Below, in pieces: positions 1 to 62,955 of a DNA stretch of 62,955 nucleotides. Location of the stretch: positions 1-62,955 of the forward strand of contig JAFROT010000024.1 in the NCBI GenBank assembly GCA_017429525.1, read 5' to 3'. The stretch is from Bacteroidaceae bacterium (GTDB taxonomy: Bacteria > Bacteroidota > Bacteroidia > Bacteroidales > Bacteroidaceae). The notes under the pieces are model-generated. The model was given only the letters and a program-made list of their open reading frames with translations, ran no database searches and was not told the origin of the DNA. How positions within the stretch are numbered: position 1 is the stretch's first letter; the number at the start of each line of letters is the position of its first letter. A program made the translations under genes and the position numbers.

Positions 1-773
1 ATACCATCGGCCAGCGTGTAGGCCAGCTCGATGTCGGCGGTGGCACCAGCTTCCTGCATGTGGTAGCCGGAGATGGAGATGGAGTTGAACTTAGGCATCT
101 TCTGCGAGGTGTACTCGAAGATGTCGGCGATGATCTTCATGGAGAAGGCGGGCGGGTAGATGTAGGTGTTGCGCACCATGAACTCCTTGAGGATATCGTT
201 CTGGATCGTACCAGCCATCTCCTCGAGCTTGGCGCCCTGCTCCAGACCTGCATTGATGTAGAAGGCAAGGATGGGGAGCACAGCGCCGTTCATGGTCATG
301 GAGACGGACATCTTGTTCAAGGGGATGCCGTCGAAGAGCACCTTCATGTTCTCGAGCGAGCAGATGCTCACACCGGCCTTACCGACATCGCCGACGACGC
401 GGGGGTTGTCAGGGTCGTAGCCGCGGTGTGTGGGCAGGTCGAAGGCCACGGAAAGGCCCTTCTGACCGCTGGCGAGGTTACGGCGATAGAAAGCGTTGGA
501 CTCTTCGGCGGTGGAGAAACCGGCGTACTGACGGATGGTCCACGGGCGGAAGGGGTACATCATCGAGTACGGGCCACGGAGGAAGGGAGGAATACCGGCT
601 GCGAAGTCGAGGTGCTCCATGCCTTCGAGGTCTTCCTTCGTATAGACGGGCTGGATATCAATCTGCTCGGGAGTCTTCCAGTTGGCTGTAATGCCATTCT
701 CCCGCAGCCATTGCTGGCCATTCTTCTGTTCAATGCCAGCAAAAATATCAATGTCTTTGAAATTCTTTTTCAT
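1..773 (-). CDS. mutB: Methylmalonyl-CoA mutase large subunit, N-terminal part (cut by window edge)
   Basis: This is the N-terminal ~257 residues of the cobalamin-dependent mutase that interconverts succinyl-CoA and (R)-methylmalonyl-CoA on the propionate pathway. Seen: the family signatures [18 protein letters not shown] and [15 protein letters not shown], followed by the TIM-barrel region with [15 protein letters not shown]. The start is the ATG at 773, which begins [11 protein letters not shown]. The 3' end and the B12-binding domain lie beyond base 1. mutA ends 28 bp upstream on the same strand, so the two are an operon encoding an alpha/beta heterodimer. The matching chaperone GTPase gene, meaB, lies at the far right of this window. 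Confidence 0.95.
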
Positions 774-801
774 TGCTTTTGGTTATTTGGGAGGTTTGAC
801 A

Positions 802-2679
802 TTAGATTCCGAGTTTCTGATTGAGTTCCTTCAGCGTCTTGAGCTGGTCGACACGCACATGGATGAAGTTCTCGATACCGGCAGCCTTGAGGTCTTCGGC
901 GCAGGCGGGAGCGCCGGCGATGATGAAGATGGCCTTGGGGTCGGCAGCCTTGAGGGCATTGAAGGCGGGTACGCCGTACTCAGCATACTCGTCGTCGCTG
1001 GAGCAGAGCACCACGATATCGGCACCGGCCTTGACGGCAGCCTCAACACCTTCCTCAACGGTAGGGAAGCCGAGGTTGTCCACGACCTTGTAGCCGGCAG
1101 CGGCAAGGAAGTTGCAGCTGAACTGAGCACGAGCCTGACGCATGGCCAGGTTGCCGATGGTGAGCATGAAGGCGATGGGCTGCTTGGCGGCCTTCTCGGT
1201 GGTGAGGCGCAGGGCCTCGAAGTCGGAAGCCAGGCGGCTGGTCTTCAGAGCGGGGAAAGCAGGCTCCTCACAAGTCGGGTGTGTTGCTGTACCACAGCAA
1301 CAAACGCAACCATCTGCAGGCTCCTTGCCCTCGCTCTTCTCGGTGAAGTTGGGGAACTGGTTGGTGCCGAGGAGGAACTCCTTGCGCTTGCCAACGTTGG
1401 CGTGGCGGGCGGCGTCGGTGGTGTTGATAGCCTCCTGAATCTTGCCGGCCTTGACAGCGGCCAGGAAACCGCCTTCTTCCTCAACGGAGAGGAAGAGCTT
1501 CCAAGCCTGCTGGGCGATGGCCACGGTGAGCTCTTCGACGAAGTAGCTACCGCCGCTGACGTCGACGATCTTGTCGAAGTGGCACTCTTCCTTCAGCAGC
1601 AGCTGCTGGTTGCGAGCGATGCGCTCTGCGAACTCCGTGGGCTGCTCGTAAGGAACGTCGAACGGAGTGACGACAATGCTGTCGACATTAGCGATAGCTG
1701 CCGACATGGTCTCGGTCTGTGTGCGCAGCATGTTCACATAGCTGTCGAAGAGGGTGAGGTTGTAAGTGCTGGTGGTAGCGCAGACGTTCATCTTGGCTGC
1801 TTCCTTGTCGTCGGTGTACTGCTTGACGATCTCAGCCCACAGCATGCGAGCGGCACGGAACTTGGCAATCTCCATAAAGTAGACGCCACTGATGCCGAAG
1901 TTGAACTTGATGCGACGGGCAGCGTCCTCTGCAGGCACGCCGGCTTCGACGAGTTCATCAAGGTACTCGCCAGCCCAAGCCAGGGCGTAGCCGAGCTCCT
2001 GATAGACGTAAGCGCCGCTGTTGTTCAAGAGGTCGGCGTTGACGTTGATGCAACGGAACTGCGGCAGCTTGGCGAGAGCTGCGATGAGTGCGGGAGCGAA
2101 CTGCAGGGCAGGCGTGGTGTCCTTACCCTTCTTGAGCATCTTCGAGATGGGGTCGAAGTTGATGCTGCCCTGGAGCTTAGCGAGGTCGTAGCCCTTCTCG
2201 GTGAAGTAAGCGACGAGAGCCTCGGCCAGCTCAACACTGTGGCGCTGGCAGGTGCGGAAGTTCAGTTCGACGCAGTCGGCGCAGATGCCGTCGAGCAAGG
2301 CTGCAAGATACTCCTTGTTGCACTGGTCGGCAGGCACGTGGAAACCGAGACTGTTGACGCCCTTGTTCAGGATGTCGAGAGCCTTGGCGTTAGCAGCCTT
2401 GGCATCGACCTCTTCGATGTTCTGACGGACAAACCACTGGTTGTTGTCCTTCTTGTTGCCTCTGACGTAAGGGAATTCGCCGGGCAAGGCATTGACGGTG
2501 GCCAACTGGTCGACGTCCTCCTTACGGTAGAAGGGTTGCATGGAGAAACCTTCGTTGGTTCGCCATACCATTTTCTTCTCGTAGTCAGCGCCCTTGAGGT
2601 CTACCTCAATCTTGTCGCGCCATTCCTGGCGGGTCGGGGCGGTGAAGTCCGCGAAGAGTCTTTCTTTACTATCTGCCAT
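802..2679 (-). CDS. mutA: Methylmalonyl-CoA mutase small subunit
   Basis: This is the small, non-catalytic partner of MutB, 625 aa, about the usual length. The N-terminal part (DFTAPTRQEWRDKIEVDLKG) and the barrel match the mutase family. The C-terminal ~130 residues resemble a degenerate B12-binding Rossmann domain (GADIVVLCSSDDEYAEYG) without the DxHxxG cobalamin ligand, as expected for the beta subunit. Odd: between the two domains, near residues 456-468, there is a Cys-rich stretch CVCCCGTATHPTC that I do not recall from this family. It is the first gene of the mutA-mutB operon, with a good promoter about 100 bp upstream. A long open frame on the opposite strand is a codon-bias shadow. 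Confidence 0.95.
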   Translation of the reverse strand: MADSKERLFADFTAPTRQEWRDKIEVDLKGADYEKKMVWRTNEGFSMQPFYRKEDVDQLATVNALPGEFPYVRGNKKDNNQWFVRQNIEEVDAKAANAKALDILNKGVNSLGFHVPADQCNKEYLAALLDGICADCVELNFRTCQRHSVELAEALVAYFTEKGYDLAKLQGSINFDPISKMLKKGKDTTPALQFAPALIAALAKLPQFRCINVNADLLNNSGAYVYQELGYALAWAGEYLDELVEAGVPAEDAARRIKFNFGISGVYFMEIAKFRAARMLWAEIVKQYTDDKEAAKMNVCATTSTYNLTLFDSYVNMLRTQTETMSAAIANVDSIVVTPFDVPYEQPTEFAERIARNQQLLLKEECHFDKIVDVSGGSYFVEELTVAIAQQAWKLFLSVEEEGGFLAAVKAGKIQEAINTTDAARHANVGKRKEFLLGTNQFPNFTEKSEGKEPADGCVCCCGTATHPTCEEPAFPALKTSRLASDFEALRLTTEKAAKQPIAFMLTIGNLAMRQARAQFSCNFLAAAGYKVVDNLGFPTVEEGVEAAVKAGADIVVLCSSDDEYAEYGVPAFNALKAADPKAIFIIAGAPACAEDLKAAGIENFIHVRVDQLKTLKELNQKLGI

Positions 2680-2776
2680 GATAGATTGGATTTAATTAAG
2701 AATTTGATTGTTTAAGGTATATGAGAATGAATGATTTCCTCGTCGTTTGTCAGCATATTTAAGCCTTAAAAGCGGA

Positions 2777-2808
2777 CAAAGGTAACAAAGTTTGTCTTTG
2801 CGTCCAAA
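2777..2808 (-). promoter_or_regulatory. Bacteroidetes-type promoter of mutAB
   Basis: Read on the minus strand, TTTG (2808-2805) is followed after exactly 20 nt by TACCTTTG (2784-2777). This matches the -33/-7 consensus of the Bacteroidetes primary sigma factor. It leaves a leader of about 90 nt before mutA, too short for a cobalamin riboswitch. Confidence 0.8.
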
Positions 2809-2865
2809 TTTATAGTGCTAAATCATCTAAAAAGGACCACTTTCGATACGTTTTGCACCAAAACA

Positions 2866-2892
2866 GGGGCTCTCGCCGTTAGCAAGAGCCCC
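2866..2892 (-). terminator. Hairpin terminator downstream of the Na/Pi cotransporter
   Basis: GGGGCTCT (2866-2873) pairs with AGAGCCCC (2885-2892). On the minus strand the stem is followed by TGTTTTGG, a weak U-rich tail. It lies 36 bp past the cotransporter stop and upstream of the mutAB promoter, separating the two units. Confidence 0.65.
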
Positions 2893-2928
2893 TTCGCATG
2901 ACTTAAAAATAATAGAATCGATAGGAAT

Positions 2929-4638
2929 CTACCGATTTGCCAAACGGGCTTCAATAACATTGATTACATAGTCGCCCACTTTCTCGCACTCGTTGACGAT
3001 ATCCATATAGACGGTTCCGAGGGCATAGGTGTACTTGTGGGCATCGACATCAAGAATATTCTGCGTCTTCACGCGGTCGCGGAAAGCATTGATCTCGCTC
3101 TCCAGATTGACGGATTTGTGGCGACTGACCTGCTCGCGGGGTCCACGCAACACGACGTTCATCTGGATCAAGCTGTCGTTCACGAGACGCAACATCCAAT
3201 GCAGGTTTTCCAACTGCTGTTCGCTGAAGGACTCACCGCCCATCTTCTGGCGATTGATATGGCGGGCTAGATTGTAGCAGCCATCGCCAATACTCTCGAG
3301 CTCACTCACTTGTCGCATCATCGAGCGGATGATAGCTTTCGTATCATCGCTCAGATGAGCATCACTGACCTCCTCCAAGTAATGGGCGATCTCGAGTTCC
3401 AGGTCGTCGCAGATGCTCTCATATTTCTCGATACGGGAATAGAGCTTGACTGACGCCGAATCATCTGCCTCATCCAGGAGTTGGACCACCATGCCGAACA
3501 TGCGCTGCGTGCGATCGCCGAAGGCAAGAATCTCGCGTTGCGCCTCGAGCACGGCAATTTCAGGTGTCTTCATGAGGCCAGCTTCAACATAACGCAAACG
3601 CGTGTGCTCTTCTTCTTCAGCATCTCCAGTGGTCGTTTTGCTCTTGATGACCCAGCAGACGATGCGCTCAATCTGCGGTATGAACCAAATGAGGATGAAC
3701 GTATTGGCGAGGTTAAAACAAGTGTGGAACGTAGCCAGGACGACACTGAGCTTGGCCGCATTAGCCAGGAACGCAGCTTCGCCAGCCTCACGAGTCATCG
3801 TGCTGTCGTATCCGACAAGCGAACAGACCCCATCGATAAAAGGATGGAAGACGACAAGCATCCAGGCGACGCCAAAGAGGTTGAAGAACATGTGGGCAAA
3901 GGCTGCTCGACGGGCTTGCGTGGAGGCCGTGAGAGCCGTGAGGTTGGAAGTGACGGTCGTGCCGATGTTCTCACCCATGACGAGCGCGATGCCCTGATAA
4001 ATCGGCAGGGCACCACTCGAGCACAGGATCATCGTAATGGCCATGACGGCAGCCGACGACTGCACACACATCGTGAGCACGCCACCAATGAGCAGGAACA
4101 GGATCGTGGTCGTGAAGCTTGACGGGTCAAAACGCGAGAAGAAAGCAAGCAACTGCTCGTTCTCGCCCAGATTCATGTCGATGCCCGTCTGACGGAGCGT
4201 GCCAAGGCCAAGGAACATAAACGAGACGCCGAATAGGAAATCGCCGACATCTGAATGCTTCTTCTTGTAAATCAAAAACATAGCCAAGACAAAGGTCGGC
4301 CAGACAAAATCCGTAATATTGAACGAGAAGCCTGCAGACATGATCCATGCCGTAAGTGTCGTACCAATGTTGGCACCCATGACGACAGAGATGGCCTGTG
4401 CCAACGTGAGGAGGCCTGCATTGACAAATGAGACCGTCATCACGGTGGTAGCGGTGGACGACTGAACGGCCGCTGTGACGAAGACGCCCGTGAGCATACC
4501 CGTGAAGCGATTTGTCGTCATGCGCCCAAGGACGTGACGCAATTGCGGGCCAGCCATCTTCTGGAGGGTATCGCTCATCATCTTCATGCCAAAGACGAGC
4601 AATGCGAGTGAGCCCAGAATACGGAAAAGGAAATACAT
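2929..4638 (-). CDS. Na/Pi cotransporter with C-terminal PhoU-like domain
   Basis: Inner-membrane sodium/phosphate symporter of the NptA/YjbB type, 569 aa. Two inverted membrane repeats each carry the family QSS motif (QSSTATTVMTVSF and QSSAAVMAITMILCSSG) with partner motifs GANIGTTLTAW and GENIGTTVTSNLTAL. The last ~200 residues are helical and charged, like the PhoU domains attached to this family. I start at 4638 (MYFLFRILGSLALLVFGMK) rather than the in-frame ATG at 4677, because homologues begin just before the first membrane helix. It is divergent from a PhoB-like regulator across a region containing seven 11-bp repeats, which points to phosphate-controlled expression (inference). Confidence 0.9.
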   Translation of the reverse strand: MYFLFRILGSLALLVFGMKMMSDTLQKMAGPQLRHVLGRMTTNRFTGMLTGVFVTAAVQSSTATTVMTVSFVNAGLLTLAQAISVVMGANIGTTLTAWIMSAGFSFNITDFVWPTFVLAMFLIYKKKHSDVGDFLFGVSFMFLGLGTLRQTGIDMNLGENEQLLAFFSRFDPSSFTTTILFLLIGGVLTMCVQSSAAVMAITMILCSSGALPIYQGIALVMGENIGTTVTSNLTALTASTQARRAAFAHMFFNLFGVAWMLVVFHPFIDGVCSLVGYDSTMTREAGEAAFLANAAKLSVVLATFHTCFNLANTFILIWFIPQIERIVCWVIKSKTTTGDAEEEEHTRLRYVEAGLMKTPEIAVLEAQREILAFGDRTQRMFGMVVQLLDEADDSASVKLYSRIEKYESICDDLELEIAHYLEEVSDAHLSDDTKAIIRSMMRQVSELESIGDGCYNLARHINRQKMGGESFSEQQLENLHWMLRLVNDSLIQMNVVLRGPREQVSRHKSVNLESEINAFRDRVKTQNILDVDAHKYTYALGTVYMDIVNECEKVGDYVINVIEARLANR

Positions 4639-4692
4639 AAGCAATAAATGGTTAATTAGCGGAACTGGAGGTTCCACTTATGTTTACAAGTG

Positions 4693-4724
4693 CAAATGTA
4701 CTGCGAAATCACATACAAAGCAAA
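4693..4724 (-). promoter_or_regulatory. Promoter of the Na/Pi cotransporter
   Basis: On the minus strand TTTG (4724-4721), 20 nt, then TACATTTG (4700-4693): a perfect-spacing Bacteroidetes promoter. Its -33 element sits only 2 bp from the first unit of the 11-bp repeat array (4727-4803), the position expected for an activator that contacts polymerase. Confidence 0.8.
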
Positions 4725-4726
4725 TT

Positions 4727-4803
4727 TGTAACAGAATTGTAACAACTTTGTGACGATTTTGAGATGACTTTGTGGCAACTTTGTAACGACTATGTGACAA
4801 AAA
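4727..4803. promoter_or_regulatory. Seven tandem 11-bp repeats, Pho-box-like operator
   Basis: Seven consecutive 11-bp units without gaps: TGTAACAGAAT, TGTAACAACTT, TGTGACGATTT, TGAGATGACTT, TGTGGCAACTT, TGTAACGACTA, TGTGACAAAAA; consensus TGTRACRACTT. PhoB-family regulators bind 11-bp direct repeats (TGTCA-type half sites in E. coli). The array fills the space between a Na/Pi cotransporter and a PhoB-like response regulator, so I infer it is that regulator's operator, controlling both directions. Confidence 0.75.
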
Positions 4804-4808
4804 CTTTG

Positions 4809-4816
4809 TATCTTTG
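4809..4816 (+). promoter_or_regulatory. -7 element of the response regulator gene
   Basis: TATCTTTG lies 4 bp before the ATG at 4821. No TTTG sits at the normal 19-21 bp spacing (the nearest is 25 bp away), as is common for activator-dependent promoters; the 11-bp repeat array occupies the -33 region. The very short gap to the start codon suggests a leaderless or near-leaderless transcript. Confidence 0.6.
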
Positions 4817-4820
4817 CGCC

Positions 4821-5519
4821 ATGAAAACTGAGAACGACAAGAAAAATATCCGAATACTGGTCGTGGACGATGAGCCCGACTTGTGCGAGATCATCAAATT
4901 CAACCTCGAAATGGAGGGATACGAGTTACAGACTGCCTCAAGCGGCGAAGAAGCGCTTGCCCTCTTGGAGGAAGGGAACACCTACTCCCTGCTCCTGCTC
5001 GATGTGATGATGCCAGGCGAATCGGGATTTGCCATTGCCCGCCAGTTGAAACTGGACGAGAAGACGCGGGAGTTGCCCATCATCTTCCTGACGGCCCGCA
5101 GCACCGAAAACGACGTCATCACAGGCCTGAATCTTGGCGCAGACGACTACATCGCCAAGCCTTTTCGCCTACGCGAGCTGCTGGCTCGAGTGAATGCCGT
5201 ATTAAGGCGAACAGAGCCAACTGCAGGTGACGACAGAATGAGCATCGAGGGATTGGTCGTCGACAATACGCGAAAAATCATACTCATTGACAACGAGGAA
5301 GTTGCGCTGACTCGCACCGAATTCGTCCTATTGAGCCTTCTCTTATCCGAACGCGGACGTGTGCTTTCGCGCCAAGAACTCATCCAGCGTGCCTGGCCCC
5401 AGGATGTCGTTGTCACGGAACGAAGCGTGGATGTATGCATCACACGCCTACGTAAGAAAATAGGGCGTTATGCCTCGCACATCACCACCAAAGCCGGCTT
5501 TGGCTATAGTTTTGAATGA
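4821..5519 (+). CDS. phoB: PhoB-like (OmpR family) response regulator
   Basis: DNA-binding response regulator of 232 aa. Residues 10-125 are the receiver: acidic pair in LVVDDEPD, phospho-acceptor Asp61 in LLLLDVMMPGESG, conserved Lys in ADDYIAKPFR. Residues ~135-232 form an OmpR/PhoB winged helix (TRTEFVLLSLLL, GRVLSRQELI, RSVDVCITRLRKKIG). The ATG at 4821 is chosen because it follows the promoter; an earlier in-frame ATG at 4764 lies inside the repeat array. The stop overlaps the start of the kinase gene. The phoB name is inferred from the divergent phosphate transporter and the 11-bp repeats; another OmpR-type regulator such as RprY remains possible. Confidence 0.9.
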   Translation: MKTENDKKNIRILVVDDEPDLCEIIKFNLEMEGYELQTASSGEEALALLEEGNTYSLLLLDVMMPGESGFAIARQLKLDEKTRELPIIFLTARSTENDVITGLNLGADDYIAKPFRLRELLARVNAVLRRTEPTAGDDRMSIEGLVVDNTRKIILIDNEEVALTRTEFVLLSLLLSERGRVLSRQELIQRAWPQDVVVTERSVDVCITRLRKKIGRYASHITTKAGFGYSFE

Positions 5520-6433
5520 TGAAGAAACTGACAGAAGGACGCAAAATGTTTGTTACGGTGATGGCCATCTTCTTGGCTTATGCCATCACCTTCATTGTCT
5601 TTGACGATTATGATCGCCATCGCTTTGAATTCCTCGACGAACCCAACGACTGGCATCTGCTTATGTTCTCTGTCGTGGTGATGGTTATACTGGCTCTCGT
5701 GCTCCATCGTTATTCTATAAATATGGACGCGCGCATTAGTCGTGACCAAGCCGAGGAACAGGCATCCATGCGTCGACGGCTGACACAGAATATCGCTCAC
5801 GAGTTGAAAACCCCTGTGGCAAGCATACAAGGCTATTTGGAGACGCTCATCAACCATGCCAACATAGAAGCCGACAAACGTGAGCAGTTCCTCCAGCACT
5901 GCCTGGCACAGAGCCAACGCCTCGCCTCACTATTGCAAGACCTCACCACCCTCCAACGCTTGGACGACGCACCCGATATGCAGGCTTTTGAGCAGATTGA
6001 CGTCGCTACCATCGTAGCTGGCGTCATCAAGGAGACTGCGCTCCAAATGTCAGAGCGTCGAATGACCTTTATCAACCGCCTACCAGCCAGCATGCCGATG
6101 CAAGGCAACCCCACACTCGCCTATGGTATCTTCCGTAACCTCACCGACAACGCCATTACCTATGCAGGCGAAGGAGCAGTCATCACGCTCACGGTTTCGG
6201 AAAGCATCAACCAATGGCACTTCTGCTTCCGCGACAACGGACCTGGCGTGCCACCAGAACACATCAACCGCCTCTTTGAGCGTTTCTATCGCGTAGACAA
6301 AGGTCGCAGTCGCAAACTCGGCGGAACAGGCTTAGGACTGGCTATTGTGAAGAATGCCGTCATTCTCCACGGCGGCAACATCGCCGTGTCCAACGACCGA
6401 GGTCTGCGTTTCGACTTCACGCTGAAGAAATAG
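5516..6433 (+). CDS. phoR: PhoR-like sensor histidine kinase
   Basis: Membrane histidine kinase of 305 aa. Two membrane helices (about residues 11-28 and 47-65) flank a short ~18-residue periplasmic loop, too small for a classical sensor domain. The DHp H-box is QNIAHELKTPVASIQGY with His95. The ATPase part has an N-box near NLTDNAITYA, G1 DNGPGVP and G2 GGTGLGLAIVKNAV. The gene overlaps the response regulator by 4 bp (ATGA type), so the two are translated as a pair. The small sensory part suggests that it detects another membrane protein, as E. coli PhoR does through the Pst/PhoU complex; that parallel is inference. Confidence 0.9.
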   Translation: MMKKLTEGRKMFVTVMAIFLAYAITFIVFDDYDRHRFEFLDEPNDWHLLMFSVVVMVILALVLHRYSINMDARISRDQAEEQASMRRRLTQNIAHELKTPVASIQGYLETLINHANIEADKREQFLQHCLAQSQRLASLLQDLTTLQRLDDAPDMQAFEQIDVATIVAGVIKETALQMSERRMTFINRLPASMPMQGNPTLAYGIFRNLTDNAITYAGEGAVITLTVSESINQWHFCFRDNGPGVPPEHINRLFERFYRVDKGRSRKLGGTGLGLAIVKNAVILHGGNIAVSNDRGLRFDFTLKK

Positions 6434-6539
6434 CTTGCACACAGTCCCTGCCACCCCAACGCGCCCCCCCTGAGGCACAAAAAGCAAGGTTTTGCGTCAG
6501 AAAATTGACCGTTCTGCGCTCAAAGTGGAAAGTTTTGCG

Positions 6540-6547
6540 TACCTTTG
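6540..6547 (+). promoter_or_regulatory. -7 promoter element of topB
   Basis: TACCTTTG ends 9 bp before the topB start. The upstream 60 bp contain several TTTTGCGT repeats but no TTTG at standard spacing, so this is a partial match only. Confidence 0.5.
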
Positions 6548-6556
6548 CCGCCACTT

Positions 6557-8464
6557 ATGATTGTTTGTATTGCAGAAAAACCATCAGTAGCACGAGACAT
6601 TGCCAACGTGCTGGGAGCCACTCACGACCGTGGCGGCTTCATCGAAGGCAATGGATACCAAGTGACTTGGACCTTCGGCCACCTTTGCGAGTTGAAGGAG
6701 CCTGCTGAATATACACCCTTGTGGCAGAAATGGAGTCTCTCGCAACTCCCTATGATTCCTGCACGATTTGGCATCAAGCTGAAGAAGGATCAAGGCGTGG
6801 AACGCCAGTTCGCCATCATCGAGCAACTGATGCAGGCAGCTGACAGCATCATCAACTGCGGCGATGCTGGCCAGGAAGGCGAGCTCATCCAACGATGGGT
6901 GATGCAGAAAGCGGGCGCGACATGTCCTGTACAACGTCTCTGGATCTCATCGCTAACGGAAGAGGCTATCCGAGAAGGCTTCCAGACGCTCAAGGACCAA
7001 AGCGAATACCAGCGTCTGTACGAAGCTGGACTCTGCCGTGCTATCGGCGATTGGACGTTGGGCATGAATGCCACTCGTCTGTACACCCTCAAATATGGCG
7101 TAAACCGGCAGGTACTGAGCATCGGTCGGGTGCAGACACCCACTTTGGCACTGATTGTCAACCGGCAGCATGAAATCGACAACTTCAAGCCAGAGACCTA
7201 CTGGGTGCTCACGACCGTCTATCGCGACACCACCTTCACAGCTGTCATGGAAGAGGGAGATCGCGGATTCAAGAGCCAGGAGGATGGCGAGCGCGCACTC
7301 GAGGCCATTCGTCCGCTACCTTTTACGGTGACGAGTGTTGAAAAGAAGAAAGGCAAAGAGGCGGCACCCCGACTCTTCGATCTCACCTCCCTGCAGGTGG
7401 AGTGCAACAAGAAGTTCGGCTACTCGGCCGATCTCACCTTGCAACTCATCCAAAGTCTCTATGAGAAGAAAGTGGCAACCTACCCACGCGTCGATACAAC
7501 CTATTTACCTGATGACGTCTACCCCAAATGCCCGCAGATACTGGCTTCGATGACGCCCTACGCCGGATTCATCCAACCTCTATTGGCAGAGGGCAAAAAG
7601 TTACCAAAGAGTACAAAGGTATTCGACAACTCAAAAGTCACCGACCACCATGCCATCATCCCGACGCCTGTACAAGTAACAACCGTCTCGCTGACCGATA
7701 TGGAAAAGCGCGTCTACGACCTCATCGCACGACGTTTCATCGGTGTTTTCTATCCCGAGTGTCAGTTCGAGCAAACCACAGTATTAGGCGAGGTGCGGAG
7801 CGAAGGACTGCGCGCTGGCACATTTGACGATGCCGTTCCCTTCAAGGCATCGGGTAAGCGTATTGTTAATCCTGGCTGGCGCGTGCTTTGGGAGAGAAAG
7901 CCTGCAACCAATGCTACAACTGCCAGAAACGATGGCTCTTCCCACGAAGACGGGTCCGACAACCAAGATGAGAAGCCACAAGACGAAGAGCGGACTTTGC
8001 CCTCCTTCCGTAAGAATGAGAGCGGCCCTCATACCCCTAACCTTGCCGAGAAACAGACGACCCCGCCCAAGCCCTATACTGAGGCGACCCTCCTGCGAGC
8101 GATGGAAACCGCAGGAAAATTGGTGGAGGACGATGAGCTGCGCGATGCCCTCAAGGAGAATGGCATCGGTCGTCCATCAACACGTGCTGCCATCATTGAG
8201 ACGCTGTTCAAGCGTGGCTATATCCGACGTGTACGCAAGAGTTTAGCACCCACTCCCACGGGCATCGAACTGATAGGACTCATTCGCGAGGAACTGCTCA
8301 AGAGCGCCGAACTCACAGGCATCTGGGAGAAGAAACTTCGGCAGATTGAACGCAACGAATATGACGCGGCAACCTTCATCGCTGAATTGAAACAGATGGT
8401 GGCTGATATCGTGCTCGAGGTGATGCGCGACAATTCCAATCGGCGTGTACCTTCAGCACAATAA
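6557..8464 (+). CDS. topB: DNA topoisomerase III (type IA)
   Basis: Type IA topoisomerase of 635 aa that cuts one strand to decatenate or relax DNA. The Toprim domain starts at residue 1 (MIVCIAEKPSVARDIANVLG) with the acidic motif in INCGDAGQEGELIQRW. The active-site Tyr is in the signature VATYPRVDTTYLPDD, and the gate region has IGRPSTRAAIIETLFKRGYI. A charged, Gly/Asp/Glu-rich insertion follows GWRVLWERKP (roughly residues 440-490), and there is no C-terminal zinc finger. I start at the ATG at 6557; the longer frame begins with a TTG inside the promoter. It stands alone between the two-component system and the PorE-like gene. Confidence 0.93.
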   Translation: MIVCIAEKPSVARDIANVLGATHDRGGFIEGNGYQVTWTFGHLCELKEPAEYTPLWQKWSLSQLPMIPARFGIKLKKDQGVERQFAIIEQLMQAADSIINCGDAGQEGELIQRWVMQKAGATCPVQRLWISSLTEEAIREGFQTLKDQSEYQRLYEAGLCRAIGDWTLGMNATRLYTLKYGVNRQVLSIGRVQTPTLALIVNRQHEIDNFKPETYWVLTTVYRDTTFTAVMEEGDRGFKSQEDGERALEAIRPLPFTVTSVEKKKGKEAAPRLFDLTSLQVECNKKFGYSADLTLQLIQSLYEKKVATYPRVDTTYLPDDVYPKCPQILASMTPYAGFIQPLLAEGKKLPKSTKVFDNSKVTDHHAIIPTPVQVTTVSLTDMEKRVYDLIARRFIGVFYPECQFEQTTVLGEVRSEGLRAGTFDDAVPFKASGKRIVNPGWRVLWERKPATNATTARNDGSSHEDGSDNQDEKPQDEERTLPSFRKNESGPHTPNLAEKQTTPPKPYTEATLLRAMETAGKLVEDDELRDALKENGIGRPSTRAAIIETLFKRGYIRRVRKSLAPTPTGIELIGLIREELLKSAELTGIWEKKLRQIERNEYDAATFIAELKQMVADIVLEVMRDNSNRRVPSAQ

Positions 8465-8513
8465 ATAATAAGGGTTGCACGTTATAACTAAAATGAAAAG
8501 TGAAAAATGAAAA

Positions 8514-11222
8514 GTGAAAGATAAAGATTTCCATAAAAAGCTGAGGAAACGCGGGCTCTACAATTCGTGCAATAATCGCCGAAGCGTGTCCGCGCGTCTC
8601 TCTTATTTTTCTCTCTTCATCCTTTCGCTTTTCGCTCCTATCCTACTCTCATGTAATGCCGAAAGCGCCCTGAAGAAAGGCGACCAATTTTATGCCTTAG
8701 GTGAGTACTACGACGCAGCCGCTGAGTATCGGACAGCTTACGGAAAGACTCCGATGAAGCTTCGCGACAAACGTGGAGAGCGGGCCTTCAAGATGGCCGA
8801 CTGCTATCGCCGAATCAACTATACGGCAAAAGCCATTGGTGCATATCAGAATGGCATCCGATATACTGAGAAAGCTATGTCTGACCGCAAAAAAGCAAAA
8901 GAGGCCAAAGAGAAGGAGCTGGAACGCAAGCAAGAACGGAAACAGGACGTGAAAGCGTCTGCCCGAACAACGGTCAGAGCGCCACGAAGCGGTGCAAAAC
9001 GCGAGCTGGAAGCAGAGCCACTACCAGATTTGTCTACCAAGGCAGGGCGGAAACTCGCTAAAGAGCAGGCAAAAGCAGAAAAGCTCTTGGAGGAACAAGC
9101 CAAGAAGGCTGAACGAGAAAGGGAAAAAGCGGAAATCAAAGCTGAGAAAGCGCAAGCCAAAGCCGAGAAAGCACGAGCCAAGGCAGAGAAATCCAAAAGA
9201 CGACGTCAACGCAAGGGACGCAGCCATCGCAACGATTCGATGACCGACTCATCGCTCGACCCACAGGATTCACTCGCTGAAGTGTCCATTCTTCAAGCCA
9301 CCCTACAGCTGGCTCGTCTCCAGCACAAGAATGGCGATTATAAGAATGCCATCAAGAACTATGAGAGCTACCTTGAGGAAGCTCGTGTGCTCTACCCCCT
9401 TTATCCATCGGTGTGCACGCCCCAAAACGACACGTTGGCCATGAATGGGCTCATCGGTGCACGCCGAGCTCCCACGGCCAAGAAGCGTGGCTCGCTCTAC
9501 ACGGTCAAGAAAGAGCCGTTGCTCAACTCACGTCGTTCTGATTTCTCACCTGCTTTGCTCGGCGACGATTCCGAGATGCTCTATTGGACAAGCACACGCC
9601 CACAAGCCACGGGCGATGACATCAGCGGAATCACGGGCACGAAGTACGCAGACATCTTCTGGACGAAGAAAGACGACAAAGGCAAATGGGCTACGCCTGA
9701 GAAAGTTGAAGGCGAGCTTAACAGCGAATTCGAGGAAGGAGTATGCAGTTTCTCACCCGATGGCAAGACGATGTACTTCACCCGGTGTACCACCGACCCC
9801 GACTATCCCCGCTATGCAAAGATCTTTACGTCACAACGTAGCGATGCCTCATGGTCGAAGCCTCAAGAACTGCAGTTCTCCAAGGATACCCTTTCGGCCT
9901 TTGCCCACCCTGCCATGTCGCCAGATGGAGAATGGCTGTATTTCGTCAGCGACATGCCTGGCGGTCATGGCGGCAAAGATATTTGGAGAATCAGCATTGA
10001 GGGCAAAGTTCTGGGTGGAGCGGAATGTCTGCCTGCTCCCATCAACACTCCTGGCGACGAGATGTTCCCAACGTTCCGGCCCAATGGCGACCTCTATTTC
10101 TCCAGCGATGGTCATCCGAGTATGGGGGGCCTAGACCTCTACATGGCTCGCCAGGATAGCGTCACCCACACATGGACAATCACTCACCTGCCAGCTCCTA
10201 TGAACTCGCAAGGCGATGACTTCGGCATGACGTTCGAGGGGCCTCACAACCGTGGCTACTTCTCGACCAACAGAGGCGACGCTCGTGGATGGGACCACTT
10301 AATGAGTTTCGAGTGTCCCGAGGTGACGCAAACTGTTCGCGGTTGGGTCTATGAGAAAGACGGTTATGAGCTGCCTGCAGGTCTAGTATACATGATTGGC
10401 AACGACGGTACGAACCAGAAACTTAGCGTACGTGGCGATGGCTCCTTCGAAGTCACCGTCCAGCCCCACGTCGAATACCTCTTCCTCGGTACTTGTAAGG
10501 GCTTCCTCAACCATGTAGAAGAGCTCACGGTGGACACTTCTAGCGTCAGCCGCGAGTATGTGCTCCAATTCCCATTGGCCAGCATTACGGCACCCGTCCT
10601 CGTGCGCAATGTCTTCTATGAATTCGACAGCGCTGCACTCACCGACGAAAGTACGGCCGCCCTCGACAGCCTAACAGCTCTACTCAACGAAAACCCGAAC
10701 GTGACCATTGAGCTCAGTGCGCACTGCGATTATCGAGGAAACGACCAGTACAACGAGCGCCTCTCACAACGTCGTGCAGAGAGTGTTGTTCGCTATCTGA
10801 TCGAACATGGCATCGCTGCCGACCGCCTGACGCCTAAAGGCTATGGCGAGTACCGTCCAAAGGTGGTCAAGCGTCGCATTGCCGAACAATATGATTTCCT
10901 GCACGAAGGCGACACCCTCACTGAGGCTTTCATCCGTGCATTGCCCAGCCCCGAGCAACAAGAGGATTGCAATGCGCTGAATCGACGCACGGAGTTCCGC
11001 GTCCTGCGTACAACCTACGGGCTCTTCGACCAATTGAAATCCAAAGTTCATGCGAAGGATGCCAAGGAGACGACTCAGGAGCAAGGAGACAGCGAGGGAA
11101 CCGAACCAGAGGTTGGCAAAGCCGATGAGAAGAGCGCAGAAGAAGAGCCGGCAAGCACCAACGAGCAGAACGAGCAGGTAATCGATGACAGACTCGACCC
11201 TGATGACGATTTCATCCCATAG
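8514..11222 (+). CDS. PorE-like lipoprotein: TPR, coiled coil, WD40-like propeller, OmpA domain
   Basis: Outer-membrane lipoprotein, about 900 aa. A lipobox (FAPILLSC) is followed by TPR-like repeats (GDQFYALGEYYDAAAEY), then a very Lys/Glu/Ala-rich coiled coil (about residues 125-240), WD40/PD40 propeller blades (FSPDGKTMYFTR, MSPDGEWLYFVSD, FRPNGDLYFSSDG), a carboxypeptidase-regulatory-like fold (VRGWVYEKDGYELPAG) and a C-terminal OmpA domain (FEFDSAAL-like start, then LSAHCDYRGNDQYNERLSQRR) that should bind peptidoglycan. This domain order is that of PorE, a type IX secretion component; the assignment is by architecture. The first usable start is GTG 8514; GTG 8586 would give a tighter signal peptide. 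Confidence 0.8.
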   Translation: MKDKDFHKKLRKRGLYNSCNNRRSVSARLSYFSLFILSLFAPILLSCNAESALKKGDQFYALGEYYDAAAEYRTAYGKTPMKLRDKRGERAFKMADCYRRINYTAKAIGAYQNGIRYTEKAMSDRKKAKEAKEKELERKQERKQDVKASARTTVRAPRSGAKRELEAEPLPDLSTKAGRKLAKEQAKAEKLLEEQAKKAEREREKAEIKAEKAQAKAEKARAKAEKSKRRRQRKGRSHRNDSMTDSSLDPQDSLAEVSILQATLQLARLQHKNGDYKNAIKNYESYLEEARVLYPLYPSVCTPQNDTLAMNGLIGARRAPTAKKRGSLYTVKKEPLLNSRRSDFSPALLGDDSEMLYWTSTRPQATGDDISGITGTKYADIFWTKKDDKGKWATPEKVEGELNSEFEEGVCSFSPDGKTMYFTRCTTDPDYPRYAKIFTSQRSDASWSKPQELQFSKDTLSAFAHPAMSPDGEWLYFVSDMPGGHGGKDIWRISIEGKVLGGAECLPAPINTPGDEMFPTFRPNGDLYFSSDGHPSMGGLDLYMARQDSVTHTWTITHLPAPMNSQGDDFGMTFEGPHNRGYFSTNRGDARGWDHLMSFECPEVTQTVRGWVYEKDGYELPAGLVYMIGNDGTNQKLSVRGDGSFEVTVQPHVEYLFLGTCKGFLNHVEELTVDTSSVSREYVLQFPLASITAPVLVRNVFYEFDSAALTDESTAALDSLTALLNENPNVTIELSAHCDYRGNDQYNERLSQRRAESVVRYLIEHGIAADRLTPKGYGEYRPKVVKRRIAEQYDFLHEGDTLTEAFIRALPSPEQQEDCNALNRRTEFRVLRTTYGLFDQLKSKVHAKDAKETTQEQGDSEGTEPEVGKADEKSAEEEPASTNEQNEQVIDDRLDPDDDFIP

Positions 11223-11375
11223 TACCTCTATCCACTTTTCTACACATCTTTTCGATATCGGTATTCGATAGCATTTCTGCTACCAGAAGGATAGCGTCAT
11301 CACGTCAAAGAATGAAAAAATAGCCTTAAACTTGAAAAAAATGAAGATTACAAACGTGGAATCGAAAAGAATTTG

Positions 11376-11383
11376 TACCTTTG
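11376..11383 (+). promoter_or_regulatory. -7 element upstream of the CorA gene
   Basis: TACCTTTG within the 290-bp gap 11223-11512. No clear -33 partner. The remaining leader of about 125 nt shows no motif I recognise; I specifically see no M-box magnesium riboswitch, though it cannot be excluded by eye. Confidence 0.5.
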
Positions 11384-11512
11384 CAGCCGTTAAACCAATC
11401 CATCAATCCGAAATGGACGATTATCACCAACGTAACAACATGAATTGAGGCTCTTGAGGTTCGCATCGCATAGCGGGCTTCGAGGCTTGCCTGCTAACTC
11501 TTTATTCTGACT

Positions 11513-12439
11513 ATGCGAACATTCTGGAACACCAATCATGGTCTGCACACGTTGGACCAATGGGCACCCAACTGCTGGGTGCAAGTTACTTGTCCCACTC
11601 AGGACGACGCACAATACCTGCAACAGGAGCTGCACATTCCCGATTATTTCCTTGACGACATCGCTGATACGGAAGAGCGTGCACGCTATGACTATGACGA
11701 TGGCTGGATCTTGATTATCCTGCGCATCCCTTATGTCAAAGAGGTCAAATCACGCACGCCCTACACGACCATACCGCTGGGAATCATCCTCAAGGATAAC
11801 ATCTGCATCACAGTATGCAACTTCGAGACCAATCTGATGATAGACTTCGTCACCTACCAGCAACGGCGTGGCGTCGGCTTCACAGATTCGGTCGACATGG
11901 TCTTCCGTCTCTTCCTCTCAACGGCGGTGTGGTACCTCAAGCGACTGAAGCAGATCAACGCTCGCATCGAGGCCGCAAAATTGCACCTTGATCGAAAGGT
12001 GGACAACGTCGACCTCATCGCGCTCTCACGACTACAAGACTCGCTGACCTACTTCGCCACATCCATCCGTGGCAACGAGACATTGCTTTCAAAACTGAAG
12101 TTCAAACTGCCGGTCGACGAATTGGACGCCGACCTTATCGAGGACGTCAGCATCGAAATGAACCAGGCACGCGAGATGACGGGAATCTACTCCAACATCC
12201 TCGAGTCGACCATGGACACCTATGCGAACATCATCAACAACAACATGTCTACGGTGATGAAGACACTGACCCTCGTGTCCATGTTCCTCATGGTTCCAAC
12301 GTTGGTCGCAAGTTTCTTCGGTATGAACCTCATCAATGGTATGGAGACCATCCCCATGGGCTTCCCGTTCGCTTTGGTCATTTCGATTGTACTGACAGTC
12401 ATCTTCTGGTGGTACGCCCGACGCAAATCGTGGATTTGA
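11513..12439 (+). CDS. CorA family magnesium/divalent cation channel
   Basis: 308-aa CorA-type transporter. A soluble alpha/beta N-terminal domain and a long helical stalk precede two C-terminal membrane helices (about residues 250-270 and 281-301). The GMN selectivity motif is present at the end of the first helix (ASFFGMNLI). The C-terminus ends in a basic ARRKSWI, as usual. Magnesium, cobalt or nickel are all possible substrates. It is a single gene flanked by a promoter-containing gap upstream and a large hairpin downstream. Confidence 0.88.
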   Translation: MRTFWNTNHGLHTLDQWAPNCWVQVTCPTQDDAQYLQQELHIPDYFLDDIADTEERARYDYDDGWILIILRIPYVKEVKSRTPYTTIPLGIILKDNICITVCNFETNLMIDFVTYQQRRGVGFTDSVDMVFRLFLSTAVWYLKRLKQINARIEAAKLHLDRKVDNVDLIALSRLQDSLTYFATSIRGNETLLSKLKFKLPVDELDADLIEDVSIEMNQAREMTGIYSNILESTMDTYANIINNNMSTVMKTLTLVSMFLMVPTLVASFFGMNLINGMETIPMGFPFALVISIVLTVIFWWYARRKSWI

Positions 12440-12470
12440 ACGATTGCCATTTAGCACGATAGACGAAACA

Positions 12471-12561
12471 TTGACGGATTGAAACATGAAGAGCTAACAG
12501 CTACTTTTGAGCTTGAAAGTATTAAAAAAGAAGCTTTTAATGTTTCAATCCGTCAATTTTT
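12471..12561 (+). terminator. Long-stem hairpin terminator after corA
   Basis: A perfect 17-bp inverted repeat: TTGACGGATTGAAACAT (12471-12487) and its complement (12540-12556), followed by TTTTT. The loop is about 52 nt and has internal short pairs such as GAGCT/AGCT. The T tail supports termination of corA; the long stem is larger than needed for an ordinary terminator. Confidence 0.6.
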
Positions 12562-12655
12562 CACTTTTCTTTTGGCGGTTCGGATTATTTTGCTTTTATT
12601 TGCAGGCCATTAGGCATTAATTCATCTATTTTTAGCTACCTAAATCGTAAGCAAA

Positions 12656-14683
12656 ATGAACGAAACCGAGAAGCTGCAGCCTACGCCCGAGTCAGAGGTC
12701 GCTGCTGTGGAAACGCAAGTGGAGTCTGCGCCCCAAGAAACGACGCAGAACGTTGAGACTCAAGAGACACCCATCGAGGAGGCCGCCACTGTGGAGGCTC
12801 CCATAGTAGAAGAACCAGCACCTGCTGAAGAGCCTGTGGCAGAAGAACCAGCACCTGCAGAAGAAGCGCCCGCCACTGAAGAAGCTGCAGAGGGATCTGC
12901 ACGCCCTGTCTACGAGACTAAAGAGCAAGTGGTTGACCGCCTCAGAGAGATTCAAGATGAGAACAATGGCGGCGACAAGAACGAACTCGATCTTCTCAAG
13001 CAGGTGTTCTACAAGCTGCACAAGGCTGCTCAGATGGCTGCTCGAAATGCATTCATTGAGGAGGGACACGCCCCCGAAGATTGGAGAGCTGAAGTCGACG
13101 GCGCTGAAGAGAATTTCAAAGCCATTATGGCCTCCATCCGCCAACGTCGTGCTGAAATTGCAGAATCAGTAGAGCGCCAGAAAGCCGAGAACCTCGAGAA
13201 GAAGCAAGCCATCATCGACCGTATCAAGGAGATGGCCACCACCCCTGAAGAGGTCAGCCAGCACTTCGATGAATTCAAGAGCCTCCAAGCTCAATGGAAA
13301 GAGCTGGGTGCAGTACCCGCCGAGAAGGCCACAGAGATCTGGAAGAACTACCAGCATTACGTCGAACAGTTCTACGATCTACTGAAGCTGAATATCGAGG
13401 CTCGTGAATATGACTTTAAGAAAAACTTAAGCGCCAAGGAACACCTCATCGAGCTGGCTGAGAAACTGGCCGATGAAGAGGATGTCATCGTGGCTTTCAA
13501 TAAGCTGCAAGGCCTCCACGCCGAGTACAAGGAAATCGGGCCCGTGGCCAAGGACCTGCGCGATCAGATCTGGGAGCGTTTCAAAGCGGCTAGCACCGTC
13601 ATCAACAAGCGCCATCAAGAGCACTTTGAGAGCATCAAGGCTCGCGAAGAAGAGAACCTGCAGAAGAAGACCGCCCTCTGCGAGAAGGTAGAGGACATCA
13701 AGTTGGACGAGATTACCACATTTGCCCAATGGGAGGAGAAGACCAAGGAAGTCATTGCCCTACAAGCTGAGTGGAAGACCATCGGTTATGCCAGTCACAA
13801 GCAGAACACGGTCATCTTCGACCGCTTCCGCACGGCATGCGACCACTTCTTCACCGCTAAGGCTGAGTTCTACAAGACCATTAAGGATGGACAGAACGAA
13901 AACCTCGAGCAGAAACGTCACCTCGTAGAGGAAGCCGAAGCTCTCCAAGACAGCACAGAATGGCGCAAGACAGCCGATCGCCTCATCGATCTGCAGAAGC
14001 AATGGAAGACCATTGGTGCTGTGCCCCGCAAGTACAGCGAACAACTCTGGAAACGCTTCACCACGGCTTGCGACAAGTTCTTCGAGGCCAAAAACGAGGC
14101 CACCGCTGGCCAACGTGCTGAAGAAAAGGAAAACCTTGCCGCCAAGAAGAGCGTCATTGAACAGCTTCGTGCGCTCGCCGAGGACACGACCAATGCCACA
14201 CTCGACAAGGTGAAGGAACTGCAGGCGCAGTGGAATGAGATCGGGCATGTGCCCTTCCGTGACAAAGATCGCCTCTTCAAGGAATATCGCTCTGTTGCCG
14301 ACGAACTCTATAAACAGTTTGGTGCCAGCCAGGCACGTCGTCGCCTCGAAGGGTTCCAAAAGAGCATACGCCAAGCTGTAGCCAAGGGTGAGAGCACTCT
14401 TAGCCGCGAGCGCGAGCGTCTCATGCGTCTCTATGAGCAGCGTAAGGCAGAGTTCCAAACCTATGAGAACAACCTCAATTTCCTCAATGCAAAGTCTAAG
14501 AATGGTAACTCACTGGTTGCCGAGATGAATCGTAAGGTCGAGATGCTACATGAGGAATTGGACCTCCTCTCCAGCAAGATCAAAGCCATCGAGACTGAAA
14601 TGCGTGCGCCCAAGAGCGACGAGAAGCCTGCTGAAGCACGTCCCGAGCAGCCCACCGAGGAAGCGCCAGAGGCTGAAGCATAA
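12656..14683 (+). CDS. DUF349 repeat protein
   Basis: Cytoplasmic protein of 675 aa. Residues 1-85 are acidic and low complexity with repeated PAEEPVAEE-type units. The rest is helical and contains about five DUF349 repeats, each marked by a motif like LQAQWKELGAVP, LHAEYKEIGPV, LQAEWKTIGYA, LQKQWKTIGAVP, LQAQWNEIGHVP. A final coiled coil and a charged tail end the protein. DUF349 proteins are widespread in Bacteroidetes; the function is not established. The gene lies between a hairpin terminator upstream and a strong terminator downstream, so it appears to be monocistronic. Confidence 0.9.
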   Translation: MNETEKLQPTPESEVAAVETQVESAPQETTQNVETQETPIEEAATVEAPIVEEPAPAEEPVAEEPAPAEEAPATEEAAEGSARPVYETKEQVVDRLREIQDENNGGDKNELDLLKQVFYKLHKAAQMAARNAFIEEGHAPEDWRAEVDGAEENFKAIMASIRQRRAEIAESVERQKAENLEKKQAIIDRIKEMATTPEEVSQHFDEFKSLQAQWKELGAVPAEKATEIWKNYQHYVEQFYDLLKLNIEAREYDFKKNLSAKEHLIELAEKLADEEDVIVAFNKLQGLHAEYKEIGPVAKDLRDQIWERFKAASTVINKRHQEHFESIKAREEENLQKKTALCEKVEDIKLDEITTFAQWEEKTKEVIALQAEWKTIGYASHKQNTVIFDRFRTACDHFFTAKAEFYKTIKDGQNENLEQKRHLVEEAEALQDSTEWRKTADRLIDLQKQWKTIGAVPRKYSEQLWKRFTTACDKFFEAKNEATAGQRAEEKENLAAKKSVIEQLRALAEDTTNATLDKVKELQAQWNEIGHVPFRDKDRLFKEYRSVADELYKQFGASQARRRLEGFQKSIRQAVAKGESTLSRERERLMRLYEQRKAEFQTYENNLNFLNAKSKNGNSLVAEMNRKVEMLHEELDLLSSKIKAIETEMRAPKSDEKPAEARPEQPTEEAPEAEA

Positions 14684-14710
14684 CAACTTCGCGAAAAAGA
14701 GAACAAAAAG

Positions 14711-14739
14711 AACGCCCAGCAGATAGTTGGGCGTTTTTC
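14711..14739 (+). terminator. Rho-independent terminator of the DUF349 gene
   Basis: AACGCCCA (14711-14718) pairs with TGGGCGTT (14728-14735), followed by a T-rich tail. Its 3' stem overlaps the -33 region of the next promoter. Confidence 0.85.
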
Positions 14740-14756
14740 TATTTTATGTACCTTTG
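14727..14756 (+). promoter_or_regulatory. Promoter of the RND efflux operon
   Basis: TTG (14727-14729), 19 nt, then TACCTTTG (14749-14756). The -33 bases lie inside the 3' arm of the preceding terminator, giving a compact terminator-promoter junction. Leader about 25 nt. Confidence 0.65.
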
Positions 14757-14788
14757 CAGCCGAAAAACGACTGAAAATCATCATCTAT

Positions 14789-15832
14789 ATGAAAGCGAAA
14801 CAAGTATTCGTTCTCTGTGCAACCCTCACATTGCTGAGTTGCAGCCAGAAGCAAGAAGTCAAGGAGAAAGCGCCAACGCGCGTGAAAACAGAAATCCTCG
14901 CTTCGACTCAGATAACAAACGGACAGACCTACGTAGGTGTCGTCGAGGAAGCCGAAGCCACGGCAGTCAGTTTCACGGGTATGGGTACAGTGCGCCGTGT
15001 CTATGTCGCCGAGGGACAAGCCGTCAGCCGAGGCCAGCTCATTGCTGAAATCGATGACACTCAGGCTCGCAATCTGCTCGAAGGCGCTCAAGCAAGCGTC
15101 ACTCAAGCCGAGGACGCCCTACAACGCTACTCCCTGCTCCATGAGCGCGGCTCGCTGACCGAAGCCCAATGGGTCGAGATTCAGAGCAAGGTTACTCAAG
15201 CACGCTCTCAGCTGGCTGTGGCCAAGAAGAACGTTGCCGATTGCCGCCTAACAGCCCCCGTAAGCGGCATCATCGGACGCAAGAATGTCAGTGCTGGCGA
15301 GACAGCAATGCCCTCGCAAGCCGTCGTGACCATCCTGGACATCAACAGTGTCAAGGTGAAATTCTCGGTCCCCGAAGCTGAGATGGTCGCCATCACGCCC
15401 TCAACGCCCACTCGCATCAGTGTAGAAGCCACGGGGCGTTCCTTCGTGGGAGGACGCATCGAGAAAGGCGTGCAAGCTGACGCCCTCACGCACACATACG
15501 ACGTGCGCGTACGCGTGGAGAATAAAGGTAGAGCATTGCTGCCTGGAATGGTCGCCAAAGTGGAACTGGGCAACGCTCCTGCTGTTCAGGCTGAAGGAAC
15601 AGCCGCAGCCACACCTTTCATCAGCCTTCCCCTCACCGCCATCCAACGCCGTGCTGACGGCTCGCTCTTCGCATGGACCATTGATGAAGCCAACAGCGCA
15701 CACCGTACTCCCATCGAGATTGGGCAGACTGCAGCCAATCGTGTAGAAATCATCAGCGGCTTGACATCAGGCCAGCGCGTTGTTACCGAGGGCTATCAGA
15801 AATTGAGCGAAGGAACAAAAGTTGTCTATTGA
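14789..15832 (+). CDS. RND efflux periplasmic adaptor (membrane fusion protein), lipoprotein
   Basis: 347-aa adaptor linking an RND pump to an outer-membrane channel. A signal peptide with lipobox (TLLSC) predicts lipid anchoring. The barrel-sandwich halves are visible as VRRVYVAEGQAVSRGQLIAE and LTAPVSGIIGRKNVSAGE, with a Gln/Ala-rich helical hairpin between them (TQAEDALQRYSLL), then the beta-barrel and membrane-proximal domains. First gene of a three-gene operon (adaptor, pump, channel) with 73 bp to the pump start. No adjacent TetR-type regulator is seen. Confidence 0.92.
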   Translation: MKAKQVFVLCATLTLLSCSQKQEVKEKAPTRVKTEILASTQITNGQTYVGVVEEAEATAVSFTGMGTVRRVYVAEGQAVSRGQLIAEIDDTQARNLLEGAQASVTQAEDALQRYSLLHERGSLTEAQWVEIQSKVTQARSQLAVAKKNVADCRLTAPVSGIIGRKNVSAGETAMPSQAVVTILDINSVKVKFSVPEAEMVAITPSTPTRISVEATGRSFVGGRIEKGVQADALTHTYDVRVRVENKGRALLPGMVAKVELGNAPAVQAEGTAAATPFISLPLTAIQRRADGSLFAWTIDEANSAHRTPIEIGQTAANRVEIISGLTSGQRVVTEGYQKLSEGTKVVY

Positions 15833-15905
15833 ACAGAGGGTAGACCAAGTCTAACGCCCGAATGTGAGTGTTTAAGCGAAGTGACCCAATTTGTGTTTTG
15901 AAGCA

Positions 15906-18900
15906 ATGGAAAAAAAGAATAGTTGGCTGGCATGGCCACTCCTCCACTACCCCATCTCACTCCTTATCGTGGGCATACTCTTTGCCCTCGGCATCTATGG
16001 AATGTACGTGATGCCAAAGGACGAATTCCCACCGTTCACCATACGGCAGGGCGTCGTCATCGCCGTCTATCCAGGTGCCACCAGCGAAGAGGTGGAGGAG
16101 CAAGTGACGCGCCCACTGGAGCGTTTTCTCTTCACCTATGGCGAAGTACGACGTGCCAAGACGACCTCAACCTCTCAGAATGGCATGGCCATGGTGCTTG
16201 TCCATCTGAACGACGATGTCAACAACAAGGACGAGGTTTGGAGCAAGATCAAACATGGCCTTTCCCTCTACAAGCAGAGCCTACCCAAAGGTGTCGTGGC
16301 GCTCATCGCTAACGATGATTTCGGCAATACGTCGGCACTCCTCATTGCCATTGAGAGCTCTGAGCGCAACTACCGTGAACTGCAACACTATAGCGATCGT
16401 CTCAGCGACCGCCTACGCCAGATTCCTTCTGTAGCCAACGTGCGCCAATATGGCGAGCAGAAGGAACAGATTTCGCTTTATATCGACCGTTCTCGACTTG
16501 AAGCGTTCGGTATCGGACAAGCATCACTCATGAGTGCGCTGCAAGCCGAGGGGCTCACAGCGATGGCGGGCTCACTCATCGGCGAGCACCAAAAGACAAT
16601 CATCCACATCGAGCCCACGCAAAACAGCGAGCAGGAGATAGCCGAGCAAATCATCTACTCCGACCCCTCAACGGGTAAAATTGTTCGCATACGTGACATT
16701 GCCGACGTGCGACGCGAGTACGACCTCACCGACAGCTACATCATGCAGAACGGACACCCCTGCCTTTTGCTGTCACTAGAGATGAACACGGGCAACAATA
16801 TTATGGCTTATGGCAAAGAAGTCGACCGCGTGATCAGCGATTTCCGTGCCAACGAACTGCCCGACGACGTCACTATCACCCGCATCGCAGATCTGCCCAA
16901 AGTCGTGGGCATGAGCATCCATGACTTCCTGCGCGACTTGCTGCTCTCCATGGCGGTCATCATCCTGGTGATGATGGTACTCTTCCCCCTGCGCTCCGCC
17001 ATCGTAGCCGCCATTACCATTCCACTGAGCACCTTCATCAGCGTAGCTTTCATGCTATTTGCTGGTTTCCCGCTCAACATCATCACGTTGGCAGCGCTCA
17101 TCGTCGTGCTGGGTATGATTGTGGACAACAGCATCGTGGTCATCGACGGTTACTTAGAATACGTAGGCAAGGGCGAGACGCCTCATCAAGCGGCCATCCA
17201 TTCTGTCAATCAGTATTTTATGCCCATGGCGTTGGCAACGCTCTGCATTTGTGCCATCTTCTTTCCTTTCCTGCTGACATTCCGTGGTGCTTTCCTCGAT
17301 GCCATCGGCGACTTCCCATGGACAATCACCATTAACCTAATGGTCTCGCTGGCTATTGCCGTTGCTGTCATCCCCTTCCTCTGCGTCAAGATCATTGGCG
17401 TTCCCGATAAGCAGAAAGAGGGCAAGCGGCTCACTGACCGCGTACAGACATTTTATGATGGCATCCTCCGTTGGACCTTCCGTCGTCCCTACATGACAAT
17501 AGCACTTGGCATGGCCACCATCCTGCTCTCACTGCTCATTGTACCCACGCTGAAGATTCGCCTCTTCCCCTTCTGCGACCGCGACCAGTTTGCTGTCGAG
17601 ATTTTCTTACCTGATGGCAAAGGCCTTGCGGACACACGCGCCATTGCCGACTCTGTCTATGCCGTCATCAGTGACGACGAACGAATCACAGGTATCACGG
17701 AATTCATCGGTTGCTCATCACCACGCTTCCAGACATGCTACGCCCCACAAATGGCCGATCGCAACTTCGCACAGTTCATTGTCAACACGACCTCACAACA
17801 AGCTACACTCGACCTCCTGGCCGACTATCAGCCACGTTTGGCTGAGCGCTATCCCGAGGCCTACGTCAAGTTCAAGCGACTGGATTTCCTCGAGGTTCCT
17901 GAATTGGAGTTTCGCTTCTATGGCGAAGACATTGACTCTTTGCATGTCGCTGCCGAACGACTAATGGAACGCATGCGTCCCTTGGCTGAGTTGGAATGGG
18001 TACACACCGATTTCCTTCAACCCTTCCCCCTCATCAATGTCGAACTCGACCCAGTGGCTGCGGCTCAGTTGGGCGTCAACCGCACAACGGCAGCCCTCTC
18101 CCTGACCACCTCCACGGGCGACATAGCCGTAGGTAGCATCTGGGAACGCGACTACGAGCTGCCCATCGTCGTGCGCGATACGACCTCACTCACCATAACC
18201 GATGTAGAGAACATCGGCGTCTTCTCGCCTCAAGCTGCTGTCAGTGCGGCTTTGGCATCGGCCAGCAGCACGCTTGGCATCTCGTCCATGGAGGGTTCCG
18301 CCAGCAAGTCTGTCGCACTCCGTCAGATAGCCACCGTGCGTCCACAGTGGACTGAAAGCCGCATCATGCATCGTGCCGGACAACGATGCCTCACCGTGAC
18401 AGCCGACTTTGCACGAGGCACCTATGCCGCACCCGTCGAGAATCGGCTTGCTGCAATGATGCGTGAGATAGACCTTCCACAGGGCGTGCGTGCTGAGGTG
18501 GGCGGTGAGCTCGAATACAACGACGAGAATATGCCACAAATCTACTATGGCATCATCATCGCCATGGTCGTTATCTTCTTCTTCATCCTATTCAATTTCA
18601 AACGCTTCGGGATTACATTCCTCTGCATGGGAGCGTTAGGATTGATGCTTCCTGGTGCCCTTATCGGCCTCGGCCTCATGAATCGCACGATTGGGTTGAC
18701 CAGCATCTTCGGTTTGATCACGCTTATGGGCATCATCATGCGCAATGAGATTCTCATCTTCGAACATGCCGATGGGCTCATGAAACGCTTCCACGCCGAC
18801 CATCCTATGCCCGCCAATCTGACCGACGAGCAGCGCGAAGTCTATCGTCGCGACTACAATTATGCCATCCAAGAAGCTTCCTACGATGCTGGACATCGAC

Positions 18901-19082
18901 GCATGGTGCCCATTTTCCTGACAACCGCCACTACTGCCGTAGGTGTCATCCCTATGATCATTGCGGGTTCTTCGTTCTGGATGCCGGTCGGCGTGACCAT
19001 CTTCGCTGGCGGCATAGGCACGCTCATCCTCGTGGTCACCGTACTACCCGTCATCTACTGGAAACTAAGCGTCAAAAAGTAA
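15906..19082 (+). CDS. RND family efflux transporter, inner-membrane pump
   Basis: Proton-driven efflux pump of about 1058 aa with the usual pattern: N-terminal helix (LLHYPISLLIVGILFALGIY), large porter loop, six helices, second porter loop, six helices. The helix-4 region has LGMIVDNSIVVIDGYLEY, typical of the hydrophobe/amphiphile and related RND groups, where the Asp is the proton relay. GAxxR-like PGATSEEVEEQVTRPLE near the start is the family signature. I start at the ATG at 15906; the longer frame uses a TTG. Substrate cannot be predicted. Sits between adaptor and outer-membrane channel genes. Confidence 0.93.
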   Translation: MEKKNSWLAWPLLHYPISLLIVGILFALGIYGMYVMPKDEFPPFTIRQGVVIAVYPGATSEEVEEQVTRPLERFLFTYGEVRRAKTTSTSQNGMAMVLVHLNDDVNNKDEVWSKIKHGLSLYKQSLPKGVVALIANDDFGNTSALLIAIESSERNYRELQHYSDRLSDRLRQIPSVANVRQYGEQKEQISLYIDRSRLEAFGIGQASLMSALQAEGLTAMAGSLIGEHQKTIIHIEPTQNSEQEIAEQIIYSDPSTGKIVRIRDIADVRREYDLTDSYIMQNGHPCLLLSLEMNTGNNIMAYGKEVDRVISDFRANELPDDVTITRIADLPKVVGMSIHDFLRDLLLSMAVIILVMMVLFPLRSAIVAAITIPLSTFISVAFMLFAGFPLNIITLAALIVVLGMIVDNSIVVIDGYLEYVGKGETPHQAAIHSVNQYFMPMALATLCICAIFFPFLLTFRGAFLDAIGDFPWTITINLMVSLAIAVAVIPFLCVKIIGVPDKQKEGKRLTDRVQTFYDGILRWTFRRPYMTIALGMATILLSLLIVPTLKIRLFPFCDRDQFAVEIFLPDGKGLADTRAIADSVYAVISDDERITGITEFIGCSSPRFQTCYAPQMADRNFAQFIVNTTSQQATLDLLADYQPRLAERYPEAYVKFKRLDFLEVPELEFRFYGEDIDSLHVAAERLMERMRPLAELEWVHTDFLQPFPLINVELDPVAAAQLGVNRTTAALSLTTSTGDIAVGSIWERDYELPIVVRDTTSLTITDVENIGVFSPQAAVSAALASASSTLGISSMEGSASKSVALRQIATVRPQWTESRIMHRAGQRCLTVTADFARGTYAAPVENRLAAMMREIDLPQGVRAEVGGELEYNDENMPQIYYGIIIAMVVIFFFILFNFKRFGITFLCMGALGLMLPGALIGLGLMNRTIGLTSIFGLITLMGIIMRNEILIFEHADGLMKRFHADHPMPANLTDEQREVYRRDYNYAIQEASYDAGHRRMVPIFLTTATTAVGVIPMIIAGSSFWMPVGVTIFAGGIGTLILVVTVLPVIYWKLSVKK

Positions 19083-19108
19083 CTAAAACGAAGCCACTAC
19101 TTTCTACA

Positions 19109-20464
19109 ATGAAGCCCCTCTCCATCTCTTTGAGACTCCTTCTCTTTCTCGGTTGCGTAGGTTGCTGTTTCACAGCAACTTCTCAAACCTCTCTGACCCT
19201 CAATCAGCTACTTGATTCTGCCCTGCAGAACAACCTGGCCACACGTGATGCCCGTCTCGCCATACAGGCCGCCAACGAACAGCGGCGCGAAGCATTCACG
19301 AACTTCTTTCCCAACATCAGCGGCACAGCACTATGGTTCAACGCCAACAAGAGCATGGCTCGCATGGACATCGACCCTTCAGAGTTCATCACCCCGGAGC
19401 TGGGTGCTGCCCTCGCACAGTCACTGCCTGCTGAAGCGCTGATGGCACTCAGCAGCCCCATGACCATGACAATGATGAAGAACGGCACCATCGCAGGCAT
19501 CGAAGCCATGCTGCCCATCTTCACAGGCGGACAAATCATCAATGGCAACAAGCTGGCACGACTGGGCGAACAAGTGAGTCAGCTGCAGCTGCAACTATCT
19601 GAGAAAGAAGTAGAAGCACAGACGGAACAATATTACTGGCAATTGGTCGCCATGGAAGAAAAAGAGCGTACTCTCGATGCCGTCGATGCCCTACTCGCCG
19701 ATGTGGCCAAAGACGCACAAGCTGCTGTCGATGCAGGAGTCGCCCTCCGCAACGACCTCCTGCAAGTGCAACTGCGACAAAACGAGATGGCCAGCCAACG
19801 CTTAAAGCTCAACAACGGACAAGCCTTGCTGCACCTCATTCTGACACAGTATTGCGGCTTGAAAGGTACATGGACTCTTGCTCCTGCCGACCTCTCAGCG
19901 ATGAATGCCCTCCCCCTTCGCGACCAGGCAGCAATCAGCCTCCTGCCTGAGTACCAGCTTCTGCAGAAGAATGTAGAGGCTGCACGGCTACAATACAAGA
20001 TGGAAGTGGGCAAGCACATGCCATCTGTTGCCATCGGAGCTGGCTACAACTACCATAACCTGCTCGACAACAACCGCTCCTTCGGCATGGTTTTCGCTAC
20101 CGCATCTGTACCCATCAGCGACTGGTGGGGTGGTTCCCACGCCATTCGCCGCAAGCGCATCGAGCGACAGCGTGCCATAGAGAAGCTCAACGACAACGCC
20201 GAGCTTTTGAAAATCAGAGCGCAGAAAGCCTTCAACGATGTTATGGAAGCGGAGAGCCAACTTACGCTGGCAGAGCGAAGCATAGAACAAGCCGACGAGA
20301 ACCTGCGCATCCATCAAGACACCTACCATGCTGGAACATCCACGATGAGCGACCTGCTCGAGGCTCAGCTGCTGCTGCAACAGGCCAAGGACAAACGCAC
20401 CGATGCGTTCATCGCCCTGCAGAATGCTATCCTCGCTTACAGGCAGGCTACAGAGGGCGAGTAA
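19109..20464 (+). CDS. TolC-like outer-membrane efflux channel
   Basis: 451-aa outer-membrane factor. A Sec signal peptide is followed by SLTLNQLLDSALQNNLATRDARLAI, the standard start of the first OEP repeat; the second repeat begins near LLPEYQLLQKNVEAARLQYK and ends with YHAGTSTMSDLLEAQLLLQQA, the conserved groove of the coiled-coil tunnel. It forms the exit duct for the pump encoded just upstream (26-bp gap). Its last 17 bp overlap the 3' end of folA on the opposite strand. Confidence 0.92.
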   Translation: MKPLSISLRLLLFLGCVGCCFTATSQTSLTLNQLLDSALQNNLATRDARLAIQAANEQRREAFTNFFPNISGTALWFNANKSMARMDIDPSEFITPELGAALAQSLPAEALMALSSPMTMTMMKNGTIAGIEAMLPIFTGGQIINGNKLARLGEQVSQLQLQLSEKEVEAQTEQYYWQLVAMEEKERTLDAVDALLADVAKDAQAAVDAGVALRNDLLQVQLRQNEMASQRLKLNNGQALLHLILTQYCGLKGTWTLAPADLSAMNALPLRDQAAISLLPEYQLLQKNVEAARLQYKMEVGKHMPSVAIGAGYNYHNLLDNNRSFGMVFATASVPISDWWGGSHAIRRKRIERQRAIEKLNDNAELLKIRAQKAFNDVMEAESQLTLAERSIEQADENLRIHQDTYHAGTSTMSDLLEAQLLLQQAKDKRTDAFIALQNAILAYRQATEGE

Positions 20465-20948
20465 CCCTCTTGAAATCTACAAACGAATAAGCAAAGGCAT
20501 GGCGCTCATCAGCGGCGTGCCTTTCTTCTGCTACTACCTGCCAATCAGCAGGATTCAACCACGGGAAGAAAACATCGGCACGAGCGGGTGTGTCGTGGAC
20601 AAGGGTCAGGCACAATCGATCGGCCAAAGGCAAGGCTTCGCGATAGACGCTGGCACCGCCGATTACATACACCTCCTCGCCCTCCCCGCACGAGGCCAAA
20701 GCAGCCTCCAAACTTGGGAACGTTTCGATGCTTTCGGCGATGAAATCGCTGTTTTTTGTCAGCACGACATTCCTGCGATTGGGCAGGGCGCCCTTAGGCA
20801 ACGACTCAAACGTGCGCCGTCCCATGACGATGGTATGTCCTGTTGTCAGCGCCTTGAAGCGCTTCAGGTCATTGGGCAACCAATAGATCAACTTGTTCTC
20901 GCAGCCAATGGCTCCATCCTCGGCTACAGCGGCAATAAGCGTAAGCAT
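20448..20948 (-). CDS. folA: Dihydrofolate reductase
   Basis: 166-aa enzyme reducing dihydrofolate to tetrahydrofolate with NADPH. Seen: MLTLIAAVAEDGAIG at the N-terminus, LPNDLKRFKALT (with the usual Trp/His region reading YWLPND), GRRTFESLPKG, and EEVYVIGGASVYREAL, the NADPH-binding GG motif. Follows thyA by 24 bp on the same strand; thymidylate synthase oxidises the folate that DHFR restores, so the pair is a functional operon. Confidence 0.95.
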   Translation of the reverse strand: MLTLIAAVAEDGAIGCENKLIYWLPNDLKRFKALTTGHTIVMGRRTFESLPKGALPNRRNVVLTKNSDFIAESIETFPSLEAALASCGEGEEVYVIGGASVYREALPLADRLCLTLVHDTPARADVFFPWLNPADWQVVAEERHAADERHAFAYSFVDFKRVTRPL

Positions 20949-20972
20949 AAACTTTGAACATTAAACGATGAA

Positions 20973-21767
20973 TCACACCGCCACATCGGCCTTGATATGC
21001 GGCCAAGGGTCGTAGCCTTCGAGTTGGAAGTCTTCGTAGCGGAAACTGAAGATGTCCTTCACGTCTGGATTCAGCACCATGCGCGGCAACGGACGCGGCT
21101 CGCGAGTCAGCTGAAGTTGCGCCTGTTCGAGATGATTCAGATAGAGGTGCGTGTCGCCAGTCGTATGGACGAATTCGCCAGCCTCCAAGCCCGTCACCTG
21201 CGCCATCATCTGAAGCAACAGGGCGTAGGAAGCAATATTGAAGGGCACGCCCAGGAACGTGTCTGCCGAGCGTTGATACAGTTGTAGCGACAGTCGTCCG
21301 TCGGCAACATAAAACTGGAACAGGCAGTGGCAGGGCGGCAGAGCCATCTTGTCCACCTCGGCCACGTTCCAGGCCGACACCATCATCCGGCGCGAGTCGG
21401 GCGAGTGCTTGATCATCTCAACCACTTTAGCGATTTGATCGATAGTGCCTCCATCGTAGTCGGGCCATGAGCGCCACTGATGACCATAGACTGGCCCCAG
21501 GTCACCATTCTCGTCGGCCCACTCATCCCAGATGGTCACTTTATTATCGTGCAAATACTGGATATTCGTGTCACCACGCAAGAACCACAGCAGCTCATGG
21601 ATGATGCTGCGAAGGTGCAGCTTCTTCGTCGTCAGCAACGGAAAGCCATCCGCCAGACTGAAGCGCATCTGATGGCCGAACACGCTTTTCGTGCCTGTAC
21701 CCGTGCGGTCCGTCTTCACTGCGCCCTCATCCAAGATGCGTTGCAGAAGGTCTAAATACTGTCTCAT
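20973..21767 (-). CDS. thyA: Thymidylate synthase (ThyA type)
   Basis: 264 aa, the same length as E. coli ThyA. It methylates dUMP to dTMP using methylene-tetrahydrofolate. Seen: [17 protein letters not shown], the active-site Cys in [14 protein letters not shown], and [18 protein letters not shown] for dUMP and folate binding. First gene of thyA-folA; its -7 promoter element is at 21795-21802. Confidence 0.97.
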
Positions 21768-21794
21768 CGCTCAGTGATTTTCTCGTTTCGGTCG

Positions 21795-21802
21795 CAAAGG
21801 TA
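21795..21802 (-). promoter_or_regulatory. -7 promoter element of thyA-folA
   Basis: TACCTTTG on the minus strand, 27 bp before the thyA ATG. No good -33 at standard spacing. Confidence 0.55.
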
Positions 21803-21928
21803 AGGAAAAGTTTAAAGTTAATGGTTGAAAGAGTTAAGTTTTTTAACTTGCTACCTCTTTTTTGTACTTTTTCTGCCGCAAAACCCAACTTTCCCATTCC
21901 CACGTCTCACTTTTCACTCAGAAATGTC

Positions 21929-21936
21929 TATCTTTG
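21929..21936 (+). promoter_or_regulatory. -7 promoter element of the rsmF-like gene
   Basis: TATCTTTG ends 4 bp before the chosen ATG at 21941, again implying a very short or absent leader. The spacing is the same as for the response regulator gene at 4821. Confidence 0.55.
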
Positions 21937-21940
21937 CCCC

Positions 21941-23497
21941 ATGAAACTGCCAAAAGACTTTGAAAAATATTTCCGCAAGCGCTGGCGCGACGAAGACGTC
22001 GAGGCCATGATCCACGGACTTGACGCTGAGCCGCAGGTCAGCATTCGGCTGAACACAAGGCGTTTGTCAACTTTTGTAGACCCTCCCTCCCAGGACCCTC
22101 TCCCCGCTCCCCCGTCAGGGGGAGAGCCTCGTTACGTTGGAAAGCTGCGCGGTGCCGTCGCATCACTGCGCCAGCCTCTCCCCTCCCTAATGGGAGGGGG
22201 CGGAGGTGGGTCCTTTAGCATTCGCGGAGCTGACGGCCATGTGCCTTGGTGCCCAGAGGGCATTTATCTGAAGCAGCGCCCTGCCTTCACGGCCGACCCG
22301 CTGCTGCATGCCGGTGCCTACTACGTGCAGGAAGCCAGCTCGATGTTCCTCGCTCACGTTCTGCGCTATCTCAAGTCAGACATTACGCCTAACACGGCCA
22401 ACTTGAAAGTCGCTATCGACCTTTGCGCAGCTCCCGGAGGCAAGAGCACCTTGATGCGCTCGTTGTTGCCCGACGAGTGTCTGCTGGTGAGCAACGAGCC
22501 CATCCGCACGCGTGCTCAGGTATTGGCAGAGAACCTCGCCAAATGGGGGCATCCGAATGTGATTGTCACGCAGGCCTACGCGGCTGAAATCGCCCATTTC
22601 ATCGAGAAAAATCTGCCTATAGCACAACCTTTTGATCTTATCCTTGCAGACGTGCCCTGCTCGGGCGAAGGCATGATGCGCAAGGAGGAAGAGGCCGTTC
22701 GACAATGGTCACCCTCGTTCGTTGCCGAGTGTGCGGCTTTGCAACGCTCCATCATCACCGACATCTGGCCTGCCCTGCGTCCCGGCGGTGTCCTCATCTA
22801 CAGCACCTGCACCTTCAATCCCGATGAGGACGAGCAGAACGTCGAATGGATTGCGCGTGAACTTGGAGCGGATGTCATCGACATCCCTATCAAGCCGACA
22901 TGGGGCATAAGAGGAGACATGAGACTCGGAAGCGTTAAGCCGCTTCCCTGCTATCACTTCTTGCCTGGACAAGTGCGAGGCGAAGGGTTCTTCCTCGCGG
23001 TTCTTCAAAAGGAGCAAGCGGAGCCTGAAAGTAGCGATTCCATCGATTATCTTTCGGCAGCACGCTCAGACAAGAAGAAGGAAAAGAGGAAGGGTAAAGC
23101 CACGAAAAGTGCGACTTTCGAGGAGCGTCTGCGTGAAACGCTGCCCACGCTACCGACCACACTTCTGGACATCCCAAGTGAGGACTCCACGCTCTCAGAC
23201 AAACGGTCAACACGCCCCAATACAACCTTATCTAAAGGCCGCACTTCTTCGCAAACCGCGACCACGTCTTCGGAATTACCTCGCGCAGAACTCTCCCTTA
23301 CTGATGCCATCCGCTATTTACAACGCGAAGCCCTCACCCTTCCTCCCGACACCCCTCGCGGCTTCGTCCAAGTATGCTATCATGGCCAGCGCATTGGGCT
23401 CATGAAAAACCTCGGCACACGCGCCAACAACCTCTACCCAAAGGAATGGCGCATTCGCAGTAGCTTCGTCACGCCCGAAAGCATTATTGACTTATGA
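21941..23497 (+). CDS. rsmF: rRNA (cytosine-C5) methyltransferase, RsmF/NOP2 type
   Basis: 518-aa S-adenosylmethionine-dependent RNA m5C methyltransferase. SAM motif I is IDLCAAPGGKSTLM, motif IV is LADVPCSGEGMMRKE, and the catalytic Cys is in YSTCTFNPDEDEQNVEWI. The C-terminal PUA-like part begins at SLTDAIRYLQREAL. Two regions look abnormal: residues about 47-91 (between SIRLNTRRL and VPWCPEG) contain a Pro/Gly-rich insertion made of a palindromic GC-rich repeat, and residues about 360-440 are a long Lys/Ser/Thr-rich linker. The in-frame insertion does not disrupt the catalytic motifs. The longer frame from 21821 runs through the promoter, so ATG 21941 is preferred. Confidence 0.88.
   Translation: MKLPKDFEKYFRKRWRDEDVEAMIHGLDAEPQVSIRLNTRRLSTFVDPPSQDPLPAPPSGGEPRYVGKLRGAVASLRQPLPSLMGGGGGGSFSIRGADGHVPWCPEGIYLKQRPAFTADPLLHAGAYYVQEASSMFLAHVLRYLKSDITPNTANLKVAIDLCAAPGGKSTLMRSLLPDECLLVSNEPIRTRAQVLAENLAKWGHPNVIVTQAYAAEIAHFIEKNLPIAQPFDLILADVPCSGEGMMRKEEEAVRQWSPSFVAECAALQRSIITDIWPALRPGGVLIYSTCTFNPDEDEQNVEWIARELGADVIDIPIKPTWGIRGDMRLGSVKPLPCYHFLPGQVRGEGFFLAVLQKEQAEPESSDSIDYLSAARSDKKKEKRKGKATKSATFEERLRETLPTLPTTLLDIPSEDSTLSDKRSTRPNTTLSKGRTSSQTATTSSELPRAELSLTDAIRYLQREALTLPPDTPRGFVQVCYHGQRIGLMKNLGTRANNLYPKEWRIRSSFVTPESIIDL
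22079..22212. repeat. Palindromic GC-rich repeat inside the rsmF-like coding region
   Basis: 134 bp bounded by GACCCTCCCTCC and its rough complement ending GGAGGTGGGTC. Each half contains a small hairpin (CCCCCGTCAGGGGG; CCCTCCCTAATGGGAGGG). Similar blocks occur at 50888-50950, 51119-51196 and, partly, 37822-37852. It is translated as Pro/Gly-rich filler in the methyltransferase. Confidence 0.7.
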
Positions 23498-23594
23498 TTC
23501 GCGCACACGAGCGCGCGTGAACTTCTGAACTGACTTGATTCAGCTATGCGAAGTTGACCTTTGATTCGCGCGCACGCGCGCGGACATAAAACAG

Positions 23595-23694
23595 CTACAC
23601 ATTTTCACCATTCCCAGCTAATACACTGTTTACCAGCCGCTAATCAGTCTTAAAAACAATGTATTTTGAATGTATTATGAGTGTAAAAGTGTAG
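23595..23694. repeat. Imperfect inverted repeat, about 100 bp
   Basis: CTACACATTTTCAC (23595-23608) and GTGTAAAAGTGTAG (23681-23694) are complementary at 12 of 14 positions, enclosing an A/T-rich 72-bp core. Could be a terminator-like structure or a small non-coding element. Confidence 0.5.
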
Positions 23695-23800
23695 TTCCTA
23701 TCACAAAAGAGCCCCAAATATGTCCTTTTTTATACAAAGTTGGGTGAAGGATGATGCAAAAGGACATCAAACTACGCATATATAGGCACAGCTTCACACG

Positions 23801-23874
23801 TATGGACGTGAAGCCTCACACATACGGACGTGAAGCCCTACACATACGGACGTGAAGCCTCACACATACGGACG
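23801..23874. repeat. 22-bp tandem repeat array, copy 1
   Basis: Three full 22-bp units starting at 23801, 23823 and 23845 (TAYGGACGTGAAGCC plus CTACACA/TCACACA) and a truncated fourth ending TACGGACG. No spacers, so not CRISPR. The core CGGACGTGAAG resembles the 22-bp array at 56841-56947. Confidence 0.85.
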
Positions 23875-24059
23875 ATTTGGTTATTCGGTCGTTGCCTATC
23901 GTGCAGGTGTCTCATGAGCTGTATCATTTTGTCTTTGTCGTTTTCACGCTGCAAAAATAGGAAAAGAATCCGAAGCGGTGAAGCAAAAAGTGCAAATAAA
24001 GGTAAATGCAGGAGAAAAGTAAGGTTTATCTATTTGTTGATGAGATGGATCTGGGAGTC

Positions 24060-25490
24060 TTAGTGGTTGTGGCGCTTCTTGATTCCCCATCCTGTGGCGG
24101 CCACGACGACGCTGGTGACTGGTGAGAGCAGATTGAAGAAGCAGTAGGGCAGGTAGGTGAGGGTGGCTACGCCGAGGACGGTGCTCTGTACGAGTCCGCA
24201 GGTGTTCCAGGGTACGAGCACGGAGGTGACGGTGGCACCATCCTCGCAGGTGCGGCTGAGCAGACGTGATTCGTAGCCTCGGTCATCGTAAATGTCTTTG
24301 TAGACGGAGCTGGTCAGGATGATAGATAGGTACTGGTCGGCAAGGGCTATGTTGCAGAAGATGCCTGTCAGTGCAGTGGAGGCGACGAGCGAGGCTGTGC
24401 CACGCACGAAATGCAGCATCATCGACATGAGGTCGTGCAGCACGCCTGTGGCTGTGACGACACCGCCGAAGACTTGCGCGCAGATGATAAGCCATACGGT
24501 GGGCATCATGCCTGCCATGCCGCCTGTGTGGACCAGGGTGTCGATCATGGGTGAGCCGGTGTCGAGCTGAGTGGGAGCATAGACGACGCGCATCACGCCT
24601 TCGTAGACGGCAGTAGCGGTGTTGTGGGGGGAAGCGCCCCCTTTGGCTGCTATCTGTGCGACGAGCTGGGGCTGCCACACGGCGGCGACGATGGCGGCCA
24701 TCAGGGCTGCGATGAACAGAACGACCATGGCGGGCCATCGGCGTGCAATCATCACGCCCGTGACTATGGGCACCAGCAACAGCCAGGGCGAAATGGCGAA
24801 CGTCTGGCGCAACTCGTTGAGGAAGGTCACGTCCTGTGACGGCTCGACGTCGAGCAGCAAGCCTGCCACGGCGAAGATGAGGAGCGAGAGGGCGAAGGTG
24901 GGGAGCGTAGTCCGCATCATATATTTGATGTGGGTGAAGAGGGGCGTTCCGGAGACGCTGGAGGCCAGCACGGTGGTGTCGGAGAGGGGCGAAAGCTTGT
25001 CGCCGAAGTAGGCGCCCGTGATGATGCTGCCTGCCACCCAGCCCTCGTCGATCCCGAGTGCACGGCCGATGCCCATAAGGGCTACGCCAATGGTGGCGAC
25101 GGTGGTCCATGATGAGCCTACCATGACGCTCACTAAGGCGCAGAACAGACTGCTGCTGACCAGGAACCACTCGGGGCGCAGCACTTGCACGCCGTAGTAG
25201 ATCATCGTCGGTACGATGCCAGACACCATCCATGTGCCGCCGATGGCGCCGATGAGCAGGAGGATGATGATGCTGGGCATGCAACTGGCTATCTTGTCGG
25301 TCATCTCGCGCTCGAGTGCGTCCCATTCGACGCGTCCCATCAGATAGCCTGTGAACACGCAGATGGCTGAGGCGATGAGCAGTGACACTTGGGTTGCACC
25401 CTCAAGGGCGTTGGTGCCGAACACGGAGACGCAGATGCTGATGAGGGCAATGAGGGCGACGAAGGGAATGAGGGAGAGGTAGCGTTTCAT
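24060..25490 (-). CDS. nhaC: Na+/H+ antiporter, NhaC family
   Basis: 476-aa polytopic membrane protein of about 11-12 helices. Family signatures are MVGSSWTTVATIGVALMGIG and ITGAYFGDKLSPLSDTT, containing the polar and acidic residues used for cation exchange. It would expel sodium in exchange for protons. The ATG at 25490 (MKRYLSLIPFVALIALI) starts just before the first helix and follows a perfect promoter; the 146-residue N-terminal extension in the longer frame is not credible. Divergent from the patatin-like gene. Confidence 0.9.
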   Translation of the reverse strand: MKRYLSLIPFVALIALISICVSVFGTNALEGATQVSLLIASAICVFTGYLMGRVEWDALEREMTDKIASCMPSIIILLLIGAIGGTWMVSGIVPTMIYYGVQVLRPEWFLVSSSLFCALVSVMVGSSWTTVATIGVALMGIGRALGIDEGWVAGSIITGAYFGDKLSPLSDTTVLASSVSGTPLFTHIKYMMRTTLPTFALSLLIFAVAGLLLDVEPSQDVTFLNELRQTFAISPWLLLVPIVTGVMIARRWPAMVVLFIAALMAAIVAAVWQPQLVAQIAAKGGASPHNTATAVYEGVMRVVYAPTQLDTGSPMIDTLVHTGGMAGMMPTVWLIICAQVFGGVVTATGVLHDLMSMMLHFVRGTASLVASTALTGIFCNIALADQYLSIILTSSVYKDIYDDRGYESRLLSRTCEDGATVTSVLVPWNTCGLVQSTVLGVATLTYLPYCFFNLLSPVTSVVVAATGWGIKKRHNH

Positions 25491-25519
25491 TTTATGTTGC
25501 TTCTTGACTTTACTCGGCT

Positions 25520-25551
25520 CAAAAGTAGTGAGAATTCTCGATTCAGCCAAA
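25520..25551 (-). promoter_or_regulatory. Promoter of nhaC
   Basis: Minus strand TTTG (25551-25548), 20 nt, TACTTTTG (25527-25520). Ideal spacing; leader about 25 nt. Confidence 0.75.
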
Positions 25552-25597
25552 AGTTTTGCCTCAATTACTTGTGGTACTGCATTTTTTAAGCCTAAAA

Positions 25598-25629
25598 TTT
25601 GTCTACTCGGCGAAAAAGCCTTTCCTTTG
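25598..25629 (+). promoter_or_regulatory. Promoter of the patatin-like gene
   Basis: TTTG (25598-25601), 20 nt, TTCCTTTG (25622-25629); the -7 differs from TAnnTTTG at one position. It ends 8 bp before the ATG at 25638. Confidence 0.6.
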
Positions 25630-25637
25630 CCGCGCAA

Positions 25638-26711
25638 ATGAATGACAGATTCTTCCTCATCACGAAGGCATCGGCTGCGTGGCGGCTTATAGTTCTGCTG
25701 CTGGCGCTCTGCTGCTCGGCCATCGTCCTGGCGCAGCGTCCGCGCGTGGGCCTCGTCCTTGGCGGCGGGGGGGCTAAGGGTGCTGCCGAGGTGGGCGTGC
25801 TGAAGGTGATTGAGCGCGCGGGCATCCCCATCGACTATATCGTTGGGACGAGCATAGGCTCTATCGTAGGCGGCCTTTACGCTACGGGCTATACGGCCGT
25901 GGAACTCGACTCCATCTTCCGTGCACAAGTCTGGCTCTCGCTGCTCACCGACCGCCGCGAGGACCTCACGCCCTATCCCTACAAGAAGGTGGGCGGCATG
26001 ACGTACGTCTTCGGCTTTCCCATCTACGATGCCGACAACCCGCGGCAGGGAGCGCTGGGCGCATTGCGTGGCAAGCGCGTCGAACAGATGTTGGACTCGC
26101 TGATGGGCTACCGTGGCTTCAACGAGTTCGAGAGCCTAAAGATCCCGTTTCGCTGTGTGGCTTGCGATTTTCGCAACGTCCGCGAGGTGGTGCTTTCCAA
26201 GGGCTTCCCCGCCAATGCGATGCGTGCCTCGATGGCCATTCCGGGTATATTCAAGCCAGTCAAATGGGAGGGTATGCATCTGGTAGACGGCGGCATGGTG
26301 AACAACCTGCCTGTCGACGTGGCGCGTGCTATGGGGGCCGACATCGTCATCGCCATTGACCTGCAGCAGGCCGAACCTAAGCTGCCGAAAAAGAAGTATA
26401 CCGCCGTCGAGACGGTGGGCGGCTGGATAGGGCTGGGCGAACTCGTACAATGGGCTACGCGTCGCCCTGACGTGTCTAAATACCATCAGAACCGCAAGGC
26501 TGCGGACATCTATATCCATCCCATCCTGCCCGATTACGATGCCTCCAGCTTCGACCAATCCAGTGTGGAGGTGATGCTGGAGCTGGGCGAGCAGGAGGGG
26601 CGTCGCCATTGGAACGAACTCGTGGCGCTGAAGCGTAAGCTCTCGCCTGGCAAGAAATTCGTCACCAGGCCTGTAGCCAAGCGGAAAGTAACGATCCATT
26701 ATGAGAAGTAA
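25638..26711 (+). CDS. Patatin-like phospholipase, exported
   Basis: 357-aa patatin-fold lipid acyl hydrolase. A signal peptide or anchor (WRLIVLLLALCCSAIVLAQ) is followed by the oxyanion loop GLVLGGGGAKGAAEVG, the nucleophile Ser72 in GTSIGS, and the catalytic Asp in LVDGGMVNNLP, so the Ser-Asp dyad is intact. Bacteroidetes relatives often carry an additional C-terminal barrel (PlpD-like); this one is too short for that. The 3' end overlaps the next gene by 11 bp, indicating co-translation. Confidence 0.9.
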   Translation: MNDRFFLITKASAAWRLIVLLLALCCSAIVLAQRPRVGLVLGGGGAKGAAEVGVLKVIERAGIPIDYIVGTSIGSIVGGLYATGYTAVELDSIFRAQVWLSLLTDRREDLTPYPYKKVGGMTYVFGFPIYDADNPRQGALGALRGKRVEQMLDSLMGYRGFNEFESLKIPFRCVACDFRNVREVVLSKGFPANAMRASMAIPGIFKPVKWEGMHLVDGGMVNNLPVDVARAMGADIVIAIDLQQAEPKLPKKKYTAVETVGGWIGLGELVQWATRRPDVSKYHQNRKAADIYIHPILPDYDASSFDQSSVEVMLELGEQEGRRHWNELVALKRKLSPGKKFVTRPVAKRKVTIHYEK

Positions 26712-27909
26712 GTCAGCGCTCATAGCCGTTGTCGCCGTGACCCTGTCGCTGTTGTCGTGCAGTGGGGCACGTCAGCGTAGGCAATTGCTCGTGCGTGCCG
26801 ACAGTCTGATGGAGAGGATCGCTGACAGCTCGACCAGCTCGCGTCAAGACAGCGCGCGCTTGATGCTGCAGCAGTTTGCGCTTCATGAGGGCGATGCTAC
26901 CGAGGGCGAGAGGGCTTACTACGCCTTGCTGCGGACACGCCTCGCCGTCGAGAGCGGTCAGCCGATAGCCACGGATTCGCTCATCATGGCGGCTGTCGAC
27001 TTCTTCGAGGAGCACCCCGAGGGCCGGCGGTTGTGCGAGGCCTATTATTATGCAGGCTGCGTCCATGACGATGCGAGGCAGGGAGAAAAGGCGCTGGCGC
27101 ACTTTCAGAAGGCGTTGCTTGAGGACAGTTCTGTTGTAGGACGCAAGTTGAAAGCGCAGATCTTTGAGCGGATGGGACTGATCTACAGCCGCAACGAACT
27201 CTATGAAGAGGCCATTGATGCGCAACGGATGGCTTTGTACTACTACGGATGTGAGGGTGATGCTGCGGGTGTGGGACGCTGTCGCGAGACAATCGCTGCT
27301 GTCCGTGACCTCGCACGTGACGATGGCGCGGAGAATATAGTTTCACGGCAAATAAAGATGATGAAGGTGCAACGCATCTTCGCGCAAGCACGAAGTCAGG
27401 TGTTGGATTGCCGCAACGCTCGCCTGCAACGGCAGAACGCCCGTCAGCGAGTGAGGGTGTGGTGCACGTTGGCGGTGGCTCTCGTCATGGCGGGTCTCGT
27501 GCTCATGTTCAGAAGACGCTCACGGCTGCATGCCAGTGTGGATACCAACGTGCCATCAATGGCAATCCCTCGCAAACGCGACTTCTACGATGCCGAGGTC
27601 AGCCAACTGCTGTCGGTGCGATTGTCACAGGACAAAGCGCTCAAAGCAGCCGACTGGCAGCTGATAGAGGCGCGAGTGCTGGCGGCTTTCCCTTCGTTCC
27701 GCGACGACTTGTATGCACTCTATGACTTGTCGGAGACGGAGTATCACATCTGTCTGCTGATCAAGCTGGAGACTTCACCCTCGAATATGGCGCGATTGAT
27801 GGCGACAGCCAACAGCACCATCTCGCAGAGTCGATTGCGCATGCAGCAGAAAGTGTTCAAAGGAGAGGGCACGGCGAAGGACTGGGATCAGTTTGTGCTG
27901 TCGCTGTAG
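26701..27909 (+). CDS. TPR lipoprotein-like regulator with TM helix and C-terminal HTH-like domain
   Basis: 402 aa. N-terminal signal with possible lipobox (TLSLLSCSG), then TPR-like helices (residues ~30-210, e.g. YYYAGCVHDDARQGEKALAHF), a membrane helix near residue 258-276 (VWCTLAVALVMAGLVLMF), and a cytoplasmic C-terminal domain (YDLSETEYHICLLIKLETS... SQSRLRMQQKVF) resembling the LuxR-like end found in many Bacteroidetes TPR-TM-HTH proteins. The lipobox and a cytoplasmic C-terminus are compatible only if the signal is uncleaved; more likely the first segment is a signal anchor. Overlaps the phospholipase gene. Target genes unknown. Confidence 0.7.
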   Translation: MRSKSALIAVVAVTLSLLSCSGARQRRQLLVRADSLMERIADSSTSSRQDSARLMLQQFALHEGDATEGERAYYALLRTRLAVESGQPIATDSLIMAAVDFFEEHPEGRRLCEAYYYAGCVHDDARQGEKALAHFQKALLEDSSVVGRKLKAQIFERMGLIYSRNELYEEAIDAQRMALYYYGCEGDAAGVGRCRETIAAVRDLARDDGAENIVSRQIKMMKVQRIFAQARSQVLDCRNARLQRQNARQRVRVWCTLAVALVMAGLVLMFRRRSRLHASVDTNVPSMAIPRKRDFYDAEVSQLLSVRLSQDKALKAADWQLIEARVLAAFPSFRDDLYALYDLSETEYHICLLIKLETSPSNMARLMATANSTISQSRLRMQQKVFKGEGTAKDWDQFVLSL

Positions 27910-28021
27910 TAGTGATGGCAAGCGTCTGCTTTTCAGGTGGCTGCTTTCTCTAAGTGAAAAATTTGTGAAAAAGGCGTAGTCGCTCGCTTGTAGATTGTGA
28001 AAGATTTGTGAACGCGTTTTC

Positions 28022-28052
28022 TTGAAGTTTCAAACGTGATTCCGTACCTTTG
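28022..28052 (+). promoter_or_regulatory. Promoter of the secreted unknown gene
   Basis: TTG (28022-28024), 20 nt, TACCTTTG (28045-28052). Leader about 22 nt to ATG 28082. Confidence 0.65.
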
Positions 28053-28081
28053 CGGCTGAATCATTAAACCATGTTTTGAAA

Positions 28082-28819
28082 ATGAAAGCAAAGGTCTATT
28101 CTCTACACACGCACGTCAGTAGCGCATGCCGACTTTCTTGCAAGCGCTACCATTCAATTGTCCTCGCGGCTGCTCTGCTGTCAACCGCCTCATGGCTCTC
28201 GTCTGCCGTAGCGCAGGATGCCCTTGTACCTGTGGTCCGTCCATGTCGAGGCTTGTCAAGCTCGCGTCAAGAGAGGCAAAAGAAGGCTCCTATCTTGGAC
28301 ATCTATGAGCAGGAGTGGCGCCGTTTGCTCGTGCCTCATGCGTCGGCTTTCGGTATGGTCTGCCGCCCGTCGTTCTCTCGCGAATATGCGCTGACCTATG
28401 ATTCTATTGGTCGGCGGTTGGTGTGCACCGAAGCCGACACGTCAGTCTGGAGCTGTGTCTATCGGGCACAGCATGACCGCTCCAAGTATCAGGCACCGAG
28501 GGTGCAGAGGTATGAGCTGTCTGTGCCGGATTCCATGTCGTTGCAACTCCGAAAGCTGTGGACCGCGGCTGTGACGGGCGCACAGAAGCGGGACCGCAAC
28601 GTGTTGATGCTGGACGGCACGACATGGGACTTCTTTGTCGGCGAGCGCACGGCTCGCACCCACGGAACGGGCGAACGGGTGAGCAAATTGCTACAATTCG
28701 TGACGCATCTGGCGCAGGCGGTACGCAAGGGAGAGCCTGCAGGGCTAGACGCATTGACGCCAGACCTCAACGAGCTGATGGAATGCTTTACTCAAGCTTT
28801 GGCCGATAAGAACAGGTAG
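28082..28819 (+). CDS. Secreted protein of unknown function
   Basis: 245 aa. The N-terminal ~45 residues form a signal peptide with a hydrophobic stretch (IVLAAALLSTASWLSSAVAQ) ending in an AQ-type signal peptidase I site. The mature part is basic, with no repeats or membrane helices, and three regions that could be a small alpha/beta domain (FGMVCRPSFSREYALTYDS, SVWSCVYRAQHDRSKY, NVLMLDGTTWDFFVGE). I do not recognise a family. It has its own promoter and ends at a bidirectional terminator. Confidence 0.6.
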   Translation: MKAKVYSLHTHVSSACRLSCKRYHSIVLAAALLSTASWLSSAVAQDALVPVVRPCRGLSSSRQERQKKAPILDIYEQEWRRLLVPHASAFGMVCRPSFSREYALTYDSIGRRLVCTEADTSVWSCVYRAQHDRSKYQAPRVQRYELSVPDSMSLQLRKLWTAAVTGAQKRDRNVLMLDGTTWDFFVGERTARTHGTGERVSKLLQFVTHLAQAVRKGEPAGLDALTPDLNELMECFTQALADKNR

Positions 28820-28856
28820 GGAAATAGTTGTTTCGCAGGCTCTGCTTGCTTGGAAA

Positions 28857-28896
28857 TTAAGAAGCTAAGGCACTCTTGAACGTCTTAGCTTCTTAA
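28857..28896. terminator. Bidirectional terminator
   Basis: Perfect 13-bp stem: TTAAGAAGCTAAG (28857-28869) and CTTAGCTTCTTAA (28884-28896), between two converging genes, with T-rich sequence on the plus side. Confidence 0.75.
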
Positions 28897-28929
28897 CTTC
28901 TTTACTCCTTCATATTGGATTAGGAAACT

Positions 28930-31710
28930 TTATTTGACGAGGACCTTGCGCTTGCCGATGACGAGGATGGAGCCTCTTCTTTGGGGAACACCCACTTTGC
29001 GCCCGAGGAGGTCGTAGGCTGTTGTAGGCGCTGCATGTTCATCCGCTGAGCGGTCGGAGCGGATGTCGCGGACAGCATCGGCTTGGCCGATCGGGATAAG
29101 CAGGAAAGGATAGGCGGTGAGGGAAGTGGCAGCAGCTGTGATGACGGTGCCGTCGGTGTCTACACCCCAGTACTTGGGTGAGCGCTCGGAACCTGTGAAG
29201 AAGGCGATGCGCTCTGAACTGACGGGGCGTTTCGCATAGAACGGATAGTAGGCAGAGGAGACGAGCTTGGCGGCAGCTGTAAGGCGAAGGCTATCGGCGT
29301 TGGCCAGACTGACGAAACCATAGCGGTTGGTGGTGGAGCGTTCGAGCCACCAGCGCATTGCGGCGGGCGCGGTCTCAGGTGTCATACCTTCAGGAGCGAC
29401 ATCGAAGGTGGCAAGTTGGCCCGAGCCGTGGGCGGTGAGGTAGCGACCGGTTGCGACATCGCGCAGCAGGTAGGCTCCTGGTTCGAGCGGTTCGGCCTCG
29501 GGATTGTCCACGTAGACCTCGAACGCGATCGTGTACTCTTTCCCGCGGAGGGTGAAGGTGGCGGTGTAAGTGGCCGATGCCTGAGGATTGTCGAGCGTGA
29601 GTGTGGCTCCCGTGGCGCCTGTGCTCCAACTGACGGCTGAGCCTTTGACGGCCGAGGGTAGAGTGAGGCCAAGGGTGACGGGCTGGCCCGCCTCGGTGAC
29701 GATGGTCTGCGAGGCAACTGATGCAGAGGTGCCGCGTTGAACGTAGGGCTCGGCAGGAAGCATCTTGATGTCGAAGGTGACGGAGGAGACGGCACCGCCT
29801 TGGTTCTTGAATTCGACGGTGTACTGGGCATCAGCTGTAATGCTCTTGCTGAGTGTCTCGCTGGTGACGCCCGTACTCCATTTATAGGTGCCCCAACCTG
29901 CAGATGGTGAGGCGGCGAGGGTGACGCTCTTGCCATAGAGAACGCTGATGGAGGAGGCTTCGACGGTGTTGCCGGCTACGGTGATGCGAGGCGTGAGGAG
30001 GTCGGGACGGCAGTCGCCCGAGGCGGCGATGGCGAAGGAGAGTTGGCTCTCGATGCCCCGACTGTTGGTGTAGCGGACGCGATAGATGTGGCTACGGTCG
30101 GTGGTGACAGTGATGTCGCGTGTCGTCTCGCCCGTGTCCCAGCGCCAGAGGCCGGTGTCCTCTTCGCCCTCGGGCAACTGAGGCATCAACTTGAGGGTCT
30201 GCGCAGCAGGAACGGCGGTGGCATTGTTGACGGCATAGATATTGACGAGGCCGCCTAACTCATTGTGATGGATGAGCTTGCCATCGACTAACTTGCGCGT
30301 ACGCTCTGAGGAGAGGCTGGGAATGAGGTTGGCAGTGAGTGTGCCGCTATACTCCATCTGTGGCTTGAGTTCAGTTGGCACTTGCTCGAGCGGGCAGAGC
30401 TGAGGCTCGCGAGTGTTCATGAGCACGGAATAACCGAGGTGATCATAGCCGCCGCTGGTACCGCCCTGACCACCTTCATCGATGCCCATGTTTTTGTAGG
30501 ACACCTCGGCAAAAGGCATGCGGACACCTTTGACACCCTCATAGATACCGATGACCGAGCCCCAGTAAGGACGCATCTGTGCGCCGAGGGCAGGCCCTTC
30601 CATGACGTAGGCTCGCGAGTCGCTATAGTAGTAGCCGCTGCTGCCATACTGGTAGTTGGTCCAAGGGAGGTTGGCTACGCTCTGCGTCTGTGCCGCCACG
30701 TACTCGATGCCAGCGGCAAGACGATGGTCCATATAGGCGAAGAGGTCGTCGCCCTGACTCCATCCCACCTTGGCCATATCGATGGCGAGGCCGAGAGCCA
30801 TGGCGGAGTGTCCCGTGTCGCGTCCGCTCTCATTCATCTGTCCGAGCATGCCGTAGGCTCCGGTCTCGAGGTCGGAGGCGACGGTTGTGACGACGAGGTT
30901 GCCGAGGAACTCGGTGAGGCCGTCGTTCTTGATGGGTACGTCGGTGCGCTTGTCGCGGTAGGTGCCGCACTGATCGTACTTGAAATAGGACATGGCTTGA
31001 TTGTAAATGAAGACATCGTCGCAAAGGATGCCTATCATGGCCACACAAAGGGCATTACAAAGTCCCCAGTTGCTCCAATAGTGTCCGGGAGCCTGCCACC
31101 ACCTGCCACTGTTCTCCCAGGTGCCGTTGCGGCCGCGCAAGAAACCGATGGCCTTGGGATACCAAACACTGAGCATCCAACGCTGGAAGCGCTGGAAGTC
31201 GCTGCTGTTCCAGCCCTCATAGTCGCGCATCAACTCAGCAGCCTGCGCGAACTGATAGCCATAGAGGCCACTGGCGAGGGCGTAGTTACTGTCGCCGCTG
31301 ATGTCTTTTGTCGTGTTGGCCCAAGCCATGAGGATGCGCACGGCGGCCTTGGCGTTGGCCTCGGTGCCTGCTATCTTCCAACGAAGCGCATTCTGGTAGG
31401 CCATGGCTGCACCACGGCAGGCGTTCATATAGTTCTCGCCCGAACCGCCACCACGGACGATGACTTCGACGGGATAGGTTTGGGCCGTAGATTGGGCATA
31501 GGCGGCAGAAGTCAGACGGGCGTATGCCGCCTTGACTGTAGCGTTGCCCTCGGCCAACTGTGCTCGGACGCGGTCGAAGTCGGCTTGCGTGTGGAGACCG
31601 CCGGGATGGACAAAGCCGCGGTCGGTGTCGTAACCGGAGGACTGTGCGCTGGCGGTGAGGGATTGCTGCAGTACTGCTGCAAGCAGGATGAGGAGGATTC
31701 GGGTCTTCAT
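28930..31710 (-). CDS. Alginate-lyase-like polysaccharide lyase with Ig-like repeats and T9SS-type tail
   Basis: 926 aa, secreted (signal to SAQSSGYD). Residues ~30-420 are an (alpha/alpha) toroid of the alginate_lyase family type (FVHPGGLHTQADFDRVRAQL; NESGRDTGHSAMALG; GWSQGDDLFAYMDHRLAAG). Then several beta domains with repeated WSTG or WDTG motifs (about 510-720), a ricin/C-terminal-like region (GAYLLRDVATGRYLTAHG), and a final AYDLLGRKV...GKRKVLVK resembling the sorting tail of Bacteroidales secreted proteins. Substrate is probably a uronic-acid polymer (alginate, glucuronan or pectin-like); the exact PL family is not assignable by eye. Last gene of a three-gene minus-strand cluster with the lyase/GH28 fusion and GH43. 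Confidence 0.75.
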   Translation of the reverse strand: MKTRILLILLAAVLQQSLTASAQSSGYDTDRGFVHPGGLHTQADFDRVRAQLAEGNATVKAAYARLTSAAYAQSTAQTYPVEVIVRGGGSGENYMNACRGAAMAYQNALRWKIAGTEANAKAAVRILMAWANTTKDISGDSNYALASGLYGYQFAQAAELMRDYEGWNSSDFQRFQRWMLSVWYPKAIGFLRGRNGTWENSGRWWQAPGHYWSNWGLCNALCVAMIGILCDDVFIYNQAMSYFKYDQCGTYRDKRTDVPIKNDGLTEFLGNLVVTTVASDLETGAYGMLGQMNESGRDTGHSAMALGLAIDMAKVGWSQGDDLFAYMDHRLAAGIEYVAAQTQSVANLPWTNYQYGSSGYYYSDSRAYVMEGPALGAQMRPYWGSVIGIYEGVKGVRMPFAEVSYKNMGIDEGGQGGTSGGYDHLGYSVLMNTREPQLCPLEQVPTELKPQMEYSGTLTANLIPSLSSERTRKLVDGKLIHHNELGGLVNIYAVNNATAVPAAQTLKLMPQLPEGEEDTGLWRWDTGETTRDITVTTDRSHIYRVRYTNSRGIESQLSFAIAASGDCRPDLLTPRITVAGNTVEASSISVLYGKSVTLAASPSAGWGTYKWSTGVTSETLSKSITADAQYTVEFKNQGGAVSSVTFDIKMLPAEPYVQRGTSASVASQTIVTEAGQPVTLGLTLPSAVKGSAVSWSTGATGATLTLDNPQASATYTATFTLRGKEYTIAFEVYVDNPEAEPLEPGAYLLRDVATGRYLTAHGSGQLATFDVAPEGMTPETAPAAMRWWLERSTTNRYGFVSLANADSLRLTAAAKLVSSAYYPFYAKRPVSSERIAFFTGSERSPKYWGVDTDGTVITAAATSLTAYPFLLIPIGQADAVRDIRSDRSADEHAAPTTAYDLLGRKVGVPQRRGSILVIGKRKVLVK

Positions 31711-31734
31711 TATTGCTATGTTTTGTGTTTAGTA

Positions 31735-34590
31735 TTATTTGTTGGCCTGACTTCGCACAATGTCACGTTCGAGGTCGAAGGGGCGCGTACCGATGAGGAC
31801 GTCGTCGACGCTGAAGTGGTGGACGCGGTGGTCCTTGTCCCAGTCATCTACGCGTGAGGGCATCAGGTGGGCATCAGGTGTATCGGGATCTACCGTGATG
31901 TGACGGAAATGGATATCGTCGATGCTGCCGCCAGGGGCACGGTTGTATTTCTCGCTGAAGAGCACGCGGAGGTCGAAGATTCGCCCTCGCTGTATGCCCT
32001 CAATACGGATGGAGTCGAAGGTGACGTCGCGGATGATGTTCTGGTCACCGCACTGTATGGCCAGCAGGCCCTGCTCGCGGCCGTAGAGGATATCGCAGTC
32101 GTGGATGCGGACACCGCTAAGCACTTCACCTTGGGGCGCGCGGTCATCGCCGTGAGTGCCGATATTCACGGGGTGGGCCACATCGGGCCAGAACACGCAG
32201 CGGCTGATGTCGAAGTCCTCGGAACCGCCCCAGTACCACCAACGATGATTGTAGAGGGCAATGCAATCGTCGCTGGTGCGCAGGAAGCAGTTCTCCACGC
32301 GGACGTGGCGACAGCACATAAGGTCGAAGCCGTCACTCCACGAACGGGCCGAGAATGACTTGATATTGCGCAGCGTGATGTTCTCGCTCTGCCCGCCGAA
32401 GACCGTGTAGTGGGCAGGGTTAAGGACAGTAATGCCGTCGACGAGCACGTTTTTGGAGTATGTGATCTCGATGCCACGCAGGGGATGATCGAGGATGCCG
32501 CGCCCGATGATGCGCACGTTCTCGGCCCTGTCCACGATGAGGCGCGCCTTGACGATGGCGCCTGGAGCCAGGTAGACGGTACAGTTGGACGGTATCTTGA
32601 TCTCCTCGCTGGGCAGGTCCTTGGGCTTGTGGATGCCAGGGCCGAAATAGATGAGGCGTGCACCCTCGACGAAGACATCCTGAGAGTTGGGCGCGACCCA
32701 GTCGATAGCCTTGGGCTCGGCGGGCGTATGATGCTCCGTTAGTGGCGCGTTCACTAACAGGTGGAGGTTGTGCAGTCGCTCGCCGCCGAACTCCACACTG
32801 AGGTATTCAGGCCGTTGTAGGCGGAGGATGACGGTGCTGTCGTTCACGCGCTCTGTGCTAAGGCCGCGTGAGTGGGGTCGCACATCGACTGCGGCCGCCT
32901 GCTCGGCACGGTGGTTAGTAATGCGGACGACGACGGGCTCGGCCATGTCGAATTCGGCGAAGGCTGCACGCTGAACGCGCCGCGTGTCGACATTGCACGC
33001 CAGCACAGGGATGGGCGTCCAGCTGCCCTCGGTGTCGTCAGCTCGGCGTACCTCAACGGTGTAATCTGCCGATGGGGCTGGACCGTCCTTCACGGGCAGT
33101 GGGCTGAAACTGAAGGGTAAGGGAGCGGGTGCCGATGCGCCTCCGTCGACAAAGGCCGGCAGGCCTGCAGGTTGGCGCACCAGGAAGGTCGTGGGTGCTT
33201 CGCCGTCGGCAAAGATGTAGCCGTTGCGCGAACGGGCACCACGGGGCTCGTACTCGTAGGTGTTGCCCTCGTGTCGCACGGGCTTCAGGTCCCAGTACTC
33301 GGGCCAGCAGTCGACGGTGCGGACGAGGCTGAGTTGAGGCATACTGCTGACATTCATGTTGACATCGGGCTCAATCTCCAAGCGTATGACGGGCTCTGTG
33401 GCTGCATTGTAGGGGCGACGCTTATTCATTTTATAAGTAATGGGCGTAGGTACGGCAGTGAAAGCATCCACGTCGGTACCTTGGTAGAAGAGCAGCGAAC
33501 CGAATCCGGGGTTGTCACAGGTGAAGCCTGCTCCCTCGGGACGGACATAGTGGCCGAGGACGAGGCTGGTGGCGGGCATCTCAAGATGACGCCGTCCGAC
33601 GTAGTGGTTGTAGGCAATCTCGAAGACAGCACGCCATTGCCCGAGCGCTCCTTCGGCAAGTACGGTCCATCCTGAATACTTGCCCGTAAGGTCTTTCCAA
33701 GTGGTGAAAGGAACAGGCAGACCGAGGTTGGCACGCGAGGTGTATTCGTAGCCAGCCATGAGGCGGTTGTCTAGTTCGGCATAGAGGTCGTCGCCTTGAC
33801 TCCACGCCACTTCGCACGTCTCGGCCAGCTGACCTAAACCCAGCATGACGTGTGCCTGATCGCGACCGCTCTCCTGACACTGGCCCGTGGCGGCCAGGTA
33901 ATTGGGTAGCGAGCCGTTGTCCTGTCCATGGCGATAGTAAGCGATGGCCCGATCGTACTGTTTGGCATCGTCGGTATAGACGGCTAAAGCCAGTCGCATC
34001 TTGTTGACGGCGGCGCCCCAGTTGCCATTGGCGTAGGGCGAACGACGGTCGAATTCGTCGAGTACAGGCAGGAAGGCACGGCGCAGCATCGCCTCGGTAG
34101 CACGTGTGTCAGCCTTTGTCCATGCAGGATAGCAGTAGCGTAGCAACTCGCAGGCGTTCACGAGGATGAAGCCTTGCAGACCTGCACAGAGCGGGGCGTC
34201 GTGACCGTCGATGGTCTGCAGACGGTCGGCATAGGCACGGATAATGGCAAGCGCGGTGGCCGCATGTGCTTCGTTGCCCGTGATGACGTAGCGCAGGGCA
34301 TTATAATAGGCGGCCAGGAAGTCATTCTCGCTGGGTCCTTTGGTGCGGCGATGCTCACCGTCGCGGGCAATAATATCGAACGGTCCTGCCATGCGGTAAT
34401 CAGCTGATGCCTTCGAATCGGCAAGGAGCTTCGTGTACGAGCCCATGGCTACGGGGTTCTGATGGACAACCCACTGGCGGGTACGCTCAATAGCCTCGCG
34501 GCTATGGAGCAGGCCAGGATGCTGGAAAGTGCGGGCGCTGATCGACAGCATGGAGAACAGCAGTGTAAATGCAAGCAGACGGAATTTCAT
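31735..34590 (-). CDS. Two-domain enzyme: alginate-lyase-like toroid plus GH28-like beta-helix
   Basis: 951 aa, secreted. Residues ~20-400 form a lyase-type toroid related to the downstream gene (FQHPGLLHSREAIERTRQW; CQESGRDQAHVMLGLGQLAE; WSQGDDLYAELDNRLMAGYEY). Residues ~560-951 are a right-handed beta-helix of glycoside hydrolase 28 or related type: TVYLAPGAIVKARLIVDRAE, VRIIGRGILDH, then candidate acidic residues in SWSDGFDLMCC and TSDDCIALYNHRWW. The two catalytic types in one chain suggest cutting of backbone uronic linkages both by elimination and by hydrolysis. No C-terminal sorting tail is seen. 24 bp separate it from the downstream lyase gene. Family number (GH28 versus another beta-helix family) is uncertain. 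Confidence 0.75.
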   Translation of the reverse strand: MKFRLLAFTLLFSMLSISARTFQHPGLLHSREAIERTRQWVVHQNPVAMGSYTKLLADSKASADYRMAGPFDIIARDGEHRRTKGPSENDFLAAYYNALRYVITGNEAHAATALAIIRAYADRLQTIDGHDAPLCAGLQGFILVNACELLRYCYPAWTKADTRATEAMLRRAFLPVLDEFDRRSPYANGNWGAAVNKMRLALAVYTDDAKQYDRAIAYYRHGQDNGSLPNYLAATGQCQESGRDQAHVMLGLGQLAETCEVAWSQGDDLYAELDNRLMAGYEYTSRANLGLPVPFTTWKDLTGKYSGWTVLAEGALGQWRAVFEIAYNHYVGRRHLEMPATSLVLGHYVRPEGAGFTCDNPGFGSLLFYQGTDVDAFTAVPTPITYKMNKRRPYNAATEPVIRLEIEPDVNMNVSSMPQLSLVRTVDCWPEYWDLKPVRHEGNTYEYEPRGARSRNGYIFADGEAPTTFLVRQPAGLPAFVDGGASAPAPLPFSFSPLPVKDGPAPSADYTVEVRRADDTEGSWTPIPVLACNVDTRRVQRAAFAEFDMAEPVVVRITNHRAEQAAAVDVRPHSRGLSTERVNDSTVILRLQRPEYLSVEFGGERLHNLHLLVNAPLTEHHTPAEPKAIDWVAPNSQDVFVEGARLIYFGPGIHKPKDLPSEEIKIPSNCTVYLAPGAIVKARLIVDRAENVRIIGRGILDHPLRGIEITYSKNVLVDGITVLNPAHYTVFGGQSENITLRNIKSFSARSWSDGFDLMCCRHVRVENCFLRTSDDCIALYNHRWWYWGGSEDFDISRCVFWPDVAHPVNIGTHGDDRAPQGEVLSGVRIHDCDILYGREQGLLAIQCGDQNIIRDVTFDSIRIEGIQRGRIFDLRVLFSEKYNRAPGGSIDDIHFRHITVDPDTPDAHLMPSRVDDWDKDHRVHHFSVDDVLIGTRPFDLERDIVRSQANK

Positions 34591-34781
34591 TGTTTGACGT
34601 GTTTTTGTTGTTCGTTATGAGCGTGGTTGTGACAATTAGAGATCTATTTCTACTGATGTACGTTCAACAGGTTGGGCTTAGGCAATGAGTACATTCAGTA
34701 CTATCAGAGCGTAGAATATGACAGCCGAAACCAAAGCGTCGCGTGAAGCCTCATATTCGTGATTGTTGTGAGGACGATTCT
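34591..34781. other. Intergenic gap within the polysaccharide cluster
   Basis: 191 bp between GH43 and the lyase/GH28 gene. No clean TTTG-n19/21-TAnnTTTG promoter and no strong hairpin were seen on the minus strand. Confidence 0.5.
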
Positions 34782-36404
34782 TTATTTTGTAATGCGAATC
34801 CAATCGACGTCGAGCCAACCGCGCGAAGCCTTCAGGCTGTCACACTCAGCCACGAATCCGTACTTGGCCCCAATCCATTTGCCTTCGCGCATGGCAAAGG
34901 GCTCACCGGCCTCGGTGAAGCGTTTGCCGTCACGACTATAGGCGAAACGGCATTTGCCTTCGTTGACGACCACACGAAGGTAGAGGTCGAGGAAAATGGC
35001 AGGTGAATAGGGGATGGTATCGCGTGAAGTGGGTGGTAGTATGACGACATCAGTGGTCGTGGCTTGGCCTTGTTCGTCAGCCCCTATGCAGGTGCGGCGT
35101 TGTAGTATGAAACGATCGTCACGACGATAAGCCACGAGGGAGGAGTAGGAACGCCCCATCATCACAAGCCCACCCCACTGACCGTTTTCTTTTGATGCGA
35201 AACGCACTTTGGCCGTAGCCGTGAAGCGTGGAGCCGTGGTCTTCTGGAGCAGTAGGTTAGGTGCCGACCAAAGGGTAGCCGCTGGCGACAGTTCCTGCGT
35301 ATACAGCCGATAACAACCTTCAGCTGTCGGCTGTCCCCAGAACGGGTCGTAGTTGGCGTGCCACTGCCATTGCAGGCCAAGGCCTTCGGTGAACTCATCG
35401 TTTTCTTGGGGATTCATCACGACGGTCGATGATGATTTGGGCTTACGATAGCGGGCATAAGGTTTTCCGCAATCGCCCATAATGGGCCATCCAGATGACC
35501 AATCGACGGGTTGGAGGTAGACGACGCGACCGTAGGGCCCTTTGTCGTTGAAATGAAGGAACCAATCTTCGTCGAAAGCAGTATGGACCCATCCGCCTTG
35601 ATGAGGCCCGTTGATTGCGGTTGAACCTTGTTCCATGACGCGCTTCCATTCGTACGGACCATAGGGTGAGCGCGAGCGCATGGCCAACTGCCATCCCCGT
35701 TCGACGCCTCCAGCAGGACAGAGAATCCAATAATAGCCCTCGCGCTTGTAGAATTTAGGCCCTTCGGTGGTGTGATTTTCCTGTCCGCCATCAAAGACGA
35801 TACGCGGCAGGCCGATAGCTCTCGTGCCGTCGTCTGAGAGTTGCCGTACTGACAGAACTGAATTGAAACCAGCGCGTGAGTTGGCCCATCCGTTGACCAG
35901 ATAACAGCGACCATCGTCGTCCCAAAGTGGGCACGGATCAATCATCCCTCGTCCCGCCAGAACGCAAATGGGAGCCTCCCAAGGGCCTGCAGGGTCGGAA
36001 GCTCGGACCATAAAGATTCCCTGGTCTGGGTCACCCCAGTAGATGTAGAAAGCGCCATCGTGATGTCGGATAGAAGGTGCCCAGACGCCCTTGCCATGAG
36101 CGGGGTGGTCGAAAACCGCCGTCGGTCGTTGTTGCTGCAAGGCATGACCGATGAGTTGCCAGTTGACCAAATCGCGCGAATGTAGAATCGGTAGCCCGGG
36201 GATGCAATTGAAAGAACTGGCCGTCAGGTAGTAGTCATCGCCTACGACGCAGACGTCAGGGTCGCTATAGTCGGCATAGAGGACAGGATTCGTGTAGGTG
36301 CCGTTGCCATTGTCGGGCGACCAGACGGCCGACCGATATTGGGCCTGGATAGCTCCACAGAATAGGACAGAACTGAGCAGACAAGTTAGTTCGAGACGTC
36401 GCAT
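34782..36404 (-). CDS. Glycoside hydrolase family 43 (xylosidase/arabinofuranosidase type) with C-terminal sandwich
   Basis: 540 aa with signal peptide (CGAIQAQ). Residues ~30-320 are the five-blade propeller: catalytic base in NPVLYADYSDPDVCVVGDD, pKa-tuning Asp in GRGMIDPCPLWDDDG, general acid Glu in ENHTTEGPKFYKREGYYW. Residues ~340-540 are a concanavalin-like beta-sandwich typical of GH43 beta-xylosidase or arabinofuranosidase enzymes. It removes side chains or xylose units from plant polymers, fitting the two lyases downstream. Gap of 191 bp to the next gene; it may share transcription with pyrH upstream or have its own unseen promoter. Confidence 0.88.
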   Translation of the reverse strand: MRRLELTCLLSSVLFCGAIQAQYRSAVWSPDNGNGTYTNPVLYADYSDPDVCVVGDDYYLTASSFNCIPGLPILHSRDLVNWQLIGHALQQQRPTAVFDHPAHGKGVWAPSIRHHDGAFYIYWGDPDQGIFMVRASDPAGPWEAPICVLAGRGMIDPCPLWDDDGRCYLVNGWANSRAGFNSVLSVRQLSDDGTRAIGLPRIVFDGGQENHTTEGPKFYKREGYYWILCPAGGVERGWQLAMRSRSPYGPYEWKRVMEQGSTAINGPHQGGWVHTAFDEDWFLHFNDKGPYGRVVYLQPVDWSSGWPIMGDCGKPYARYRKPKSSSTVVMNPQENDEFTEGLGLQWQWHANYDPFWGQPTAEGCYRLYTQELSPAATLWSAPNLLLQKTTAPRFTATAKVRFASKENGQWGGLVMMGRSYSSLVAYRRDDRFILQRRTCIGADEQGQATTTDVVILPPTSRDTIPYSPAIFLDLYLRVVVNEGKCRFAYSRDGKRFTEAGEPFAMREGKWIGAKYGFVAECDSLKASRGWLDVDWIRITK

Positions 36405-36476
36405 CGTAGGTGGAATTAAGTGATTGAAGTTTCGGCTTTATGTAAGAGTGCGCCTATGCAAGTAGGCTTGCGAGAC

Positions 36477-37187
36477 TTATTGATGGACCAAAGTTCCGAT
36501 GGGTTCGCCATCGATGACGCGGCGAAGATTGCCGCGCACGTCCATGTTGAATACGTAAATGGGCAGATTGTTCTCCTTGCACATCGTAGTGGCGGTGAGG
36601 TCCATGACCTTGAGCCCACGGTTGTAGATCTCGTCGAAACTAATCTCGTTGAACTTGGTGGCTGTGGGGTCCTTCTCGGGGTCGGCGGTGTAAACGCCAT
36701 CGACGCGCGTGCCCTTGAGCATCACGTCGGCCTCAATCTCGATGCCGCGCAGGGATGAGCCCGTGTCGGTGGTGAAATAGGGATTGCCCGTGCCACCGCT
36801 GAAGATGGCCACTTCGCCGCGTTCGATAGCATCAATAGCTTTCCATTTGGTGTAGAACTCGCCAACTGGTTCCATGCGGATGGCCGTGAACACGCGTGAC
36901 GGCACGCCGGCAGCGCTGAGGAAACTGTTGAGGGCAAGCGAGTTGATGACAGTGGCCAACATGCCCATCTGATCGCCTTTGACGCGGTCGAAACCGCGAC
37001 CCGTTCCGCTCAGTCCGCGGAAGATGTTGCCACCGCCGATGACGATGCCGATCTCAACGCCGAGGTCATGGATCTCTTTGATTTGTGCAGCATACTCGGC
37101 CAGACGCTTCTCGTCGAGGCCATAACGCTGCTCGCCCATCAGACTCTCACCCGAGAGCTTAAGGAGGATTCGCTTGAATTTTAGCAT
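36477..37187 (-). CDS. pyrH: UMP kinase
   Basis: 236-aa amino-acid-kinase-fold enzyme that phosphorylates UMP to UDP. Seen: KRILLKLSGESLMG at the N-terminus, IGIVIGGGNIFRG, DQMGMLATVINSLALNS, the nucleotide-site GGTGNPYFTTDTGSSLR and DGVYTADPEKDP. Full length. Downstream of lpxB by 44 bp, so probably the distal gene of a surE-lpxB-pyrH unit. Confidence 0.97.
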   Translation of the reverse strand: MLKFKRILLKLSGESLMGEQRYGLDEKRLAEYAAQIKEIHDLGVEIGIVIGGGNIFRGLSGTGRGFDRVKGDQMGMLATVINSLALNSFLSAAGVPSRVFTAIRMEPVGEFYTKWKAIDAIERGEVAIFSGGTGNPYFTTDTGSSLRGIEIEADVMLKGTRVDGVYTADPEKDPTATKFNEISFDEIYNRGLKVMDLTATTMCKENNLPIYVFNMDVRGNLRRVIDGEPIGTLVHQ

Positions 37188-37231
37188 AGTGATTGTAATG
37201 AAAGGATGAATAATGTTTAACCAAAGAATGT

Positions 37232-38374
37232 TCAGAGAGGCTTGGCTGGCCTTTTCGTTAGCAACTTAACCATGAGACGGGCTGCACGCTCGGGCGCACC
37301 AGCATCGCCCAGCCTGCGGGCCATCAGTTCATAGCCTTCGAGTTGGGCTTGGCGGTCGGCTCCTCCTGGAAGGATAGCTTCGAGGTGTCGACGGCAATTG
37401 GCTACGCTCATTTGCTCGGCTACAAGTTCAGGGACAACTTCTTGACCTGCTACCAGATTGACCAGCGAGATAAAAGGTGTCTTGATGAAGAGCTTACGTC
37501 CAAGGGAAGCCAACCAGCGTGCTTTCATGAAATAGCAAACGACTTGCGGCACGCGGAAGAGTGCAGTCTCAAGCGTGGCTGTGCCAGAAGTGACAAGGGC
37601 GGCAGTAGCCTCGGATAGGAGGTCATAAGTCTTGCCGTAAACGACCTGAACGCGGCTGTCGCCGATATACTGACGATAGAAATCATCTTCAATGCCCGGC
37701 GCACCTGCGACGATGAGGTCATATTGAGCGGTAAATGGCTGCGCTGCGGCTATCATCCGGGCCAGATTGTCGCGGATTTCTTGTTTACGACTACCTGCAA
37801 GAAGAGCTATAAACGCTGCTACCTCACCTGAAGGAGGGGTGGGTGGAGAGTTTCTTTTCTTAAACTCCGCTACTTCATCAACGGTAGGGTTGCCGATATA
37901 ATGAATCGGATATCCATGCTTTCCCTCAAAGAAATCAACTTCGAAGGGAAGAATTGAGAAGAGTTCGTCGACATCACGACGGATGTTCTTGATGCGGTAT
38001 TCTTTCCACGCCCAAAGCTTAGGAGCGATGTAATAATAGACGGGGCAAAGTGCGATGGAATGGACGAATTTTGCAATCTTGAGGTTGAAGCCGGGGTAGT
38101 CGACGAGGATGACGACGTCGGGATGCCAAGCCACGAGGTCGTCTTTGCATTGCTGAAGGCCACGGAGTATGGTGCGGGCATGCAACGCCACTGCCACAAA
38201 TCCCATGTAAGCAAGGTCTTTATAGTGTCTGACAAGCTCCATACCTTCTGCCGCCATCAGATCTCCCCCAAAGCCACGGAAGCGAGCTTCGGGATCTTCA
38301 TTCTTCAAAGCGGCGATAAGATGGGAGGCATGGAGGTCACCACTGGCCTCGCCTGCTATTACATAATATTTCAT
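37232..38374 (-). CDS. lpxB: Lipid-A-disaccharide synthase
   Basis: 380-aa glycosyltransferase joining UDP-diacylglucosamine and lipid X to make the lipid A disaccharide. Seen: YYVIAGEASGDLHASHLI, DYPGFNLKIAKF, YYIAPKLWAWKEYRIKNI, LLAGSRKQEIRDNL and TSGTATLETALFRVPQVVCY. A Pro-rich patch (NSPPTPPSGEVAAF) sits in a normally variable loop just before the second Rossmann half and is encoded by a GC-rich repeat fragment. Starts 8 bp after surE ends, so the two are co-transcribed. Confidence 0.96.
   Translation of the reverse strand: MKYYVIAGEASGDLHASHLIAALKNEDPEARFRGFGGDLMAAEGMELVRHYKDLAYMGFVAVALHARTILRGLQQCKDDLVAWHPDVVILVDYPGFNLKIAKFVHSIALCPVYYYIAPKLWAWKEYRIKNIRRDVDELFSILPFEVDFFEGKHGYPIHYIGNPTVDEVAEFKKRNSPPTPPSGEVAAFIALLAGSRKQEIRDNLARMIAAAQPFTAQYDLIVAGAPGIEDDFYRQYIGDSRVQVVYGKTYDLLSEATAALVTSGTATLETALFRVPQVVCYFMKARWLASLGRKLFIKTPFISLVNLVAGQEVVPELVAEQMSVANCRRHLEAILPGGADRQAQLEGYELMARRLGDAGAPERAARLMVKLLTKRPAKPL
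37822..37852. repeat. GC-rich repeat fragment inside lpxB
   Basis: Minus strand reads CTCTCCACCCACCCCTCC followed by TTCAGGTGAGG, one arm of the palindromic family seen in rsmF and at 50888-50950. It encodes SPPTPPSGEV within LpxB. Confidence 0.6.
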
Positions 38375-38381
38375 TGGTCAC

Positions 38382-39173
38382 TTAGCGTGCTCTTAATAAT
38401 TCGTTTATCTGATTCATTGCTTCAAAGGCAGTCATATCTATAGTGACAGGTACGATGGAGGCGTAACCTGCGCGGAGTGCTGAGAAATCGGTATCTTGGG
38501 CGTCAGGTTCGAGGTCGGTGAAATGGCCTGTGAGCCAAAAGGCATTCAACCCATGCGGATTTGAAGCCGAAGCCCATTCAGCGCTCCATCGTCCGCGAGC
38601 TTGTCGACATACCTGCCAACCCCGAAACACATGTGCAGTAGGGAGATTGATGTTCAGACAAACATCTTGTGGAAGGCCTTGTTCGATGACACGACGGCAA
38701 AGGCTTGCCACTGCATTTAGCGTGTCCTCACTAACAGGATATTCCTCATAACGTTGTCCGCGATGGAGATATAATGAAATGCCTATGCTCGGGATTTCTT
38801 TCATACAACCTTCAAAAACAGCTCCCATCGTGCCACTGTAATGAACGCTGACACTGGCGTTGTCACCATGATTGATGCCGCTGAGCAGGAGGTCGGGCGT
38901 GCGCGGCAGGATATTGTCCCATGCGAGTTTGACACAGTCTACAGGTGTGCCCGAACAGGCGAACAGTCGCACGCTGTCGGGGTAGGCGGGATGATGAATT
39001 TCCCGGAAAGAAACAGGCGTTGTTGCCGTTATCGCACAGGCGGCACCCGAACGGGCTCCATCAGGCGCTACGACGAAGATGTCGCCTAAAGGGGCTACGG
39101 CACGTGTCAAGGCTTGTATGCCAGTGGCAGCATAGCCGTCGTCGTTGGTGATAAGGATGAGTGGTGTATTCAA
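38382..39173 (-). CDS. surE: 5'/3'-nucleotidase SurE
   Basis: 263-aa metal-dependent survival nucleotidase. The metal site is ILITNDDGYAATG (adjacent Asp pair) and the Asn/Ser motif LLSGINHGDNASVSVHYSGTM. Further family sequence: VVAPDGARSGAACAIT and CLNINLP. It hydrolyses nucleoside monophosphates and may act on short polyphosphate. Lies 30 bp after the alpha-2-macroglobulin gene and 8 bp before lpxB. Confidence 0.96.
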   Translation of the reverse strand: MNTPLILITNDDGYAATGIQALTRAVAPLGDIFVVAPDGARSGAACAITATTPVSFREIHHPAYPDSVRLFACSGTPVDCVKLAWDNILPRTPDLLLSGINHGDNASVSVHYSGTMGAVFEGCMKEIPSIGISLYLHRGQRYEEYPVSEDTLNAVASLCRRVIEQGLPQDVCLNINLPTAHVFRGWQVCRQARGRWSAEWASASNPHGLNAFWLTGHFTDLEPDAQDTDFSALRAGYASIVPVTIDMTAFEAMNQINELLRAR

Positions 39174-39203
39174 TTGGAGTGAAAAGGGAAAATGAAAAAT
39201 AAT

Positions 39204-42200
39204 TTAGTTCTCTATGGTCAATTCCATCGCTGTCGTATGTCCTCCGTACTCAGGAGCGTAGAGGCAGCGGATAGTGGCAAGACCTGCGGTGTAGTGACCT
39301 TCGCGATCGATGAAAGCTGTCTCCTCGAGCACGTAGGTGCCTTTGGGCAGGCGGTCGAAGAAGTAGTCGGTGTGGGCATCGCGCACGGCACGGTAATAGC
39401 CAAGGCCACCCTGATAGCGATAGCCTGACACTTGTTCGGCTGGCTCGGCGGCTGCAGGTCGGTCGGCACGTAAGCATACATATTCATAGTCGCGGTCAGC
39501 GGTGATGATGTAGCGGGTCGTCAGCTTATCGCCAAGACGCGGCGTAATGTTGTTGAACTCCCTACGAATCGTGAGTCCATTGGCCTGCGCTGAGGCATCG
39601 GCGATAGGCGTAAGGTACTGGGCATAGACCGCGCCCCATGCTTCGGACGAGGAGTTGCGCCGGATTTTGATGCTCTTAGGTGCCGAGCCGTCCGTATAGG
39701 TCTGCTTGATGTAGCCAAGAGCGGCAGGAGAGGTTGAGGCCGACACGGTTAATCGGCGTTTGCCGTAGTCGAGCGTGATGCGATCCTGCTCAGTACTCTG
39801 GAGGTCATCTATGGCGGCGCTGCCGTAGAGCAGGGCGTAGATGGCATCGACGGTGCAGATGCTCGACTCCCACATCTGTGTGCGCTTCTGTTGCAGCAGC
39901 CATCGGCGAAGTCCGCTGTTCAGTGACTTGTCATCTGGGGCAAGTTCGCGGGCAGCTTCCATCGCGGCTGAGTGCATGACAACCTTATGTCCTGTAGGCG
40001 TGAAGCTGCCACCGGCATAGTCGAAAAAGGTGCCGTGTTGAGGTGTTGTTGTCAAGTGCTCGCGCATGGATTCGAAGTAGAGCTTGCTGTCGGTGTTGCG
40101 CCCTGCGCCTTTCAGGACGATGGCCGCTATGGCACGCTCGTCGTTGGTCATTGCTGCCACCGACCCTTTCAGGTGGTCGAGCAGGTAGCGTACATCGGCC
40201 ATTTGGTCTTTCGTCAGCTTGATGCCAGCCCGCTGCGTGATAAAGATGTAGTCGAGGTGCATCAGCGTGCCTGTGTTGATGGTAGCGCCTTTGGCCTCGG
40301 CTTTCTTCATCTCTCTGACTGCCTTGGCGTTCTCGCTGGCGATAAAGGCAAAGGCGCGCTGCAGGAGGTTGTTGGCTTGTGCACGATGGTCGTTGCTCAG
40401 CGAAGAGAATTCATTGGTCAGTGAACGCAGGCGCGTCAGCTCGATGCAGACGAGGCGCGTCATCAGTTCACTGCTTCGCATGCCTGGGAACCATGAGAAG
40501 CCACCATCGCCTTCCTGACGTTGCTGCAGCTTGTCGAGCGAAGCACTGAGGCGACTGTCGATGAGATTCTCGTTGAAGAGGTCGATAAGTTGGGCACGGC
40601 GCTCGGTGTCGCTGTCGGCTTCGCGAAGCCATGGCGTCTCGTCGAGGATAATCTGCTTGAGTTCCTCGTTGCGAGCGAGCGGGCTTTTGCCTGCAACCTT
40701 AGCGCTGCCATCGGACACAGCAGCAGAATTTTGCTGCTTCCAAAGGGCGATGACGTCTCGCAGGCGTGGAGTCGTGGCGGCGATATGGGCTGAGAGTACG
40801 TTGGCATAAAGTACGGAGGTCAACGAAAGGACGTCGTCGTACTGCGGTTCGCGCAGAGCGGGCAGCGCTTGTACGACGTTCCAGATGGGGTGCGTCGTAT
40901 ATTCCACCGTCAGGCGGCGCTGTGTGGCCGAAGCGGCGTCGTGGTTGAAGAGCGGCGTTAGGTCGGTGGTAAAGGAACCTTCGCCATCGGCTTGAATCTC
41001 GACGCTCTCTGTGACAAATTCCTTTGAGGAGAGGATAGGCAGATAGTGCTGTTCGCCATCCGAGAAAACGCCGTCGGCTGTTTGCCTGCGCTTCTTGCCT
41101 TTGACTCTGCTTGAGGGTGTCGTTTCGGCAGTGAAGCGTACTGCCACGATGGGATAGTCCTCGGTAGGTGCGTAGTCGAACGCGAGAATACACTCGCTGT
41201 TGGCGGCAGCCTCGAAGGGCAACTCTTTCTTGAGGATGATGCGTTCTGATTCAGGGTCAAAGACTTCCAGACGGGCTTGTCCGTTGAGAGGTTGCTCTGT
41301 AAGGTTTTGCACGGAGGCACGGATGCTGCCTTGGTCGCCAGCACGGAGGAAGCGCGGCAGGTAGAGGCGTGCCATCAGTTCCTTGCGGGCGATGGCCTGC
41401 GCTTGGATGTTGGCTGTCATCATGTCCTTGCTGTGCGCTACGCCGAGGAGTTGCCAGGTGGTGAGACTCTCAGGGAGCGTGAAGGAGAGGGTGACCTCGC
41501 CTGTCGCGGGGTTGCTGTTGAGGCGAGGCATGAAGGCAGCCGTCTCGTTAAAGTTGGTGCGCAAGGCGGCAATGGCAGGCGACGCGGTGGGCATCGCGCC
41601 TTCTTCCATGGCTCCCTTGTCCTCGTCGCTCTCGGCTTCGGCATAGTCGGCTGTCATCTTGGCGCTGGCGGCCATCATCATGGGAGCTTCTGCTGGAGCA
41701 CCAGCACCTACAATCGCAATGGCATCATTCATCTGGGCACTCTCTTCGACAGCTATAACGCCGCCTGTCCGACTGGCTTTCATCATTCGCAGTGAGTTGT
41801 TGAAGCGGAAAAAATGGAAAGCCAGGCCTTCGAACCACTTCTCGTCGAAGGAGTCGAAGGCGAATGCGCTGGGCTTGTAGTCCTTCATCGCGAAATAGAG
41901 ATGTTGGTAAGCGTCTTGCCCAAAGATATCTGATGAGCGCCATGGCAGGGAGCGCAGACGATGATAGCGTTCGATGGCGAGGTTCCAGAAATGGGGCGCC
42001 AGTTGGTCGAGCGAGGCATCGTAGAGCGTTGCCATCAGGTTGGCGGCGGCAGGCTTGCCGTCGGGCGTGGTCAGCTTGAGCGTCCATGTCTCGTGGTCGC
42101 CGGGACGCAGATGGTCGCGGAAGGTAGTCCACTGCCAGCGCAATTGCTTGTCGGGCTGCGTGAGTTTCAATGCTTTGTTCTTGGCGTAGCAGGTGCCATG

Positions 42201-45032
42201 CTTGACAAAGGCAAAGTGGACGTTGACGCCATCGCCGTACTCGGGCAGATAGGGAATCTCGAAGATGCGTAGTTCGTCGGAGAGGCTGATGAGTTCATCC
42301 TTGATGATACCGTCCTTGCCTACAAGGGTATAATAGAGCGATACGTCTTCGAAGCTGCTTCCGGCCTGAATGAGAGCAGGATGCGTGGCGTCGAAAGTGT
42401 CGGTGGGGCAATAGAGCCAGCTCTCAGTATGGCGCGGCAGGCGTGTGTCGGCCATTGAGAAGAGGTAGAAGCGAGTCGTGGCGCTGGAGGTGTCGTTGCC
42501 AGCTGTGGCCTTGGCGCGAAGTTCGTAGTCACCAGAGGGCAGGGCATGGAGAGCGGATTCGAGATCCGACACTGACACATCGGGCACCACGGCCGAAGCA
42601 GGAACCGCAGCTGTAGAGGGCGCTTCGGACTCAGCGTTGTAAGACGCTTCAGGAATAGCCTTGTAGATGGCACAACGGATGTCGCCTTCAGTGGGCTTTC
42701 CTGTTGAAGTGAGAAGGGTGAAGGTGGGTGGTTGCAGGCGGTCGCGGTCTTGTTGTTCTGACATCGTGATGGTCAGGCGTAAGGGTGTCGTGCAGAGGGG
42801 CACTGCAAGGCTACCCTCGCGCGTCTCGCCTGTCGTGCTGAGCACCTCGACGTTCAGTCGGAGCACGAGGCCGTGCTCCAGAGCCTCGGCGGGTACTTCT
42901 TTAAGAGGTACGCGCGCGATAAATAAGCCTTGCTCGTCAGTCTCCACCGTATCGATGGGCAGTTGGGGCGAATCGTCGTGGCGGAACCACCAGAAGTATG
43001 GGTATGTGAATTGGTAATTGCCTGTGACGCGAGCGTTGCGGATGGGCACTCCGTTGTAGCCCATAGCCTTACCCGTGAGCGTGATGCTATCTTGCGGCCA
43101 TTGTAGGGCGGGCGCCTCGTCCATCTTCACTTCAAAGGTGGGACGTTTGTACTCCTCGACGCGGAAGTTGACGCCTGCGCCATCGCACTGGATGTTATAG
43201 TGGCCAGGGAGTCCGCCTTCTGGCAGGACGAAGTCGGCGGTGAGTACGCCCATGGCATCTGTCGTGACGCTTTGTTTGCCTACTTCTTTCCAGTTGGCAT
43301 CGCGCATGCGCAATTCGTACGTCTTGCCCTCGCAGGCGGTAGCGTCCCAATGCTTTTGGTCGTAGGCGATGCCGCTCACGTGCACGGTTTGTCCCGGACG
43401 GTAGATGGCACGGTCGGTGTAGAGCTGGAGGCGTGTTGTGGACGGCTGTTCGTCGCGCCATATAGAGCCGTTAGCCCAAAGGTTCTCCGAGGGCAGGTAG
43501 TGGTCGGAGGAGGTGGTGGCTGTTACCACGAGTCGTCGGTGATTCTCTTTCGACAGATTGCGGAAGAGGGCGCGCCCCTCGGCATTGGTCGTCAGGGTTG
43601 CAATAGTCGAAAGGTTGCCAGAACGATCCTCGACCTGTATCTTCACGTCGGCACCCTTGATGGGATGTCCGCTCTCGGCATCAACAACCACCACTTCCAG
43701 TTCGTTGTCGACAGAGCGCGTCATCGTTTTCAACTGCGTCACGTTAATCAACTGATATTGGTTGTCGGCCTTCTTGCGGAGGGCTTCGCGTTCAGCGGTT
43801 GTGGCAGAGAAAAGGATGGCGTAGAAGCCCGCATCGGGAGCCGTCCACTTGAGGCTGTCCTCCTTCGTCTCGTAAGGTTTGCCTATGGTGAGGGTCGGGC
43901 GGAGCGTCTCGACGAGCGTGGCATTGCGGCGGAAATATTCGCTTGCAGACAGCTTGCTCTTGCTGAGACTCTCCTCCTTGAAACCTTCTTTGAGGCGATA
44001 AAGCTGAATCTCAACGGCATTGGCGTTCTGAGTCGTCAGTGTCCAAGTGTAGGTCTTGTGCGGGTAGCAAACCTGTTTCCCTTTCCACTGGACGGACGGG
44101 CGCTGCAGGTCGTTGAGGCGGTTGCGCAGGTTGGCGATGCGTTCGTAGCGGGGAAAACGTTTGATGGCTTCCTCTGCCCACGCCACACGCTGGGCGGTCG
44201 TGATCTTTTCGTCGATGTTGTCGATGAGGGCAAGGTAGACTTCGGCTACAGGTGGCAGGTCGGCAAAGCGCTCCTTCAGTTGAAGCAGGGCGTCGACGGC
44301 AGAGGCATCGTTCCAGAAACCATTTTTGCTCAGTGATATTTTGTCGTACTCCAGCTGCAGTTCAGCCTCGCGGTTGCCCTGACGACGATAGTAGTTGACG
44401 ATGGCTTGCCAAGTGGCCGACAGGTTCTCGCCTTCTTTGCTCCACAAGTCTTGCCTTTGGTTGCAAGCCCGCTGCCAGAGGATGTGCAGCAGGTCGTGCC
44501 CGAAATAGGATGAGCATTTGTTTTGAACGATGAACGGCAACCAATCCTTACTCTTAGCGGCACCTAAGGCAGGGATGTCGGTGAGCGAGAGGCGCCAGTT
44601 CTTGATGGCGGCGCTGTCATACTGCTCTACAGTCCATTCCTTCATCTCCTCGCTCTCGAGCTGCAAGCCGCTTGCCTGCGAGCGATGGCTGTTGGCCTGA
44701 TAGACCTGAGCGAGGATGGAAGCGTAGATAGCCCGTGCCTCTGGACGCTGCTCCTCGCGGCGCAGGAGTTCCAGCTCGGCCACGTCGGTAAAGAAGCTAT
44801 CGGGCGCCCACTGCTGATGCAGGCTGGCTAATAGCATCCGCGCGCTCAGGGCCTGCCCTTGGTGGCCTTCGGCGAGGGCTTTTGCGAGAATCTTCTCCGT
44901 CGCTGCATAAGCCGACTGAGGCTTGCCTTTGTCCTGCAGTTGCTGCACCTCAGTCCACATCTTATCATAACCTTGGCCAAAAACCATTAAACCGCCTAAA
45001 CTCATAACTAAAGAGAGAAAGAACTTTTTCAT
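39204..45032 (-). CDS. Giant alpha-2-macroglobulin-like envelope protein (MG domains), thioester apparently lost
   Basis: 1942 aa, the largest gene here. Signal peptide (MKKFFLSLVMSLGGLMVFGQ), a TPR-like helical N-terminal region (to ~300), then a chain of macroglobulin beta domains (TDRAIYRPGQTVHVSGIAYD; NAEGRALFRNL; FVLPEGGLPGHYNIQ), the A2M bait/ANA region (ESLTTWQLLGVAHSKDM), and a helical thioester-type domain (PIWNVVQALPALREPQYDDV). In bacterial relatives the last segment carries a CxEQ thioester; here that spot reads PQYDDVLS, with no Cys-x-x-Gln. It may act in periplasmic protease trapping or surface defence without covalent capture. Gap of 78 bp after pepD. Confidence 0.85.
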   Translation of the reverse strand: MKKFFLSLVMSLGGLMVFGQGYDKMWTEVQQLQDKGKPQSAYAATEKILAKALAEGHQGQALSARMLLASLHQQWAPDSFFTDVAELELLRREEQRPEARAIYASILAQVYQANSHRSQASGLQLESEEMKEWTVEQYDSAAIKNWRLSLTDIPALGAAKSKDWLPFIVQNKCSSYFGHDLLHILWQRACNQRQDLWSKEGENLSATWQAIVNYYRRQGNREAELQLEYDKISLSKNGFWNDASAVDALLQLKERFADLPPVAEVYLALIDNIDEKITTAQRVAWAEEAIKRFPRYERIANLRNRLNDLQRPSVQWKGKQVCYPHKTYTWTLTTQNANAVEIQLYRLKEGFKEESLSKSKLSASEYFRRNATLVETLRPTLTIGKPYETKEDSLKWTAPDAGFYAILFSATTAEREALRKKADNQYQLINVTQLKTMTRSVDNELEVVVVDAESGHPIKGADVKIQVEDRSGNLSTIATLTTNAEGRALFRNLSKENHRRLVVTATTSSDHYLPSENLWANGSIWRDEQPSTTRLQLYTDRAIYRPGQTVHVSGIAYDQKHWDATACEGKTYELRMRDANWKEVGKQSVTTDAMGVLTADFVLPEGGLPGHYNIQCDGAGVNFRVEEYKRPTFEVKMDEAPALQWPQDSITLTGKAMGYNGVPIRNARVTGNYQFTYPYFWWFRHDDSPQLPIDTVETDEQGLFIARVPLKEVPAEALEHGLVLRLNVEVLSTTGETREGSLAVPLCTTPLRLTITMSEQQDRDRLQPPTFTLLTSTGKPTEGDIRCAIYKAIPEASYNAESEAPSTAAVPASAVVPDVSVSDLESALHALPSGDYELRAKATAGNDTSSATTRFYLFSMADTRLPRHTESWLYCPTDTFDATHPALIQAGSSFEDVSLYYTLVGKDGIIKDELISLSDELRIFEIPYLPEYGDGVNVHFAFVKHGTCYAKNKALKLTQPDKQLRWQWTTFRDHLRPGDHETWTLKLTTPDGKPAAANLMATLYDASLDQLAPHFWNLAIERYHRLRSLPWRSSDIFGQDAYQHLYFAMKDYKPSAFAFDSFDEKWFEGLAFHFFRFNNSLRMMKASRTGGVIAVEESAQMNDAIAIVGAGAPAEAPMMMAASAKMTADYAEAESDEDKGAMEEGAMPTASPAIAALRTNFNETAAFMPRLNSNPATGEVTLSFTLPESLTTWQLLGVAHSKDMMTANIQAQAIARKELMARLYLPRFLRAGDQGSIRASVQNLTEQPLNGQARLEVFDPESERIILKKELPFEAAANSECILAFDYAPTEDYPIVAVRFTAETTPSSRVKGKKRRQTADGVFSDGEQHYLPILSSKEFVTESVEIQADGEGSFTTDLTPLFNHDAASATQRRLTVEYTTHPIWNVVQALPALREPQYDDVLSLTSVLYANVLSAHIAATTPRLRDVIALWKQQNSAAVSDGSAKVAGKSPLARNEELKQIILDETPWLREADSDTERRAQLIDLFNENLIDSRLSASLDKLQQRQEGDGGFSWFPGMRSSELMTRLVCIELTRLRSLTNEFSSLSNDHRAQANNLLQRAFAFIASENAKAVREMKKAEAKGATINTGTLMHLDYIFITQRAGIKLTKDQMADVRYLLDHLKGSVAAMTNDERAIAAIVLKGAGRNTDSKLYFESMREHLTTTPQHGTFFDYAGGSFTPTGHKVVMHSAAMEAARELAPDDKSLNSGLRRWLLQQKRTQMWESSICTVDAIYALLYGSAAIDDLQSTEQDRITLDYGKRRLTVSASTSPAALGYIKQTYTDGSAPKSIKIRRNSSSEAWGAVYAQYLTPIADASAQANGLTIRREFNNITPRLGDKLTTRYIITADRDYEYVCLRADRPAAAEPAEQVSGYRYQGGLGYYRAVRDAHTDYFFDRLPKGTYVLEETAFIDREGHYTAGLATIRCLYAPEYGGHTTAMELTIEN

Positions 45033-45074
45033 GATTGCCGTTGCTTTAAATTACAATCCTCGAAAGGTCATACT

Positions 45075-45100
45075 CCCCCTTACCTTTTCAGGCAAGGGGG
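45075..45100. terminator. Hairpin between pepD and the macroglobulin gene
   Basis: CCCCCTT (45075-45081) pairs with AAGGGGG (45094-45100). No long T tail on the minus strand, so termination is weak at best; it could be another copy of the GC-rich palindromic family. Confidence 0.4.
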
Positions 45101-45110
45101 ATTCTCGGTA

Positions 45111-46565
45111 TCATTTCTCGGGAATTTCCTCGAGCAAGGTCTTAAGGAAGGTCCAGAAGCGACCTACGCTGGGGATGTTGCAACGCTCGTTGGGCGTGTG
45201 CGGCGAACGCAACGTGGGGCCGAAACTGATGAGGTCCATGTTCGGATACACTTGCCCGATCAGGCTGCACTCCAAGCCGGCATGGACGACTTCCACCTTT
45301 GCGGGTTTCTGCTCCAGACGCTCATAGAGTGCTGCCATCTGTGCGGCGATGGGCGAGTCGAAGTTGGGCTGCCAAGCTCCGTATTCGCCGCCGTACTCTA
45401 CACGCATCCCGGCCATGCCGAAGGTGCTCTCGAACATCTCTTGTTCCAGCTCCAGATAGCTGTCGCACGACGAACGTGCCAGAATGAGCACATTAGCCTT
45501 GCCCTCGCCAATCTCGATGATGGCCATATTAGAGCTCGTCTCTACGACATGCGGGATTGATGGGATGTTGCGCAGCACGCCGTCGTGGCAGGCCAGGATG
45601 GCGCTGACGAGGTTGTCCTGCACCTCTTCAGGCACCTGCATGGCGGGCAGGTCTACACGCTCCACGCTGATTTCTACGCCTTCTTCGACGCCACGGAACT
45701 CGGCAGCGAAGGTCTTCTGGCAGTAGTCGGCCAGTTCGCGCAGGTCGGCCTCGTTCTCGGCGGGGATGGTCAGCACGGCCTCTGCGGTGCGGGGGATGGC
45801 GTTGCGCATATTGCCACCTTTCCAGGAGGCCAGCCGAGCGTCATCGTCCTGAATGGCCTGGCGGACGAGACGGCAGAGCAACTTGTTGGCATTGGCGCGC
45901 CCTTCGTTGATTTCCAGACCGCTGTGTCCGCCCTTCAGACCACTGATGGCCACTTTCACGGCGATGTCGTCCTTGTCGGTCTCTACCTCTTTATATTCGA
46001 GCGAGGCGGTCACGTTGACGCCGCCAGCCGATCCGATGCAGAACTCGCCCTCGGTCTCGTTGTCGATGTTCAGCAGGATGTCGCCCTTCAGCGTGTCGGC
46101 CGACAGGTGGTTGACACCCCACATGCACGTCTCCTCGTCGGCGGTGATGAGTGCCTCCAGCGGTCCGTGCTTCAGCGTGTTGTCCTCGAAGATGGCCATG
46201 ATGGCAGCTACGCCCATGCCGTCGTCAGAACCCAGCGTGGTGCCTTTGGCCTTCAGCCATTCGCCGTCCACCCACGTCTCGATGGGGTCGGTCTCGAAGT
46301 TGTGCGAGCTCTCGTCCACCTTCTGCGGGACCATGTCCATGTGGGCCTGCAGCGTGCAACACTTACGGTTCTCATATCCGGGCGTGGCGGGTTTGTGCAT
46401 CACGATATTGTCGCCTCCGTCCTTGTAGGCTTCGATGCCGCGTTCGGCTGCCCACTCGAGCAGGAACTGCTGAATCTTTTCGAGGTGTCCGCTCGGGCGC
46501 GGCACTTGGGTCAGTTTGTAGAAGTTGCCGAAGATAGCTTTCGGCTCAAGGTCATGAATTGTCAT
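45111..46565 (-). CDS. pepD: Aminoacyl-histidine dipeptidase (M20C)
   Basis: 484-aa zinc dipeptidase hydrolysing Xaa-His and other dipeptides. Metal ligands and catalytic residues: LQAHMDMVPQK (His, Asp), TLGSDDGMGVAA (bridging Asp), ITADEETCMWGVN (Glu-Glu), NIDNETEGEFCIG. The lid domain begins with SGLKGGHSGLEINEGRANAN, the conserved His in GGHSG. Full length. Cytoplasmic; no signal peptide. 45 bp from the membrane protein gene upstream. Confidence 0.96.
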   Translation of the reverse strand: MTIHDLEPKAIFGNFYKLTQVPRPSGHLEKIQQFLLEWAAERGIEAYKDGGDNIVMHKPATPGYENRKCCTLQAHMDMVPQKVDESSHNFETDPIETWVDGEWLKAKGTTLGSDDGMGVAAIMAIFEDNTLKHGPLEALITADEETCMWGVNHLSADTLKGDILLNIDNETEGEFCIGSAGGVNVTASLEYKEVETDKDDIAVKVAISGLKGGHSGLEINEGRANANKLLCRLVRQAIQDDDARLASWKGGNMRNAIPRTAEAVLTIPAENEADLRELADYCQKTFAAEFRGVEEGVEISVERVDLPAMQVPEEVQDNLVSAILACHDGVLRNIPSIPHVVETSSNMAIIEIGEGKANVLILARSSCDSYLELEQEMFESTFGMAGMRVEYGGEYGAWQPNFDSPIAAQMAALYERLEQKPAKVEVVHAGLECSLIGQVYPNMDLISFGPTLRSPHTPNERCNIPSVGRFWTFLKTLLEEIPEK

Positions 46566-46610
46566 AGTTGATTATGAGTTTAAAGTTGTGGGTTAGAAAT
46601 TTGATGAGGA

Positions 46611-47612
46611 TTATTTAGCTCTTGTTGCGGACAGCGCACCTACGGCGTACAAGCCGAGCACGGCTACCAGAAGTGTCTGTACCGTGTGAACGACCAGCGC
46701 GAAGATGGCTCCTTCATTCCCGTTGATGCCATAGAGCATCAGCACCGTCTTCACGGCGAAGTGCCAAGGGCCTGCGCCATTAGGTGTGGGCACTAACACC
46801 GCAAACGTTCCTACGATGAAGGCTACAACTGCCACATTCACGCCCAACTCGGCAGTGCTTTCGAAGCAGAAGAACGTCAAGTAGAAATGCAGGAAATAGC
46901 ACACCCAAATGGCTATGCTGTTGAATAGGAATATGCCGAATCCATCGAGTTTCGTGATGGAAAGCAGCCCTTGTTTCAGCTCTTGGATAACGGACCGCGT
47001 GCGCGTCATGAACTGGAAACGTCGCAGCATAAAGACGAGCGACCCTCCTAATGCCAGCATGCAGACGGTAGTCACCAACCAACCCGTGGTCGTGAACTGG
47101 CCGAGGAACCCTGTCAGCGAGACGCCTGTGCGCTCGAAAAAGGCCATGAAAACAGGAATCTGCATGGCGAATACGACCAGCGAAACGGCGGCAATGATGG
47201 CCATATCTACCACGCGCTCTGTTACTACCGTGCCTACGCTACGTGAGAAACTCACTCCATCATAACGCTTCACCACGCCACAGCGCAGCACCTCGCCAAC
47301 GCGAGGTACGACCAGCGAGCTGGCATAGCTCAGGAAAATAGCATTCACACTCGTGTGTAAACGTAGGTGTTCGCCCATCGGACGCAGCAACTGCCGCCAA
47401 CGAATAGCGCGGAACACCTGTGCCAGAACGCCAAAGGGCAGCGACAGCCACATCCACGTCCAATCCATGCCGCTCGTGATGGCTGTGCGAAGCGTCGTCC
47501 AGTCCATCCCGCGGTACATCCACCAGAGGATAGCACCGCCCAGCACTATGGGTAATAGGATTTTCAGGATAGAACGCCAACTTTTCACGCTCTCTGTCAT
47601 TCGTTTTGTCAT
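46611..47612 (-). CDS. Lysylphosphatidylglycerol-synthase-TM / UPF0104 family membrane protein
   Basis: 333-aa integral membrane protein with about 7-8 helices of the flippase-like LPG_synthase_TM family. Family pattern: AIRWRQLLRPMG, FLSYASSLVVPRVGEVLRCGVVKRYDGV (conserved GE..R), VVTERVVDMAIIA and VPTPNGAGPWHFAVKTVLM. Proposed roles in the family include lipid translocation; the substrate here is unknown. I start at ATG 47612 (MTKRMTESVKSW); upstream sequence in the longer frame reads into the ksgA promoter. Divergent from ksgA with an interlocked promoter region. Confidence 0.85.
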   Translation of the reverse strand: MTKRMTESVKSWRSILKILLPIVLGGAILWWMYRGMDWTTLRTAITSGMDWTWMWLSLPFGVLAQVFRAIRWRQLLRPMGEHLRLHTSVNAIFLSYASSLVVPRVGEVLRCGVVKRYDGVSFSRSVGTVVTERVVDMAIIAAVSLVVFAMQIPVFMAFFERTGVSLTGFLGQFTTTGWLVTTVCMLALGGSLVFMLRRFQFMTRTRSVIQELKQGLLSITKLDGFGIFLFNSIAIWVCYFLHFYLTFFCFESTAELGVNVAVVAFIVGTFAVLVPTPNGAGPWHFAVKTVLMLYGINGNEGAIFALVVHTVQTLLVAVLGLYAVGALSATRAK

Positions 47613-47619
47613 TTTTTTG

Positions 47620-47640
47620 TACCTTTGCAGCGCAAAGATA
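47620..47640. promoter_or_regulatory. Interlocked face-to-face -7 elements for ksgA and the UPF0104-type gene
   Basis: Plus strand TACCTTTG (47620-47627) and minus strand TATCTTTG (complement of 47633-47640) are separated by 5 bp. Start sites 6-8 nt downstream would each fall in the other promoter's -7 element. No -33 at ideal spacing on either strand. Confidence 0.6.
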
Positions 47641-47657
47641 CATAATTCCTCTCGCTT

Positions 47658-48479
47658 ATGCGCACAGTTAAGCCAAAAAAGTTTCTCGGACAACACTTCT
47701 TAACGGATTTGGACATCGCACGACGCATCGCTGACACGATAGATGCCTCTCCAGGGCTTCCTGTATTGGAGGTAGGGCCTGGCATGGGGGTCATGACGCA
47801 GTTCCTCATGCAGAAGCCGCGACTGCTGAAAGTCGTGGAACTTGATTTCGAGTCTGTTGAATACCTGCGTCGCACGTGGCCGCAGATGGAGGACAATATC
47901 ATTGAGGACGATTTCCTGAAGATGCACCTCGACCGCACCTTCGACGGACAACCCTTTGTACTGACAGGCAATTACCCGTACAACATTTCCAGCCAGATCT
48001 TCTTCAAGATGCTGGACAACAAGGATCGGATACCATGTTGTACGGGCATGATACAAAAAGAGGTGGCCGACCGTATCTGTGCTCGGCCTGGCACCAAAGC
48101 ATACGGCATCCTCAGCGTGCTCATCCAGGCCTGGTACACGCCTGAGTACCTCTTCACGGTTGAGCCTAACGTATTCAATCCACCTCCTAAAGTGCGCTCT
48201 GCCGTCATTCGACTCACACGCAATGACACGCATGCCCTCGAATGTGACGAAGCACTCTTCCGGCGTGTCGTAAAGACGACCTTCAATCAGCGTCGCAAGA
48301 CACTTCGGAATAACATCCGTCCGCTGATCAACGAGTTGTCCCAATCGTCAGGAAATGCCGATTTCATCGAGAAAAGTGCTGCTCTTCTCGCTGATCCTCT
48401 TTTCAATTTACGCCCCGAACAACTATCCCTCGAGCAGTTCGTAGGCCTGACCAACAGCGTTAGTCGCCTGATGGAATAG
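47658..48479 (+). CDS. ksgA: 16S rRNA dimethyladenosine transferase
   Basis: 273-aa SAM-dependent enzyme (RsmA) that dimethylates two adjacent adenines near the 3' end of 16S rRNA. Seen: KKFLGQHFLTDLDIARRI, SAM motif VLEVGPGMGVMT, catalytic motif LTGNYPYNISSQIFFK (family N-L/Y-P-Y/F), and FNPPPKVRSAVIRL. Length is normal. The C-terminal helical domain ends LSLEQFVGLTNSVSRL. Confidence 0.97.
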   Translation: MRTVKPKKFLGQHFLTDLDIARRIADTIDASPGLPVLEVGPGMGVMTQFLMQKPRLLKVVELDFESVEYLRRTWPQMEDNIIEDDFLKMHLDRTFDGQPFVLTGNYPYNISSQIFFKMLDNKDRIPCCTGMIQKEVADRICARPGTKAYGILSVLIQAWYTPEYLFTVEPNVFNPPPKVRSAVIRLTRNDTHALECDEALFRRVVKTTFNQRRKTLRNNIRPLINELSQSSGNADFIEKSAALLADPLFNLRPEQLSLEQFVGLTNSVSRLME

Positions 48480-48551
48480 GCGATCCTATTGTGGCGTTTT
48501 CTAAACTGCTCTTCTTGAAAATATTGATTTGTTCAAAAAAAGGAAATATTG

Positions 48552-49658
48552 ATGATGAAACAAATGAAACGATGGATGACAACAGTCATCCTTGCCGTCT
48601 GCGGCGTGAATGTGTTCTTTATCGCCTGTAAGGGCACAGCTGAATCCTATCCTCACGTCCTTGGTACATTGGATGGGCCTCTGCTTGTCGACTCAGCACC
48701 TGCCAACGTGCTGGCAGCCATGGAGAAGGCTGAGCGCTTTCACCAATATGAAATCATGAATGATACGGTCAATGAGGTCAGCGTGTGGAGCCTCCAAGAA
48801 GTGGACACGTCGTCGACTGAAGGCTATGGTATCGTTATTGTCAAAGGGGCTACCTCTACGACTTTCCCTCACGTCAGGAATGTGCGTCAACCTTTGGGTA
48901 GCTATGATCGTGCATCGAATACGCTTTGGCTCGCTGCCAGTGCAATGGAAGGGACAGGTGTTGCCGTCGAGCGACTCTATCAAATCCGTTTCGACGGCGA
49001 TGGGAAGGCAAGCATTGAACGCACGATCGATCCCTTCGACCTTCAGCAGCAACTGTGCCAGCGTGTCGGATATCATATTGAAGGGCAGCAGATCACGTTC
49101 TACGATGGTCAGCGCCTTTTGGCTACAGCTACAAGTGCCGCTACTGATAGGGGGGACTTCGATGGCGAGCACCCCCTTTGGATAGGCGAGCAGATGCAAT
49201 ATGACCTTAGCGGTGATGCCCCACGATTGCTGATTACTCCTGGAGTGAAATATGTCGAAGGGCCTGTACTCGATTACGTTGATATGCCTACATTCTGTGC
49301 GCCCCTCACCATCGAGGCTGACGGGCAAATTAGCATCGGCGACCTTGAAATAGTGGAACATCCTTATGAGGGTACTTATCTTGATCAGGACAATAACGAG
49401 CCGAATCTTTTCATCTCCTATCGCCGTAATGATGGCAAGTACGACGTGCAGATAGGCATTTTCCGTCTGACGAGTCTTGACGATGGCATTGGCACGATTG
49501 GCGACGATGGTCTCTCGTTCGTTGCCACCGATGCTGCTGGCAACCCCATCGGAGGCGTTATCACCCTGAGTGGAGATACAGCCGAGGTCACGTTCAACAA
49601 TACTACCTGGGAACTTCTTGAACCTGGATCTCAATTCATCTACGTCCGTCAAGAGTGA
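48552..49658 (+). CDS. Lipoprotein of unknown function
   Basis: 368 aa. A signal peptide ends in a lipobox-like FFIAC(K), predicting a lipid-anchored protein. The mature part is acidic and beta-rich; residues ~60-170 resemble a ligand-binding or propeller-like segment (GSYDRASNTLWLAASAMEGT) and the C-terminal ~100 residues a small beta domain (IVEHPYEGTYLDQDNNEPNLFIS...YDVQIGIFRL). I do not recognise a named family. Start: ATG 48552, preceded by the purine-rich AAGGAAAT; the longer frame begins at a TTG. Ends at a strong terminator. Confidence 0.65.
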   Translation: MMKQMKRWMTTVILAVCGVNVFFIACKGTAESYPHVLGTLDGPLLVDSAPANVLAAMEKAERFHQYEIMNDTVNEVSVWSLQEVDTSSTEGYGIVIVKGATSTTFPHVRNVRQPLGSYDRASNTLWLAASAMEGTGVAVERLYQIRFDGDGKASIERTIDPFDLQQQLCQRVGYHIEGQQITFYDGQRLLATATSAATDRGDFDGEHPLWIGEQMQYDLSGDAPRLLITPGVKYVEGPVLDYVDMPTFCAPLTIEADGQISIGDLEIVEHPYEGTYLDQDNNEPNLFISYRRNDGKYDVQIGIFRLTSLDDGIGTIGDDGLSFVATDAAGNPIGGVITLSGDTAEVTFNNTTWELLEPGSQFIYVRQE

Positions 49659-49680
49659 TGATAGGCTCTCGTTCGTTGCC

Positions 49681-49718
49681 AGCAGTTGGCAGATGAGTTT
49701 GCCAACTGCTGTTTTTTT
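49681..49718. terminator. Bidirectional terminator between the lipoprotein gene and the M15 peptidase gene
   Basis: AGCAGTTGGCA (49681-49691) pairs with TGCCAACTGCT (49700-49710), followed by TTTTTTT on the plus strand. It marks the left border of the accessory region. Confidence 0.85.
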
Positions 49719-49725
49719 GTCTCAC

Positions 49726-50157
49726 CTATTGATAAATGACCTGCCCTCGGTTCCTGCGCCGTCGGGTGTAGCTGATGTGAATCCACGCGGGATGCTGCAA
49801 GCCTCGTCGGTCTCGCCAGCAGCGTTCGAGGATGAGCTGGTCGAAGGTGAGCCGTCGTTCGAGGTTCATCTTCATGATGAGCTTCATCAGCGCGCGGTTG
49901 TCGTCGCAGCGGATGTCAGCTGCCTCTCCCTTCAAGTGCTGGCTGCCCGCAGCGCCGCCTACAAGCTGATTCAGCGTCGGGCATCGGTAGCCGCTGTTGA
50001 CGTAGATGGGCTTGCCGTAAGCCTTGCGCAGCGGGTCGAGCACGTGGTCTACGAGCGCCGTCAGCGCCTCGCGCACCTCGGCCGTAGGTTCGTTATTGAT
50101 TCGGTTATGAGCCGCTGTGCGGCTGTTGGTCAGTTCGGTTAGCGTGAAGTATTTCAT
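49726..50157 (-). CDS. M15-family D-Ala-D-Ala peptidase, phage-endolysin type
   Basis: 143-aa peptidase_M15_3-like zinc enzyme cutting peptidoglycan cross-bridges. The zinc site is complete: SGYRCPTLNQLVGG, then SQHLKGEAADI (His, Asp) and HPAWIHIS (His). No signal peptide, as for phage lysins and the cell-wall hydrolases that sit beside smalll/HU genes in Bacteroidales. Start ATG 50157 (MKYFTLTELTNS); the longer frame enters a repeat. Last gene of the accessory run. Confidence 0.9.
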   Translation of the reverse strand: MKYFTLTELTNSRTAAHNRINNEPTAEVREALTALVDHVLDPLRKAYGKPIYVNSGYRCPTLNQLVGGAAGSQHLKGEAADIRCDDNRALMKLIMKMNLERRLTFDQLILERCWRDRRGLQHPAWIHISYTRRRRNRGQVIYQ

Positions 50158-50166
50158 CGAAAAAAA

Positions 50167-50331
50167 GACCCACCCCCGACCTGCCCTCACGTGCTTAGCG
50201 CCGACTGCTTCGACATGGATAAACCGTCTCGCATTCGTCGAGCACTGAGAAGGCTACTTCGGAAAAGACACTCAGTCTTTCCCTCGTAGCCACCCGTGGG
50301 GAGGGGAGAGAAAGTTACCTGTCAAGGGTGG
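50167..50331. repeat. GC-rich palindromic repeat, interrupted copy
   Basis: Left part GACCCACCCCCGACC at 50168 and right part GTGGGGAGGGGAGAG...TTACCTGTCAAGGGTGG at about 50297-50331 match the two halves of the intact copy at 50888-50950, with the 110-bp repeat lying between them. Confidence 0.6.
50185..50297. repeat. ~110-bp repeat, copy 1
   Basis: Shares with 50501-50617 the ordered motifs CCTCACGYGCTTA, CGACTGCT, TTGCATTC/CGCATTC, GAGCRCTG, AAGGC/AAGCC and the ending GTAGCCACCC/GATGCCACCC. Roughly 60 percent alike by eye. Confidence 0.55.
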
Positions 50332-50335
50332 ATTT

Positions 50336-50389
50336 TTGTTAGATTTTGTTGTAGATTTTACTCAATTTCTTGCGCCTCTGGCGCAATCC
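50336..50389. repeat. KSN-type repeat, copy 1
   Basis: TTGTTAGATTTTGTTGTAG... ending CTTGCGCCTCTGGCGCAATCC. Three copies lie in one orientation at 50336, 50673 and 51862. The minus strand reads GGATTGCGC...AAATCTAAC and, when translated, gives KSKTKSN-like strings. The end can fold (GCGC stem inside GGATT/AATCC). Confidence 0.8.
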
Positions 50390-50397
50390 TAGTATTT

Positions 50398-50663
50398 GAC
50401 ACTGAAAGGACTCGAGCTCTGCTCGCTTGACACTTCAAGAAATACGCAATAATACGTAGTAAATATCATCCATAAATTTTCTGAAATAATTTTCTGCGCA
50501 ACCTCACGCGCTTAATCTTCGACTGCTACGGCTAAGTAAACTTGCCTTGCATTCTCTGAGCGCTGGGAAGCCATCTTTGAAAACGATAATCAATCGTTTC
50601 CTTCGATGCCACCCCGCATTTCTTGAAGGGTCAAGCGAGCAGAGCTCGAGTCCTTTCCTTGTC
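50398..50663. repeat. 46-bp inverted repeat with a 174-bp spacer
   Basis: Arms 50398-50443 and 50618-50663 are complementary over nearly all positions, with the central perfect block AAAGGACTCGAGCTCTGC plus TCGCTTGAC. The core GCGAGCAGAGCTCGAG also occurs in the repeats at 58437 and 60684. Confidence 0.8.
50501..50617. repeat. ~110-bp repeat, copy 2
   Basis: Second, diverged copy of the element at 50185-50297, same orientation. It ends at the right arm of the 46-bp inverted repeat. Confidence 0.55.
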
Positions 50664-50672
50664 AAAAAATCA

Positions 50673-50724
50673 TTGTTAGATTTTGTTTTAGATTTTGTTG
50701 GATGTCTTGCGCCGAGCGCAATCC
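50673..50724. repeat. KSN-type repeat, copy 2
   Basis: TTGTTAGATTTTGTTTTAG... ending CTTGCGCCGAGCGCAATCC; same orientation as copies 1 and 3. Located just past the 3' end of the smalll gene. Confidence 0.8.
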
Positions 50725-50768
50725 TTTCCATTGTCAATTGTCCATTCCTCGCCCGCCCGCGGGCGAGG

Positions 50769-50873
50769 CTATATTCCAGCAGCATGTGCTCCCAGGCAGG
50801 TGAGCAGGGCCGTGATGACGGTTACGATGAATTGACCGATGGCCTTGATGGTTCGTTTTGTGCTTTCTTTCAT
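50769..50873 (-). CDS. 'smalll' protein (34 aa, single membrane segment)
   Basis: Short gene below usual length cut-offs. It encodes MKESTKRTIKAIGQFIVTVI followed by TALLTCLGAHAAGI: a basic N-terminus and one hydrophobic helix. This fits the very small Bacteroidales family named 'smalll protein', which is regularly found next to a cell-wall hydrolase and an HU-related gene, exactly the neighbours here. Function unknown; by position and shape it could help release the adjacent lysin like a holin, which is inference. Confidence 0.8.
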   Translation of the reverse strand: MKESTKRTIKAIGQFIVTVITALLTCLGAHAAGI

Positions 50874-50887
50874 GTTTGTGTGTTTTT

Positions 50888-50950
50888 AAAGACCCACCCC
50901 CCGACCCCTCCCGTTAGGGAGGGGAGGGAAAGGTTACCTGTCAAGGGGTG
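50888..50950. repeat. GC-rich palindromic repeat, intact copy
   Basis: GACCCACCCCCCGACCCCTC, a CCCTCCCGTTAGGGAGGGG hairpin, then TTACCTGTCAAGGGGTGGG. Same family as in the rsmF-like gene, lpxB and 50167-50331. Confidence 0.7.
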
Positions 50951-51118
50951 GGCTCTTGGTTAGACATAGATGTGTTTGTGTTTGAAGGAAGGTTGACGCT
51001 TCTTCGTTAAGCGTTCGGGGGAAAGAGGGGGCAGAGGGGGCGCTTTTGGGGGCTGTCAACCCGCCCGTATGGGCGGGGCACCGCGGCCGTTCAGAGGGGG
51101 CGCGGCTTTCACTGCGCC

Positions 51119-51196
51119 AGCCCTCTCCCCCCCCTCCCTCCCTCATTTCCTGAAGGTGACCGCTCCCTCCCTACAAGGGAGGGCGGGGGGAGGGTC
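51119..51196. repeat. GC-rich palindromic repeat, third intergenic copy
   Basis: CCCTCTCCCCCCCCTCC...CTCCCTACAAGGGAGGGCGG...GGGTC. Directly follows the HU stop on the minus strand, where it could also act as a weak terminator. Confidence 0.6.
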
Positions 51197-51200
51197 TTCT

Positions 51201-51719
51201 TTACGGCTGCGTCTGCTCCTCTTCGGGGTCGGTCCAGTCGGCGCTCTTCTCGCCCTTCTTCTCGGCGCGCTTGGCAGCAGCCTGAGCCTTGCGGGTGGTG
51301 ACGTACTCGAAGTCGAGCTTCTTCACGTCGAACTCCATGCCCGAGCCGTTGACGAAGTTGATGTTCAGCTTCTTGATGTTCGAGGCGGAGAACATCTCCT
51401 GCGCGGTGAGGTCGTTGCCGTCGGCATCCTTGCCGGCGCTGGCGCCCTCGGTGGTGATGGTGGGTCGGAACTCTCCGAGCTCTCCGAGCTGCACGGCGTT
51501 GCCCTCGGCGAGGGCTTCACGGACGCAGTGGGTCATGTCGACGAGCACGCCCAGGATGACGCCCTTGGAGAAGACCGTGTTGTGGTCGTGGATGTGCTCG
51601 GCCAGGTCCTCGAGCGTGAGGGTCTTGTTGAGCTGGATGGTGCCGTAGGCCTTGGGGGCCTCTTCGGCGTTCATGGGGTTAGGTCGCATCGAAATGCTGT
51701 ACTTGATGGTTTGTTTCAT
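51201..51719 (-). CDS. HU-related DNA-binding protein (TIGR01201-like)
   Basis: 172 aa. The first ~120 residues fit the Bacteroidales HU-like family: MKQTIKYSISMRPNPMN, LEDLAEHIHDHNTVFSKGVI, GNAVQLGELGEFRPTITTEG (beta-arm region), then ~50 residues of a Lys/Glu-rich tail (AQAAAKRAEKKGEKSADWTD). It would bind or bend DNA, perhaps in nucleoid or phage replication. Sits in the classic M15-smalll-HU order. A perfect promoter lies 235 bp upstream, so the mRNA has a long, structured leader. Confidence 0.9.
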   Translation of the reverse strand: MKQTIKYSISMRPNPMNAEEAPKAYGTIQLNKTLTLEDLAEHIHDHNTVFSKGVILGVLVDMTHCVREALAEGNAVQLGELGEFRPTITTEGASAGKDADGNDLTAQEMFSASNIKKLNINFVNGSGMEFDVKKLDFEYVTTRKAQAAAKRAEKKGEKSADWTDPEEEQTQP

Positions 51720-51791
51720 TGTGTTTTTTTGGTTTTAGATGGGTTAATGAAAGTGGTTAGTTTTTGGGTTTTTGGGTCGCCTTCGGCGAGA

Positions 51792-51841
51792 AATCGAGCA
51801 AATCTTAACAAAAAATCGAGCAAATCTTAGAATCGAGCGAT
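51792..51841. repeat. Short tandem repeat in the HU leader
   Basis: AATCGAGCAAATCTTA at 51792-51807 and 51814-51829 (22-bp period), with a partial third unit AATCGAGCGATC from 51831. Confidence 0.75.
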
Positions 51842-51861
51842 CGGCGCGTAGCGCCCAGTCT

Positions 51862-51913
51862 TTGTTGGATTTTGTTTCAGATTTTGTCGGATTTCTTGCG
51901 CGGAGCGCAATCC
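51862..51913. repeat. KSN-type repeat, copy 3
   Basis: TTGTTGGATTTTGTTTCAG... ending CTTGCGCGGAGCGCAATCC. It lies inside the transcribed leader of the HU gene if the 51954-51985 promoter is used. Confidence 0.8.
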
Positions 51914-51953
51914 CTTTTGAGTGTTTTGCATGTCTTAGCGCTGAAAGACGATA

Positions 51954-51985
51954 CAAAGTTACTGCTTTTCTGACTGCCCTGCAAA
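51954..51985 (-). promoter_or_regulatory. Promoter of the HU-related gene
   Basis: Minus strand TTTG (51985-51982), 20 nt, TAACTTTG (51961-51954). Ideal spacing. It gives a leader of about 230 nt containing KSN copy 3, the tandem repeat and several hairpins. The 306-bp gap 51720-52025 holds no gene. Confidence 0.7.
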
Positions 51986-51993
51986 TATTCTTT

Positions 51994-52025
51994 GAGAAAG
52001 TTGGCCCCGAAGGGCCAACTTTCTC
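51994..52025 (-). terminator. Perfect 14-bp hairpin with UUCG loop right after the helicase-loader-like gene
   Basis: GAGAAAGTTGGCCC and its exact complement flank CGAA (UUCG on the minus-strand RNA, closed by C-G). It begins at the base after the stop codon. No T run follows, so it may stabilise the mRNA 3' end or work with a distal factor rather than terminate on its own. Confidence 0.65.
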
Positions 52026-52601
52026 CTAACCCTTTGATTTACTGAAGATTCGCTCTCGTGGCGATTTCTCGTTATCGCGTAGGGGCGGCAGGCCAATCTC
52101 GGCCCAAATCTTCTGCAGTTCTTCGGGCTTGGCTGCATTGGCGCGGGCCTCTTGGCGCTGTCGTTCGAGGCGCTCGTGCTCTTCCTCCTCGATGCGGCGT
52201 GCCTGCTCGCGGCGGCGGCGCTGTTCCTCTTCGCGCTTCTCGGCCTCCATGCGTCGGAGGTCGGCGGCGGTCAGTTCCTGCTCAGGCGGGTTGTCATATT
52301 TCCCATTGGCTACGTCAATCAGGCGTTCGTTGTTCTCCGTCAGCCACGGGAACGAGGCAACAAAGCCAGAAGGGCATAAACTTGAGCGAATCTTTCCGTT
52401 TAGGAAATCGCTGCTTGCCATCTTCACTACAGCATCAACGAGAACTTTTTTCGTTCCCATCTCGTTGACGATCCGCTGCACCTGAGCTTTCTTGCCCTTC
52501 GACAGATAGGCAAGGCATGGGATCTTGCTATTATACTGCCTCAAGGTCAGATTGAACCAGCCGATGAGCTGTGTCCAGTTTATTTTCAATTCATCTTTCA
52601 T
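52026..52601 (-). CDS. Helicase-loader / replisome-organiser-like protein
   Basis: 191 aa. The N-terminal ~110 residues (NWTQLIGWFNLTLRQYNSKI, LAYLSKGKKAQVQRIVNEMG, VVKMASSDFLNGKIRSSL, FPWLTENNERLIDVANGKYD) resemble the C-terminal domain of phage replication organisers, which has the pattern W-F-N, R, S-FL-G, W, G-Y-N. The rest is a Glu/Arg-rich coiled coil (EEEQRRRREQARRIEEEE). A free-standing domain of this kind could load or inhibit the host replicative helicase. Upstream lies a strong hairpin with a T run and a long polypurine leader; downstream a perfect hairpin. Confidence 0.6.
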   Translation of the reverse strand: MKDELKINWTQLIGWFNLTLRQYNSKIPCLAYLSKGKKAQVQRIVNEMGTKKVLVDAVVKMASSDFLNGKIRSSLCPSGFVASFPWLTENNERLIDVANGKYDNPPEQELTAADLRRMEAEKREEEQRRRREQARRIEEEEHERLERQRQEARANAAKPEELQKIWAEIGLPPLRDNEKSPRERIFSKSKG

Positions 52602-52630
52602 GACAGGGTTTATTGTTAAAGACGTTTGTC

Positions 52631-52676
52631 AAAAAAACGGAGAGAGCCAAAGCAGAGTCTTGACTCTTTCTCTCTC
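52631..52676 (-). terminator. Terminator in the leader of the helicase-loader-like gene
   Basis: Minus strand: GAGAGAAAGAGTC, AA, GACTCTGCTTTGGCTCTCTC with two small bulges, then CGTTTTTTT. It lies 30 bp before the start codon of the 52601 gene, so it would act as an attenuator for readthrough from the upstream operon. Confidence 0.65.
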
Positions 52677-52770
52677 AGCATTTTCTTTTATCTTTTCTTT
52701 TTGCTACTTTTTCTTTTCGTTTTCTTTTCCTCTCTCTCTAAAACCCCCGTTTCCGAGGGTTCGGAGAGAG
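52664..52770 (-). promoter_or_regulatory. Polypurine leader and second hairpin
   Basis: On the minus strand ~75 nt (about 52738-52664) are almost all A and G. Just upstream, CTCTCTCCGAACCC and GGGGGTTTTAGAGAGAG (52770-52731) form an imperfect hairpin. Together with the 52631-52676 terminator this is a structured inter-cistronic leader. Confidence 0.5.
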
Positions 52771-52789
52771 GTACTTAATTGTCAAGATT

Positions 52790-52927
52790 TCAGAATGCCA
52801 TTGAACAGACATTCAACACGCAAGGTCCGTCGAAGTCTCTATGGAAGCTGGCACAGCAGTCGCAGTTGAGGTCGCAGTCCAACCAGCGGGGGCTGCCCTG
52901 CTTGATGGTTTTCAGTTGTTCGTCCAT
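52790..52927 (-). CDS. Cys-rich microprotein, 45 aa
   Basis: Short frame starting inside the end of the upstream gene. It contains six Cys (CDLNCDCC, then GPCVLNVC) and one His, so metal binding is plausible. The start ATG overlaps the upstream 3' end by 16 bp, indicating coupled translation. No family recognised. Too small for routine gene callers; I support it because of the overlap and dense Cys pattern, not by homology. Confidence 0.5.
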   Translation of the reverse strand: MDEQLKTIKQGSPRWLDCDLNCDCCASFHRDFDGPCVLNVCSMAF

Positions 52928-53202
52928 TGTGCTTCGGTTTTAGGTTCTTCGTTTTCATTTTCGAGTTCACGGAAGCCGCAGGAGATTCGCGAGCCGTCCA
53001 CCTTGCGCCACGCTGGGCGTCTGAGCTTATGTGTCTTGTCGTCGTTGTCGACGTAGGCATCAACGTAGATGTAGAAGCCGTAGTCTTTGATATACTGATA
53101 GCCGCAGCCAAAGACAGTCTTGCCTTGAAGCCTGCCGCGGAGGGCAGTGCCCATGAAACTGAACAAGGGCGCTTGAATTGTTTTGAATTCTTTGTATTTC
53201 AT
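52912..53202 (-). CDS. Small protein of unknown function, 96 aa
   Basis: MKYKEFKTIQAPLFSFMG... Central segment is aromatic and beta-like (GCGYQYIKDYGFYIYVDAYV), then basic and Glu-rich. No family recognised. It is preceded by an A-rich AACGAAAACG leader like that before the HNH gene, and overlaps the Cys-rich microprotein gene by 16 bp. Confidence 0.65.
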   Translation of the reverse strand: MKYKEFKTIQAPLFSFMGTALRGRLQGKTVFGCGYQYIKDYGFYIYVDAYVDNDDKTHKLRRPAWRKVDGSRISCGFRELENENEEPKTEAQWTNN

Positions 53203-53213
53203 TGCAGTTGGGG

Positions 53214-53250
53214 TTTAAATCGTTTTCGTTTTCGTTATCGTTTACGTTAT
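53214..53250 (-). repeat. A-rich AACGAAAACG leader repeat, copy 1
   Basis: Minus-strand mRNA reads GATAACGAAAACGAAAACGA before the 96-aa gene start. The same string occurs at 54272-54320. Six-base AACGAA/AACGAT units. Confidence 0.6.
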
Positions 53251-53513
53251 CATTCGTCCTCAATCCATCCGAGCAGCTGGGAGCGGCAGAGGCTTCTCCA
53301 GCCCTCGCACTCGAGGTCGTAGTAGGCGAGCTGTCTGGGGCGCGTGCGCCCTCGGCCTGTCGGGTGGCGGAATTTGGGTATGCAGTCGAGGCGTCGCGTG
53401 CCGATGGCCTCGCGGATGCTGTTGTCAGCTCTTTTCACGTAGACGAACCTCACTTCAGCGCGTTCGTTGAGTGCCCTTTCGAGGCTGTCGATGTCGTTGT
53501 TGATAGTTGCCAT
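53250..53513 (-). CDS. SH3-barrel WYL_2 / DUF2693-like protein
   Basis: 87 aa. The pattern VRFVYVKRADNSIREAIGTR, then LAYYDLECEGWRSLCRSQL matches the short DUF2693 (WYL_2, SH3-like barrel) proteins frequent on Bacteroidales mobile elements. Likely a nucleic-acid or ligand-sensing small domain. Overlaps the zinc-ribbon gene in another frame. Confidence 0.7.
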   Translation of the reverse strand: MATINNDIDSLERALNERAEVRFVYVKRADNSIREAIGTRRLDCIPKFRHPTGRGRTRPRQLAYYDLECEGWRSLCRSQLLGWIEDE

Positions 53514-53625
53514 TTTCGTTAGGTTTTCGGGGTTTGAAAAATCGTTTGCATTGCGGGCAGATGCCGTGCTTGCCGTCGCAGAACTGGCCGTCGCAGAGGA
53601 CGCCGCCGTCGGTCTCCTCTATCAT
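53455..53625 (-). CDS. Zinc-ribbon-like microprotein, 56 aa
   Basis: The ATG overlaps the HNH stop codon (ATGA). N-terminal Cys pattern CDGQFCDGKHGICPQCKRFF looks like a rubredoxin-type or zinc ribbon; the C-terminal half is Arg/Gln-rich and overlaps the start of the DUF2693-like gene by 59 bp, so that tail may only be the by-product of the overlap. Confidence comes from the start/stop coupling and the four clustered Cys. Confidence 0.5.
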   Translation of the reverse strand: MIEETDGGVLCDGQFCDGKHGICPQCKRFFKPRKPNENGNYQQRHRQPRKGTQRTR

Positions 53626-54263
53626 AGGCCACGTTCTTGAATGATGAGTGCCACCTCTACTTCGACGTCCGTGCGCGAGGCATCGGGCGGCATCGCGCGA
53701 ATCACCTGCCTGCGCACCTCCTCGATGCGGGCCTGCCGCTCCTGCCTTCTCTTCTTGCGCTCGGCGGGGCTGAGTTTATTGTTGGCCTTTTGTCGCTCAG
53801 AACGGTTTAAGTTCTCTTGCTGACTGATGACCTGCAGGTTCGAGGGGCGGTCGTCCATCGTGTTGCCGTTGATGTGGTCCACGACCCAGTGGCGGCGGTC
53901 GGCGATGGCGAATCCCGTCCGGCACAGCTCCGTCAGGTAGGAGCACCACAGAGTGATATTCTTTCCTTTATGATTGAATGAAATAGTCCTCCTAAAGCTC
54001 TCCTTGTGACGTCCTGAGGCCATTGCTGTTTCTTGCAGCCTCGTGCGTATGGTCCGTTTCAAGCGGCGGTTGTAGAACACGTGCCAGAACCTTAAAGGGC
54101 GGTCGGCGCGGAGGTCGTCGGGGGCCCATTGCAGCACCCCTTCCCACGTGGGCACCCACTGGAGTTCGGTGCCGTCGGGCGTGCGGCTGATGTAGCGGAG
54201 GTTGTCGCGGTTCGTGCGGTAGTCGATGAGCACTTCCCGCGGTTGCTGTTTCTGTCGTTTCAT
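53622..54263 (-). CDS. HNH endonuclease
   Basis: 213 aa. HNH_3-type core: HWVVDHINGNTMDDRPSNLQ (first His-Asn region) then VISQQENLNRSER. The N-terminal ~100 residues include TPDGTELQWVPTWEGVLQW and a beta region; the C-terminal ~50 residues are a highly charged helix (SPAERKKRRQERQARIEEVR). Such stand-alone homing-type or phage packaging-associated nucleases are common in phage-like islands. Overlaps the downstream zinc-ribbon gene by ATGA. Confidence 0.88.
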   Translation of the reverse strand: MKRQKQQPREVLIDYRTNRDNLRYISRTPDGTELQWVPTWEGVLQWAPDDLRADRPLRFWHVFYNRRLKRTIRTRLQETAMASGRHKESFRRTISFNHKGKNITLWCSYLTELCRTGFAIADRRHWVVDHINGNTMDDRPSNLQVISQQENLNRSERQKANNKLSPAERKKRRQERQARIEEVRRQVIRAMPPDASRTDVEVEVALIIQERGL

Positions 54264-54271
54264 TGCTCGTC

Positions 54272-54320
54272 AAAAATAGTTTTCGTTTTCGTTATCGTTT
54301 TCGTTGAAAAATAGTTTTCG
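54272..54320 (-). repeat. A-rich AACGAAAACG leader repeat, copy 2
   Basis: Minus-strand mRNA reads AACGAAAACTATTTTTCAACGA... then AACGATAACGAAAACGAAAAC just before the HNH start. Shares the GATAACGAAAACGAAAAC string with the element at 53214-53250. Confidence 0.6.
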
Positions 54321-54707
54321 TTAGTTGAGTTCGTGTACTTCTCGGAATAGGTTGTCAATCTCCTTCACAAGTTCAATGCGCTCTTTCTCGATGAATTGGC
54401 CGAAAATGGTGGCGATGTCGCGGGGCGGCTCAAAATGTTTCATCATGTCGGCGAGGTCGTAGAGGGTGTTGCAGCGGATGCGGACGTAGGCGAAATCGCT
54501 GTAGGCCTCGCCGTCGGCGTGCTCGCTCATCCATTCGGCGAGGCGCGTCATGCGCTTCATGAACTCGGGTCGGCGGATGTTCTCGAAATCGGGGTCGTGG
54601 TCGTCCATCATGCCCATGAAGGTGTAGTAAAGCCGCACGTCCTGCTCGAACTTGTCGGCCGCGTCTCTTACGACGGCGATGGCATTGAAAAGCTCCTGGT
54701 GGGTCAT
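54321..54707 (-). CDS. Helical protein of unknown function, 128 aa
   Basis: MTHQELFNAIAVVRDAADKF..., acidic, all-helix in appearance, Met- and Asp-rich. No family recognised. Start ATG 54707 is chosen over the longer frame because it is preceded by AAGGAGG with 8-bp spacing, a strong Shine-Dalgarno site, unusual for this phylum, and because it overlaps the stop of the upstream TM microprotein (ATGA). Confidence 0.7.
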   Translation of the reverse strand: MTHQELFNAIAVVRDAADKFEQDVRLYYTFMGMMDDHDPDFENIRRPEFMKRMTRLAEWMSEHADGEAYSDFAYVRIRCNTLYDLADMMKHFEPPRDIATIFGQFIEKERIELVKEIDNLFREVHELN

Positions 54708-54829
54708 AGCGCACCTCCTTTCATGTAGATCCAGTAGGTCAGTGCGGTGGCCACGAGCCATGCTATGATCGTGGCGCGGAGCACGCGCTCAGCCAAGCGC
54801 TGGTTCACTTCTTTGTTTGTCGTAATCAT
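54704..54829 (-). CDS. Single-pass membrane microprotein, 41 aa
   Basis: Basic, helical N-terminus (NKEVNQRLAERVLR) and one membrane segment (ATIIAWLVATALTYWIYM). First cistron after the 54897 promoter; its 3' end carries the Shine-Dalgarno for the next gene. No family recognised. Confidence 0.6.
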   Translation of the reverse strand: MITTNKEVNQRLAERVLRATIIAWLVATALTYWIYMKGGAL

Positions 54830-54896
54830 AATCGATTTTTCATTTTTAATTTTTCACTTTTAATTCTCGCTGTGTGATTGTCGACTCTCACGACTG

Positions 54897-54904
54897 CAAA
54901 GGTA
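54897..54904 (-). promoter_or_regulatory. -7 element of the small-gene operon
   Basis: Minus strand TACCTTTG, 68 bp before the microprotein start and directly after the S24 terminator. No -33 at ideal spacing because the terminator occupies that position. Confidence 0.6.
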
Positions 54905-54909
54905 CGCAT

Positions 54910-54943
54910 AAAAAAAGCCCGGCGGAAGCATTCTTCCGTCGGG
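54910..54943 (-). terminator. Strong terminator after the S24 peptidase gene
   Basis: Minus strand CCCGACGGAAG, AATG, CTTCCGCCGGG, then CTTTTTTT. Stem of 11 bp with one G-T type mismatch. Ends 120 bp past the S24 stop. Confidence 0.85.
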
Positions 54944-55062
54944 TGGGAGTTAGTGGGAGTTTTGGTGGGAGTTTTGCCTATTTTCTGCCCCGTGGTGGGA
55001 GTTTTTCGGCCGTTAGGCCCAAATCAGGGAGAGTTTGGGAGAGTTTTGGTGGGAGTTTTTAT
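54943..55062. repeat. Degenerate GTGGGAGTTTT repeats
   Basis: About five GTGGGAGTT(TT) and two GGGAGAGTTT units in ~120 bp between the S24 stop and its terminator; minus-strand mRNA reads AAAACTCCCACC repeatedly. Confidence 0.7.
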
Positions 55063-55065
55063 TCG

Positions 55066-55941
55066 TCATTCATCATTGCTCGCGAGCGAGCCTCCTCCCA
55101 GCAGTCGCCCTGTCATCTGCGCTATGTTCAGGTAGTCGCGGAAGCGCGTACCTGTGACGGGCGCATTGCTCGGGTTCCACATCGCCACACGCTTCGAGAA
55201 GCTCTGTACCGCCATGCGCTGCAGTTCCTTCGCCACGGGCAGATGGCCATGCTCGGGCAGCAGACGCTTCACACGCTCGCAGAACGCCTGCGTGTCGTCC
55301 TCCGCCATCACGCCATAGTCCACCAACGTCCTGAACACGGCATACCATTGCCGCGCATGACGCACCTGATTGCCCATCGTAGCGATGTGCCTGTCCACTG
55401 CCTCGTCCTTTAGCCGCAACGCCTGACGTTCCTTGCTCTTCGTGCGACGGATAGCCGCCAGCAGCGCGCGCGACGAAGCCCGCACCGCAGCCTTCTCCAC
55501 GCCCACGACCACGCCCAGCACCTGCACGTCCATCTCCTCCGTCAGCCGGATCGCATCGTAGCGCTCGTTCTGCGGCACCAGCCAGCGCGTACCCTCTTCG
55601 TCGGTGAACAGCGTCTTCACCGTGCACGCCCCGTCCACCATCGCCAGCACGTTGTCGCCGTCGTGCGCCGTCACCCCGAAGCGCACCCGCAGCAGGTCGC
55701 CCTCCTCATAGCCCGCGTCGGCCATCGAGTCGCCCGCGGCAGGCACGAACATCTCCGGGTGCATACCCACTACCGCCTTCGGCAGCAGCACGTAGTCCTC
55801 GATGCCCTCGTCGCCCATTTCCGACGGCATGCCACAGCGAGCCGCACTCACGCTCACCGGCACCGTCGTGTCGCACAACTGCGCCCGCAGCCCCTGCGCC
55901 TCCAACAGCGCCAGGATATCTTTCAGTTCCTTCTCGCTCAT
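55066..55941 (-). CDS. S24 peptidase with UmuD-like self-cleavage domain and novel C-terminal domain
   Basis: 291 aa. Residues ~25-150 are a LexA/UmuD-type peptidase: a Cys-Gly cleavage site at 36-37 (AARCGMPSEM), Ser72 in VPAAGDSMADAGYEEGDLL and Lys109 in GACTVKTLF. The cleavage-to-Ser and Ser-to-Lys distances (36 and 37) equal those of E. coli UmuD (C24, S60, K97). There is no N-terminal helix-turn-helix. Residues ~155-291 are helical, basic and unlike any domain I recognise (ATMGNQVRHARQWYAVFRTL). Its ATG overlaps the stop of the broken four-helix gene. Probably a RecA-responsive protein rather than a DNA-binding repressor. Confidence 0.8.
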   Translation of the reverse strand: MSEKELKDILALLEAQGLRAQLCDTTVPVSVSAARCGMPSEMGDEGIEDYVLLPKAVVGMHPEMFVPAAGDSMADAGYEEGDLLRVRFGVTAHDGDNVLAMVDGACTVKTLFTDEEGTRWLVPQNERYDAIRLTEEMDVQVLGVVVGVEKAAVRASSRALLAAIRRTKSKERQALRLKDEAVDRHIATMGNQVRHARQWYAVFRTLVDYGVMAEDDTQAFCERVKRLLPEHGHLPVAKELQRMAVQSFSKRVAMWNPSNAPVTGTRFRDYLNIAQMTGRLLGGGSLASNDE

Positions 55942-56573
55942 GGATTACTCTGATTATTCTGATTACTCTGATTATTCTGATTACTCTGATTACTCTGATT
56001 ACTCTGATTACTCCGATAATTCACTCGAGCCTGGTACATCCTTTCCTTGATGCCACCCTCTGTGACGAATCGGTTCTGCATGGTGAGCAGCAGCTTGTGG
56101 AGCATATAAATCGCCTGGTGAATCAGCGTGATGCAGAGGTTGGCAATCTCCTCATCGTTCATCTTTTGGATAATCGAGGCGTAGTCCTTCCTAATCTGTT
56201 CACCCCGCGCATACTCGCGCATTCTCTCGTAACGCGGATGCAGGTTGCCCCATTGGGCCAACTGACGCACCCGCAGATAATCCTCGTAATCGTCGAGCAA
56301 CTCCTCCAGACTGGCTTACGCCACATTGGTGAGTTTGATTTCGGTCTCACTCGACGTGGCAGCTGCCTGGTTACCCTCAGCGATGTTTTGCTTGCCCGAG
56401 CGTGCCGCTTGCACCATTTGGTCAATCGTGCGGTCGACTTTCTGCAGATAGTGCTGCGTGAAGTAGAAGGTGATGTCATAGATCATCTCCGTGACCTGAT
56501 ACACCCTCAGTTGGCGGTAGTGTCCATGCTGGGGAAGGAAGGTCTTGGGAGGCTCCTGATGATTGGGTGTCAT
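55938..56573 (-). pseudogene. Four-helix-bundle suffix protein split by an in-frame stop
   Basis: One reading frame of 211 codons interrupted by TAA at 56318-56316. Before it: YRQLRVYQVTEMIYDITFYF, DRTIDQMVQAARSGKQNIAE, TEIKLTNVA. After it, in the same frame: ASLEELLDDYEDYLRVRQLA, then a C-terminal SNQ tail. Together they match the family of 23S-intervening-sequence/Avd-like four-helix proteins, in which NVA-x-ASLEELL is normally continuous. A single base change (for example AAA or CAA to TAA) would explain it. Sequencing error or natural recoding cannot be excluded. The stop overlaps the S24 start (ATGA), so the break could alter S24 translation. Confidence 0.8.
55941..56012. repeat. 9-bp repeat array encoding the SNQ tail
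   Basis: Eight units of 9 bp; minus strand AGTAATCAG (Ser-Asn-Gln) with two AATAATCAG variants and a final AGTAATCCA before the stop. Confidence 0.9.
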
Positions 56574-56596
56574 GATAGTATAGTTTTTAGAAAGTT

Positions 56597-56650
56597 ATGA
56601 TTCAGATTACTCAGATTTCTCAGATTACTCCAACCACTCCGATTCCTCCG
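56597..56650. repeat. Degenerate 9-bp array in the leader of the four-helix gene
   Basis: Six 9-bp units on the plus strand: ATGATTCAG, ATTACTCAG, ATTTCTCAG, ATTACTCCA, ACCACTCCG, ATTCCTCCG. Closely related to the repeat at 55941-56012 and 25-80 bp upstream of the ATG. Confidence 0.75.
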
Positions 56651-56682
56651 ATTATTTTTGCTTAATTTCCCGTTTTCGTCTG

Positions 56683-56690
56683 CAAAGATA
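56683..56690 (-). promoter_or_regulatory. -7 element of the four-helix/S24 operon
   Basis: Minus strand TATCTTTG, 110 bp before the four-helix ATG; no -33 at ideal spacing. The leader contains the 9-bp repeats. Confidence 0.5.
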
Positions 56691-56840
56691 GCAAAAAGCT
56701 CGCAATAGCGAGCAGAAATGTACAATTTTTTGCAAACAACCTCATCGCCTCCTTGAGGGGGAAATAATTAACGCCAGCTGGCAGCGCTCTTTATATCGAT
56801 GATGTACGCGCGTGCGAGGGGAGGCTGGGCCTTTCACGTG

Positions 56841-56947
56841 CGGACGCGAAGGGCTGAAGGAGCGGTCGTGAGGGGCTGAAGGAGCGGTCGTGAAGGGCTG
56901 AAGGAGCGGTCGTGAAGGGCTGAAGGAGCGGTCGTGAAGGGCTGAAG
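56841..56947. repeat. 22-bp tandem repeat array, copy 2
   Basis: Five 22-bp units starting at 56841, 56863, 56885, 56907 and 56929 (last one 19 bp), consensus CGGTCGTGAAGGGCTGAAGG plus AG. No spacers. The core CGG-T/A-CGTGAAG and the period match the array at 23801-23874. Confidence 0.9.
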
Positions 56948-57068
56948 TTTCACCCGTAATCACCTGTCTTTCAAGTCGGGTGACGGAGTGATAGATATTT
57001 TTAGGGAAAAACTTGATAGAGATGGTGGAAAAGTCGTCATTTGGGCAGCATCAGAAGAGCTATTTACC

Positions 57069-57115
57069 ACCTCGGCCCCACCGCATCATCAGGACGTGGA
57101 GGGGCCGAGGTTCTT
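57069..57115 (+). terminator. Isolated terminator-like hairpin
   Basis: ACCTCGGCCCC (57069-57079) and GGGGCCGAGGT (57101-57111), perfect 11 bp, followed by TCTTTTTAG on the plus strand. No convincing gene precedes it. Confidence 0.6.
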
Positions 57116-57268
57116 TTTAGGTCTTGACGTTTGCCTAACTCGCTCGAGGCATGATACGGCCATTCGTTATCCGTCCGTTCAAGGAGGGCATTCGTGCTCA
57201 CGAAGGGAGTTGTACGTGAAAAAGTGATAAAAAGCAGTCGCAGTTGCGGCCGTTCGAGAAGAAATGAC

Positions 57269-57276
57269 TATCTTTG
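57269..57276 (+). promoter_or_regulatory. -7 promoter element of aroB
   Basis: TATCTTTG with TTG at 57244-57246 (22-bp gap, slightly long). 19 bp before the ATG. Confidence 0.6.
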
Positions 57277-57295
57277 CAACGCAAAAAAAAGAAAC

Positions 57296-58420
57296 ATGAA
57301 TGTAAATACGCAGAAGGTCATCATCAGCAAGGACTTGCAGGCCGAGCTGACCGCTGCCATCGAGGCCGTCGGGCCGGACCGTCTGTTCGTGCTCACCGAC
57401 ACGACGACGCTGGCGCTGTGCTGGCCCGTCGTGGATAAGATGGCGTGCCTCGCTGGAGCACAGATGATCACCATCGGTGCCTCGGACGAAGCGAAGACGC
57501 TGGACTCCGTCAGTCACGTGTGGAGCCAGCTGCAGAGCGGCGGTGCTACGCGCCACTCGCTTCTGGTCAACCTGGGCGGTGGCATGGTGACAGACCTGGG
57601 CGGCTTCGCTGCCTCGACGTTCAAGCGGGGCATCCGCTTCGTGAATGTGCCGACGACGCTGCTGGCCATGGTGGACGCCAGCGTGGGCGGCAAGACGGGC
57701 TTCAACTTCGGCGGCCTGAAGAACGAGATTGGCGTCTTCAATGAGGCCGAAACGGTCATCCTCAGCACGCCGTTCCTGCGCACGCTCGACAGCCAGAACA
57801 TCCTCTCGGGCTACGCCGAGATGCTGAAGCACGGACTCATCAGCACGCCCCAGCACTGGACGGAACTGCTCGCCTTCGACATCAGCAGCCTCTGCCCGCA
57901 AACGGGCACCACAGGCGGCCCCGACTGCCGCGACGACCAGCCCGACAGGAGTGAAGGCTACGCTGCCCTGGCCCGCCTCGTGGCGGCGAGCGTCGGCGTG
58001 AAGGAGCACATCGTCAGCGAGGACCCGCACGAGCACGGCATCCGCAAGGCGCTGAACCTGGGGCATACCGTGGGGCACGCCTTCGAAAGCCAGGCCCTCG
58101 CACAAGGCAAGCCTGTGCTGCACGGCTACGCCGTGGCTTGGGGACTGGTGTGCGAGCTCTACCTCAGCACGAAGCTGGCGGGCTTCCCCCGCGAGCGCTT
58201 CTACCCGACGATTCAGTTCATCAAGGAGAACTACGGCACGATGCCTCTGGACTGCCGCGAGTACGACCGCCTCTACGAACTGATGACGCACGACAAGAAG
58301 AACGTGGCGGGGCGAATCAACTTCACCCTCCTCGGCGACATCGGTGACATCCGCATCAACCAGCAGGTCAGCAAGGATGACATCTTCGAGGCGCTGGACT
58401 TCTACAGGGAGGGGAGTTGA
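57296..58420 (+). CDS. aroB: 3-dehydroquinate synthase
   Basis: 374-aa NAD- and Zn-dependent enzyme of the shikimate pathway converting DAHP to 3-dehydroquinate. Seen: LVNLGGGMVTDLGGFAASTF, VPTTLLAMVDASVGGKTGFN, LSGYAEMLKHGLI, and zinc ligands in RKALNLGHTVGHAFES and VLHGYAVAWGLV. A ~20-residue low-conservation insertion (CPQTGTTGGPDCRDDQPDRS) sits after SLCPQ. ATG 57296 follows the promoter; the longer frame starts upstream of it. Possibly transcribed with the next gene, though a dispersed repeat lies between them. Confidence 0.96.
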   Translation: MNVNTQKVIISKDLQAELTAAIEAVGPDRLFVLTDTTTLALCWPVVDKMACLAGAQMITIGASDEAKTLDSVSHVWSQLQSGGATRHSLLVNLGGGMVTDLGGFAASTFKRGIRFVNVPTTLLAMVDASVGGKTGFNFGGLKNEIGVFNEAETVILSTPFLRTLDSQNILSGYAEMLKHGLISTPQHWTELLAFDISSLCPQTGTTGGPDCRDDQPDRSEGYAALARLVAASVGVKEHIVSEDPHEHGIRKALNLGHTVGHAFESQALAQGKPVLHGYAVAWGLVCELYLSTKLAGFPRERFYPTIQFIKENYGTMPLDCREYDRLYELMTHDKKNVAGRINFTLLGDIGDIRINQQVSKDDIFEALDFYREGS

Positions 58421-58436
58421 CAGGTGATCGTTGACG

Positions 58437-58475
58437 AGTTCTTCGCAGAGCGAAGCGAGCAGAGCTCGAGCGGAC
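58437..58475. repeat. 39-bp dispersed repeat, copy A
   Basis: AGTTCTTCGCAGAGCGAAGC...GAGCTCGAGCGGAC, identical over 39 bp to 60684-60722. Sits 17 bp after the aroB stop. Confidence 0.85.
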
Positions 58476-58563
58476 AAGCGGACGACTGATCCGCAGAGCG
58501 CTCTCGCAGAATATAACAACCGAATTGAAGCACTACACATTAATTCCTATTATTGTTCATTCT

Positions 58564-59613
58564 ATGAAAAAACTGATATTGACACTTACAGCTTGCGCAT
58601 TGGCGCTGACGGCTTCGGCCAAGAAAGAGGTGCGCATGAGCGGGAATCCTATCCTGCCGGAGTTCCACGCTGATCCCGAGGTGCTCTTCTCGAAGCAGAT
58701 GGGACGCTTCTACATCTACTCCACCACCGACGGTGCACCGGGATGGGGCGGCTACTACTTCACGGCGTTCTCGTCGGCCGACCTGACGGACTGGCGCCAC
58801 GAGGGCATCATCCTCGACCTGGGCACGGACCAGGTGCCTTGGGCGACGGGCAACGCTTGGGCGCCCGCCATCATCGAGAAGTTCATCGACGGCAAATGGA
58901 GGTACTACTTCTACTACAGCGGCCACTATCCCGAGCACGACCGCAAGGCCATCGGCGTGGCCGTGGCCGACAAGCCGACGGGACCGTTCACCGACCTGGG
59001 ACGGCCGCTCATCGACTTCCGTCCGAAGGGCGTGAGAGGCGGACAGCAGATTGACGTCGACGTGTTCCACGACCCCGTCTCGGGCAAGGACTACCTCTAC
59101 TGGGGCAACGGCTACATGGCTGGTGCCGAGCTGGGACGTGACATGACGAGCATCGACACGACCACGGTCACCGTGCTGACGCCGCAGGGCGGCACGCTGG
59201 CCGACTATGCTTACCGCGAGGCGCCCTACGTGTTCTATCGCCAAGGCCTCTACTACTTCCTCTGGAGCGTGGACGACACGGGGTCGCCCAACTACCACGT
59301 GGCCTACGGCACGGCCCACGACCCGCTCGGGCCCATCGAAGTGGCCAAGGAGCCCGTCATCCTGCAACAGGTGCCGGACAAAGACATCTACGGCACGGCC
59401 CACAACAGCGTGCTGCAGCTGCCGGGCACAGACGAGTGGTACGTCGTCTACCACCGCATCAACAAGAACTACCTCGACAAGCGCAAGGGGCCGGGCTTCC
59501 ACCGCCAAGTGTGCATAGACCGCATGACGTTCAACACTGACGGCACCATCCGCCCCATCGTGCCGACGAACGAAGGCATTGCGCCGGTCAAAGTGAAAAT
59601 CAAGAAAAAGTGA
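58564..59613 (+). CDS. Glycoside hydrolase family 43 protein
   Basis: 349 aa with a signal peptide (ACALALTASAKK). One five-blade propeller, no extra domain: NPILPEFHADPEVLFSKQMG (catalytic base), QQIDVDVFHDPVSGKDYLYWG, and general-acid Glu in YAYREAPYVFYRQGLYYFLW. Shorter than the GH43 at 34782-36404 and of a different subfamily (arabinanase/xylosidase-like; specificity not predictable). ATG 58564 begins the signal peptide. 3 bp from the DUF1573 gene. Confidence 0.9.
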   Translation: MKKLILTLTACALALTASAKKEVRMSGNPILPEFHADPEVLFSKQMGRFYIYSTTDGAPGWGGYYFTAFSSADLTDWRHEGIILDLGTDQVPWATGNAWAPAIIEKFIDGKWRYYFYYSGHYPEHDRKAIGVAVADKPTGPFTDLGRPLIDFRPKGVRGGQQIDVDVFHDPVSGKDYLYWGNGYMAGAELGRDMTSIDTTTVTVLTPQGGTLADYAYREAPYVFYRQGLYYFLWSVDDTGSPNYHVAYGTAHDPLGPIEVAKEPVILQQVPDKDIYGTAHNSVLQLPGTDEWYVVYHRINKNYLDKRKGPGFHRQVCIDRMTFNTDGTIRPIVPTNEGIAPVKVKIKKK

Positions 59614-59616
59614 GCG

Positions 59617-60681
59617 ATGAAGAGAAAGCATGTCATCATAGCCGCACTGTCCGTGCTGACGAGCGCTGACTGCTGGGCGCAACCCAAGCTGAGCATCGCA
59701 AGCGACCTGAAGAACGTGGGCGAGGTCGTGTTCCAACAGCCGCGCCGCGTCAGCTTCGACCTCACGAACGCGGGCACCGAGCCTCTGCAGCTGCAGCGCG
59801 TCAACAGTTCCTGCGGCTGCACGACCGTGGAATGGCCCAAGGGGGCTATCGCACCGGGCGAGAGCGCTACGGTCACCGCCACCTTCGACGCCCAGATGCT
59901 GGGGTCGTTCTACAAGGAAATCGAGCTCTGGACGAATGCCGACAAGGCCCCTGCCTACCTGACTTTCCAGGGACGCGTAGTGGCCGCTACGACCGACTAC
60001 GAGGGTACGTTCCCCATCGATATGGGCGTTGCACGCCTGTCGACGAACGTCGTGGAGTTCGACGACGTCAATCGCGGCGACCACCCCGAGGCCGTCATCA
60101 TGGTGATGAACAACTCGCGCACCAGCTACCGCCCGGAGCTGATGCATCTGCCCTCCTACCTCACGGCCACCTACCACCCCGAGTTGCTGGCTGGCGGTCG
60201 CGTGGGGCGCATCGTCCTCCATCTGAACAGTGAGCGCCTGAAGAACTACGGTCTCACCGAGACCTCAGTCTACCTGGCCCGCAAGATGGGCGACAAGGTG
60301 AGCGCCGAGAACGAGATCGACGTCTCGGCCATCCTGCTGCCGGGCTTTGCCAATCTCTCGGCCGACGAACTGGCCAAGGCCCCGCACATGGAGCTGGAGC
60401 AGGACAGCCTCGTCTTCGGTCTGGAGAAGGACAAGGAGTCGCAGGTGGTGATGGTCAGCAACACGGGCCTACGTCCGTTGAATGTACGTAGCGTGCAGGT
60501 GCATGGCAAGGGCGTCAACGTGAAACTGGGCAACCGCGTCATCAAGCCTGGCAAGAGTGTGCAGCTGAAGGTGACCGTGCTCCGCGACATGATACGCAAC
60601 AACAAGAGCACGCCCCGCATCCTGCTGATCACCGACGACCCCGCACGCCCCAAGACAATCGTCAAGGTCAAGACGAGTTGA
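59617..60681 (+). CDS. DUF1573 protein, exported
   Basis: 354 aa with a signal peptide (LTSADCWAQ). Residues ~25-125 are a DUF1573 Ig-like domain with the family core NSSCGCTTVEWPKGAIAPGE; the rest appears to be two more beta-sandwich domains (TYHPELLAGGRVGRIVLHLN; VVMVSNTGLRPLNVRSVQV). DUF1573 proteins are abundant in Bacteroidetes envelopes; function unknown. Starts 3 bp after the GH43 stop, so it is co-transcribed with it. Confidence 0.88.
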   Translation: MKRKHVIIAALSVLTSADCWAQPKLSIASDLKNVGEVVFQQPRRVSFDLTNAGTEPLQLQRVNSSCGCTTVEWPKGAIAPGESATVTATFDAQMLGSFYKEIELWTNADKAPAYLTFQGRVVAATTDYEGTFPIDMGVARLSTNVVEFDDVNRGDHPEAVIMVMNNSRTSYRPELMHLPSYLTATYHPELLAGGRVGRIVLHLNSERLKNYGLTETSVYLARKMGDKVSAENEIDVSAILLPGFANLSADELAKAPHMELEQDSLVFGLEKDKESQVVMVSNTGLRPLNVRSVQVHGKGVNVKLGNRVIKPGKSVQLKVTVLRDMIRNNKSTPRILLITDDPARPKTIVKVKTS

Positions 60682-60683
60682 CA

Positions 60684-60722
60684 AGTTCTTCGCAGAGCGA
60701 AGCGAGCAGAGCTCGAGCGGAC
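60684..60722. repeat. 39-bp dispersed repeat, copy B
   Basis: Identical to 58437-58475; begins 2 bp after the DUF1573 stop. A second partial unit (GAGTTCTTCGCAGAGCGAGG) follows at about 60731. Confidence 0.85.
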
Positions 60723-60817
60723 GAGTGGACGAGTTCTTCGCAGAGCGAGGTTCGAGAGGGCGAGAGGAGTGAAGCCTCTCAGGTAGAGTGCCCTGCAGCC
60801 TCCGTCCCGTTCTTTTC

Positions 60818-60842
60818 TTCGCGATTCAATCGCGAATAGTTT
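60818..60842 (+). terminator. Hairpin upstream of meaB
   Basis: TTCGCGATT (60818-60826) and AATCGCGAA (60828-60836), then TAGTTTTC. Terminator-like for the DUF1573 unit, but close to the meaB start. Confidence 0.5.
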
Positions 60843-60864
60843 TCACCCTATTAATTTCCTTCTC

Positions 60865-61962
60865 ATGGAGCACCCCGAGAATAATGAAGAATACAAAGGA
60901 CTGGTCGTCAATAGCGGCGTAGAGCAGCCCGCCATCGTAAACCCCTACCTGCAACGCGGCCGTTTCGCCCGCCGACGCCTCACGGCTGCCGACTATGTCG
61001 AAGGCATCGTCAAAGGGAACGTGACCATCCTCGGGCAGGCTGTGACACTCGTCGAAAGCACCAACCCCGAACATCAGGCCATCGCGCAGGAAGTCATCGA
61101 GAAATGCCTGCCCTACAGCGGGAAGAGCATACGCATCGGCATCAGCGGCGTGCCAGGTGCCGGCAAGAGCACGAGCATTGACGAGTTCGGTATCCATGTG
61201 CTGGAGCGCACAGGCGGCAAGCTGGCCGTGCTGGCTATCGACCCGAGTTCCGAAAAGACCAAGGGCAGCATTCTGGGCGACAAGACACGCATGGAGAAAC
61301 TCAGCGTACACCCCGACTCGTTCATCCGCCCCAGTCCTTCGGCTGGTTCGCTCGGCGGCGTAGCACGCAAGACGCGCGAGACCATCATCCTCTGCGAGGC
61401 AGCAGGCTTCGACAAGATTTTCGTCGAGACCGTAGGCGTTGGACAGAGCGAGACGGCCTGCCACTCGATGGTTGACTTCTTCCTCGTCATCCAACTCGCA
61501 GGGACAGGCGACGAGTTGCAAGGCATCAAACGCGGCATCATGGAAATGGCCGACGGCATTGTCATCAACAAGTGCGACGGCGAGAACGTCGATGCCTGCC
61601 ACCTGGCAGCACGACAGTTCCAGAACGCCCTTCACCTGTTCCCCATGCCCGAGAGCGGATGGACGCCCAAGGTGCTGTGCTACTCAGGCTTCTACGGACT
61701 CGGCATCAAGGAGATCTGGGATATGGTCTACGACTACGTGGACTTCGTCAAGAAGAACGGCTACTTCGACCACCGACGTGCCGAGCAGGCCAAATACTGG
61801 ATGTACGAGAGCATCAACGAGCAACTGCGCAACGGCTTCTACCAGAACGCCACCATCGCCTCGCTGCTGCCACGCGCCGAACAGAGCGTGCTCGACGGGC
61901 AGAAGACCTCATTCGTGGCGGCCAAGCAACTCCTCGACACGTACTTTGCACTCCTCCATTAG
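60865..61962 (+). CDS. meaB: Methylmalonyl-CoA mutase-associated GTPase MeaB
   Basis: 365-aa G3E-type GTPase that protects and reloads cobalamin in methylmalonyl-CoA mutase. P-loop SGVPGAGKSTSIDEFG, Switch/Walker region LAIDPSSEKTKGSILGDKTR, VETVGVGQSETACHSMVDFF, and NKCDGEN for guanine recognition. The C-terminal ~60 residues are the dimerisation arm. The partner mutA-mutB genes lie at the left edge of the window, not adjacent. The last 54 bp overlap ispH on the opposite strand. Confidence 0.96.
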   Translation: MEHPENNEEYKGLVVNSGVEQPAIVNPYLQRGRFARRRLTAADYVEGIVKGNVTILGQAVTLVESTNPEHQAIAQEVIEKCLPYSGKSIRIGISGVPGAGKSTSIDEFGIHVLERTGGKLAVLAIDPSSEKTKGSILGDKTRMEKLSVHPDSFIRPSPSAGSLGGVARKTRETIILCEAAGFDKIFVETVGVGQSETACHSMVDFFLVIQLAGTGDELQGIKRGIMEMADGIVINKCDGENVDACHLAARQFQNALHLFPMPESGWTPKVLCYSGFYGLGIKEIWDMVYDYVDFVKKNGYFDHRRAEQAKYWMYESINEQLRNGFYQNATIASLLPRAEQSVLDGQKTSFVAAKQLLDTYFALLH

Positions 61963-62796
61963 CCATTTAGGCGTGGACGTGGCGCCACAGATGCCGATAG
62001 AGCAGTCCGACTTGGACCTGACGTCGGCGAAGAAGGACAAGGCAATCTCATCGGGATCATCAATCATGTAAGAACGTGGGTTCACGTTCTTACATTCGTT
62101 ATAAAGCACCCGTCCGTTAGAACTCTTGTGGCCACAGACGAAAAGGATGACATCGTGACAGGCTGCGAACTCACGGATATGGGGCATCCGATTGGCGACC
62201 TGACGGCAGATGGTGTCGTAGTAAGTGAAGGTGGCACAAGGGTCGATATGTCCTTGGATATATGCGACTATCTCGCGGAAGCCTTCGACCGACTTGGTCG
62301 TCTGGGAATAGAGAGCGATGTCGCGATGGAAGTCCAGGCTCTGAGCCTCCTCGAGCGTCTCAATGACAATAGCCGTGCCTTCGGTCTGCCCAACGAGTCC
62401 CAAGACCTCGGCATGGCCGCGCTTGCCATAGATGACAATCTGACGGCGGTGCTGACTGTCGCCTTCGTACTCACGACGGATGCGCTCCTGCAGATGCAGC
62501 ACGACGGGGCAGGTGGCATCGAAGAGATGGATGCCGTTGGCCTCGGCCTGACGGTAGGTGGCAGGCGGTTCGCCATGAGCCCGCAGCAGCACGTTGGCAT
62601 CGTGCAGCTCGGCCAATGCTGCATGGTCAATCGTCACCAAGCCCAACGCCCGCAGGCGCTCGACCTCGCGACCATTGTGGACGATGTCGCCCAGACAGTA
62701 GAGCGGTCGGCCGGCCTGCAGCTCCTCTTCGGCTTTGCTGATGGCGCGCGTCACGCCAAAGCAGAACCCTGAACCGGTGTCGATTTCGATGGACAT
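61909..62796 (-). CDS. ispH: 4-hydroxy-3-methylbut-2-enyl diphosphate reductase
   Basis: 295-aa iron-sulfur enzyme, last step of the MEP isoprenoid pathway, yielding IPP and DMAPP. Three cluster Cys: SGFCFGVTRAI, FDATCPVVLHLQ and SIGICGATSTPKWLMEE. Substrate residues in RAHGEPPATY and YSQTTKS also fit. The C-terminus runs 54 bp into the 3' end of meaB. Confidence 0.96.
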   Translation of the reverse strand: MSIEIDTGSGFCFGVTRAISKAEEELQAGRPLYCLGDIVHNGREVERLRALGLVTIDHAALAELHDANVLLRAHGEPPATYRQAEANGIHLFDATCPVVLHLQERIRREYEGDSQHRRQIVIYGKRGHAEVLGLVGQTEGTAIVIETLEEAQSLDFHRDIALYSQTTKSVEGFREIVAYIQGHIDPCATFTYYDTICRQVANRMPHIREFAACHDVILFVCGHKSSNGRVLYNECKNVNPRSYMIDDPDEIALSFFADVRSKSDCSIGICGATSTPKWLMEECKVRVEELLGRHE

Positions 62797-62955
62797 ATTG
62801 ACGGATTAACGGATTAATTGAAGTTTCGGAAGCTCAAACCCCGTAGGGGTGTCGGAATTTAGGCAGGGGTGAAGCGAAGCGAAACCCCTGCTCTCCGTTG
62901 ACGGTTAACCAGAGTGCCGTAGGTACGACGGAGTGATTGAGATTATTCCGTCGCC
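62797..62955. other. Right-edge intergenic sequence with small hairpins
   Basis: 159 bp upstream of ispH. Contains ACCCCGTAGGGGT (about 62838-62850) and a GCAGGGGT/ACCCCTGC hairpin (62863-62891). No clear promoter or coding sequence before the window ends. Confidence 0.5.

Follow-up and report, generated by a model that had tools for sequence, protein, structure and literature searches.

A tandem array of seven 11-bp units lies upstream of phoB in the genome of this Bacteroidaceae bacterium, between phoB and a divergently transcribed phosphate cotransporter gene. We propose that it is a Pho-box array serving as the operator of phoB-phoR: PhoB would bind the array and activate its own operon, the cotransporter would be transcribed from a promoter of its own, and the phosphate signal would come from the PhoU domain of an NptA-type cotransporter. 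Judging from sequence comparisons, we put the probability of this reading at roughly 0.85. In the window (the whole stretch of DNA analysed, 62,955 nucleotides), the features concerned are:

2929-4638, minus strand: NptA-type Na/Pi cotransporter gene with a C-terminal PhoU domain (PF02690 in two stretches, PF01895; start taken as the ATG at 4638)
4700-4693, minus strand: cotransporter -7 box, TACATTTG, by direct reading
4724-4721, minus strand: cotransporter -33 box, TTTG, with a 20-bp spacer to the -7 box
4727-4803, plus strand: array of seven 11-bp Pho-box units, reading towards phoB
4760-4781, plus strand: units 4 and 5 of the array, degenerate
4809-4816, plus strand: phoB -7 box, TATCTTTG
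4821-5519, plus strand: phoB, an OmpR/PhoB-type response regulator gene (NF053854, 304.8 bits, passing the curated cut-off of 270)
5516-6433, plus strand: short phoR, with two hydrophobic stretches (approximately residues 9-31 and 43-70), HisKA and HATPase domains

A seven-unit array between two promoters

The array was recognised by direct reading, by comparison with shuffled sequences, with a matrix of units from relatives, and in a hold-out scan. Its units start at 4727, 4738, 4749, 4760, 4771, 4782 and 4793 without gaps between them, inside a span (4693-4816) that runs from the cotransporter -7 box through the phoB -7 box. Shifted by 11, the 77-bp array is identical to itself at 45 of 66 positions. 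The top 66-position stretch at any lag from 6 to 20 in the intergenic region scores 46, whereas 5000 dinucleotide shuffles of that region averaged 27.8 and did not exceed 38; none of the shuffles was as periodic as the array, and the seven gapless units described in an earlier note on this DNA are thereby borne out. When the whole window is ranked at lag 11, the array comes first (46) and the runner-up scores 34. Tandem Repeats Finder also calls it, as 4737-4800, and in the 3.3-Mb genome its locus is the sole match to a pattern of three TGTNAC words in phase, with one mismatch allowed. Other tandem arrays in the window lie at 56840-56947 (22-bp unit, 4.9 copies), 55943-56017 (9-bp, 8.3 copies) and 23790-23874 (22-bp, 3.9 copies).

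The seven units are of unequal quality. Compared by eye with TGTRACRACTT, units 1 to 7 have 3, 0, 1, 2, 1, 1 and 3 mismatches, so that one is perfect. The array has the two or more 11-nt direct repeat units with a conserved core that characterise a Pho box, with weak units 4 and 5, whose core scores are -4.4 and -1.0 bits against a mean of 10.1 in relatives. Four of the seven units have G at position 4, as against 1 of 86 units in relatives. The array had been called unusually long, which holds for its number of units (seven, compared with 2-5 in the arrays of relatives) but not for its strength: because units 4 and 5 are degenerate, its summed core score is about that of four good units.

Promoter boxes in the window were labelled by what we take to be the -33/-7 consensus. 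On the cotransporter side the promoter is complete, with its TTTG 2 bp from the array, and on the other side stands the -7 box of the response regulator gene, both as the earlier note had them. The TTTG of the phoB -7 box is 20 nt downstream of the start of the last array unit, and a search for a -33 TTTG at spacers of 17-21 on this side found none. With 4 nt between this -7 box and the phoB ATG (4821), and an equally short distance in the relative G062 (locus L114), the phoB transcript may be leaderless in both.

The genes beside the array

The matches to NF053854, PF02690 and PF01895 support the gene identities first suggested from the sequence, a phosphate transporter on one side and a PhoB/PhoR-like pair on the other. 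The cotransporter scores 191.8 bits for PF02690 and 37.2 bits for PF01895 and is predicted to be an NptA with a PhoU domain. The kinase is a short protein: it scores 338.8 bits with the Bacteroides PhoR model NF053855, below the cut-off of 500, and the match is not full-length but confined to positions 353-583 of 583, the sensor part being missing. From its position and domains we expect that it works like PhoR.

A search of the genome, 86% complete, gave no PstS (TIGR02136), and the only PstB match there has an E-value of 1.7e-44, compared with 1e-90 or better in genomes where PstB is clear. Loss of Pst as the cause of the short PhoR was considered but is a weak explanation that we do not put forward, since three genomes (G024, G025 and G027) combine a short PhoR with a strong PstB match. 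We also noticed open frames of 916-1118 amino acids that match most of the PstB model at 1e-75 to 1e-69 and are possibly large fused phosphate ABC transporters (G047:C75, G025:C45, G040:C15, G044:C1, G057:C6, G012:C18, G002:C16, G066:C68 and G042:C110).

Short PhoR genes are linked to NptA genes elsewhere too. We counted 13 short-PhoR loci including the window, defined by a full-length match from residue 1-4, and excluded L042 (32% identical, 353 amino acids). At 10 of the 13, an NptA gene precedes phoB-phoR in the same direction, with gaps of a few to about 540 nt; of the remaining three, the window has its NptA gene divergent, L114 has none in its 11.7 kb of available sequence, and L123 begins near a contig end. 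At seven long-PhoR loci an NptA gene on the opposite strand lies downstream of PhoR; it is next to PhoR in L037, L044, L127, L132, L134 and L135, and 2.2 kb from it in L043.

Phase and promoter register recur in relatives

We compared 157 upstream sequences (some overlapping) of phoB, phoB-like and NptA-PhoU genes, the window being excluded. Sense-strand pairs of the loose word YGTNAY number 58 at lag 11, 28 at lag 22 and 14 at lag 33, with 8 or fewer at any other lag from 6 to 39. The near-palindromic form of the loose word makes antisense pairs appear at the same lags (25, 20 and 13); with the stricter word YGTAAY there are 49 sense pairs at lag 11 and 8 antisense. The units also keep a register to the promoter, taken here as how far a pair's last unit lies from the TTTG in a TAnnTTTG box. 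This distance is 9, 20, 31, 42 or 43 in 53 of 56 combinations, and an in-register pair is present in 35 of the 157 sequences but was never seen in 100 rounds of dinucleotide shuffles.

There are two types of promoter. Promoters of the distal type have two units, placed 42 or 43 nt from the TTTG, and 17 of 26 have a -33 box that matches TTTG in three letters or more. Those of the proximal type have, in relatives, three to five units reaching to 20 or 9 nt, and none of nine proximal promoters (the window counted) has such a -33 box, as against 47 of 74 promoters without Pho boxes. The window phoB promoter is of the proximal type: its seventh unit starts 20 nt before the TTTG, a register in use at the Pho promoters of relatives, and 28 nt before the ATG.

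The closest phoB that we found, in G062 (62% identity), has a four-unit array with the same register of 20 and the same 28 nt from the last unit to the ATG, so the array is conserved at this orthologous locus, within a set in which 8 of 57 phoB or phoB-like genes of relatives have one upstream. The second-closest phoB (L034, 60%) has an upstream region without an array. Autoregulation, which the earlier note had also proposed, draws its support from this shared geometry. The Bacteroidales Pho box itself stands on firmer ground: PhoB is identified by NF053854, and the 11-bp phase recurs in related genomes before phosphate transporter genes and some phoB genes. A box would be expected before the cotransporter in ten operons; eight have it, one (L118) does not, and one (L121) is cut off. 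Among 22 examined genomes with phoB, ten have no in-register box at the NptA genes inspected.

Several loci showed other features. By eye, a variant of the repeat, TGAAAC, recurs every 11 bp ahead of the -7 box in L124 and L126; together with L129 and L131 these loci are upstream of cotransporters of 38% identity, and TGAAAC suggests a second dialect of the box at another NptA type. At L119 there are, again by eye, repeated GC-rich units resembling inverted repeats just upstream of the cotransporter's two-unit Pho box. L101, filed as Fibrobacter succinogenes, has a PhoB-like regulator (36%) between two NptA-type genes (55% and 52%), and would lie outside Bacteroidota if the filing is right.

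A hold-out scan of the genome

We scanned the array's own genome with a sequence-only promoter model made from 24 distal promoters, all of them from other genomes. The word used to select these training promoters came from the consensus of the window, so the hold-out applied to the sequence but not to the idea. An NptA-PhoU gene on contig C2 has the best match in its upstream region (31.1 bits, E = 7e-7). The array ranks next, at 20.5 bits and a modest E-value (0.0017), with ranks 3 and 4 close behind (19.2 and 18.3 bits, on C16 and C28); inspection of these last two by eye revealed no two-unit box, and we took them as promoter-only matches. An earlier model that included the C2 promoter in its training set had the same two leaders. 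The C2 gene, the second NptA-PhoU gene of the genome (G000:C2), carries a two-unit box. As far as it can be read from sequence, then, the Pho regulon of this genome would consist of phoB-phoR and one transporter.

The array points towards phoB

According to the earlier note, the array activates both divergent units cooperatively, that is, one PhoB oligomer would serve phoB-phoR and the cotransporter gene alike. We scored its polarity with a matrix built from 86 units of relatives, the window excluded, and obtained 40.0 bits towards phoB and 18.8 bits towards the cotransporter. Seven proximal arrays of relatives, of which four units were scored (these being in the matrix), gave 33.3-45.1 bits forward and 2.6-15.6 bits reversed. 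Per unit, the reversed window array has 2.7 bits, which is inside the 0.6-3.9 of the relatives' reversed proximal arrays, and the T at position 4 that reversal produces (TGTTAC) is found in none of the 86 units. The register on the minus strand is 37, where relatives use 9, 20, 31, 42 or 43, so the cotransporter promoter has no units in both register and orientation, and it has a complete -33/-7 pair of its own. Because of the polarity and the minus-strand register, we read the array as the operator of phoB-phoR and do not accept joint activation. Joint activation is unlikely, even though the array is only 2 bp from the cotransporter -33 box and several minus-strand units also match YGTNAY in 11-bp steps.

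The ancestry of the cotransporter speaks for joint activation as well. We had considered that this gene belongs to an unboxed, Pho-independent clade, having 69-70% identity to such genes, but the tree places it at the base of a Pho-linked one. It is the deepest branch of a clade of 26 rows (SH-aLRT 99) in which 14 are boxed, 9 fused and 3 unboxed including the window, leaving 14 boxed, 9 fused and 2 unboxed among the other 25. Its membership of this clade weakens the case that the cotransporter is independent of PhoB.

Somewhat less probable still is that the operator activates phoB-phoR and, by crowding the -33 region of the divergent cotransporter, represses or insulates that gene. A consensus cotransporter promoter directly abutting the array would suit this, as would the presence in the genome of a second NptA gene with a two-unit box; a divergent arrangement of this kind with seven units was absent from the loci that we fetched, so comparison lends it nothing.

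Fusions of NptA to a PhoB DNA-binding domain

In six genomes that have a boxed NptA gene but no phoB, the NptA-PhoU frame does not end with PhoU but directly goes on to encode a winged-helix domain. We analysed nine fusions of this kind at full length:

L230-L235 and L248-L250: NptA-PhoU fusions with an added DNA-binding domain, in G013, G016, G017, G007, G015, G064, G045, G069 and G020

The added domain is 48-60% identical to that of the window PhoB and comes without a receiver domain. All nine exceed the Pfam cut-offs for Na_Pi_cotrans, PhoU and Trans_reg_C (PF00486), the last being the winged helix of PhoB-type effectors. Using the end of PhoU plus the DNA-binding domain as a probe, and requiring a near end-to-end match without internal stop (frames of 645-710 amino acids), we found fusions in 17 of 139 genomes of the genus, eight of which are judged from the probe match and the length of the frame. 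Another family contributed one further genome (663 amino acids) among 393 sampled from the order.

Fusions go with the absence of a separate PhoB and PhoR, in carriers that are draft genomes of 61-95% completeness. At an E-value threshold of 1e-60, no phoB was found in the nine fusion genomes, and among the 17 only G148 has a free PhoB-like domain. A PhoR search with E-values up to 1e-45 came back empty for 16 of the 17, all but G148, and recovered PhoR in all 10 phoB-bearing comparison genomes, which were chosen as positive controls.

The boxes follow the domain. Of the genomes with phoB, 12 of 22 have in-register boxes at NptA genes; of those with a fusion, 8 of 9 do, and of those having neither, 1 of 35. 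Over the 66 genomes of the genus in which an NptA promoter was examined this amounts to 20 of 31 versus 1 of 35 (Fisher P = 6e-8), where the 'neither' group includes G039, whose free PhoB-like domain failed the phoB threshold. The lone boxed genome in that group, G058, has a PhoR-like fragment near a contig end. Six of the nine fusions have an in-register box before their own gene and one more has a pair at 53 nt; in G045 and G069 the box is before another NptA gene.

This distribution bears on whose operator the array is. Direct repeats of about this length are, as a matter of general knowledge, commonly bound by OmpR-family proteins, and the array might belong to another such regulator that neighbours phosphate genes by chance. 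We find this improbable, since 20 of the 21 boxed genomes of the genus have a PhoB DNA-binding domain, free or fused, and the boxes are located at NptA and phoB genes. That the array is a functionless minisatellite is more improbable still, despite the other tandem repeats in the window: the shuffles and the comparative register rule against a chance or minisatellite origin, and in divergent relatives the spacers differ whereas unit core, phase and promoter register are preserved.

In the predicted structure of one fusion, the C-terminus forms a winged helix with ten-residue confidence means mostly of 72-89; the model as a whole has 71.9 and a pTM of 0.43, from which the arrangement of the domains is not readable. 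Its best PDB matches are 1gxq, 1qqi and 1gxp (TM 0.80-0.81 of target, 39-40% identity), structures of the effector domain of E. coli PhoB by itself or bound to pho box DNA; PhoU structures were matched as well. In a tree of the DNA-binding domain, built on few columns (89) and leaving out the cut-off L123, the nine fusions group with the window PhoB and the PhoBs of other short-PhoR loci (21 rows, SH-aLRT 88). The cotransporter tree, made by a quick method without bootstrap and without two duplicate cotransporters (L252), has fusions in three places. A single origin of the fusion was rejected, since this tree needs three changes, at least two of them forced by well-supported branches. The simplest inference is that NptA and phoB genes lying side by side were joined repeatedly, losing the receiver.

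Discussion

The mechanism that we favour for the window, with the array as operator of phoB-phoR, would run as follows. Phosphorylated PhoB would bind the 11-bp units head to tail, substitute for the missing -33 box and recruit RNA polymerase to the phoB -7 box; phosphate starvation would therefore raise phoB-phoR expression, a positive autoregulation. The same PhoB most likely also drives the second NptA-PhoU gene with its two-unit box. The divergent cotransporter is probably transcribed from its own -33/-7 promoter and would feel the neighbouring PhoB as a side effect at most. Because the window PhoR has no sensor domain, the phosphate signal would come from the PhoU domain of an NptA cotransporter.

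Parts of this scheme have precedents. The PHO box known from E. coli and other bacteria is defined by a pair of 11-nt units, to which PhoB binds head to tail (PMC4415409). The window array differs from the PHO box as given in the available text of that paper by its core (TGTAAC compared with CTGTCAT) and by its seven units, two of them degenerate, and the boxes here are set against Bacteroides-type -33/-7 promoters in quantised registers (20 or 42/43 nt to TTTG). In Bacteroides fragilis, PhoB binds the pstC promoter directly in a gel shift (PMC3547664). This organism is, by inference, of the same order, and the NCBI Bacteroides PhoB model covers the window gene; unlike the window genome, in which PstS was not found, B. 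fragilis has Pst, and no repeat unit or array is defined in the accessible part of that paper (PMC3547664). Riemerella anatipestifer PhoP, a PhoB-type regulator, resembles the window case in binding upstream of its own operon and in its core, TTTAACA, which is similar to TGTAACA; the available text likens the motif to that of ArcA and describes no tandem 11-bp array (PMC9603813).

Signalling from the PhoU domain of NptA to PhoR is suggested by the precedents of Staphylococcus aureus and E. coli. In S. aureus all three PhoU-like regulators, including the NptA domain, contribute to the control of PhoPR, so that a transporter with a C-terminal PhoU domain helps to control a PhoBR-type pair, as would happen in the window, although PitR contributes most and dominates there (PMC13170248). 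In that paper's text, no fusion of a transporter to a DNA-binding domain is discussed under the terms 'fused', 'fusion' or 'DNA-binding' (PMC13170248). The E. coli PhoR, for its part, has no canonical periplasmic sensor and is driven by a transporter and PhoU (PMC6978683).

For the fusions, the nearest comparison is with regulators of the ToxR/CadC type, in which a DNA-binding domain is carried on a membrane protein, CadC being controlled by the permease LysP (PMC6320335, PMC5936718). As far as those sources describe them, these are single-helix receptors, in CadC's case beside a permease, whereas each fusion belongs to a transporter family in its own right: it has a many-helix Na_Pi_cotrans part and PhoU, and its DNA-binding domain is at the C-terminus. 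In the open-licence literature, outside which most subscription papers lie, we found no description of a Bacteroidales 11-bp Pho array, of its registers or of an NptA-PhoU-DNA-binding-domain fusion.

For the genus as a whole, we give an even chance to the idea that a transporter gates the PhoB domain, either via a sensorless PhoR, as in the window, or within a single NptA fusion protein that binds Pho boxes. The one-protein form would apply to 17 of the 139 relatives, plus a single genome from a different family, and in 16 of the 17 the fusion would take the place of PhoB and PhoR. This protein would be a membrane-embedded phosphate sensor, transporter and transcription factor at once, binding the boxes before its own gene and its paralogues. 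Because a PhoB effector without its receiver binds DNA constitutively (PMC4415409), we predict that the transporter or PhoU part must restrain the fused domain.

With the unit (TGTAAC plus five), phase and register stated, the Pho regulons of these Bacteroidales become searchable, and the two promoter classes, in which the box either replaces the -33 box or stands just upstream of it, predict how PhoB would meet the polymerase. The natural fusions, accompanying the absence of PhoB and PhoR, make phosphate signalling from a transporter to the Pho switch directly testable with one protein and one DNA box.
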